Assembly: GCA_012727935.1 (NCBI GenBank) | Contig: JAAYGA010000327.1 | Coordinates: 1 to 43,275 of the forward strand | From: Pseudomonadaceae bacterium | GTDB taxonomy: Bacteria; Pseudomonadota; Gammaproteobacteria; Pseudomonadales; Halomonadaceae | DNA length: 43,275 nt | Direction of reading: 5' to 3' | Shown: in pieces, positions 1 through 43,275 of the stretch | Numbering within the stretch: the first letter of the stretch is position 1 | How the letters are laid out: each line of letters begins with the position of its first letter | Notes under the pieces: model-generated | The model's database searches: none | What the model was told of the DNA's origin: nothing | Seen by the model: only the letters and a program-made list of their open reading frames with translations | Program-made: the position numbers and the translations under genes

Positions 1-16
1 ATGTTCCTGATGCTTC

Positions 17-29
17 ATTCTTAAAGAGC
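17..29 (-). promoter_or_regulatory. boxA-like antitermination element (rrn leader)
   Basis: Reverse complement reads GCTCTTTAAGAAT, one base different from the classical rrn boxA GCTCTTTAACAAT. Confidence 0.65.
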
Positions 30-94
30 GTTGACTCAAAGCGCGTTGTTGTTGCAAACCTTCTTGCTAGACAACTGCTGAATCAGAGGAGCAT

Positions 95-122
95 ATTCTA
101 CAGCGTTTCTCCTCACTGTCAA
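95..122 (-). promoter_or_regulatory. Putative rRNA-operon promoter P2 (minus strand, reading off the left edge)
   Basis: Reverse complement reads TTGACA-N16-TAGAAT (-35 at 117..122, -10 at 95..100), near-consensus sigma70, followed downstream on the minus strand by a boxA-like element. Confidence 0.75.
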
Positions 123-189
123 GCGTTGCTTTGCTTAACTTTTAATCTTTTGTTGCTAGGAAATTCTTTCTTCCTGACAACGAGAGCCA

Positions 190-217
190 ATTATATAGAG
201 CTCTCGCGTCAATGCAA
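190..217 (-). promoter_or_regulatory. Putative rRNA-operon promoter P1 (minus strand)
   Basis: Reverse complement reads TTGCAT-N16-TATAAT (-35 at 212..217, -10 at 190..195), with an A/T-rich tract just upstream resembling an UP element. Confidence 0.6.
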
Positions 218-225
218 GTACTTTT

Positions 226-429
226 TTACTTAAATGCACTACCTGACTTAATACCGAGCTTTTTAAAGATTATTACTGCCGGACAAAAACCAGTAAAGCT
301 AGCCTGAATCATGTTCACAGCAATAAATGCAGTAAACCAGATAAAGTTAGCGTGAACCTTCACTGTTAAAACTAGGCTTACTAAAATCATTACGCCTGCA
401 AACACTAGCAATAGACGATCAACGTTCAT
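226..429 (-). CDS. DUF2892 (YgaP-like transmembrane) family protein
   Basis: 67 aa; MNVDRLLLVFAG...FTAFIAVNMIQASFTGFCPAVIIFKKLG matches the DUF2892 pattern (MN.DR...N..QS.FTGFCP...). Confidence 0.8.
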   Translation of the reverse strand: MNVDRLLLVFAGVMILVSLVLTVKVHANFIWFTAFIAVNMIQASFTGFCPAVIIFKKLGIKSGSAFK

Positions 430-715
430 GGTTCTCTCCAGTTATATTTAAGGTGATGCTTAATTAGTGCAATCTAACACTTAGTTAATTTTGCTGCAAG
501 CCCACTGACTAACTCTAAGCCTTCCTATTATAGAAGCTGTTTGAGTGGCTTTTATTTTCTACACAAAATAAAATAGCTAGATAGAAGGATAAGGCGTTTT
601 AAGCACAAGCAGGTGATTGACAGCAACTGTCTCTACGCCCTACTTTATTACGGCACGCTAACAAACAACCCACCCACCTTTCAACCAAGTCACCGTAGAT
701 TTTTAAGGATGCAAC

Positions 716-1129
716 ATGCTCACCAATATTTACTGGGTTACTGCTTTAACTATTATTTTTGCAGTTTTCTATCTAATTGCAGTACGCTTTTCAATGCCAA
801 AGCTGGCATTTATAGTTGTTGCTTTACTGGGTATCACTAGCCACTCTTTTTATTATTTCTACTTAGAGCAACTGTTAGTTAAACATTATGGCGGTTCAAT
901 GGTTATACAAATACCTGATGGCCAGCACCACTTGGGTGTAACTTGGAAAGATGAACACTTATGGATAGAAAATTACGACCCTATTAAAAATGAGTGTATT
1001 TTTCGAGAATATTCACGCGGCAGCGTATTAGAAGGACAGGTAAAATTACGTAATTGCAATCCTTTGCTGCTGCAAGACAGGTTTATCAACACTCCCCCTT
1101 TGCCTTCGTCATCTGAAGCTGCTGAGTAA
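716..1129 (+). CDS. Hypothetical membrane protein
   Basis: 137 aa ORF with two hydrophobic N-terminal segments; no family recognised. Confidence 0.6.
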   Translation: MLTNIYWVTALTIIFAVFYLIAVRFSMPKLAFIVVALLGITSHSFYYFYLEQLLVKHYGGSMVIQIPDGQHHLGVTWKDEHLWIENYDPIKNECIFREYSRGSVLEGQVKLRNCNPLLLQDRFINTPPLPSSSEAAE

Positions 1130-1173
1130 TTTTAGTAGCTTAATTTATTACAGGCTAACTTAAGCCAATAACC

Positions 1174-2058
1174 TCACAAACTAGATTCACTCAACTTTTT
1201 TGTTACAAAAGGTTCAAGCCATTCATGCCAAGGATGGTTTAAGTCACCAATAACCATAAACTCAGGGTTAATAATGCTGGGTTTTTGGTTATAAATAAGC
1301 GAACGAAAAGACCAATCTAATACACGGCCACCGGCACCTTCAACAACCGCTTGTGCAGCAGCGGTGTCCCATTCACTCGTTGGGCCTAGGCGAGGATAAA
1401 AATCAGCGGCCCCTTCTGCAATTTTGCAAAGCTTAAGAGAGCTACCAAGTGGAATATGGTTAACTTCAGCACCAGCTAGCTGAAGTGCTTCTATAATTGG
1501 TTGCAGTTTTTCTGAACCATGCCTATGGCTAGCTACAACATCCATTTTAGGCCAAGATAAAGAACGTGTTTGTAATTTGCGGGCTTCGCCTTCACGTGGC
1601 TGTAAAAAACTACCGTAATAACGACTGCCATAATAGGTAACACCGCTAACAGGCAAATGAACCATGCCAAACACTGGCTGCCCATGTTCTATAAGTGCAA
1701 TGTTAACGCTAAACTCTCCATTTCTTGCTAAAAATTCTTTGGTGCCATCTAAAGGGTCAACCAGCCAATAACGCGCCCATTGACGCCTTGCCGACCAAGC
1801 TGTTTCTGCTTCTTCTTCAGTTAAAACAGGCAAGCGAGGCATAAGCTGTGCTAACCCATTACAGATTACTCGATTAGCAGCTAAATCTGCGGCTGTTACT
1901 GGTGAAGCATCTTGTTTTTCAGAAGCAGCCCAAAGTTCTGGGCGAACATAAATACGCATAATCGCTTCACCAGCAGCATAACAAATACGCCCTAGTTCAC
2001 GGGCAAGCTTATTTGGCTGCTCAAGCACCGTTGTATTTCTGAAGTCATTCTTGCTCAT
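1174..2058 (-). CDS. cysQ: 3'(2'),5'-bisphosphate nucleotidase CysQ
   Basis: Inositol-monophosphatase-family motifs: LTEEEAE, WLVDPLDGTKEFLARNGEFSVNIALIE, SEWDTAAAQAVVEGAGG. Confidence 0.93.
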   Translation of the reverse strand: MSKNDFRNTTVLEQPNKLARELGRICYAAGEAIMRIYVRPELWAASEKQDASPVTAADLAANRVICNGLAQLMPRLPVLTEEEAETAWSARRQWARYWLVDPLDGTKEFLARNGEFSVNIALIEHGQPVFGMVHLPVSGVTYYGSRYYGSFLQPREGEARKLQTRSLSWPKMDVVASHRHGSEKLQPIIEALQLAGAEVNHIPLGSSLKLCKIAEGAADFYPRLGPTSEWDTAAAQAVVEGAGGRVLDWSFRSLIYNQKPSIINPEFMVIGDLNHPWHEWLEPFVTKKLSESSL

Positions 2059-2623
2059 AGAGTAATTTTTCTCGAGTTAAAAAAAGTGCTGCGATTGATC
2101 GTGCCTCGTGAAAATCATCACTAGCCATTAGCTTGTTTAAATCATTTAAAGGATGCAAAACAACCTCTAGCGGTTCTGGCTCATCGCCTTCTAACTTGCA
2201 AGGGTAAAGGTCGCGGGCAAGCACAATGTCCATTTTATGCCCCATATAATTGGGCGCTAAAGATAACTGTGTTAGTAGTTCTAAACGGTGAGCGCCATAA
2301 CCTGTTTCCTCCATTAATTCACGATTAGCGGCTGTTAACGCATCTTCACCTGGGTCAATTAAGCCTTTAGGTAAAGTAAGTACATAATCATGAAATCCAC
2401 CAGCGTATTCTCGAATTAACACTAGCTCGTTATGTTCATTCACCGCCACTATCATAACAGCGCCATGCCCTTGACTGACTAGCCGCTCATAAGTTCTGTG
2501 TACACCATTGGTGAATTCAAGATGCAACTCTTCCACCTTGAATAACCGACTTTCAGCCACTATTTTACGCTGTAGAATTTTTGGGCGCTTGGGCATAACA
2601 AGCTTACTCCTTGAAAATAACAA
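2045..2623 (-). CDS. nudE: ADP compounds hydrolase NudE (Nudix)
   Basis: Nudix box GLIDPGEDALTAANRELMEETGYGA; overlaps cysQ start by 14 nt. Confidence 0.9.
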   Translation of the reverse strand: MLFSRSKLVMPKRPKILQRKIVAESRLFKVEELHLEFTNGVHRTYERLVSQGHGAVMIVAVNEHNELVLIREYAGGFHDYVLTLPKGLIDPGEDALTAANRELMEETGYGAHRLELLTQLSLAPNYMGHKMDIVLARDLYPCKLEGDEPEPLEVVLHPLNDLNKLMASDDFHEARSIAALFLTREKLLYEQE

Positions 2624-2765
2624 AAGTGACTTAGCTTCATGAAGTCTTAACTTTTCGTTACAATGATTACTTGTATTTATTAGTAATGCTACTAGCCAAC
2701 TTGTGTAGCTCTTTATTAAGCTAACAAGACTTACAACCCAATATTAAAACCAACAAGGGCTGGAA

Positions 2766-3428
2766 ATGATTGACTGGAAAAGCATTAACACAGTTCTGCT
2801 GGACATGGATGGTACACTGCTAGACCTACATTTTGATAGCCACTTTTGGTTAGAACACCTACCACGCCGCTATGCAGAGCTACATAAGTTAGAAAGATCC
2901 ACTATTGAAGCAGACCTTATATCACAAATTATGGCAGAAAAAGGCCAACTTAACTGGTATAGCTTAGATTATTGGAGCAATCGTTTTAATGTTGATATTC
3001 CAGCACTTAAGCGAGAGATTCAGCATTTAATTGGTTTTCGTGTTGATGCTTTAGATTTCTTGCAATGGTTAAAAGTAGCTCACCCACGCGTAGTGCTTGC
3101 AACTAATGCTGACCGCAAAAGCTTAGAACTAAAACTTCCTTTAACAGGCTTAGACCAATATGTTGATCTAATTTTTAGTTCAAGTGACATAGGCATTCCC
3201 AAAGAGGAACAAGGCTACTGGCACGCATTAATGGCAATAGAACCTTTTGACCCAGCAACTACTTTACTGATTGACGACAATGAAAGTGTGTTAGCTTCAG
3301 CCAAGCAGTTTGGCATTGCACAGCTTATTACCATTAGCCAACCCGACAGCCAAAGCCCACTAAGACAAATGACAGAATTTCCTGCGGTAACACGTTTTGC
3401 TGAACTACAACCGGTTAATAAACCATGA
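2766..3428 (+). CDS. yrfG: HAD-family GMP/IMP nucleotidase YrfG-like
   Basis: HAD motif DMDGTLLDLHFDSHFW; IDDNESVLASAKQFGI; upstream of hslR-hslO as in E. coli. Confidence 0.88.
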   Translation: MIDWKSINTVLLDMDGTLLDLHFDSHFWLEHLPRRYAELHKLERSTIEADLISQIMAEKGQLNWYSLDYWSNRFNVDIPALKREIQHLIGFRVDALDFLQWLKVAHPRVVLATNADRKSLELKLPLTGLDQYVDLIFSSSDIGIPKEEQGYWHALMAIEPFDPATTLLIDDNESVLASAKQFGIAQLITISQPDSQSPLRQMTEFPAVTRFAELQPVNKP

Positions 3429-3829
3429 ATAAAAACACCCTTGTAACTGAAGCTCTTCGCCTCGATAAATGGTTGTGGGCTGCGCGTTTCTTTAAAACAC
3501 GTAGCCTAGCTAAAGCAGCCATAGAAAATGGTAAAGTGCATTACGATGGGCAAAGACCCAAAGTAAGCCGAACGATCACCTTGGGTGCTTTGCTGGAAAT
3601 AACCCAAGGCTTTGATATAAAAGAAGTTGAAGTATTGGCTTTATCGGCACAGCGAGGCCCAGCAACTGAAGCGCAAAAGCTTTATAAAGAAACTGAACGC
3701 GGCCTAGCGAATAAAGTTGCTGCTGCAGAAAAGCGCCGACTAGCAGGTGATGCTAGCCTTGCGCCTGCTCAGCGACCCGATAAAAAATCGCGTCGTCAAA
3801 TACATCGCTTTAAGCGACAGGAAAACTAA
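3425..3829 (+). CDS. hslR: Heat shock protein 15 (S4-domain ribosome-associated Hsp15)
   Basis: [39 protein letters not shown]4 domain; basic C-terminus. Confidence 0.93.
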
Positions 3830-3834
3830 AAACC

Positions 3835-4740
3835 ATGGCAAGCTCTACCACCCCTTTATCCGATCAGGTACAACGTTTTTTATTTGATGATACCGCCGTT
3901 CGTGGCGAACTAGTGCAGTTACATCAAAGCTACCAAGAAGTACTTATTAGACACAACTACCCACCGGCTATTGAAAAACTTTTGGGTGAGCTACTTGCAG
4001 CTGTAGCACTATTAACCGCCACCGTAAAACTTGAAGGCACGCTTACCTTAGAAGCAAGGGGCAAGGGTGAAGTTAGCCTATTAATGGCTGAATGCAATAC
4101 AGGCGAACAAGGTGGTGACCAGTTACGCGCCATTGCACGTTACCAAGGCGAACCCACAGGCCAAACACTAACAGAACTGCTCCAAGGTGGGCAGCTAGTC
4201 ATTACTTTAGATCCTTATGAAGGTAACCGTTATCAAGGCATAGTAGCACTTGATCAAGACACTCTAACTGCCTGTTTAGAAGGTTACTTTGCTAGCTCTG
4301 AACAATTGCCTACAAGGCTTTGGCTAGCAGCAGACAGCAAAGGCGCTGGTGGTTTGCTGTTACAAAGATTGCCCGATGATGCGCGCAATAAAGACCCAGA
4401 CGCTTGGGTTAGAATTGGGCATTTAGCTGCAACAATAACAACTGAAGAGTTATTACACCTAGAACAGCATGATTTACTGCATCGTTTATTTCATGAAGAA
4501 GCGTTGCGTATTTTTGAACCCAACACCCTTAAGTTTGGCTGCACCTGTTCACGTCAACGCATTGCTAATGCACTGGCCAGTTTAGGCGAAGAAGAATTAA
4601 ACGAAGCCTTAAAAGAACAAGGAAAACTAACAACTGAATGCCATTTTTGTAATACTAGCTACATCTTTACTAAAGATGACCTACCCGAATTATTAAATGA
4701 AGCAATAGTGACACCGCCACCTAATGCAAGGTTGCACTAA
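3835..4740 (+). CDS. hslO: Redox-regulated chaperone Hsp33
   Basis: C-terminal CxC...CxxC zinc switch ([10 protein letters not shown] ... [10 protein letters not shown]). Confidence 0.95.
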
Positions 4741-4969
4741 AAAACAGGACTAATTATTGCTGTAGTTACCTTTGGTTACTTTTTAAGCAAACCAAGAATA
4801 ATTATTATTTATAGCTGTTAAGCTTTTGATAAAGCTAAAGTTTTTACCATGTAATGGTGCTACAAGGTAATTTAGTCATTTTTAAATAAACACTGCCACT
4901 ACGCCTTGAAGACTTTTTTTGTCATAATAAGACTACTTTTAAGGTGTAAAAAACCTGTTACTACTAATA

Positions 4970-6529
4970 ATGAAAAATATTAACGAGAACGCTGTGAAAA
5001 CTTATACTAACTTAAGCAATGCCCAATTAATCGAATTGGCAATTCAACGCAGTGAAGGTCACCTTGCTGACAACGGCGCACTAGTCGTTAATACTGGCAA
5101 ACGTACCGGACGCTCTCCATTAGATCGTTTTATTGTTGACGAACCTGGCACCTCAGCAGAAATTGAATGGGGTTCAACTAACCGCCCTTTTGATACTCAA
5201 AAATTTGATGCTTTGTGGGATCGTGTTAATAACTACCTAACTGAACAAGGTCGCTTCGTATCAGAACTGCACGTAGGCTCTGATCCTAAACACTACTTGC
5301 CAGTACGCGTTAATACTGAAACCGCTTGGCATAACTTGTTTGGCCGCACTTTATTTATTCGTCCCGACACTTACAACCAAGATTCAAAAGAAGAGTGGGA
5401 AGTTCTTAACGCAGCTAACTTCGTGTGTGATCCATCTCGCGATGGAACTAACTCAGACGGCTGTGTCATTCTTAACTTTGCTAAGCGTCGCGTTATTATT
5501 GCAGGCATGAAGTACGCTGGCGAAATGAAAAAAGCCATGTTCTCTGTACAAAACTTCCTGCTACCTGCTGTTGATGTACTGCCTATGCACTGTTCCGCAA
5601 ACGTGGGTGAAGACGGTGAAACCACACTGTTCTTTGGTCTTTCTGGTACAGGTAAAACCACCCTTTCAGCAGACCCATCACGCTACCTTATTGGTGATGA
5701 CGAACATGGCTGGGGTGTTGGTACTGTCTTTAATATTGAAGGCGGCTGCTATGCTAAGTGCATCAACTTATCACAAAAGAACGAACCCATTATTTGGGAC
5801 GCTATACGCTTTGGTTCAGTACTAGAAAACGTAGTGCTAGACGACCGCCGTGGCCCTAACTATGCCGACGACAGCCTAACCCAAAACTCACGCGCTGCTT
5901 ACCCACTAGAACACGTTGAAAAGCGTGTTGCTAAAAACCTAGCAGGCGAGCCTAACGCTATTATTTTCTTAACCTGCGACATGAGCGGCGTATTGCCTCC
6001 CGTTTCTATTTTGTCTAAAGAAGCAGCGGCTTACCACTTCTTGTCTGGCTACACAGCTAAGGTTGGCTCTACAGAAATGGGCTCCACTTCTGGCCTAGAA
6101 GCCACCTTCTCAACTTGCTTTGGCGCACCTTTCTTCCCACGCCCAGCCCGTGTTTATGCAGACTTGTTAATTAAGCGCATTGAAAGCTTTAACTCGCGTG
6201 TTTACTTGGTTAACACCGGTTGGACAGGCGGCGCTTACGGTGAAGGTGGTAATCGCTTCAGCATTCCAACCACACGCGCCATAGTTAACGCTGTACAACA
6301 CGGTGCTTTGGTTGACGCAGAAACCGAAATGCTAGGAACACTAAACTTAGAAGTACCTAAGCATGTTGCTGGTGTTGATAGCAGCTTACTAAACCCACGT
6401 GAAACTTGGGCTGATAAAGATGCTTACGACCGCCAAGCTAAAGAACTAGCCGGCATGTTTGTTGAAAACTTCCGTAAATTTGCTGGTGTTGATGAAGCAA
6501 TAATTGCTGCAGGTCCTAAGCTAAAATAA
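4970..6529 (+). CDS. pckA: Phosphoenolpyruvate carboxykinase (ATP)
   Basis: [14 protein letters not shown]-loop, IGDDEHGW and NTGWTGG motifs; 519 aa. Confidence 0.97.
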
Positions 6530-6555
6530 CTAGCTTACCACCTAAACAGTAATCC

Positions 6556-6584
6556 AAACCCCACCTTAGCGTGGGGTTTTTTAT
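6556..6584 (+). terminator. Rho-independent terminator downstream of pckA
   Basis: AAACCCCAC-CTTAGC-GTGGGGTTTTTT hairpin with T-run. Confidence 0.9.
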
Positions 6585-6627
6585 ATCAAAAAAACACAAC
6601 TCTCTTGTCTCAAGCGCAAGGTTCTTG

Positions 6628-6683
6628 TATAAAGCCATTCGTTTACCATAAAATAATTACAGGTTAACAAGACTGGCTTTATA
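6628..6683. repeat. 10-bp perfect inverted repeat enclosing the BirA-like site
   Basis: TATAAAGCCA (6628..6637) and TGGCTTTATA (6674..6683). Confidence 0.85.
6639..6670 (+). promoter_or_regulatory. Putative BirA (biotin repressor) operator upstream of bioY
   Basis: TCGTTTACC-N14-GGTTAACAA; resembles the BirA consensus TTGTNAACC-N14..16-GGTTNACAA. Located between a TTACAG -35 and a TATAAC -10 candidate. Confidence 0.7.
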
Positions 6684-6703
6684 ACTTAAAAAAAGGAACT
6701 GAA

Positions 6704-7240
6704 ATGGAGCGCACCAAACTGCAAATGCTTGTGCTTACACTTATTTTTACTTTAGTAATCGCTATTTTTGCTCAGCTGAAATTCTCATTAACCCTTGTAC
6801 CTATTACAGGACAAACCTTAGCCCTAGGCTTAGCTGCAACAGTTTTAGGCGCTCGCTATGCAAGCTATGCAGCAGGGTTTTATGTATTACTTGGGGCTTT
6901 AGGCCTACCAGTTTTTAGTGGCATGTCTTCAGGTTTAGACGTTGTATTTGGCCCCAAAGGGGGTTATGTACTTAGTTTTATTCCAGCAGCTTTTTTTATT
7001 GGCTTTTATCTGGAAAAAACTGCTTTTACAAAAAGAAATGCTTGGTTAGCGAATATTCTAGCCATGTTTTTTATTTTAAGTGTTGGCATGGTGTGGTTAA
7101 AAACTGTTGCTGACATTAGCTGGTCCAGAGCATTTTTTGGTGGATTTGCACCCTTTGTTTTAGGCGGCCTAATTAAAGCAGTTTTAGCAGGCTGGCTAGG
7201 CATACACCTAAGAAATTTAATTAGAAAAAAACAGCAATAA
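6704..7240 (+). CDS. bioY: Biotin transporter BioY (S component)
   Basis: TLVPITGQTLALGLAATVLGARYA, GLPVFSG..., FGPKGGYVLSFIPAAFFIGF; BioY signature and multiple TM segments. Confidence 0.93.
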   Translation: MERTKLQMLVLTLIFTLVIAIFAQLKFSLTLVPITGQTLALGLAATVLGARYASYAAGFYVLLGALGLPVFSGMSSGLDVVFGPKGGYVLSFIPAAFFIGFYLEKTAFTKRNAWLANILAMFFILSVGMVWLKTVADISWSRAFFGGFAPFVLGGLIKAVLAGWLGIHLRNLIRKKQQ

Positions 7241-7536
7241 ATCTTTAGTTTTAGCTTTATTAGCTAAATAGTAACCTTTGACCCACTTATTTAAGGCTTA
7301 CCTTAACTACATCTTTTATAAGGTTTTACGGGCGGCAAGATAAGCGTTATAGTCACTGGTGCGGCTTCAGGTCGCAGGTTTTCAACTCATTCTTAAGGGG
7401 AAGAGTGAGAACATCTAAGGCATAATAAAGTCTTAGCAATGGTAATTTGATTCAAGGTTAATACCTTGCTAGGTTGTTTAAGCTTTAAGCAATTTAGCAC
7501 CAAAAAAACTAAATAATGATGATGAGGATGTAACCT

Positions 7537-7854
7537 ATGTCACAAATCAGCCGTCGTTCACTTCTGAAAAAAGGCCTTTTCGGTTTGGCTGCGTTACCTT
7601 TAGGTATGGGGGTTTTAACCTCTCAATCGTTTGCAGCTGGCTTACCAGCTTTAAGTGAAGACGCGCCTCAAGCTAAAGCACTTAAGTATGTAAAAGATGC
7701 TGCTCAAGCTTCTGGCCATGCCAAATACCAAGCAGGTCAAACCTGTGACAACTGCATGTTCTGGAAACCAGCCAACAATGGCTGTGCGCTTTTCCCACAG
7801 AACTCTGTTGAAGCAAAAGGCTGGTGCCAGTCTTACGTTAAAAAGCCAGGTTGA
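7537..7854 (+). CDS. High-potential iron-sulfur protein (HiPIP), Tat-exported
   Basis: Twin-arginine signal SRRSLLKKG; four-Cys pattern CDNCMFW...GCALFP...GWCQSYVKK. Confidence 0.92.
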   Translation: MSQISRRSLLKKGLFGLAALPLGMGVLTSQSFAAGLPALSEDAPQAKALKYVKDAAQASGHAKYQAGQTCDNCMFWKPANNGCALFPQNSVEAKGWCQSYVKKPG

Positions 7855-7878
7855 TCTTAGCTTTTTAATCTAGCTTAT

Positions 7879-7905
7879 AAAAACCCCAGTTAACTGGGGT
7901 TTTTA
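7879..7905. terminator. Bidirectional terminator between HiPIP (+) and MCP (-)
   Basis: AAAAACCCCAGTT/AACTGGGGTTTTT perfect 26-bp palindrome between convergent genes. Confidence 0.9.
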
Positions 7906-7916
7906 TTTTACACATT

Positions 7917-9518
7917 TTAAGTATCGAAGTGATCTAGCTGCTTATTAAGCTGGCCAATCTCTGCTTGTATTAACTGGCTAGCACTTACCACCTGACTGGC
8001 TGCTTGGCTGTTTTCATCAGCAATACCAGCAATATGAACCAGCCGCTGATCTATATCTTGTGCAACCTGATGCTGTTCTTCTGCCGCTGCTGCTATTTGC
8101 GTATTCATACTTCTAATCATATCTACCGCACCCACTATAGTCTCTAAGGCTTCAGTCGCTTCTTCAACTTGTTTAACATTGGTTGCTGCTTCTTCTGAAT
8201 AGGTAACCATCGCTTTTGAAGCTTTACCTGCTTCTGTTTGTAAATTAGCGACGATGCTTTCTATTTCACCAATTGAATCACGGGTACGGCTGGCAAGATT
8301 GCGTACTTCATCTGCAACCACAGCAAAGCCTCGGCCCGCTTCACCTGCACGAGCAGCTTCTATGGCAGCATTTAATGCCAAGAGGTTAGTTTGTTCAGCA
8401 ATAGCCGTTATCACTTCTAATACTTTGCCTGCTGAATCCGTTTCTGCGCGTAAAGTTTGTAAACCTTTAGCGCCTTCTTTTAAGCTATTAGATAAACGCT
8501 TTAGCTGACCTGCCGTTTGCACCACTAGTTTTTGTCCTGCCCTAGCACGCTCATCGGCAGAGTCTGCAGCATCGGCAGCATTAGCGGCATGATTAGCCAC
8601 TTCAGCAACCGTTGCCGTCATTTCATTCATTGCTGTAGCAACCTGATCTAAATCTTCATGCTGCTGACGAACACCATCACCCGTTGCTTGCGCTGCTTTA
8701 ACAGCATCCTTTACGTGTTGACTGGTGGCTTGGCCTGTTTTTTTAGTTTGTACCATTAAACGTAGAACTTCTTCTTGCATACGGTTATAAGCAGTAAACA
8801 TCTGCCCAATTTCATCTTCTTTATATTTAACCTTTAAGCGTGTTTTAAAGTCGCCCTCACCCACCCGTCGCATTCCCACTAAAAGCACTTGAATATTATC
8901 CATTAACTGGCGCATACCAAAAATACGCCCTAAAACTGATAACAGTAAAATACTGATCACACTAATAAAAGCTAACCACACCTGAAGTTTTTGGCTAGAT
9001 TCAGCCTTGCGAGTCATCAGAACCACGGCTGTGTTCATTTCTTTTAGTAGAAGAACCGATTGGCTTTGAAGTTGCTGAATGCTTGATTGATCTTGCCTAA
9101 CCAAGGTTTGCTCTAGCTTTAACTTCATTTGCTGCCAAAGCTTATCGACGTTTTGCATTTGTTGCTGAATTTCTAAGTCATCAAAAGCAGTAATATTGCG
9201 TTCACGATTACCAACCAATAAATCTTTATGAGCCAGCTCAAAGCTATTCATTGTTGCATCTAGCGTTGTTTTTTCTGTAACACCTTGCACAATTAAAAGG
9301 GCTTCTTTAGTCATTTTCTGGCTTAACATCCGCTGTGCGCCAGCTACATTAATTGTTTCAGGTGAAACAGACATGCTCATATAAAGAGCCACTGAAGCAG
9401 TAGCAGCTAAAACAAACATTAGAACGTAAGAAAAAAGAAACTGCTTATCTAACGTTTTCAAACCAAAAGCTCTTAAAATTGCAGTTAAAAGCGTGGCAAT
9501 TAGGTTGCTCATAAACAA
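7917..9518 (-). CDS. Methyl-accepting chemotaxis protein with PilJ/NIT-like N-terminal sensor domain
   Basis: Signalling hairpin [40 protein letters not shown]-terminal [20 protein letters not shown] typical of PilJ-type domains. Confidence 0.93.
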
Positions 9519-9640
9519 ACCCTCAGGTAGCGGATACTTTGTAAATTAAGTAAAAGTGCTCCAATATATCCCGTATAATTTTTTAAACCAACGCATTGCA
9601 TCATGTTAGGCTTGCAACTTTATTTTTCGAGGATAGATAG

Positions 9641-10450
9641 ATGGACTTTTTACTAGATAAAGCGAATAACTTACTGCCCAGTATTTGGGCCACAGTCAAC
9701 AGCCTATGGCCTTCAGTCGTTATCCTTATTGTGGGTTGGCTAGTAATAGGTTGGGTACATAAACTCGTGGTTAAAATCTTAAGCCGTAAAATGGATTACG
9801 CTTCAACATTTTTTTTAGGTCAGATCACTCGTGCTCTACTGTTAATTATATTATTTATTACTGTACTAAGTGAACTTGGCGTAAACACAACTTCACTACT
9901 TGCTGCTTTAGGTGCGGCAAGTTTAGCCATAGGTTTAGCCCTGAAAGATTCACTAAAAAACCTAGCTTCAGGGTTTTTACTAGTGGCATTAAAACCTTTT
10001 AAAAAGGGTGATTACATTGAAGCAGCAGGCACAGGTGGTAGTGTAGATAGGTTAACATTGTCACATACCTACTTAAAAACATCAGACAATAAAACTGTCA
10101 TGATCCCCAACTCATCACTTATTCACACCAATTTAACTAACTATTCAACTGAACCTAGAAGGCGTTTAGATTTGTTCGTGGGTGTTAGCTACGACGATGA
10201 CGTACGCCAAGTTAAAAAAATACTTTTACAGCTAGCCAATGACGATGAACGCAGCCTGAAAGAACCAGCTCCTTTGGTTGCTATTCTTAATTTTGGGGAT
10301 AGCTCTGTTGATTTCACTTTACGTGTTTGGGTTAACTCTGGTGATTTTTGGGCGCTTAAGTGGCACTTAATGGAACAGATAAAAATCACTTTTGATGAAC
10401 AAAAAATCACCATCCCTTACCCTCAGCGAGTGGTTCACCAAGCTGAATAA
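9641..10450 (+). CDS. mscS: Small-conductance mechanosensitive channel (MscS family)
   Basis: LAALGAASLAIGLALKDSLKNLASGFLLVALKPFKKGDYIE pore and beta-domain motif. Confidence 0.93.
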   Translation: MDFLLDKANNLLPSIWATVNSLWPSVVILIVGWLVIGWVHKLVVKILSRKMDYASTFFLGQITRALLLIILFITVLSELGVNTTSLLAALGAASLAIGLALKDSLKNLASGFLLVALKPFKKGDYIEAAGTGGSVDRLTLSHTYLKTSDNKTVMIPNSSLIHTNLTNYSTEPRRRLDLFVGVSYDDDVRQVKKILLQLANDDERSLKEPAPLVAILNFGDSSVDFTLRVWVNSGDFWALKWHLMEQIKITFDEQKITIPYPQRVVHQAE

Positions 10451-10465
10451 TTAGCATTTTAATTT

Positions 10466-10506
10466 AAGCCATTAATGCAAATATTTCGCATTAATGGCTT
10501 TTTTTT
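10466..10506 (+). terminator. Rho-independent terminator downstream of mscS
   Basis: AAGCCATTAATGC - 9-nt loop - GCATTAATGGCTT followed by T-run. Confidence 0.9.
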
Positions 10507-10624
10507 ACACGTTTAAAAACAAATAAAACCTAGTTTTCTTGCAAAAGTTGACCTTCTTGTGTAAAAACACCTCTCTAATATAAAGATAAATTATAGAATA
10601 ACGCTCTATTAGAGGAGTTAAATT

Positions 10625-11995
10625 ATGAATCAGCGTGTAGCTATCCCTAAGCTTGCCATTGAAGCTCGCCCTTTTAAGGTTTATACCCAGCGCCAGCTAG
10701 ACAAGATTGAAGCCCTAAAAAACTTACCCGAAGAGCTACTGTTCGATATGCAGGTTGTCAGCCAAGTGCTGCCTTTTCGTGTGAATGATTATGTTATTGA
10801 AGAATTAATTGACTGGAAGGCCGTACCTAACGACCCTGTTTTCCAGCTAACTTTTCCACAGCGTGGCATGTTAAAGCCAGAGCATTATGACGAAGTGGCA
10901 CAGCTTTTAAAGAGCCAAGCACCAGCAGCCGAGTTAAAACTAGCCGTTGAACGCATTCGTGAAGACTTAAACCCTCACCCTGCTGGGCAGATGGATATGA
11001 ACCTGCCCCTGCTAGATGGTAAGCCCCTGCCCGGTATGCAGCATAAATACCAAGAAACTGTGTTGTTTTTCCCCAGCCAAGGGCAGGTTTGTCATAGCTA
11101 TTGCACTTTTTGCTTTCGTTGGGCGCAATTTGTTGGTGATAAAGATTTGCGCTTTTCTTCTAATGAAGCAGAAACCTTGCACGCTTATTTAGCTGAACAC
11201 ACCGAAGTTACCGATCTACTATTAACCGGTGGCGACCCTATGGTGATGAAGGCTAAGCATTTACGGATGTATTTAGAAGGTTTAATGAAACCTGAATTAG
11301 ACCACGTTAAAAATATTCGTATTGGTTCAAAAAGCCTGTCTTTCTGGCCCTACCGCTTTGTAACCGACGAAGATGCTAATGAAATTTTACAGCTGTTCCG
11401 TGAATTAATTGCTGCTGGTAAACACATTGCTTTTATGGCGCACTTTAATCATTGGCAAGAAATGGATACCCCTGTTTGCCGTGAAGCAGTTAGACGCATT
11501 CGCGCCACGGGTGCTGTTATTCGTACCCAAGCGCCACTATTGCGCCACATTAATGATGATGCAGACCAGTGGGTTAAAATGTGGAAGATGCAAGTAGCAC
11601 AAGGCATGATTCCCTATTATATGTTTGTTGAGCGTGACACAGGCGCAAGGCATTATTTTGAAATACCCTTGGTTGAAGCTTGGGAAATTTACCGCACAGC
11701 CATGAAACAAGTACCTGGTTTGTGCCGTACCGCTCGTGGACCTTCCATGTCTGCCGACCCAGGCAAGGTAGAAATTCAAGGCGTAACAGAAATTAACGGT
11801 GAAAAAGTAATGGTGCTGCGTTTAATTCAAGGGCGTAATGCCGATTGGGTGCAACGTCCTTTCTTTGCCAAATACAATGATCAGGCCACTTGGCTAAACC
11901 ATTTAGAACCTGCTTTTGGTGAAGAAAAGTTTTTTTATGAAGAAGAATTGGAAGTAATGGAAAGAAGTAAAACAGCCCTAATTGCTAAAGCTTAA
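10625..11995 (+). CDS. KamA-family radical SAM aminomutase (lysine 2,3-aminomutase-like)
   Basis: CHSYCTFC (CxxxCxxC) cluster motif, LLTGGDPMVM, and C-terminal DPGK Lys likely equivalent to the PLP lysine. Confidence 0.88.
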   Translation: MNQRVAIPKLAIEARPFKVYTQRQLDKIEALKNLPEELLFDMQVVSQVLPFRVNDYVIEELIDWKAVPNDPVFQLTFPQRGMLKPEHYDEVAQLLKSQAPAAELKLAVERIREDLNPHPAGQMDMNLPLLDGKPLPGMQHKYQETVLFFPSQGQVCHSYCTFCFRWAQFVGDKDLRFSSNEAETLHAYLAEHTEVTDLLLTGGDPMVMKAKHLRMYLEGLMKPELDHVKNIRIGSKSLSFWPYRFVTDEDANEILQLFRELIAAGKHIAFMAHFNHWQEMDTPVCREAVRRIRATGAVIRTQAPLLRHINDDADQWVKMWKMQVAQGMIPYYMFVERDTGARHYFEIPLVEAWEIYRTAMKQVPGLCRTARGPSMSADPGKVEIQGVTEINGEKVMVLRLIQGRNADWVQRPFFAKYNDQATWLNHLEPAFGEEKFFYEEELEVMERSKTALIAKA

Positions 11996-12020
11996 ACCTT
12001 GACTAGTTAAAAAATGCAGC

Positions 12021-12635
12021 CTAGTGGTTAAAAACTAAGTGATTGGCTAGGTGCTGCCACTGAACAGACCATTCGTGCGTAGGGCGGCGTTGAAAGCCAC
12101 TACGCACAAACTGTAAAATGCGCCCTTCAATAATGGCAAGTAACAGGCTTGCTGCTGCTGCAATAGGCAGGGCAATTTCTAGCCCTTCACGAATCTCACT
12201 TTCTCTTAATACTTGTTTAATTTGTACTTCAATACGATCAAAAAAACGGGCTACTCGACTGTAAAGCTCAAGGTCTTCACCCACCAAAGCCTCGCCCGTT
12301 AAAATGCGGCAAAGGCCAGGGTTTTGTTCTGCAAAAACAAGAATAAGTGTTAACAGGTGTTCACAACGCACTAAGGTTGATTTTTGTTCTTTCATAATAA
12401 TGTTAATGCGGGTGAATAAGCTTTCTTCTATAAACTTAATCAAGCTTTTATACATGCTGGCTTTGTTGCTGAAATGTTGTGTAAGAGCAACCTCAGTAAT
12501 GCCCACTTCTTTGGCTAATAATGCCGTAGTAATGCGCCCCTGAAACTGCTCTTCTAACATTTTTGCTAATACCTGTAGAATTTCACTCTTAAGGGTTTTA
12601 GTCCTAGGTTGTTTTTCTTGCTGTTCTTCTTGCAC
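12021..12635 (-). CDS. slmA: Nucleoid occlusion factor SlmA (TetR family)
   Basis: TetR HTH (GRITTALLAKEVGITEVALTQHFSNKASMYKSLIKFIEE) and SlmA-like body; next to argB/algC/dut/coaBC as in related genomes. Confidence 0.9.
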   Translation of the reverse strand: MQEEQQEKQPRTKTLKSEILQVLAKMLEEQFQGRITTALLAKEVGITEVALTQHFSNKASMYKSLIKFIEESLFTRINIIMKEQKSTLVRCEHLLTLILVFAEQNPGLCRILTGEALVGEDLELYSRVARFFDRIEVQIKQVLRESEIREGLEIALPIAAAASLLLAIIEGRILQFVRSGFQRRPTHEWSVQWQHLANHLVFNH

Positions 12636-12687
12636 ACCGGCCGACCTATTAAGATTTAATCAAACAAGGCATTAGTTATTAGTTTAG

Positions 12688-13611
<924 letters not shown>

Positions 13612-14991
13612 TTAAAAGTTCAGCTTAAGGCTGGCGTCAATTTTAGTAAGCGCATCACGGAAAATGCTGCTTATTCTTGCTAAGGCTTCAGGTGTTTTAC
13701 CTTCAAACCTTAACACGAGTACGGGCGTGGTATTAGAGGCACGGCAAAGTCCCCAGCCATCTTCATAGTCAATACGAATACCATCTAAAGTGGTTTTTTG
13801 TCCATCACCAAACTCACCTTCTTGGGCTAGTTTTTGTACTAGATCAAACTTGTTTTCATCGGTGACTTCAATGTTAATTTCTGGTGTGCTTAAGTCTTGT
13901 GGGTATTGACTAAAAAAGGCATCGGCATCTAAATCTTGTGCGGCAAGAATTTCTAGTAATCTGGCTGCGGCATAAAGCCCGTCATCAAAACCTAACCAGC
14001 GTTCTTTAAAGAAAATATGGCCGCTCATTTCACCTGCTAAGAGTGCGCCTGTTTCTTTCATACGCGCTTTAATTAGTGAATGACCTGTTTGCCACATTTC
14101 AGGTTCGCCACCGGCTGCGCTAATGACTTTGCCTAAATTGCCGCTGCATTTTACATCGTAAATAATTTTAGCACCCGGATTACGGCTTAATAAATCTTCG
14201 GCAAAGGCCATCATTAAATGGTCGGGGAAAATAAGTGTGCCTGAAGGCGTGATTACACCCACTCGGTCGCCATCACCATCAAAACCTAACCCTAAGTCAG
14301 CTTGGTTAGATTTAACATTAGCAATTAAATCTTTAATGTTTTCTGGTTTGCTGGGGTCTGGGTGGTGGTTAGGAAAGGTGCCATCAATTTCTGTAAAAAG
14401 TGGAATAACTTCACAACCCAGTTCTTTCATTAAGCGTGGTGCTAGTTCGCCAGCGACACCATTGCCGGTATCAACCACAACTTTGAGCGGGCGCTTAAGT
14501 TGCACCGATTCAAGGATGGCATTGATATAGTCGTCCCTTACATCAGCAGCCTTTTCAAAGCCTTGGCCGTGTTTAAAATCGGCTTCTACTATACGGCGAT
14601 AAAGGTCGGTAATGGCTGCGCCATGTAGGGTTTCACCAGCCAGTACACATTTAAAGCCGTTGTAATCGGGTGGGTTGTGGCTGCCGGTTACCATAATGCC
14701 AGAGTTGGTGCCTTCTATTTGCATGGCTGCATAATAAAGCGTGGGTGTAGGAACCATACCAATATCAATCACGTCACGGCCTGTTTCAAGAATGCCTTTT
14801 TTTAAGGCTTCAACCATGTCTGGGCCAGAAATACGCCCATCGCGCGCTACAACAATTGTAGTTTCGCCCCTTGCTGCAGCTTCAGAACCCAGTGCTTTAC
14901 CAATAAGTTGCACAGTTTCAGGGGTTAGGGTTTTTCCAACAATGCCACGAATGTCATAGGCACGAAAAATAGAAGCAGGAACGTCACTCAT
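13612..14991 (-). CDS. algC: Phosphomannomutase/phosphoglucomutase
   Basis: FRAYDIRGIVG, VTGSHNPPDYNGFK, GFDGDGDRVGV; start placed at MSDVPASIF. Confidence 0.93.
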   Translation of the reverse strand: MSDVPASIFRAYDIRGIVGKTLTPETVQLIGKALGSEAAARGETTIVVARDGRISGPDMVEALKKGILETGRDVIDIGMVPTPTLYYAAMQIEGTNSGIMVTGSHNPPDYNGFKCVLAGETLHGAAITDLYRRIVEADFKHGQGFEKAADVRDDYINAILESVQLKRPLKVVVDTGNGVAGELAPRLMKELGCEVIPLFTEIDGTFPNHHPDPSKPENIKDLIANVKSNQADLGLGFDGDGDRVGVITPSGTLIFPDHLMMAFAEDLLSRNPGAKIIYDVKCSGNLGKVISAAGGEPEMWQTGHSLIKARMKETGALLAGEMSGHIFFKERWLGFDDGLYAAARLLEILAAQDLDADAFFSQYPQDLSTPEINIEVTDENKFDLVQKLAQEGEFGDGQKTTLDGIRIDYEDGWGLCRASNTTPVLVLRFEGKTPEALARISSIFRDALTKIDASLKLNF

Positions 14992-15024
14992 GTTAAATCC
15001 TCTTGGCACTAATATGGGCTGGCA

Positions 15025-15486
15025 TTAAAGGCGACCAGAACTACCAAAACCACCTTCGCCGCGTTCGGTAGCAGCAAAGTCTGTTACCACTTCAAGTTCG
15101 GCTTGTATAACCGGCACAATAACGTATTGGGCAAGGCGTTCGCCAGGTTCTAGGGTGAAGCTGGTTTGGCCACGATTCCATACTGAAATCATTAATTCAC
15201 CTTGGTAGTCAGAATCAATTAATCCTACCAAATTACCTAAAACGATTCCGTGCTTATGGCCAAGGCCAGAGCGAGGCAGAATAATGCCAGCAAGGCTTGG
15301 GTCGGCTAGGTGAATGGCCAGCCCTGTGCGTACCAAATGAGTAGCACCGGGTTCAATAATAAGGGCTTCATCCAATAATGCGCGTAAATCCATACCTGCT
15401 GAACCTTCGGTTGCATAGCTAGGCAAGGGAAGGGTGTCGCCGATTCTTTGGTCGAGAATTTTTACTGCAACCTTGGGGTGTTTCAT
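15025..15486 (-). CDS. dut: dUTP diphosphatase
   Basis: [42 protein letters not shown] motifs. Confidence 0.97.
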
Positions 15487-16760
15487 AGTGCTTGCTGTTC
15501 CTTATAAAAGGCCAAAAGTTTAGCGATTAATGCTTGCCCTAAAACCTGCTTGCTGCTTTGTGGTAGCGCTTGGCGATTAATCTGTTGGTCTGAACGAGTA
15601 AACAAGGTGACACGATTTTCATCGCTACCAAAGCCAATACTGCTATCACTCACATCATTAGCGACTATGGCATCTAGGTTTTTGCGAACTAGTTTATCTT
15701 GTGCATAGTCTTCAACTTGCTGCGTTTCTGCGGCAAAGCCTACACAAAAAGGGCGTGACTTGTGCTTATCAACAGTCGCTTTAGCCATAGTGGCTAGAAT
15801 ATCAGGATTCTTTACTAGCTTTAAAATCAGTTCATCTTGGTTAGCTTGCTTCTTCATCTTTTGATCAGCCACCGCTTCAGCGCGGTAATCTGCCACTGCC
15901 GCACAGGCAATAAAAATATCCGTTGTGCTGCGTAGCTTTTCACAAGCGTCTAGCATTTGTGCTGCGGTAATCACTTGTGTGCAATTCACCCCAGTAGGCA
16001 CTGCTAGATTGACAGGGCCAGAAATAAGTTGCACTTCTGCGCCTTGTTCTGCGGCTGCGGCTGCTAATGCATAGCCCATTTTGCCAGAGCTATGGTTCGA
16101 CAAGTAGCGCACTGGGTCAAGGGGTTCTTGAGTAGGCCCTGCGGTAATCGTTATGCGTAAACCTTCGCCTAGTTTTTTGGTGGGTTCAGGCTGGCCTGAT
16201 TCCAAGAAGCTTGCTTTAAAGAAATTTTCTATCCAACTAAAAAGCTCTTCAGGCTCGGGTAAACGCCCAGCGCCAATATCGCCACAGGCTTGTTCGCCTT
16301 CGGCTGGTGGAATTAAAGTGTAGCCAAGTTCTGTTAATAGCTGGGCATTACGCTGAGTAGCTGGGTGCTGCCACATGGCTTGGTTCATGGCTGGCGCTAA
16401 GTGAACAGGCGCTTTGCTGGCTAGGCATAAAGTGGTTAGTAAATCGCCGGCTTGCCCCGTGGCTAGCCGCGCCATTAAATCGGCAGTGGTGGGCGCAATC
16501 ATAATTAAATCTGCCCAGCGCGCCAGTTCTATGTGTCCCATGCCCGCTTCAGCTTCAGGATCTAATAAGCCGGTATGCACAGGGTTGCCTGTTAGGGCTT
16601 GAAAAGTTAGCGGCTGCACAAAAGCTTGTGCGCCTTGTGTCATAACAACGCGTACTTGAGCACCGGCTTTAATTAGTAAACGTGCCAAAAAAGCGCTTTT
16701 ATAAGCAGCAATACCACCACTAACACCGAGTAAAAGGCGTTTTTTGTTAAGTCCTGTCAT
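15483..16760 (-). CDS. coaBC: Bifunctional phosphopantothenoylcysteine decarboxylase / phosphopantothenate-cysteine ligase
   Basis: [49 protein letters not shown]; 4-nt overlap with dut. Confidence 0.95.
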
Positions 16761-16843
16761 GGATCAATTAACCCCAGAGTAGAAGGAGGCTAACCTTACC
16801 ATGTTTAGTATTTAACTGAGAAATCAGACAAGGAGGTTTTGCT

Positions 16844-17518
16844 ATGGGAATCAATGACTGGCCAGCCGATGAACGTCCCCGAGAAAAGTTACTAGAAAAA
16901 GGCGCTGCCTTCTTAACCGACGCTGAGTTATTGGCTATTTTTTTACGTACCGGCATTAAAGGAAAAAGTGCGGTTGACCTTGCGCGAGAGCTTTTAGATA
17001 GTTTTGGTGGTTTAAGGCCTTTGCTTGCAGCGAATCAACAAGAGTTTTGCGCTCACCTAGGTTTAGGGCCTGCCAAATTTGCGTTAATGAAGGCCATGTT
17101 AGAAATGTCGCACCGTTATTTAGAAGCTGAGTTAAAACGCGGCGAAGGTTTAACCAGCCCTGAAGCAGCGGGGCGCTATTTAAAATTACAGCTGCGTGAT
17201 CTACCTCATGAAGTCTTTGCTTTGTTATTGCTTGATAACCAACACCGAGTGCTACATTTTGAAATTTTGTTTCGAGGCACTTTAGACAGCGCCTCGGTTT
17301 ATCCGCGCGAAGTTGTTAAGTTGGTCTTGGCACATAACGCCGCAGCAGTCATAATGGCGCACAATCATCCTTCAGGTATTGCTGAACCTAGTAATGCCGA
17401 TGAGCTGATTACTAAAAGATTGAAAGAAGCTTTAGCTTGTGTAGAAGTACGCGTTTTAGATCATCTTATTATTGGAGACGGAGAACCTGTGTCTTTTGTC
17501 TCAAGAGGTCTGCTATAA
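16844..17518 (+). CDS. radC: RadC family JAB/MPN-domain protein
   Basis: [21 protein letters not shown]...; JAMM motif MAHNHPSG; strong AAGGAGG upstream. Confidence 0.95.
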
Positions 17519-17519
17519 T
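17511..17519 (+). promoter_or_regulatory. Extended -10 promoter element for rpmB-rpmG embedded in the radC stop codon
   Basis: TGCTATAAT (TG-N-TATAAT); -10 hexamer 17514..17519 overlaps the radC TAA stop. Confidence 0.6.
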
Positions 17520-17635
17520 ACGCCAGCTTTTTAACCTGGATGGTTTGTCGGCTTGCCTGCGGGCTGCCCTTCTGGTATAAAGGCGCCTTTCATTTTCCTA
17601 ACACCTGCGCCCTTAAGATTGACTGGAGGCATATA

Positions 17636-17872
17636 ATGTCCATGGTTTGCCAAGTTACCGGTAAAAAACCGCTAACCGGGAACAATGTTTCCCACTCGCA
17701 GCGTAAAACGCGTCGTCGTTTTCTGCCAAATTTGCACGCTCACCGTTTTTGGGTTGAGTCAGAGAAGCGTTTTGTTAAACTACGCGTATCCAGCAAGGGT
17801 ATCCGTACAATTGACAAGCTAGGTATCGAACAAGTTTTGCTTGATATCGCAAAGCGCGGCGAAAAAGTTTAA
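17636..17872 (+). CDS. rpmB: 50S ribosomal protein L28
   Basis: [59 protein letters not shown] upstream. The longer ORF-track start at 17540 is not needed. Confidence 0.97.
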
Positions 17873-17904
17873 GTCTTGCTTAAACATTTACTGGAGCAAT
17901 AAAC

Positions 17905-18060
17905 ATGCGTGAAAAAATCAAAATGGTTTCAAGTGCCGGTACTGGTCACTTTTACACCACTATGAAAAATAAGCGTAACACCCCAGAAAAACTAGAACGT
18001 AATAAATACGATCCAGTTGTTCGTAAGGTTGTTATTTACAAGGAAGCTAAAATCAAGTAA
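17905..18060 (+). CDS. rpmG: 50S ribosomal protein L33 (zinc-independent C-minus form)
   Basis: Manual translation [51 protein letters not shown]; missing from the ORF track because it is only 51 aa. Confidence 0.97.
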
Positions 18061-18080
18061 TTGATTAGCTAATCTTGTTG

Positions 18081-18116
18081 AAAACCCGGTCTGCGCAGGT
18101 GGCCCGGGTTTTTTTA
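18081..18116 (+). terminator. Rho-independent terminator downstream of rpmG
   Basis: AACCCGG ... CCGGGTT followed by TTTTT. Confidence 0.85.
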
Positions 18117-18147
18117 TGTTTTTTTAAACGCTAGCTAGGAGTCTGTT

Positions 18148-19005
18148 ATGCCAGAGTTGCCCGAAGTTGAAACAACCCGTAAAGGCATTAACCCTTGGTT
18201 AGAAGGTCGGACGATTGAAAAGTTAGAAATACGCCAACCTAAATTACGCTGGCCTATTCCAGAAGATTTATCGCAGCGCCTAATAGGTTTAAAGCTGGCT
18301 CCTTTACAGCGCCGAGCTAAATATTTAATTTTTCCTTTATTAGAAAACAACGCTACAGAAGCTAACTGGGGTTTTCTGTGGCATTTAGGCATGTCGGGCA
18401 GTTTAAGGTTGGTTACCCCCGATGAACCTTGGAAAAAGCATGACCATGTAGAACTGCAAGTAGCCGCTTTAGCGGAAGATACCCAAGCGCCCATGCGGCT
18501 GCGTTACCATGATCCACGCCGTTTTGGTGCTTTATTAGATTATCAAGGGGCGGCTTCAGAACACACGCTTTTAAAGAAGTTAGGGCCAGAACCTTTAAGT
18601 GATGCTTTTACTGCCCAAGCACTTTTTCAGCGTTCCAGAAACCGTAAGCTAGCCATTAAAGTATTTATTATGGATAACGCTCAAGTGGTTGGTGTGGGTA
18701 ATATTTATGCAAGCGAGGCTTTGTTTCGTGCTGGCATCGACCCACGCAGGGCTGCCGGTACAGTAAGCCTTAAGCGTTATCAGCGTTTGGTTGAAATTAT
18801 TCGTGAAGTGTTAGCAGCAGCCATAGAGCAGGGCGGCACAACCTTGCGTGATTTTGTAGGCGGCGATGGCAAGCCAGGTTATTTTGCACAAGAGCTAAAC
18901 GTTTATGGTCGGGGCGGCTTACCTTGCAAGGCTTGTGGCGCTGTTTTACAAGAAGTTAAGTTAGGTCAGCGTTCCAGTGTTTGGTGCCAAGCTTGCCAAG
19001 CCTAA
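18148..19005 (+). CDS. mutM: Formamidopyrimidine-DNA glycosylase
   Basis: N-terminal [31 protein letters not shown]-terminal CxxC...CxxC zinc finger. Confidence 0.97.
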
Positions 19006-19077
19006 TGCCGATTTAAGCTTGCATCTGGTAAGATGCTTCTCTTTAATTTGAATTAATTTAACTGAAGGCGAGTCATT

Positions 19078-19446
19078 ATGGGTTACGCTGCATTTAAGCA
19101 CCTGCACATGCTTACAATTACGATTAGCGTGGTATTTTTTGCCATTCGAGGTGCTTCCGCCTTAATGGGTGCTGAATGGATACGCAATAAATGGGTAAGA
19201 ATTATTGCTCATGCTAACGATACTATTTTACTGATTGCCGCTTTAGGGCTTTGTTATCACCTAGGCCAGTGGCCTTTTTATAATTCTGCTTGGATAACCG
19301 CCAAGGTTGTGGGGCTGCTTGCCTACATAGCTTTTGGCACCATTGCAATTAAACGCGGCAAACTTTGGGCTTATGCTTTAGCCCTATTAAGTGTGGCGTA
19401 TATTGCTTGGGTGGCCATTAATAAAGTACCTTTTCCTGCTTTCTAA
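19078..19446 (+). CDS. SirB2-family membrane protein
   Basis: KHLHMLTITISVVFFAIRGASALMGAEW...; SirB2-like pattern with several TM segments. Confidence 0.75.
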   Translation: MGYAAFKHLHMLTITISVVFFAIRGASALMGAEWIRNKWVRIIAHANDTILLIAALGLCYHLGQWPFYNSAWITAKVVGLLAYIAFGTIAIKRGKLWAYALALLSVAYIAWVAINKVPFPAF

Positions 19447-19475
19447 ATTTTATCTAATAACAATAAAGGTTAACT

Positions 19476-20009
19476 ATGAACATTGAGTACCGCTGGACTG
19501 AGTCCCATTTTATTCGCCTAGCACTGTATGACTTTGAACTAGGGCCGCGCAGTGGGCGAGGTAAAGCCACTATGCTGCTAGTTATTTTTACCTTGGCTGG
19601 TTTGCTGGCTATTAATATAGTGCATCGAGGTTTTACCTATTCTGTATGGGATTTAGTACTGGTAGCGGCTGGTCTCTGCTGGTATGCGCTGCGTGGTACT
19701 TTAATGATTCGTATGTTTAAGCGTGCCTTTAAGCGTTCGGGCATGGATGGCGTTAACCTTAAATATAATTTAGAAGAAGAGCAGATAAAAATACAAGTGG
19801 ATGCCAAGCCAGAGCAAACCCTTGAATGGTCAACAATTAAACGGGTTATTCGTACGCAAGAAGGCTTTTTGGTTTATCCAGGCCCTATGTGGTTACCTGC
19901 GGCAAAAATAGAAGATGGCCGAACCACGGAAGAGCTAGCCGCTTTTTTACAGCGCAAAGTAGTGGATTACCGTGATAAGAGTCAGCACAAGTTAAAGCTA
20001 AAAGATTAA
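19476..20009 (+). CDS. YcxB-like domain membrane protein
   Basis: Two TM segments then EWSTIKRVIRTQEGFLVYPGPMWLPAAKIEDGRTTEEL, typical of YcxB-like C-terminal domains. Confidence 0.6.
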   Translation: MNIEYRWTESHFIRLALYDFELGPRSGRGKATMLLVIFTLAGLLAINIVHRGFTYSVWDLVLVAAGLCWYALRGTLMIRMFKRAFKRSGMDGVNLKYNLEEEQIKIQVDAKPEQTLEWSTIKRVIRTQEGFLVYPGPMWLPAAKIEDGRTTEELAAFLQRKVVDYRDKSQHKLKLKD

Positions 20010-20025
20010 TAGGAAAGTTTTTAGA

Positions 20026-20412
20026 ATGAGTAATGAACAGCGTTTTAGCACCACTCACCAGTGGGCAGAAAGAATAAATGAAACCCAAGTTAGAATTGGT
20101 ATTAGCCATCATGCCCAAGATGCTTTGGGTGATATTGTTTATGTCGAACTACCTGAGTTGGGTAAAGAAGTTGTAGTCGGCGAAGTGCTAGCAGCTATTG
20201 AATCGGTTAAAACGGCTTCTGAAATTCAATCGCCGGTAAGCGGCAAGTTGGTTGCTTGCAATACCGACTTAGAAGACACGCCGGAACTATTAAATGAAGC
20301 GCCGTTAACTACTTGGGTTTTTCTACTTGAAGCCGATGCTGCCCAGCTAGATAAAGAATGGCAAGCTTTGTTAGACGTTGCTGCCTATGAAGCCTTGTTA
20401 GACACCCTGTAA
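20026..20412 (+). CDS. gcvH: Glycine cleavage system H-like lipoyl protein (standalone)
   Basis: THQWAERI...ALGDIVYVELPELGKEV...AAIESVKTASEIQSPVSGKLVACN; lipoyl-lysine motif ESVKTASE present. Confidence 0.9.
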   Translation: MSNEQRFSTTHQWAERINETQVRIGISHHAQDALGDIVYVELPELGKEVVVGEVLAAIESVKTASEIQSPVSGKLVACNTDLEDTPELLNEAPLTTWVFLLEADAAQLDKEWQALLDVAAYEALLDTL

Positions 20413-20433
20413 TCATTCAATAGGTAGAACTCA

Positions 20434-20868
20434 ATGCAATGGGATTTAGCGCAGCCTTTTACGACTCGGTTTACCGTCACGGCTGAAGCCATTGACCACT
20501 ATAAGCATGTTAATAATGCTGAATATCTGCGCTATATCGAAGAAGTTAGCTGGCAGCATTCTAATAAGCTGGGTTTAACCATGGATGATTATGAGCGCCT
20601 AGACAGGGCGCTGGTAGTTATTCGCCATGAAATAGATTACACCGCACCGGCTTTTGAAGGTGAAGAGTTGGAAATGGCCACTTGGATAGTTGAATACGAT
20701 CAGCGTTTTCGAGTAGCTAGGCAGTTTCAGCTGGTGCGAATTAGCGACCAGAAAACCCTGATGCGCTGTTATACACGCTTTGCTTGCGTGACCTTAACTT
20801 CAGGCAAACTACGTCGTTTACCCCTTGAATTTAATACTGCCTACCTACCTGCTGTGGTTACAAAATGA
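20434..20868 (+). CDS. Acyl-CoA thioesterase (4HBT/YbgC-like hot-dog fold)
   Basis: DHYKHVNNAEYLRYIEEVSW motif. Confidence 0.88.
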   Translation: MQWDLAQPFTTRFTVTAEAIDHYKHVNNAEYLRYIEEVSWQHSNKLGLTMDDYERLDRALVVIRHEIDYTAPAFEGEELEMATWIVEYDQRFRVARQFQLVRISDQKTLMRCYTRFACVTLTSGKLRRLPLEFNTAYLPAVVTK

Positions 20869-21677
20869 AGGTTTACCTTTACCTTAACCCTTTGCAACTA
20901 GATGTATTACGCCATGCCCGCTTACACCTAAGCGAAGTAAGCGATCTGCTTGATCCTTACCAAAATAATGCACGAATGATTCAGCGCCAAGCCATTCGTG
21001 TTAGTGAAGCTGATTTTCAAAAAGAATTAGAGCGCCAGTTTAATGCCTTACCACCCCAGCTTAAAGGCTTGATGACTTGGGAAATGTTTCAGCTTGAGGC
21101 GCAAAAAAAACGCCCTAAAATAGAGCAGCAGATGAAAAAAGGGCGAGAAGTTAAGCCTGCAATCTTGCCTAACCCTGAAGCTTACCAAGATTTGGCTATG
21201 GCTCGTTTTTCTAAGCGTCCAGACAACCCTTTACTCTGGGAACGCTGGGCAGACCAGCACCGAGGTCTGGTGTTAGAGCTAGACACCACCTACCCTGGCT
21301 TTAATAGCAAAAAGCAAGTTTTACGGCCAATGGCTTATGGGCAAGCTCGCCCCCAAGCAGACCACCCAATGAAGCCTTTTCCAGCTTTATTTCACCGCCC
21401 AGCTGAATATGCACAAGAAGAAGAAATTAGGCTAATTCGCCCTTTAGATGAAGCTAAAAGCAGTAAACCTTTAACCAATGGTAAGCTGATTCATTTTTAT
21501 AACTTTCCACCCCGTGCCATTTTATCTGTAACGCTGGGGGTGAATGTTAGCGAAGACACAAGAGAGCAGATTAGTCGAATTTTAAACTATGATATTAAGT
21601 ACAAGCCGGGTCGCCCCTTGCGAGAAACCCTGCTTGATCCTGACACGTTTAAATTACATATCCGTGGCACACTTTAA
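20865..21677 (+). CDS. DUF2971-like protein
   Basis: NPLLWERWADQHRGLVLELDT resembles the DUF2971 core (D.ll W..YAd.HrG..l.fd); overlaps the thioesterase stop by 4 nt. Confidence 0.55.
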   Translation: MKVYLYLNPLQLDVLRHARLHLSEVSDLLDPYQNNARMIQRQAIRVSEADFQKELERQFNALPPQLKGLMTWEMFQLEAQKKRPKIEQQMKKGREVKPAILPNPEAYQDLAMARFSKRPDNPLLWERWADQHRGLVLELDTTYPGFNSKKQVLRPMAYGQARPQADHPMKPFPALFHRPAEYAQEEEIRLIRPLDEAKSSKPLTNGKLIHFYNFPPRAILSVTLGVNVSEDTREQISRILNYDIKYKPGRPLRETLLDPDTFKLHIRGTL

Positions 21678-21694
21678 AACACCTAGCTTAAAAA

Positions 21695-22486
21695 CTATAG
21701 ACGTACTGAAATGCCTTGATCGGCCATAAATTGCTTGGCTTCAGGAATGGTGTGTTCACCAAAGTGGAAAATGCTTGCTGCAAGCACTGCATCGGCATGA
21801 CCAATTAAAACACCATCGACTAGGTGTTGTAAGTTACCCACACCGCCAGAAGCAATCACCGGCACGCTCACTGCATCGGCAATGGCACGAGTGACACCTA
21901 AATCAAAACCATTTTTGGTGCCATCTCTGTCCATGCTGGTTAGCAAAAGTTCGCCAGCACCCAGCTCGACCATTTTCTTTGACCATTCAATGGCATCTAG
22001 TCCCGTTGGGTTACGGCCACCGTGGGTAAAAATTTCCCAACGGTCTGCTTCGCCTTCAGCCGATACTTTTTTAGCATCTATGGCAACCACTATGCACTGG
22101 CTACCAAAGCGTTCAGCGGCTTCTTTAACCAGTTCTGGGTTAGTGACCGCGGCGGTATTGATAGAAACTTTATCGGCACCGGCATTCAGTAATCGGCGAA
22201 TGTCTTCGCAGCTACGCACACCGCCACCCACAGTGAGCGGAATAAAGATTTGCCCAGCAATTTCTTCAACCATTTTTAGCGTGGTGCCACGGTCTTCAGT
22301 GCTGGCAGTAATGTCTAAAAAGGTAATTTCATCAGCGCCTTGGTCGTTATAACGCTTGGCAATTTCAACAGGGTCACCAGCATCACGAATACCAACAAAG
22401 TTAACGCCTTTTACTACTCGGCCTTTGTCTACATCTAAGCAAGGAATAATGCGTTTTGTTAGGGTCGTTGGTTTAATTGCGGTCAT
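21695..22486 (-). CDS. hisF: Imidazole glycerol phosphate synthase subunit HisF
   Basis: [47 protein letters not shown]. Confidence 0.97.
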
Positions 22487-22518
22487 GTTTTTTCCTAAAC
22501 TGTTTTGCTAAATAGCAC

Positions 22519-23250
22519 TTAGCCTTGGTCGGCTAGCTTTTGTGCGGCGGCTAAATCAAGTGAACCTTCGTAAATTGCGCGGCCAGTAATGGCACCAATA
22601 ATGCCTTGGTCGGCTACTTTAACAAGGCGCTCAACATCGCCTAAGTCGGTTACACCACCTGAAGCGATGACTGGCAAACCGCCCAACTGAGCAAGTTCTA
22701 CCGTGGCTTCAATATTCACGCCCTGCATCATGCCATCACGGCTAATGTCGGTGTAAACAATGCTGCTCACGCCATCATCAGCAAAGCGTTTGGCTAGGTC
22801 GATAGCGCGTAAATTAGACACTTCTGCCCAGCCATCAGTAGCAACCATGCCATTAATAGCATCAAGACCAACAATAATATGGCCAGGAAAAAGGCGGCAC
22901 ATTTCTGTCACAAACTCGGGTTCTTTCACCGCTTTAGTACCAAGAATAACCCACTGCACACCGGCTTCTAGGTAGTGTTCAATGGTGGCAGCAGAACGGA
23001 TACCGCCACCAATTTGAATGGGTAGGCCGGGGTTAGCACGGGCAATGTCAGTCACTGCTTTACCATTCACTGGCTTGCCATCAAAAGCACCGTTAAGGTC
23101 AACTAAGTGAAGGTGACGACAGCCTTCTTTCACCCAACGCGCAGCCATTTCAACTGGATCATCGCCATAGCTGGTGGATTCTTCCATACGGCCTTGTCTT
23201 AGGCGTACACACTGGCCATCTTTTAAATCAATTGCAGGAATAATTAACAT
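22519..23250 (-). CDS. hisA: 1-(5-phosphoribosyl)-5-[(5-phosphoribosylamino)methylideneamino]imidazole-4-carboxamide isomerase
   Basis: [29 protein letters not shown]. Start placed at MLIIPAIDL; the ORF track extends into hisH. Confidence 0.97.
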
Positions 23251-23275
23251 GGTTACAGGTTTCCAATAGTAAAGG

Positions 23276-23917
23276 TCAGGGTTTCCAGTTGAGGAAGTTG
23301 TTAAGCAGTTGTAGGCCAGCTGCGGCACTTTTTTCTGGATGAAACTGCACAGCGGCAACGTTGTTTTCTACTAGTGCGGCATCAAAGTTAATTGCACCGT
23401 AATCGCAGCTAGCCAAACGCTGTTCTGGTTGCTTGGCTTCTACATAATAGCTATGCACAAAATAAAAGTATTCGGCTGCAGAAATGCCCTGCCAAAGTGC
23501 GTGGTCTTGTGCTGGTTGAACTTGGTTCCAGCCAATGTGCGGTACTTTTAAACGCTGGTTATTTGAATCAACTAGGTGATTACCAAAAAACTTCACCTGC
23601 CCCTGAAAATGGCCTAAACAATCAATACCGCCATTTTCTTCGCTGCTTTGCATTAAGGCTTGAAAACCAACACAAATACCAAGAAAAGGTTTGTTCTGTA
23701 AGCACTCAGCAATAACGGGAAGCAAGCCAGTATTGGTCATTTCAGCCATGCAATCTCGCATAGCACCCACGCCGGGTAAAATAACCCGCTCGGCTTTGCG
23801 TATCACTTCAGGGTCAGATGAAATAGCCACGGTTTTACGTCCAGCGGCTACTTTTTCTACTGCTTTATGGGCGGAATGCAAATTGCCCATACCATAGTCA
23901 ATAATGACTAAATCCAT
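23276..23917 (-). CDS. hisH: Imidazole glycerol phosphate synthase subunit HisH
   Basis: [38 protein letters not shown]. Confidence 0.97.
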
Positions 23918-23920
23918 AAC

Positions 23921-24514
23921 TTAAAGCACACCCTTGGTTGAAGGCATTTGTCCTGCCATGCGCTCATCAGCAGACAAGGCCATACGCAAAGCTCGACCAA
24001 AAGCTTTGAAAATACTTTCAGCTTGGTGGTGAGCATTCACACCTTTTAAGTTATCTATGTGCAACGTAACCCGAGCATGGTTTACAAAGCCGTAAAAGAA
24101 TTCCCATAAAGATTGGGTATCTAAACCACCAATGGCTGCACGGGTAAATTCAACGTCTTTAAATAAGCCAGGGCGACCAGAGAAGTCGATAACAACGCGA
24201 GACAAGGCTTCATCTAAAGGTACATAAGAATGGCCGTAACGCACCATGCCTTTTTTATCGCCCACGGCTTTATCGAATGCCTGACCTAGTGTAATGCCTA
24301 AGTCTTCAACACTGTGGTGATCGTCTATGTGACGGTCGCCATCCACTTCAATTTCCATATCAATCTGACCGTGGCGAGCAACCTGCTCTAGCATGTGATC
24401 TAAAAAACCTATGCCAGTGTTGCAAACAAAAACACCGGTACCATCTAGGTTGATTTTAACTTTAATTTTAGTTTCTAACGTGTCGCGACTTACACTTGCA
24501 ATGCGTGCACTCAT
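23921..24514 (-). CDS. hisB: Imidazoleglycerol-phosphate dehydratase
   Basis: [50 protein letters not shown]. Confidence 0.97.
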
Positions 24515-24650
24515 GGTGTTTTTAACCCTTAAAGAAGCTTTAGATAGAACAATTATAACAGTTGCAACGCTGAAAGGCAGCGCAGAGGTTTTTATGCAGG
24601 CTATAGTTTTTTGCTAAGATGCTTTTTTAAATTCAATAAAGGACAGTGGC

Positions 24651-25076
24651 ATGCCTGTATTTATGGTTAAAGCTAACGCAAAAACGCTTGAAGAACAGCC
24701 TTCTTGGCTGGTTGATTTACATAAAATTTACACCGAAGGCTTTGTTGCTTCGCCTGCTTCTTTTCCTGCTTCATTTGAAAATGCGCCCGATTTTATTGAT
24801 GAAACTTTAATGCAACCTAACTGCTGGTTTGCTGGTGCGCTGTTTAACGACCACTTGTTAGGCGCTGTGTTAGTCACTGAAACAGCCAATTCTTGGCAAT
24901 TAAGTTGTTTAAATGTACGCAAGGTAACCCAGCGCCGTGGTGTAGCAACACGCTTATTAACTTTATTAGCTGCCCAAGCAGAAGAAAATAGCCTACCTCT
25001 TTGTATAACTAAAGTAGAAAACAATGCAGCAGTAGAAGCTTTAGTAGGTAAGCTAGCTACTATAATCAATCAATAA
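24651..25076 (+). CDS. GNAT-domain protein resembling PanZ/PanM
   Basis: LHKIYTEG...LNVRKVTQRRGVATRLLTLLAAQAEE resembles the E. coli PanZ region LQKIWPEY...LRVREVTRRRGVGQYLL. Confidence 0.6.
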   Translation: MPVFMVKANAKTLEEQPSWLVDLHKIYTEGFVASPASFPASFENAPDFIDETLMQPNCWFAGALFNDHLLGAVLVTETANSWQLSCLNVRKVTQRRGVATRLLTLLAAQAEENSLPLCITKVENNAAVEALVGKLATIINQ

Positions 25077-25186
25077 AATTGATAGGGTCGCAAACTGTGA
25101 CGGGTGACTTTTTCGCCCCTTCCTTGGATAATGCTCAGTTATCCCTATTTCTCTAATTGAACCAACCCCTAGGCTAGCCTTAATAC

Positions 25187-26881
25187 ATGAAAGCTTTTAT
25201 CTCTGAACACCTAGATATTATTGTTGCTCAGCTAAAATCTGACCAACTTTTACCTGAAGATTTTCAGCCTCGCATTCAAATTGATAATACCAAGGATAAG
25301 GCACATGGCGACTTTGCCTGTAATCTAGCCTTAATGGCCGCCAAGCCTGCCGGTAAAAAGCCCAGCGACTTAGCCCAAGAAATTATACAAGGCTTACAGG
25401 CTAATGAAGATTTCAGTCAAAAAATTAGCAAAATGGAAATTGCCGGCCCCGGCTTTATTAACTTTTTCTTGTCACAAGGTGCGCTAACCTCGGTGGTTAA
25501 CCAAGTGCTTGCTGCAGGCGAAAACTTTGGTCATAGCAATGTTGGTTTGAATCAGGCGGTGCAAATAGAGTTTGTTTCTGCCAACCCAACCGGCCCTTTG
25601 CACATAGGTCATGGGCGTGGTGCCGCGGTGGGCGATTGTTTAAGCCGTTTATTAGAAGCCACTGGCTGGCAGGTTACCCGTGAGTTTTATTATAACGATG
25701 CTGGCGCACAAATTGAGAACCTAGCCTTGTCGGTGCAAGCCCGTGCTAAGGGTTTAGGCCCAGATGCTGCTAGCTGGCCTAAAGATGGCTACCAAGGCGA
25801 CTACATTATAGACGTAGCTAAATCATTTTTAGCCGGTGAAACAGTAATTGCCGATGACCAGCGGGTTACCGCCAATGCTGATATAGACGATTTAGAAGCC
25901 ATTCGCGGTTTTGCCGTGGCTTTTTTACGCCGCGAACAAGATTTAGATTTAAAAGCTTTTGGTGTGGAATTTGATGTTTATTATTTAGAGTCGTCACTTT
26001 ACAAAAAAGGCTTGGTTGAAGCCACAGTGCAGCAGTTAATAGCCAATGGTTTTACTTACGAAGAAGGCGGTGCTTTATGGTTACGCACCACCGATTTTGG
26101 TGATGACAAAGACCGTGTGATGCGTAAAACTGATGGCGGTTATACCTACTTTGTACCCGATGTTGCTTATCACTTGAATAAGTGGCAGCGCGGCTTTAAA
26201 AAGGTAATTAACGAACAGGGTGCAGACCACCACTCCACCATTACCCGTGTTAGAGCAGGTTTACAGGCACTGAAGGTGGACATTCCCGAAGGCTGGCCCG
26301 ATTACGTGTTGCACCAGATGGTAACGGTGATGCGTGATGGTGAAGAAGTGAAGCTTTCTAAGCGTGCCGGTAGCTACGTTACCCTGCGCGATTTAATTGA
26401 TGAAGTGGGTTGTGATGCCACCCGTTATTTTTTAGCAGCGCGAGCGCCTAGCTCACAGCTAACCTTTGATATAGATTTAGCGCGCTCACAAACCAACGAC
26501 AACCCTGTTTATTACATTCAATATGCCCATGCCCGTTTAGCCAGTGTGGCACGTCAAGCAGAAGAAAAAGGGTATAGTTGGTCACCTAGAGACACCGAAT
26601 GTTTAACCCAGCTGAATACCGACCAAGAGCAAGCAGTGCTTAACTTGTTGGCACGCTTTCCTGAAGCGATTAAAAAAGCAGCAAGGGAACTTGAGCCACA
26701 CCAAATTGCCCAATACCTGCGCGATTTAGCCGCCGCTATGCACTCTTGGTATAACGCTAACCAATTTTTAGTGGACGATACTCAAACAAGAACCGCAAGA
26801 TTAATGTTGGCAGCAGCAACACGCAATGTTCTAGCAAAAGGCTTGGCCTTGCTGGGTGTTACTGCGCCAGATTCGATGTAA
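25187..26881 (+). CDS. argS: Arginyl-tRNA synthetase
   Basis: [37 protein letters not shown]; 564 aa. Confidence 0.97.
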
Positions 26882-26911
26882 CACACCACCTTTAAGGGTA
26901 GGAGGAATGCT

Positions 26912-27604
26912 ATGGCGCAGGATTATGCCAGCCGTCAGCGAAAACGTATTAAACCTGATAAAACAGAAGCACCAGCTAAAGCGCCTGCTAAAACACGCGG
27001 TGCTGTGCCGCGTTCTGTTGAAGAAGAGGCAGGCACTAGTGCAGCAGCTTTGAATTTTTGGGCGCGTTTACCCGCTTGGGGCTGGCTGGCGATAGGCTTG
27101 GTTCTGGGGTTTTTAATTGCCAATTTAAGTCAACCTTCGGCACCAACACCCTTAGAAAAAAAGCCACCCCTAGCCCTTGTGGAAGCAAAAAAAGTGCCTC
27201 AGCCTGCGGCTAAAAGCACCCTTTCAGAAGCCAACAAGCCAGCAGAAAAGCCCCTTGACCCAGCAGCCCCACGCTTTGATTTTTATACGCTCTTACCTGA
27301 AAGTGAAGTGGTAGCACCTGAAGTTGAAGCTTACAAATCAACCCCCAGAGAAGCTGAAGACCAGCCACGTTACATGCTGCAAGTGGGTTCTTTTCGCAGC
27401 AAAACCGATGCTAAAAAGCAAGAAGAACGCTTGAAAAGCTTAGGCTATGACCAAATACGAATAAGTGAAGCCACAACAGCCAGTGGCGATACTTGGTACC
27501 GTGTGCAACTTGGGCCTTACCAAGACAGGCGATTACTTGCTCGCGCCCAGAATGATTTAGCCAAAGCTGGATTTGATTTTATGTTATTACGATTAAAGGA
27601 TTAA
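26912..27604 (+). CDS. SPOR-domain cell-division-associated protein (FtsN-like)
   Basis: Single TM, Pro/Ala-rich linker, C-terminal YMLQVGSFRSKTDAKKQEERLKSLGYD...WYRVQLGPY SPOR repeat. Confidence 0.85.
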   Translation: MAQDYASRQRKRIKPDKTEAPAKAPAKTRGAVPRSVEEEAGTSAAALNFWARLPAWGWLAIGLVLGFLIANLSQPSAPTPLEKKPPLALVEAKKVPQPAAKSTLSEANKPAEKPLDPAAPRFDFYTLLPESEVVAPEVEAYKSTPREAEDQPRYMLQVGSFRSKTDAKKQEERLKSLGYDQIRISEATTASGDTWYRVQLGPYQDRRLLARAQNDLAKAGFDFMLLRLKD

Positions 27605-27646
27605 CCTTTAGTTAAGCAGCCTACAACCCAAAAATAAGGAGACGGC

Positions 27647-28171
27647 ATGACCACCATAGTGTGTGTACGTCGTGGTAATGAAGTAGTGCTTGGTGGCGAT
27701 GGCCAAGTTTCTTTAGGCAACACTGTTATGAAAGGCAACGCTCGCAAAGTGCGCCGCCTTTATAATGATAAAATTTTAGCCGGTTTTGCCGGTGGTACAG
27801 CCGATGCCTTCACTTTATTTGAACGCTTTGAAGGCCAGCTAGAAAAACACCACGGCCAGCTAGTTAGAGCCGCAGTTGAAATGGCGAAAGATTGGCGTAC
27901 CGACCGCGCCCTGCGCCGTTTAGAAGCCATGCTGATTGTCGCCGATGAAACCGCTACTTTATGCATTAGCGGTACAGGCGATGTTGTCGAGCCAGAACAC
28001 GGTGTGCTAGCCATAGGTTCAGGTGGTAATTTTGCTTTAGCCGCTGCCCGTGCTTTGTTAGAAAATACCGAGCTTTCTGCTCAGGAAATTGTTGAAAAAA
28101 GTTTACAGTTAGCCGGTGATATTTGTGTCTTTACTAACCACCAGATGACCATAGAAGGGTTAAAGAAATGA
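27647..28171 (+). CDS. hslV: ATP-dependent protease subunit HslV
   Basis: [37 protein letters not shown]. Confidence 0.97.
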
Positions 28172-29496
28172 GTAGCATGACGCCAAGAGAAATTGTCAGT
28201 GAGTTAGATCGTTTTATTATTGGTCAGGCCGATGCTAAGCGTTCTGTTGCCATTGCCTTGCGTAACCGCTGGCGCAGAATGCAATTAGACCCAGATTTAC
28301 GCGCTGAAGTTACCCCTAAAAATATTTTAATGATTGGCCCAACGGGTGTGGGTAAAACAGAAATTGCTCGCCGTTTAGCCAAGCTTGCCAGAGCGCCCTT
28401 TATTAAAGTTGAAGCCACCAAGTTTACCGAAGTGGGCTATGTCGGCCGCGATGTAGAAACCATTATTCGTGATTTAATGGAATCGGCGGTAAAAATGCTG
28501 CGTGAAGAAGCGATGGGCAAGCATAAAGCTTTAGCTGAAGATGCGGCTGAAGAACGTATTCTTGATGCACTGTTACCACCAGCAAGGGGCAAGGACGCAA
28601 ACCCTGAAGTTACTGAAGAATCGGCTACTCGCCAAATGTTCCGTAAGAAATTACGTGAAGGCCAGCTAGACGACAAAGAAATTGAGATTGAAATTGCTGG
28701 ACCACAAATTGGCGTAGAAATTATGAGCCCGCCGGGTATGGAAGAAATGACCCAGCAGCTGCAAAGCATGTTTTCTAACCTTGGCCAAGATAAGCGTCGC
28801 ACCACCAAGCTAAAAATTCGTGATGCACAACGCCAATTGCGTGACGAAGAAGCCGCACGTTTGGTTAATCAAGAAGAAATTAAGCGCGAAGCCGTTGATT
28901 TAGTCGAACAAAACGGCATTGTCTTTTTAGATGAGCTAGACAAGGTTTGTAAGCGTGGCGAAAACTCAGGTGGCAGCGATATTTCACGCGAAGGTGTGCA
29001 GCGTGATCTATTACCGCTAATTGAAGGCTGCACGGTTAGCACTAAATATGGCATGGTTAAAACCGACCACATTCTGTTTATTGCCTCGGGTGCTTTTCAC
29101 CTAGCCAAACCCTCTGATCTTATTCCAGAATTGCAAGGTCGCCTGCCCATTCGCGTGGAATTAAAAGCACTAACCACCGAAGATTTTCGTCGCATTCTAA
29201 CCGAGCCTACGGCCTCTTTAACCCGCCAAGCGGTTGCACTTTTAGCCACCGAAGGCGTAGAACTAAGCTTTACCGACGATGGCATTAACCGCTTGGCAGA
29301 AATTGCCTACGAAGTGAACGAAAACACCGACAACATTGGCGCACGTCGTTTGCACACGGTAATTGAACGCCTGCTAGAAGATGCAAGCTTTGCCACAGAA
29401 AGCTTAGAAGGTAAGTTAGTGGTTGATGCGGCTTACGTTAATCAGCAGCTAGGCGCATTGGTTAAAGACCAAGACCTTTCACGCTACATTCTTTAA
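28168..29496 (+). CDS. hslU: ATP-dependent protease ATPase subunit HslU
   Basis: [48 protein letters not shown]. Confidence 0.97.
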
Positions 29497-29505
29497 AGGT
29501 ACAAC

Positions 29506-29898
29506 ATGGCCCTGCCCCAACCAACCAAAATTCATTACAGCAAAAGTCGTGCTTGCTTAGAACTGCATTATCCACAAGGCCAGATTTTTGAACTTCCGGC
29601 TGAATTATTAAGGGTGTTATCGCCTTCTGCCGAAGTGCAAGGGCATGGTTCACCTAAGTTACAAGTAGGCAAAAAAGATGTGCGTATTTGGAAAATTGAA
29701 CCGGTTGGGCGTTATGCCTTAAAGCTAAGCTTTGATGACGGGCATGACACAGGGCTATTTACTTGGGATTATTTTTGGCATTTAGGCACCCATAAAGCAC
29801 TTGAGTGGCAGCGGTATTTAGACCAATTAGCTGCTGCCGGAGAAAGCCGCAACCCCAAACTTATTCCACTGGCTGTTGATGCAGGTAAAAAATTATGA
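29506..29898 (+). CDS. DUF971 (gamma-butyrobetaine hydroxylase-like N-terminal domain) protein
   Basis: [37 protein letters not shown]...[25 protein letters not shown]. Confidence 0.9.
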
Positions 29899-30653
29899 CA
29901 CAAGAGCAACAAGATAAGACCACTCACTTTGGTTACCAAGAAGTGCCGGTCGATGAAAAGGTTAAACGGGTTGCTGGGGTGTTTGATTCCGTTGCCACTA
30001 AATATGACTTGATGAACGATATGATGTCGATGGGCGTACACCGCCTGTGGAAGAAATTTACTATTGAATTATCGGGTGTGCGTAAAGGCCATAAGGTACT
30101 AGATATCGCCGGTGGTACGGGCGATTTAACCATGCAGTTTTCACGCCTAGTGGGTGAATACGGTGAGGTTGTTTTGGCTGATATTAACGCTTCCATGTTG
30201 AAAGTGGGGCGTGACCGCCTGCTAGATAAAGGCTATGGCGGCAATATCCGCTTTGTGCAGGCCAACGCTGAAGCCTTACCTTTTCCAGACAATCATTTTG
30301 ATATTATTACCATTGCTTTTGGCCTGCGAAACGTTACCGACAAAGACAAAGCCTTAAAAGATATGGCACGCATTCTTAAGCCCGGTGGCCGTTTATTAGT
30401 GCTTGAATTTTCTAAGCCAACCAACCCACTGATGTCTAAAGCTTACGACCTTTATTCTTTTACAGCCTTACCTTTAATGGGCAAGCTGTTGGCAGGCGAC
30501 AGTGATTCCTACCGTTATTTGGCTGAATCCATTCGTATGCACCCAGACCAAGAAACCCTTAAAGGGATGATGGAAAACGCTGGGCTAGATGAAGTGGAAT
30601 ATCACAATATGACTTCGGGCGTGGTTGCGCTGCACCGTGGCATTAAGCTGTAA
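29895..30653 (+). CDS. ubiE: Ubiquinone/menaquinone methyltransferase UbiE
   Basis: [55 protein letters not shown]. Confidence 0.97.
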
Positions 30654-30678
30654 CTTAATTTAGGGAAGCTAATATTTT

Positions 30679-31320
30679 ATGCAATTACCGCTGAGTGCAT
30701 TAACCGCCTTAGAAAGCCTTATTAACCCTTTGCTAAGGCAAGCGGTTGCCCAAGAAGGGGGCGCTGCTGCTGCGTTTGAAAAACTACAGGGTAGCTGCAT
30801 TGAATTTCAAGTCACTGGCTTAAACCTGCAATTAAGAATGCAAATAGCAGGCGATGGTTTATACCTTTACCGTCAAAGTGAAGAACCTGCCGATGCTTGG
30901 ATTTTAACTTCACCCCAAACTTATTTAAAAATGGCGACTAGTAAAGATGCCAGCAGCATTTTGTTCGGTTCTAAAGTAACCGTGGGCGGCAATACACACT
31001 TGTTAGAAACACTAGAAGAGTTGATTGCTGGCCTAGGGTTAGATGCCCAAGAACTGGTTAGCCGTGTCGCTAGCCCTTTACCTCTGGCATCCATTCAAGC
31101 CAGTGTTAATCAATTATTGCAATTTGGGCAACGTTTTACAGGTTCGGCTAGTGAAGACGTTAAATCTTATTTAGATGATGAAGCCGCCATTTTAACGGGT
31201 AAAAATAGTTGGCATGTGGCTGAAGATAAACTGCATGAACTCAGACTAGACGTTGACCGTTTAGAAGCCCGCATTAACCTGCTAGAAAAGCAGTTACAAC
31301 CACTAGCAGGAGAAGAATAA
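30679..31320 (+). CDS. ubiJ: Ubiquinone biosynthesis accessory factor UbiJ (SCP2 domain)
   Basis: SCP2-like domain protein between ubiE and ubiB; coiled C-terminus VDRLEARINLLEKQL. Confidence 0.9.
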   Translation: MQLPLSALTALESLINPLLRQAVAQEGGAAAAFEKLQGSCIEFQVTGLNLQLRMQIAGDGLYLYRQSEEPADAWILTSPQTYLKMATSKDASSILFGSKVTVGGNTHLLETLEELIAGLGLDAQELVSRVASPLPLASIQASVNQLLQFGQRFTGSASEDVKSYLDDEAAILTGKNSWHVAEDKLHELRLDVDRLEARINLLEKQLQPLAGEE

Positions 31321-32958
31321 GTGGGACGTTTACACCGCGCTTTTCGCATTGCTTGGATTTCCCTGCGTTACCGCTTAGATACGTTAATTCCATTAGATCG
31401 CCTACCTTTTGTGCTAGTGCTATTAATGCGTATTAACCCTGCAAAACTCTTTCCTTTGCATGATTACACTCGGGGTGAACGCTTACGTTTAGCCTTAGAA
31501 GAACTGGGTCCAATTTTCACTAAATTTGGACAAATGCTTTCAACAAGGCGTGATTTACTACCGCCAGACGTAGCAGACGAACTTAGAAAACTACAAGACC
31601 AAGTGGCTCCTTTTCCTGCTGTGCAAGCCAAGGCAACCATAGAAAAAGCCTTGGGCATGACCGTTGAAGAAGCCTTTGCTGAATTTGAAACTGAAGCTTT
31701 GGCTTCTGCCTCGGTTGCACAGGTTCATGCTGCTAAATTACACACAGGTGAAAACGTTGTTGTTAAGGTTATTCGCCCCGGTGTAGAAAAAATCATTAAA
31801 AAAGACGTGCAGCTGTTATATATGTTGGCACGTTTAATACTGCGCCTAGTGCCTGATGCACACCGACTTCACCCAGTGGAAGTGGTGGCAGATTATGAAA
31901 TAAGCTTAATGGACGAGCTAGATTTACAAAAAGAAGCCGCCAATACTTCACAACTAAAACGTAACTTTTTAAACTCGCCTTTACTTTATGTACCAGCCAT
32001 TCATTGGTCGTTTACTCGATCAAACCTAATGGTGCAAGAACGCATTTATAGCGTGCCTATTGCTGAGCTAGACACCATTCGCGCGCACAAGGTGAATATG
32101 AAAAAACTGGCCGAACGTGGCGTAGAGATTTTCTTTACCCAAGTTTTCCGCGACAATTTTTTTCATGCTGACATGCACCCAGGCAATATTTTCTTAGACA
32201 CCAGCAAGCCAGAAAGCCCACGTTATGTTGCTATAGATTGCGGCATTGTGGGTTCATTAAGTGTTGAAGACCAAAATTACCTAGCACGTAATCTGTTAGC
32301 TTTTTTTAAGCAGGATTACCACGAAGTGGCAAGGCTACACATTGAATCGGGCTGGGTGGGTGAAGGCACTCGCGCTAATGAGTTTGCAGCAGCCATTCGT
32401 GCTGTCTGTGAGCCTATCTTTGAAAAACCTTTAAAAGACATTTCTTTTGGGCAAGTCTTGTTAGGGTTATTTCAAACGGCACGGCGTTTTAATATGGAAG
32501 TTCAGCCACAATTGGTTTTACTGCAAAAAACGCTGCTGAATATTGAAGGCTTAGGCAGGCAGATTTACCCAGAACTTGACTTGTGGACCACCGCTAAACC
32601 CTTTTTAGAAAACTGGATGAAACAACGCATTGGCCCACGTGGTATTCTTAAAAAAGTGCAAGAAAAACTACCCGATTGGCTAGAATTAGTGCCTGAATTA
32701 CCCCAGTTAGCGCATGAAGGCTTAAGCCAAATGCGGCATTGGCAGCAAGACCAACAGCAACAACGCCTTATTTTAACCGAGATGCGTAATGAAATGGCGC
32801 GTAATCGGCGACGCACTGGCCAGTTAGTTGTAGGGGTTTTACTGCTTGCTTTGGCTCTAGTAGCAGGCTTAGGCGATTACCTGCTGCCTTTTTTAGAAGG
32901 CGAATGGCAGCCTTGGGTTTTGGGTAGTGTTAGCCTTTTAGTATTATTAAGGCGTTAG
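31321..32958 (+). CDS. ubiB: Ubiquinone biosynthesis kinase-like protein UbiB (GTG start)
   Basis: LGPIFTKFGQMLSTRRDLLPPDVADELRKLQDQVAPFP; ADMHPGNIF; two C-terminal TM segments. Confidence 0.96.
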   Translation: MGRLHRAFRIAWISLRYRLDTLIPLDRLPFVLVLLMRINPAKLFPLHDYTRGERLRLALEELGPIFTKFGQMLSTRRDLLPPDVADELRKLQDQVAPFPAVQAKATIEKALGMTVEEAFAEFETEALASASVAQVHAAKLHTGENVVVKVIRPGVEKIIKKDVQLLYMLARLILRLVPDAHRLHPVEVVADYEISLMDELDLQKEAANTSQLKRNFLNSPLLYVPAIHWSFTRSNLMVQERIYSVPIAELDTIRAHKVNMKKLAERGVEIFFTQVFRDNFFHADMHPGNIFLDTSKPESPRYVAIDCGIVGSLSVEDQNYLARNLLAFFKQDYHEVARLHIESGWVGEGTRANEFAAAIRAVCEPIFEKPLKDISFGQVLLGLFQTARRFNMEVQPQLVLLQKTLLNIEGLGRQIYPELDLWTTAKPFLENWMKQRIGPRGILKKVQEKLPDWLELVPELPQLAHEGLSQMRHWQQDQQQQRLILTEMRNEMARNRRRTGQLVVGVLLLALALVAGLGDYLLPFLEGEWQPWVLGSVSLLVLLRR

Positions 32959-33025
32959 GCAACTGGTGAACTGTTGCTATTTTCATTATGCTTAGTTGCA
33001 TTTTCTCTTATTTAACAAGGTTGCG

Positions 33026-33361
33026 ATGGCAATGAGTGATATTCTTCAACAGCTGACTGTTGTTTTGCAGGAACGTAAGCAGGCAGACCCACAAAGCTCT
33101 TACGTTGCCCAACTGCACCACAAAGGGCTTAATAAAATATTAGAAAAAGTGGGTGAAGAAGCAACAGAAACTCTGTTGGCTGCTAAAGATGCACAGGTTT
33201 CTGGCTGTAACCAAGCAGTGATTGCTGAAACCGCCGACCTTTGGTTTCACTCCTTAGTTATGCTGTCACACTTGGGCATTAACCATCAAGATGTACTCAA
33301 TGAACTTGCGCGTCGTATGGGCATTTCTGGCTTAGATGAAAAAGCGAGCCGTAGCAAGTAA
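33026..33361 (+). CDS. hisE: Phosphoribosyl-ATP pyrophosphatase
   Basis: [45 protein letters not shown]. Start at ATG 33026 with AAGG upstream. Confidence 0.95.
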
Positions 33362-33402
33362 TCATTAATTAACCACATTTTAATTTATTGTAGGAGAGAG
33401 TT

Positions 33403-33660
33403 ATGGGTATTGGTGGCATTAGTTTTTGGCAGCTTCTAATTGTATTGGGCATAGTGGTACTAATTTTTGGAACTAAAAAGTTTCGTAACCTAGGCAGTGA
33501 TCTAGGCGGCGCTATCAAAGGCTTTAAATCTGCCATGAACGAAGGCGAAAAAGAAGCCGAAGCAGAGAGCACTCAAACAACGGCTCAAAAAAAAGCTGAG
33601 CATAAAGACACGATAGACGTTACAGCCACTAAAGTTAATCAGGAGCAGGAGCGCAAATAA
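33403..33660 (+). CDS. tatA: Sec-independent translocase subunit TatA
   Basis: [35 protein letters not shown]. Confidence 0.96.
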
Positions 33661-33672
33661 GCGCCCTAGTCT

Positions 33673-34017
33673 ATGTTCGATATTGGCTTTTTTGAACTCG
33701 TGGTGATTGCCGTTGTGGGCCTTCTAGTCTTAGGACCACAGCGTTTACCACAAGCAATTCGAACCCTAGGTTTATACCTAGGGCGAATTCGTAAAATGGT
33801 TTCTGGCATTCAACAGGAAGTAAACGAACAGTTGCAACTAGAAGAAATGCGCGAGCGTTTGGCAGAGCACGAGAAAAAAGTGCGTAGTGGCTTGCTTGAT
33901 GCAGAAAAAGAACTAGCAGCAGAAATGCAATCACCGCAGGCCAATGAAAAGCACACTCCTGTAGAGCAAGCTGTTGTAGAACGACCTGCCAACCAGTCTA
34001 AGGACACACCCAAGTGA
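33673..34017 (+). CDS. tatB: Sec-independent translocase subunit TatB
   Basis: [33 protein letters not shown]. Confidence 0.96.
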
Positions 34018-34766
34018 GCAACCCAGAATTACAACCTTCTGATTCAAGTAATGCCCCTTTGGTTGAACACCTTGTCGAGCTGCGTTCACGCGTATTGCGT
34101 AGTGTTTTGTCTGTATTGGTTGTGTTTTTATGTTTGTTTTATTTTGCTAACGACATCTACTTATTCATCTCTGAACCCCTAAGGTCTATTCTTCCCGAAG
34201 GGGCAAAAATGATTGCAACGGAAGTTGCATCGCCTTTCTTAGCACCTTTTAAGCTCACCTTATTCACTGCATTTTTAGTCAGTGTGCCTTACGTTTTATA
34301 CCAAATTTGGAGTTTTATAGCGCCAGGGTTATATGAGCATGAAAAAAAGCTAGCCTTCCCTTTGCTGGGTTCAAGCATTGTGTTGTTTTATGCTGGTATG
34401 GCCTTTGCTTATTATGCAGTTTTCCCATTGCTCTTTGCCTTCTTCACCAAGGCTGCCCCTGAAGGGGTGACTGTTATGACTGATATTAATGCCTACCTAA
34501 GCTTTGTATTAAAGCTGTTCTTTGCTTTTGGTTTGGCTTTTGAAATTCCTGTGGCTACAGTCTTATTAGTTTTAGCAGGCATTACTAGTGTTGAAGGTTT
34601 AGTAGCAAAACGCCTTTATGTTATTTTAGGTTGCTTTGTAGCAGGCATGTTACTAACACCACCCGATGTGTTTTCACAAACGTTATTAGCCATTCCTATG
34701 TGGTTATTATTTGAGGTTGGTATACTCATTTCACGTTTATTACCCAAAACTAGGCATCAAGATTAA
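34014..34766 (+). CDS. tatC: Sec-independent translocase subunit TatC
   Basis: [23 protein letters not shown]; six-TM pattern; overlaps tatB by 4 nt. Confidence 0.97.
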
Positions 34767-34830
34767 AGTTTAACTTTACATTTAAAAACAATAATTAAGG
34801 GTTATAAGCAGCTTTATTGTTTTGTATCAA

Positions 34831-34858
34831 TTGTTAAGTTAAGGAACCTTGATATACA
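34831..34858 (+). promoter_or_regulatory. Candidate sigma70 promoter upstream of the first ODP gene
   Basis: TTGTTA (34831..34836)-N16-TATACA (34853..34858). Confidence 0.4.
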
Positions 34859-34862
34859 TTAA
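34849..34862 (+). promoter_or_regulatory. FNR/ANR-like box upstream of the first ODP gene
   Basis: TTGAT-ATAC-ATTAA; one mismatch to the FNR/ANR consensus TTGAT-N4-ATCAA. Confidence 0.45.
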
Positions 34863-34883
34863 CTAAATGGAATGCTAAAGCAG

Positions 34884-34909
34884 GCAGATGGAGTTAGCAG
34901 ATGGAGTTA
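34884..34909 (+). repeat. Perfect 13-bp tandem duplication spanning the SD/start region
   Basis: GCAGATGGAGTTA twice, head to tail (34884..34896 and 34897..34909). Confidence 0.95.
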
Positions 34910-35680
34910 AAGATGGTAGAAAGCAGTAAAGTCTTATATGAGGATGATGACCACCAGTACGTTTGGTTTGGTTGGGAAGATCCTGATACAGAAGAAACCT
35001 TGGTGCAATCGAATCAAGTGTTAGTTGTTAATCAGAATCAGGGTTATTTGTTTGACCCAGGTGGCGCGTTTATTTTTGCCGAAGTCGCAGCAGAAGTTAA
35101 CAAGTACCTCCCCTTAGATCAAATTCGTTACCTTATCGCCACCCACCAAGACCCTGATGTACTTTCATCTGTCACCTTGTGGTTAAAAGCAACCAATGCG
35201 CGTTTGCTTGTATCACGCTTATGGGTGCGCTTTGTTTCCCACTTTGGCTTTAGTGATAACAGTCGACTCATTGCTATTGAAGACCGCGGTAAGATGATTA
35301 AGCTGCCAGCTGGCGGTGAAATTGTAATGTTACCTGCCCACTTTTTACACAGTGAAGGTAACTTTAGCTTCTATGATAGCCGTTCTAAAATTCTTTTTTC
35401 AGGTGATATAGGTGCTGCAGTTTTCCCTAAAGGTGAACGTTACCTAATGGTGGAAGATTGGGAAAAACACCTTACTTACACTGAAGGCTTCCATAAACGT
35501 TATATGGGTAATAATGCTGCTTTGCGTAAGTGGGTTAGTATGATTCGCCAATACCCTGTTGAAATGATTGTGCCTCAGCACGGTGCAATTATAGGCAAAG
35601 AACACATACCTAAATTCTTAGATTGGCTAGAAAACTTACAATGTGGAACTGATTTATTAGATGAATTCTACGGCTTTTAA
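34901..35680 (+). CDS. MBL-fold ODP-type (oxygen-binding di-iron) protein, copy 1
   Basis: ATHQDPDV, PAHFLHSEGNF, FSGDIGA, PQHGA metal-ligand motifs of ODP/flavodiiron-like MBL proteins; no flavodoxin domain. Start could be 34901 or 34913. Confidence 0.85.
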   Translation: MELKMVESSKVLYEDDDHQYVWFGWEDPDTEETLVQSNQVLVVNQNQGYLFDPGGAFIFAEVAAEVNKYLPLDQIRYLIATHQDPDVLSSVTLWLKATNARLLVSRLWVRFVSHFGFSDNSRLIAIEDRGKMIKLPAGGEIVMLPAHFLHSEGNFSFYDSRSKILFSGDIGAAVFPKGERYLMVEDWEKHLTYTEGFHKRYMGNNAALRKWVSMIRQYPVEMIVPQHGAIIGKEHIPKFLDWLENLQCGTDLLDEFYGF

Positions 35681-35758
35681 GCTGACTCAGTTTTACAGGC
35701 ATTTGTTCTAGTGTAAGCAAAATAAAAACAAGGAATAAACCAATAGGAGCCTGTCAAA

Positions 35759-36550
35759 ATGAATGCAAACTTAGATGACAGCTGTTTGCTGTATGAGGAC
35801 GATGAACACCAATTTGTTTGGTTTGGCTGGGAAGAAGAAGAGGGTTCTAATTCTTTTGTACAAACCAACCAATGTTTAATTATTAATGGCGGGCAGGGTT
35901 ATTTGTTTGACCCAGGCGGAAGTTATGTCTTCCACCATGTATTAGAACAAGTCACGCGTTACTTACACCCTCGTCAACTCAACACCATGATAGCAACCCA
36001 TCAAGACCCTGATGTTTGCTCTTCAGCGCCCTACTGGATGAAAGCCACCGACGCTAAGCTGCTAATTTCAGGTTTATGGTTACATTTTGTCTCTCACTTT
36101 GGCTTAGATGAGCCTGAACGGGTTGTTCCCATTCCAGATAAAGGTGCTAAATTGCGCCTGCCAAGCGGCGACCATCTGCTTATTTTACCTGCTCACTTTT
36201 TACACAGTGAAGGTAACTTTAGTATTTTTGATGAGCGTTCAGGCATTTTGTTTACCGGTGACATTGGTGCTTCTATTTACCCTGAAGGTGGGCGTGAAAT
36301 TTTTGTAAAAGACTTTGAAGCACATAAAGCTTTTATGACTCCTTTCCATAAACGTTATATGCACTCCAATGCAGTTTGTAGGCACTGGGTAGCAAGAATT
36401 AGAGCCTTGCCAAAAAAAGTAACCATGATAGTGCCCCAGCACGGAGCAATGTTTCAGGGCGATCAAGTGGAAGCTTTTTTAGCTTGGTTTGAAGAACTGC
36501 AGTGTGGCGGTGATTATTTAAAAGCCATTTACGCTGACCAGCCTTTTTAG
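35759..36550 (+). CDS. MBL-fold ODP-type (oxygen-binding di-iron) protein, copy 2
   Basis: Clear paralogue of the preceding CDS: YEDDEHQFVWFGWE, ATHQDPDV, PAHFLHSEGNF, FTGDIGA, HKRYM, PQHGA, LQCGGD. Confidence 0.85.
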   Translation: MNANLDDSCLLYEDDEHQFVWFGWEEEEGSNSFVQTNQCLIINGGQGYLFDPGGSYVFHHVLEQVTRYLHPRQLNTMIATHQDPDVCSSAPYWMKATDAKLLISGLWLHFVSHFGLDEPERVVPIPDKGAKLRLPSGDHLLILPAHFLHSEGNFSIFDERSGILFTGDIGASIYPEGGREIFVKDFEAHKAFMTPFHKRYMHSNAVCRHWVARIRALPKKVTMIVPQHGAMFQGDQVEAFLAWFEELQCGGDYLKAIYADQPF

Positions 36551-36577
36551 ATAACAGACTGATTGCAAGGATACGCT

Positions 36578-37786
36578 ATGTTTTTGCGTGATTTTGAACT
36601 GTCAAGAATAACGCCTGAACACCTTAAAGTGAGTCAGCCGGTGCCTTGGTCTATCTATGACGAGTTTGGCAAGCTGTTAATGGCTAAGGGCTCTATTTTG
36701 CGCTCCGACAGGCAAAAAGAAATTCTTACGCGAGTTGGCCTGTTTGCAAATGAAATAGAACCTGATCCTGAAAGCCTGTTACCTCAGCCTATTAAGTTTC
36801 ACCGTAAAGTTAACCCCTTTGCAGAATTTGACGAACTTTGCTTAAAGCTTGAGGAAGTATTTAAGCTAATTGAATCAGAAACGCCCAATGGCAGCGTTAT
36901 TAAAAAACGGGTTTACGATATAGCCACCCACATTCAAGGACTCGTTAGCTATGATAGCGACGCCTTATTAGGTGCGGTGCATTTGGCTGATCAGTTTCCT
37001 TACCATGTACACCACCCCATGCAAATAGCAGTATTAACAGAGCTAATTCTTGAGCGTTTACAAGTAGAGCAGGTGGTTCGCTTGTCGGTATTGGCAGCTG
37101 CCCTAACGGGTAACCTAGCCATGAACCCTTACCAACAACGCTTGCATCAGCAGAAAACACCTTTAAATGATCAGCAGCGTGAAGTAATTAATCGCCACCC
37201 TTTGCAAAGTATGCAAAAGCTAGAAGCCGCTGGGGTAGACGATGCATTATGGTTAGAACTAGTGGCGCAACACCATGAAAAATTAGATGGCACAGGTTAC
37301 CCACGAAACCTTGTAGGCGACGCTATTCGTCGTGAAGCAAGGATTTTAGCCCTAGCCGATGTTTATACCGCAATGGTTACCCACCGGCCTTACCGTAACC
37401 CCATTAAACACAAAGACTCTTTGCGTGATATTTTCACTCAACGCGGCAGCAAGTTTGATTCCAAACTTACTCTAGTGTTCTTGAATGAGTTGGGGGTTTA
37501 CCCACCCGGTGTTTATGTAAGGTTAAATAATGGTGAACTGGCCGTTGTAATAGGCCGAACACCTAACCCACGCTCACCTTTAGTGGCAAGCATTAAAAAA
37601 ACTGATGGCGAGTTCTTTTTATCGCCTAGGCGACGCAATACAGAAAATGAACAATTTGCTATTCGTAGTGCTTGCAATGTAAGTGAACGAATAAAAGTAA
37701 ACCCTGCTACGCTTTGGGGCATTCAAGCCATTAGAGTTAATAGTGTGAATACTGCCGATTTATCGTCTATTGCTGATTTAATCTAG
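36578..37786 (+). CDS. Degenerate HD-GYP domain protein
   Basis: GYP region HHEKLDGTGYP...ARILALADVYTAMVTHRPYR present; the HD of HDIGK is replaced (AALTGNLAM). Start at ATG 36578 with AAGGA upstream; ORF track used TTG 36563. Confidence 0.85.
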   Translation: MFLRDFELSRITPEHLKVSQPVPWSIYDEFGKLLMAKGSILRSDRQKEILTRVGLFANEIEPDPESLLPQPIKFHRKVNPFAEFDELCLKLEEVFKLIESETPNGSVIKKRVYDIATHIQGLVSYDSDALLGAVHLADQFPYHVHHPMQIAVLTELILERLQVEQVVRLSVLAAALTGNLAMNPYQQRLHQQKTPLNDQQREVINRHPLQSMQKLEAAGVDDALWLELVAQHHEKLDGTGYPRNLVGDAIRREARILALADVYTAMVTHRPYRNPIKHKDSLRDIFTQRGSKFDSKLTLVFLNELGVYPPGVYVRLNNGELAVVIGRTPNPRSPLVASIKKTDGEFFLSPRRRNTENEQFAIRSACNVSERIKVNPATLWGIQAIRVNSVNTADLSSIADLI

Positions 37787-37830
37787 TTTTTTAGGTGGGT
37801 TTTAATTAGTAATCTAAAAGTAGCATTAAA

Positions 37831-37875
37831 AAAACCATTGAACAGCCCTGCTAACAAGTAGGGCTGCTTGGTTTT
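37831..37875. terminator. Bidirectional terminator between HD-GYP (+) and elbB (-)
   Basis: AAAACCA...CAGCCCT-N10-AGGGCTG...TGGTTTT. Confidence 0.8.
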
Positions 37876-37905
37876 AGCTTAGAGTGACTTTAAGTTAATT
37901 TAGTT

Positions 37906-38580
37906 TTAAGCCATTTCTAAAACTTTATCGACTAGCTTAAAAATACCTGCTTTAGCTTCAGTAATGCGTGTGGCTAGCATGTAGGCTGGTGTGCTAATCA
38001 CCTTATGGCTTTTGTCGACAACAATGGCATCAACTGGGCAGCTTTTATGCAGCGAACCCATGCTAGTCATTGCACCTTCAACTGCAGCATCTTGCCCTAC
38101 AGTGCAAAGAATACCGGGTTGAATAAGCTTGGCTGTAATGGCTGGTGTGATGCACATTAGGCCAATGGGTTTTTCAGCTTTATAAAAAGCCTGCACAAAA
38201 GCTTGTACGTCTGAGTCAACCGAACAGTCTGCGCCTTCACTGGCAAAGGTAGAGAAGTTTTTAGCCACACCAAAACCGCCTGGTAAAATAACGGCATCGT
38301 AATCGGCAGGGTTAGCTGCCGATAAAGCAATGATGTTACCCCTTGCTAAACGGGCAGCTTCAACTAAAAGATTGCGGCTAGCAGCCCCACCGGGTTGGCT
38401 GTCGCTTACTTCTTCACCTGTTTGGTGATTAATAACTTGGGCTAGGGGTTTATCAGGTGCAATAAACTGATAGTCAGCATTTTGTTCATCTAAGCGCAGC
38501 AGTGTTAAGACAGTTTCATAAATTTCCGCACCGTCATAAACGCCACAACCAGCAATAAGTAAAGCAACTTTCTTAGTCAT
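37906..38580 (-). CDS. elbB: Isoprenoid biosynthesis glyoxalase ElbB (DJ-1/PfpI-like)
   Basis: VALLIAGCGVYDGAEIYETVLTLLRLD; LPGGFGVAKNFSTFA; start placed at MTKKVALL. Confidence 0.95.
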   Translation of the reverse strand: MTKKVALLIAGCGVYDGAEIYETVLTLLRLDEQNADYQFIAPDKPLAQVINHQTGEEVSDSQPGGAASRNLLVEAARLARGNIIALSAANPADYDAVILPGGFGVAKNFSTFASEGADCSVDSDVQAFVQAFYKAEKPIGLMCITPAITAKLIQPGILCTVGQDAAVEGAMTSMGSLHKSCPVDAIVVDKSHKVISTPAYMLATRITEAKAGIFKLVDKVLEMA

Positions 38581-38719
38581 TATTTTTACCCTTAAGTAGT
38601 TTAAAACACCCATAGAATTTAGCTGCCTATTAGCCTAGAGGCAAACTCTTGCCATTAAATATTGCTTTGGGCTGATATACTTAGGTTAACATTCAGCAAT
38701 TCCTCTTCTATTTTTGTGA

Positions 38720-39730
<1,011 letters not shown>

Positions 39731-39764
39731 TTTATTAAATTAGTAAATTAAGAGGCAGGGAAAG

Positions 39765-41969
39765 ATGGCGATTAAACCCGAAGTATTAAGTCAACCCGAC
39801 ACCAATACACCCACCGTTTTAGTGGTTACTCCCCGTGCCACTTTACGCATTAACCAAAGTAAAAGCGGTGTTCGGCGGCGCAAGTCAGATGACAGCATTG
39901 ATTTAGATGCCCCCGATCTTTACTTTAATCGCGAACTTTCCCACCTACAATTTAATATTCGGGTGCTAGAACAATCCTTAGATTCTAGTCACCCCTTATT
40001 AAACAGGCTGTTTTTCCTACTTATTTTTTCTAGTAATTTAGATGAGTTTTTTGAAATTCGTGTGGCTGGTTTGCGTCATCAAGTAGCCATAGATAGAGAA
40101 AAATCAGCAGCCGATGGTATGCGCCCAACTGAAATACTTAAAGAAATATCACGCCTCTGCCATGAACAGGTAGAACGCCAATATGCTTTATTAAATGAAG
40201 TGTTAATTCCGGCAATGGAAGCAGAAAAAATACGCTTTATTCGCCGTAACCAATGGACAAAAGAACAGGCAGCTTGGGTTGAAGCGTTTTTTAACAATGA
40301 AATTTTGCCCGTTACCAGCCCCATAGGGCTAGACCCTTCACACCCCTTTCCACGCCTAGTGAATAAAAGTTTAAACTTTATTGTTTCTTTGGAAGGTAAG
40401 GATGCGTTTGGGCGTGAAGGTGGCCTTGCCATTTTACCTGCTCCCCGTTCTTTACCACGCTTATTGCGCCTGCCCGACGAGCTTTGTGATGGCGGTGATA
40501 ATTTTGTTTTCTTATCTTCAATGATTCATGCCCATGCTAAATCTCTTTTTCCGGGCATGAAAGTTAAAGGCTGTTACCAGTTTAGATTAACCCGTAACGC
40601 AGATTTAGCCGTTAATTCTGAAGAAGTTTCTGATTTGGCCAGTGCTTTAAGGGGCGAGCTTTTATCGCGACATTATGGCGATGCAGTGCGTTTGGAAGTG
40701 GCAGACAACTGCCCCGCAGAACTGGCCAATTTTCTATTGAAACAGTTTTCTTTAACCGAAGAAGAACTGTATTGCGTTAACGGCCCTGTTAATTTGAATC
40801 GCTTAATGGCCGCTATGGGGCAGATAGACAGACCCGACTTACACTACAAGCCCTTCACTTCAGGCTTGCCCAAGCCTTTACGCAAAGAAGCCGGTTCAAT
40901 TTTTAACGCCATTCGCCAAGGCGATTTATTACTTCATCACCCCTTTGAGAGCTTTTCACCCGTTGAAGATTTACTGCGTGAAGCAGCCAACGACCCAGAT
41001 GTAGTGGCTATAAAACAAACCCTTTACCGCACCGGTGCAGATTCTAATATTGTTAACGCCTTGGTTGAAGCAGCACGTAACGGCAAAGAAGTAACCGTTG
41101 TTATCGAGCTACGCGCGCGCTTTGATGAAGCCGATAACCTAACCCTAGCCAGCCGTTTACAAGAAGCCGGAGCCATCGTTATTTATGGTGTGGTGGCCTA
41201 TAAAACTCACGCCAAAATGATGCACCTATTGCGCCGTGAACAAGGCAGCTTAAAACCCTATGCACACCTAAGCACTGGTAACTACCACGCTAAAACTGCA
41301 CGTCTTTATACTGACTATGGTTTATTAACTGCCAACCAAGACATTTGTGACGATGTACATAAGGTTTTTTTACAGCTGTGTGGCATGGGGCAGGTGTTGA
41401 ATATGCGTAAATTGCTTCATGCGCCCTTTACGCTGCACAAAAAAATATTAGAAATGATTGACCGAGAAACCGAGCTGGCAATCGCAGGCAAAAAAGCACG
41501 AATTATTATTAAAGTTAACGCCATTACTGAACCCAAGCTAATTAAAGCACTTTATCGTGCTAGCCAAGCAGGGGTTGAAATTGATTTAATTGTGCGCGGC
41601 ATTTGTTGCTTAAAGCCGGGCATTGCTGAAGTATCCGAAAACATTAGGGTGCGTTCTATTATTGGGCGTTTTTTAGAACATACTCGAGTATTTAATTTTT
41701 ATAATGATGGTAAAGAAGACATTTATTGTGCCAGTGCAGACCTAATGGAACGCAACCTGTTTCACCGCGTAGAAACCTGCTTCCCTTTACTTGATTCACG
41801 TTTAGCTAATCGAGTGCGTAAAGATTTAAAAACCTATTTGCTAGATAACTGCCAAAGCTGGGAACTGCAAAGTGATGGGCAATATTTGCTTAATTCACCT
41901 GCTGAAGGAGAGGCTGAAGTCAGCGTACAGGAAACACTCTTAGATGCTTATGCAGAAAAACTCAATTAA
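39765..41969 (+). CDS. ppk1: Polyphosphate kinase 1
   Basis: LYFNRELSHLQFNIRVLEQS; SSNLDEFFEIRVAGLR; HLSTGNYHAKTARLYTD. Confidence 0.97.
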   Translation: MAIKPEVLSQPDTNTPTVLVVTPRATLRINQSKSGVRRRKSDDSIDLDAPDLYFNRELSHLQFNIRVLEQSLDSSHPLLNRLFFLLIFSSNLDEFFEIRVAGLRHQVAIDREKSAADGMRPTEILKEISRLCHEQVERQYALLNEVLIPAMEAEKIRFIRRNQWTKEQAAWVEAFFNNEILPVTSPIGLDPSHPFPRLVNKSLNFIVSLEGKDAFGREGGLAILPAPRSLPRLLRLPDELCDGGDNFVFLSSMIHAHAKSLFPGMKVKGCYQFRLTRNADLAVNSEEVSDLASALRGELLSRHYGDAVRLEVADNCPAELANFLLKQFSLTEEELYCVNGPVNLNRLMAAMGQIDRPDLHYKPFTSGLPKPLRKEAGSIFNAIRQGDLLLHHPFESFSPVEDLLREAANDPDVVAIKQTLYRTGADSNIVNALVEAARNGKEVTVVIELRARFDEADNLTLASRLQEAGAIVIYGVVAYKTHAKMMHLLRREQGSLKPYAHLSTGNYHAKTARLYTDYGLLTANQDICDDVHKVFLQLCGMGQVLNMRKLLHAPFTLHKKILEMIDRETELAIAGKKARIIIKVNAITEPKLIKALYRASQAGVEIDLIVRGICCLKPGIAEVSENIRVRSIIGRFLEHTRVFNFYNDGKEDIYCASADLMERNLFHRVETCFPLLDSRLANRVRKDLKTYLLDNCQSWELQSDGQYLLNSPAEGEAEVSVQETLLDAYAEKLN

Positions 41970-42042
41970 CTATTTTTAGGTTAGCAAGCCCTAGGTTAAT
42001 GACTTATGGACTTAAGGCTAAGCATTAATTAAGCAACTAGTT

Positions 42043-42092
42043 AAGGGGTTAGCTTGGCCGTGTAAGTCTGTGTTAGGCTAATCCCCTTTTTT
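42043..42092 (+). terminator. Rho-independent terminator downstream of ppk1
   Basis: AAGGGGTTAGC ... GCTAATCCCCTTTTTT (one G-U pair). Confidence 0.85.
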
Positions 42093-42139
42093 AAAAGCCT
42101 TCATTTTTTATTCGTAATGGTTTTAATGGAAATCTTAAC

Positions 42140-42469
42140 ATGACAAAAAAAATGGTTAATCTAACCCCGCAGGTTGCTGGCTTGTGCTGGATAAAAGCAG
42201 AACAATGGTCTCGTTTGTTGGAAGTGGCGGAAGACAAAGCTAGCCTTGAAGCCACTTGGCAAGAATGGGAAGCTAAAAGCTTAGAAATGATTGAAGTCTT
42301 TGCAACACGCAATATTTTAATTGAAAAGATTGCCGTCGATGTTGAAGATTTAATTAACTGGTGCCAAGAACGCGAAAAACCAGTAAGTGCCGCAACCCGT
42401 GCTGAATATGTTACAGCTTTAATGATGGAACAAAAAAAGCTGCACAACGAAAAAACAACCTGCCACTAA
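42140..42469 (+). CDS. Hypothetical protein
   Basis: 109 aa soluble ORF, convergent with the next gene; no family recognised. Confidence 0.6.
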   Translation: MTKKMVNLTPQVAGLCWIKAEQWSRLLEVAEDKASLEATWQEWEAKSLEMIEVFATRNILIEKIAVDVEDLINWCQEREKPVSAATRAEYVTALMMEQKKLHNEKTTCH

Positions 42470-42475
42470 TCCGCC

Positions 42476-43003
42476 TTAAACTTCCAACTCTGCCAAGGCT
42501 TGTAACCAACTAGGGTCTAAATAATTCAAGTTGGTTTCCATGCCTAGCTGCTGCATTTTTTGTTCAGTGGCTAACTTTTCTACTTTTAGTTCAAGCAAAG
42601 CAGTGTCATCACCTTCAAGGCGATGCATCTGTTCCAAGGCTTGGTGATAAAAATGTAGCAGCTTTAAAGCTTCAGCTTGGTCTGTTGCTGCCAAGGTTTT
42701 AATGCTGTGCATCTTGTTAGTAACGCGCATTAAGTTACGCTTTAAATGCCAGCCATAAACAGCTTCACGCATAAACGGCTGTTGGCTGAAAACCATTTTC
42801 ACTAGCAAGAAGGTTATTGCTAGCCCCAGTAAAACACCCAACAAGTTAAGGCGAAAATGGTTGCCGCCGGGTGTTCCCCAAATAATAACCAGCAAGCTAG
42901 ACAAGCCCATGCCAAGTGAGGCAAAAACAACAATTAAAATTAAACTGCTTTTACGTGTGCGCTGGCGGTAATCTTTAGGGTCTATATTTTGTAAAGTAAA
43001 CAT
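42476..43003 (-). CDS. DUF3087-like membrane protein
   Basis: IDPKDYRQRTRKSSLILIVVFASLGMGLSSLL...GGNHFRLNLLGVLLGL...FMREAVYGWHLKRNL pattern. Confidence 0.75.
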   Translation of the reverse strand: MFTLQNIDPKDYRQRTRKSSLILIVVFASLGMGLSSLLVIIWGTPGGNHFRLNLLGVLLGLAITFLLVKMVFSQQPFMREAVYGWHLKRNLMRVTNKMHSIKTLAATDQAEALKLLHFYHQALEQMHRLEGDDTALLELKVEKLATEQKMQQLGMETNLNYLDPSWLQALAELEV

Positions 43004-43011
43004 TTTACTTC

Positions 43012-43275
43012 CTATTTTTCAGCCAACCCTTGTACAGGATAAAGCGTATAAATTTTGAAAAACTCTTCGCGTGAAAAAGTTTGGATTAGGTTTTTACTGT
43101 AAGCAATTTTACGGTTTTTTTGTAAATCAAAACCCTTGTAATTCAAAAGCTGTAAACAGCTAGCACAAACTTGACGTGCCGTAGACAACTCACCTAGGGG
43201 TAGGTTTCCTGTGCGGCGAGTGCTAACCCAAATAGCTTGGTTGGCAGGCCAGCTTTGCGTAGTGCTGCATTGGGC
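43012..43275 (-). CDS. Partial CDS (C-terminal 87 codons plus stop), hypothetical with CxxC motif
   Basis: Manual translation ...ARQVCASCLQLLNYKGFDLQKNRKIAYSKNLIQTFSREEFFKIYTLYPVQGLAEK*; open to the right edge; 8 nt upstream of the DUF3087 gene on the same strand. Confidence 0.6.
   Translation of the reverse strand, partial: AQCSTTQSWPANQAIWVSTRRTGNLPLGELSTARQVCASCLQLLNYKGFDLQKNRKIAYSKNLIQTFSREEFFKIYTLYPVQGLAEK

Follow-up and report, generated by a model that had tools for sequence, protein, structure and literature searches.

What could two adjacent, paralogous diiron proteins of the ODP family and an HD-GYP-like protein that lacks its HD dyad be doing together, encoded one after the other on the plus strand? 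The question is raised by ODP1, ODP2 and the HD-GYP-like gene (hereafter the trio) in the window, the whole stretch of 43,275 nucleotides that was analysed (contig JAAYGA010000327.1). The window is Marinospirillum DNA; ODP1 is 95% identical to its counterpart in M. insulare, 94% in M. minutulum and 91% in M. celere. Upstream of the trio lie ubiB, hisE, tatA and tatC, and downstream a DJ-1/PfpI-type gene on the minus strand, followed by hemB and ppk (Table 1). The start of the HD-GYP-like gene is most likely ATG 36578, because most orthologues begin there; this codon is preceded by AAGGA, and counted to it the gap after ODP2 is the 27 nt, on the same strand, that the first-pass annotation had given. 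The stem-loops in the trio region do not outnumber those in shuffled sequence, hence the terminator candidate past the trio is weak.

Table 1. Features of the trio and its flanks, in window positions.
Feature	Position	Strand	Description
FNR/ANR-type box TTGTTTTGTATCAA	34817..34830	+	9/10 against TTGATNNNNATCAA, one mismatch (TTGTT); putative
-10 hexamer TATACA	34853..34858	+	36 nt from first base of the box; consensus match only; putative
ODP1	34901..35680	+	259 aa; stand-alone ODP-family metallo-beta-lactamase-fold diiron protein
ODP2	35759..36550	+	263 aa; paralogue of ODP1
HD-GYP-like gene without HD dyad	36578..37786	+	402 aa from ATG; alternative start TTG 36563
Terminator-like stem-loop past the trio	37843..37866	+	10-pair stem, 6 G-C pairs; weak

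Both ODPs match the Pfam family PF19583 (E 1.4e-74 for ODP1 and 3.1e-71 for ODP2) over the full profile (positions 1-194/194), with 250.6 and 239.7 bits at a cut-off of 27.2. ODP1 is 50.8% identical to the solved oxygen-binding diiron protein 6qrq (E 5.5e-89) and 47.2% to a second solved one (E 1.8e-79); for ODP2 the identities to the same two are 47.2% and 44.7%. Both proteins contain the motifs HQDPD, HFLHSEGNF, GDIGA and PQHG, which are identical in PDB 6qrq/6qnm. A Pfam search found just ODP/Lactamase_B domains and neither flavodoxin nor rubredoxin, and both chains end some 30 residues past the domain, where the C-terminal flavodoxin domain of the flavodiiron type is missing. The ligand motifs are intact in every relative inspected. 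From spacing and homology to flavodiiron proteins, I take the six metal-ligand positions to be H82, D84, D86, H150, D169 and H227, and both proteins are predicted to bind two irons and O2.

The two ODPs share 52-53% identity, and the earlier description of a tandem pair of ODP-type paralogues free of flavodoxin and rubredoxin domains is confirmed; it had also been envisaged that a strong match to a different hydrolase family might overturn the idea, which survived, and the ODP assignment stands. A maximum-likelihood tree places ODP1 and ODP2 in separate clades (each 100/99) within a joint clade (100/98). The duplication therefore predates the split of the four genera in which these genes occur, Marinospirillum, Oceanospirillum, Allopseudospirillum and Terasakiispira, the last of which lost ODP2; judged from this tree, the pair is the product of a single old duplication. 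Tandem ODPs of other lineages (loci L190 and L195) branch elsewhere in the ODP tree, and ODP duplication has thus occurred more than once.

The third gene encodes a protein matching Pfam HD_5 (E 2.5e-23). Its AlphaFold model is of high confidence (pLDDT 90.4), with Bd1817 and DvhD as the best solved matches. The HD-GYP fold is present and the HHE and DGTGYP parts of the HHExxDGxGYP motif are kept, while the HD dyad is replaced by G178 and N179, bearing out the initial designation as a degenerate HD-GYP protein. The position of the dyad was fixed by aligning relatives in which it is intact (LTHDLGM; loci L200-L202 and L215), and these ruled out a placement at T-G. In 13/13 ODP-linked orthologues the H position holds G, C or S and the D position always N; the remaining metal-ligand positions, H146, H207, H232, H233 and D261, are kept. 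The dyad is likewise absent from paralogues as distant as 34% identity in the same genomes. As the relatives with an intact dyad fall outside the family, its loss is derived and fixed. A decayed gene was considered and ruled out, given the invariant N and conservation across the family to about 34% identity. The nearest NCBIfam model is NosR, with a score of 65 at a cut-off of 400, and the protein is therefore not a NosR.

The HD dyad is essential in characterised HD-GYP enzymes (PMC12570481), and in DvhD, where SQ replaces HD, c-di-GMP is bound and not hydrolysed (PMC13090378). With DvhD numbered according to the residues that this paper names, Y523, L577, K582, Y621, M646, R650 and Y652 correspond to Y142, L196, R201, Y241, M266, R270 and Y272 of the HD-GYP-like protein, so that 7/8 of the c-di-GMP contact positions are kept in 13/13 orthologues, one as K to R; caution is due, as several of the shared pocket residues are common to all HD-GYP proteins. 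The guanine-reading contact E668 is R289 here. Since the dyad is lost while the DvhD pocket residues are kept, the protein is most likely a c-di-GMP-binding pseudo-enzyme that reads the messenger and does not destroy it. The c-di-GMP signalling or binding proposed at the outset would accordingly hold in part: binding, as by a receptor, is favoured, whereas turnover is disfavoured because the loss of the dyad is old and fixed in the family.

Some paralogues of the HD-GYP-like gene have neighbours of their own. In 13/13 genomes from the four genera, a cytochrome c'-type gene (PF01322) lies on the same strand 3' of such a paralogue (loci L085-L091, L122-L126 and L128; about 38-48% identical, dyad lost), with glutathione reductase next in the Marinospirillum loci. 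In two Marinospirillum genomes, CheV (CheW plus receiver) is encoded after a paralogue of 58-60% identity (L079:2800-3747 and L083:2810-3751).

Conservation of the gene order outside this strain had been set beforehand as a test. Six further Marinospirillum genomes preserve the order tatC-ODP1-ODP2-HD-GYP-elbB-hemB-ppk, as does Oceanospirillum, with an additional gene ahead of hemB. In Allopseudospirillum the trio is intact as a block at another location, with no tat genes and followed by a PilJ-type MCP. The order of the trio, being kept across three genera, is therefore not due to chance. In Terasakiispira the HD-GYP gene comes directly after ODP1, and its genome holds no second ODP. Of 201 genomes of the family, 16, belonging to 4/24 genera, have ODP1-type proteins (E up to 1e-30), and the same 16 have members of the HD-GYP family; this count is descriptive, as few independent lineages (four related genera) contribute to it. 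In G003, a 77% complete genome among these 16, there is no more than the end of an ODP at a contig edge and a distant HD-GYP paralogue. In this reduced or incomplete Marinospirillum genome the ODP1 end (L045) lies near hemB, with no HD-GYP gene or elbB between them. Taken together, the adjacency, the move as a block and the pair in Terasakiispira support a working partnership, in which the proteins may be in direct contact.

ODPs as such are more widespread, being found in 74/347 genomes sampled from the order and in 69/387 from the class, and an HD-GYP neighbour was found at 0/58 other gammaproteobacterial ODP loci. The partnership first suggested from one sequence is thus conserved in four spirillum genera, but the pairing of ODP and HD-GYP is not general in Gammaproteobacteria and is here confined to these four related genera. 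At about 11 of the loci examined, the ODP has as neighbour a soluble protein of about 200-225 aa that resembles an MCP signalling hairpin (LSLTAKNARVLAIRAGE...GFKVIT) and matches the MCP structure 2ch7 with E 7e-4; no curated family was matched by these proteins above its cut-off. They stand directly beside single ODPs in L041 (5098-5766), L143, L155, L165, L168, L170 and others. In Treponema denticola the ODP TDE2498 is a sensor coupled genetically to the soluble MCP TDE2496 (Muok 2019, via PMC7666581). The hairpin-like neighbours resemble this soluble MCP, and by analogy they would fit ODPs acting through a signalling partner encoded next to them. No ODP fusion was found, the long frames in high-GC genomes (L173, L267 and L270) being without a second Pfam domain. 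In two gammaproteobacterial MAGs (L053 and L054) the ODP gene is flanked by genes for a PF10023 aminopeptidase and an aldehyde dehydrogenase, in the same order in both.

The region upstream of ODP1 bears on the signal. In a class II FNR promoter the box is centred 41.5 upstream of the transcription start and is accompanied by a -10 element, and the spacing of the putative box and hexamer in Table 1 would fit this type. In 7 Marinospirillum and 6 Oceanospirillum genomes TTGTT-N4-ATCAA stands 5' of ODP1 (P 0.01-0.03 in shuffles made genome by genome), and at the same offset 12 genomes carry a -10-like TATACA, TATATA, GATACA, TTAAAT, TTTAAT or TCTAAT (one shifted by 1 nt). Allopseudospirillum has 9/10 FNR-box matches but not the class II spacing, and no clear FNR box was seen 5' of ODP1 in Terasakiispira. 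FNR itself is encoded above the NCBIfam cut-off in 5/5 genomes tested, and the one FNR sequence inspected shows the cysteine arrangement of an O2-sensing FNR (4Fe-4S cysteines). In the window's own genome, sites of the forms TTGTT-N4-ATCAA and TTGAT-N4-ATCAA lie mostly inside genes; box counts alone therefore prove nothing, and the case rests on the conservation of this one promoter. So qualified, the FNR-type box upstream of ODP1 points to oxygen as the probable signal. A second 9/10 match, at 34849-34862, is better read as the -10 region than as another FNR site. Single-ODP loci elsewhere have FNR-type boxes in 6/37 cases, with 0.8 expected from shuffles (L166, L192 and four others, two of them perfect).

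These observations suggest a mechanism in which low oxygen would act through FNR at the putative class II promoter and switch on the trio. ODP1 and ODP2, as cytosolic diiron proteins, would then change state through binding of, or reaction with, O2 (or Fe(II)/NO), and this state could be relayed to the HD-GYP-like protein through direct contact; the latter would bind c-di-GMP without hydrolysis, so that the output is set by oxygen and c-di-GMP. There is no shortage of c-di-GMP signalling, with 28 GGDEF matches in the window's own genome and GGDEF proteins abundant in these genomes generally. All four genera, spiral-shaped marine bacteria, take their names from helical, polarly flagellated cells or are known to have them, and the output is therefore likely to be motility or attachment, probably as a control of flagella or of attachment. 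That the trio encodes a pair of O2/redox sensors, induced anaerobically, and a c-di-GMP receptor through which they act, with contact, ligand and output as I infer them from sequence, seems to me an evenly balanced proposition. Counting against such a unit are that the HD-GYP paralogue family is also found without ODP neighbours, that Terasakiispira has neither ODP2 nor a clear FNR box, and that independent events are few, the pocket residues are partly those of HD-GYP proteins in general and E668 is changed to R.

Alternatively, the ODPs may feed a chemotaxis array as in Treponema, providing an aerotaxis input, while the HD-GYP-like protein is co-transcribed and adjusts motility separately, with no direct contact. 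Apart from the precedent of TDE2498/TDE2496, this could be argued from the MCP-hairpin-like proteins adjoining single ODPs in other Gammaproteobacteria, from the PilJ-type MCP after the Allopseudospirillum trio (a relative with 49% identity, likewise a PilJ-type MCP, lies at 7917-9518 on the minus strand of the window), and from the CheV that follows one HD-GYP paralogue. However, no MCP stands beside the trio in Marinospirillum or Oceanospirillum, where the neighbours are TatC, ElbB, HemB and Ppk, and both the block move and the exact ODP1/HD-GYP pair of Terasakiispira suggest that the HD-GYP-like protein is the partner; I consider a pure chemotaxis role unlikely. The ODPs could also be FNR-induced enzymes, reducing O2, NO or peroxide or acting hydrolytically, for defence against oxidative or nitrosative stress, with a merely co-regulated HD-GYP-like protein. 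Their MBL-fold diiron core is the same as that of flavodiiron O2/NO reductases, an FNR-type box suits a defence gene, and HD-GYP paralogues have cytochrome c'-type genes beside them; NO can be a ligand of cytochrome c' proteins. Yet the flavin domain, rubredoxin and a reductase partner are all missing from the unit, the solved ODPs, at about 50% identity, carry the name oxygen-binding and that of T. denticola is a sensor, which makes an enzymatic role improbable.

A further possibility concerns the HD-GYP-like protein, which might be catalytically active as a phosphodiesterase, its metal site being unusual, in which case the ODPs would control the breakdown of c-di-GMP. The confident AlphaFold model and the retention of every metal ligand except the dyad speak for this, but the missing dyad is the part that characterised enzymes cannot do without (PMC12570481), DvhD with its SQ does not hydrolyse c-di-GMP (PMC13090378), and the fixed, derived loss in this family, with intact dyads only in relatives outside it, leaves hydrolysis very doubtful.

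If the reading of the trio as an oxygen sensor pair acting through a c-di-GMP receptor is true, MBL-fold non-heme diiron O2 sensing would be tied to c-di-GMP, a connection so far documented for hemerythrin and heme sensors. ODPs as sensors are known mainly from one spirochete chemotaxis case, and the trio would be a second, genetically well-defined output; no paper pairing an ODP or flavodiiron protein with HD-GYP was found in the literature searched. More tentatively, and rather against the balance of likelihood, the trio might be an undescribed two-input switch, in which a heteromeric diiron ODP pair gates a c-di-GMP-binding pseudo-phosphodiesterase and one complex combines oxygen and c-di-GMP; gas- or redox-linked proteins (ODPs, cytochrome c'-type, CheV loci) would then have co-opted the pseudo-HD-GYP family repeatedly. 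The trio gives dyad-less HD-GYP proteins a testable role, in culturable hosts and as a simple three-gene unit, of which ODP1 and HD-GYP in Terasakiispira are a natural minimal version.

Among known systems, TDE2498/TDE2496 shares with the trio a stand-alone ODP coupled genetically to a soluble signalling partner, the solved ODPs being about 47-51% identical to ODP1, but the trio has two ODP paralogues, an HD-GYP-like partner instead of an MCP and a putative FNR-type promoter, and belongs to another phylum. In Bhr-HD-GYP of Ferrovum and Bhr-DGC of V. cholerae (PMC9388753), diiron O2/redox sensing is likewise tied to c-di-GMP; there, a hemerythrin is fused to an active enzyme, whereas the trio has MBL-fold sensors on separate chains and an output protein without the dyad. 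DvhD of Desulfovibrio vulgaris (PMC13090378; PDB 9rbz, 9rc0) also lacks the HD dyad and shares most c-di-GMP contact positions, but it is a receptor located in the membrane, contains dCache and PAS domains and has lost the HH pair, while the HD-GYP-like protein is soluble, keeps HH and has GN in place of SQ. The NosP/NosK/NosR operon of Burkholderia (PMC12570481), like the trio, combines in one operon a separate gas sensor and a degenerate HD-GYP protein; it differs in that its sensor, NosP, does not belong to the diiron proteins, signalling passes through a kinase and a receiver domain, and NosR carries the motif HG-GTP.
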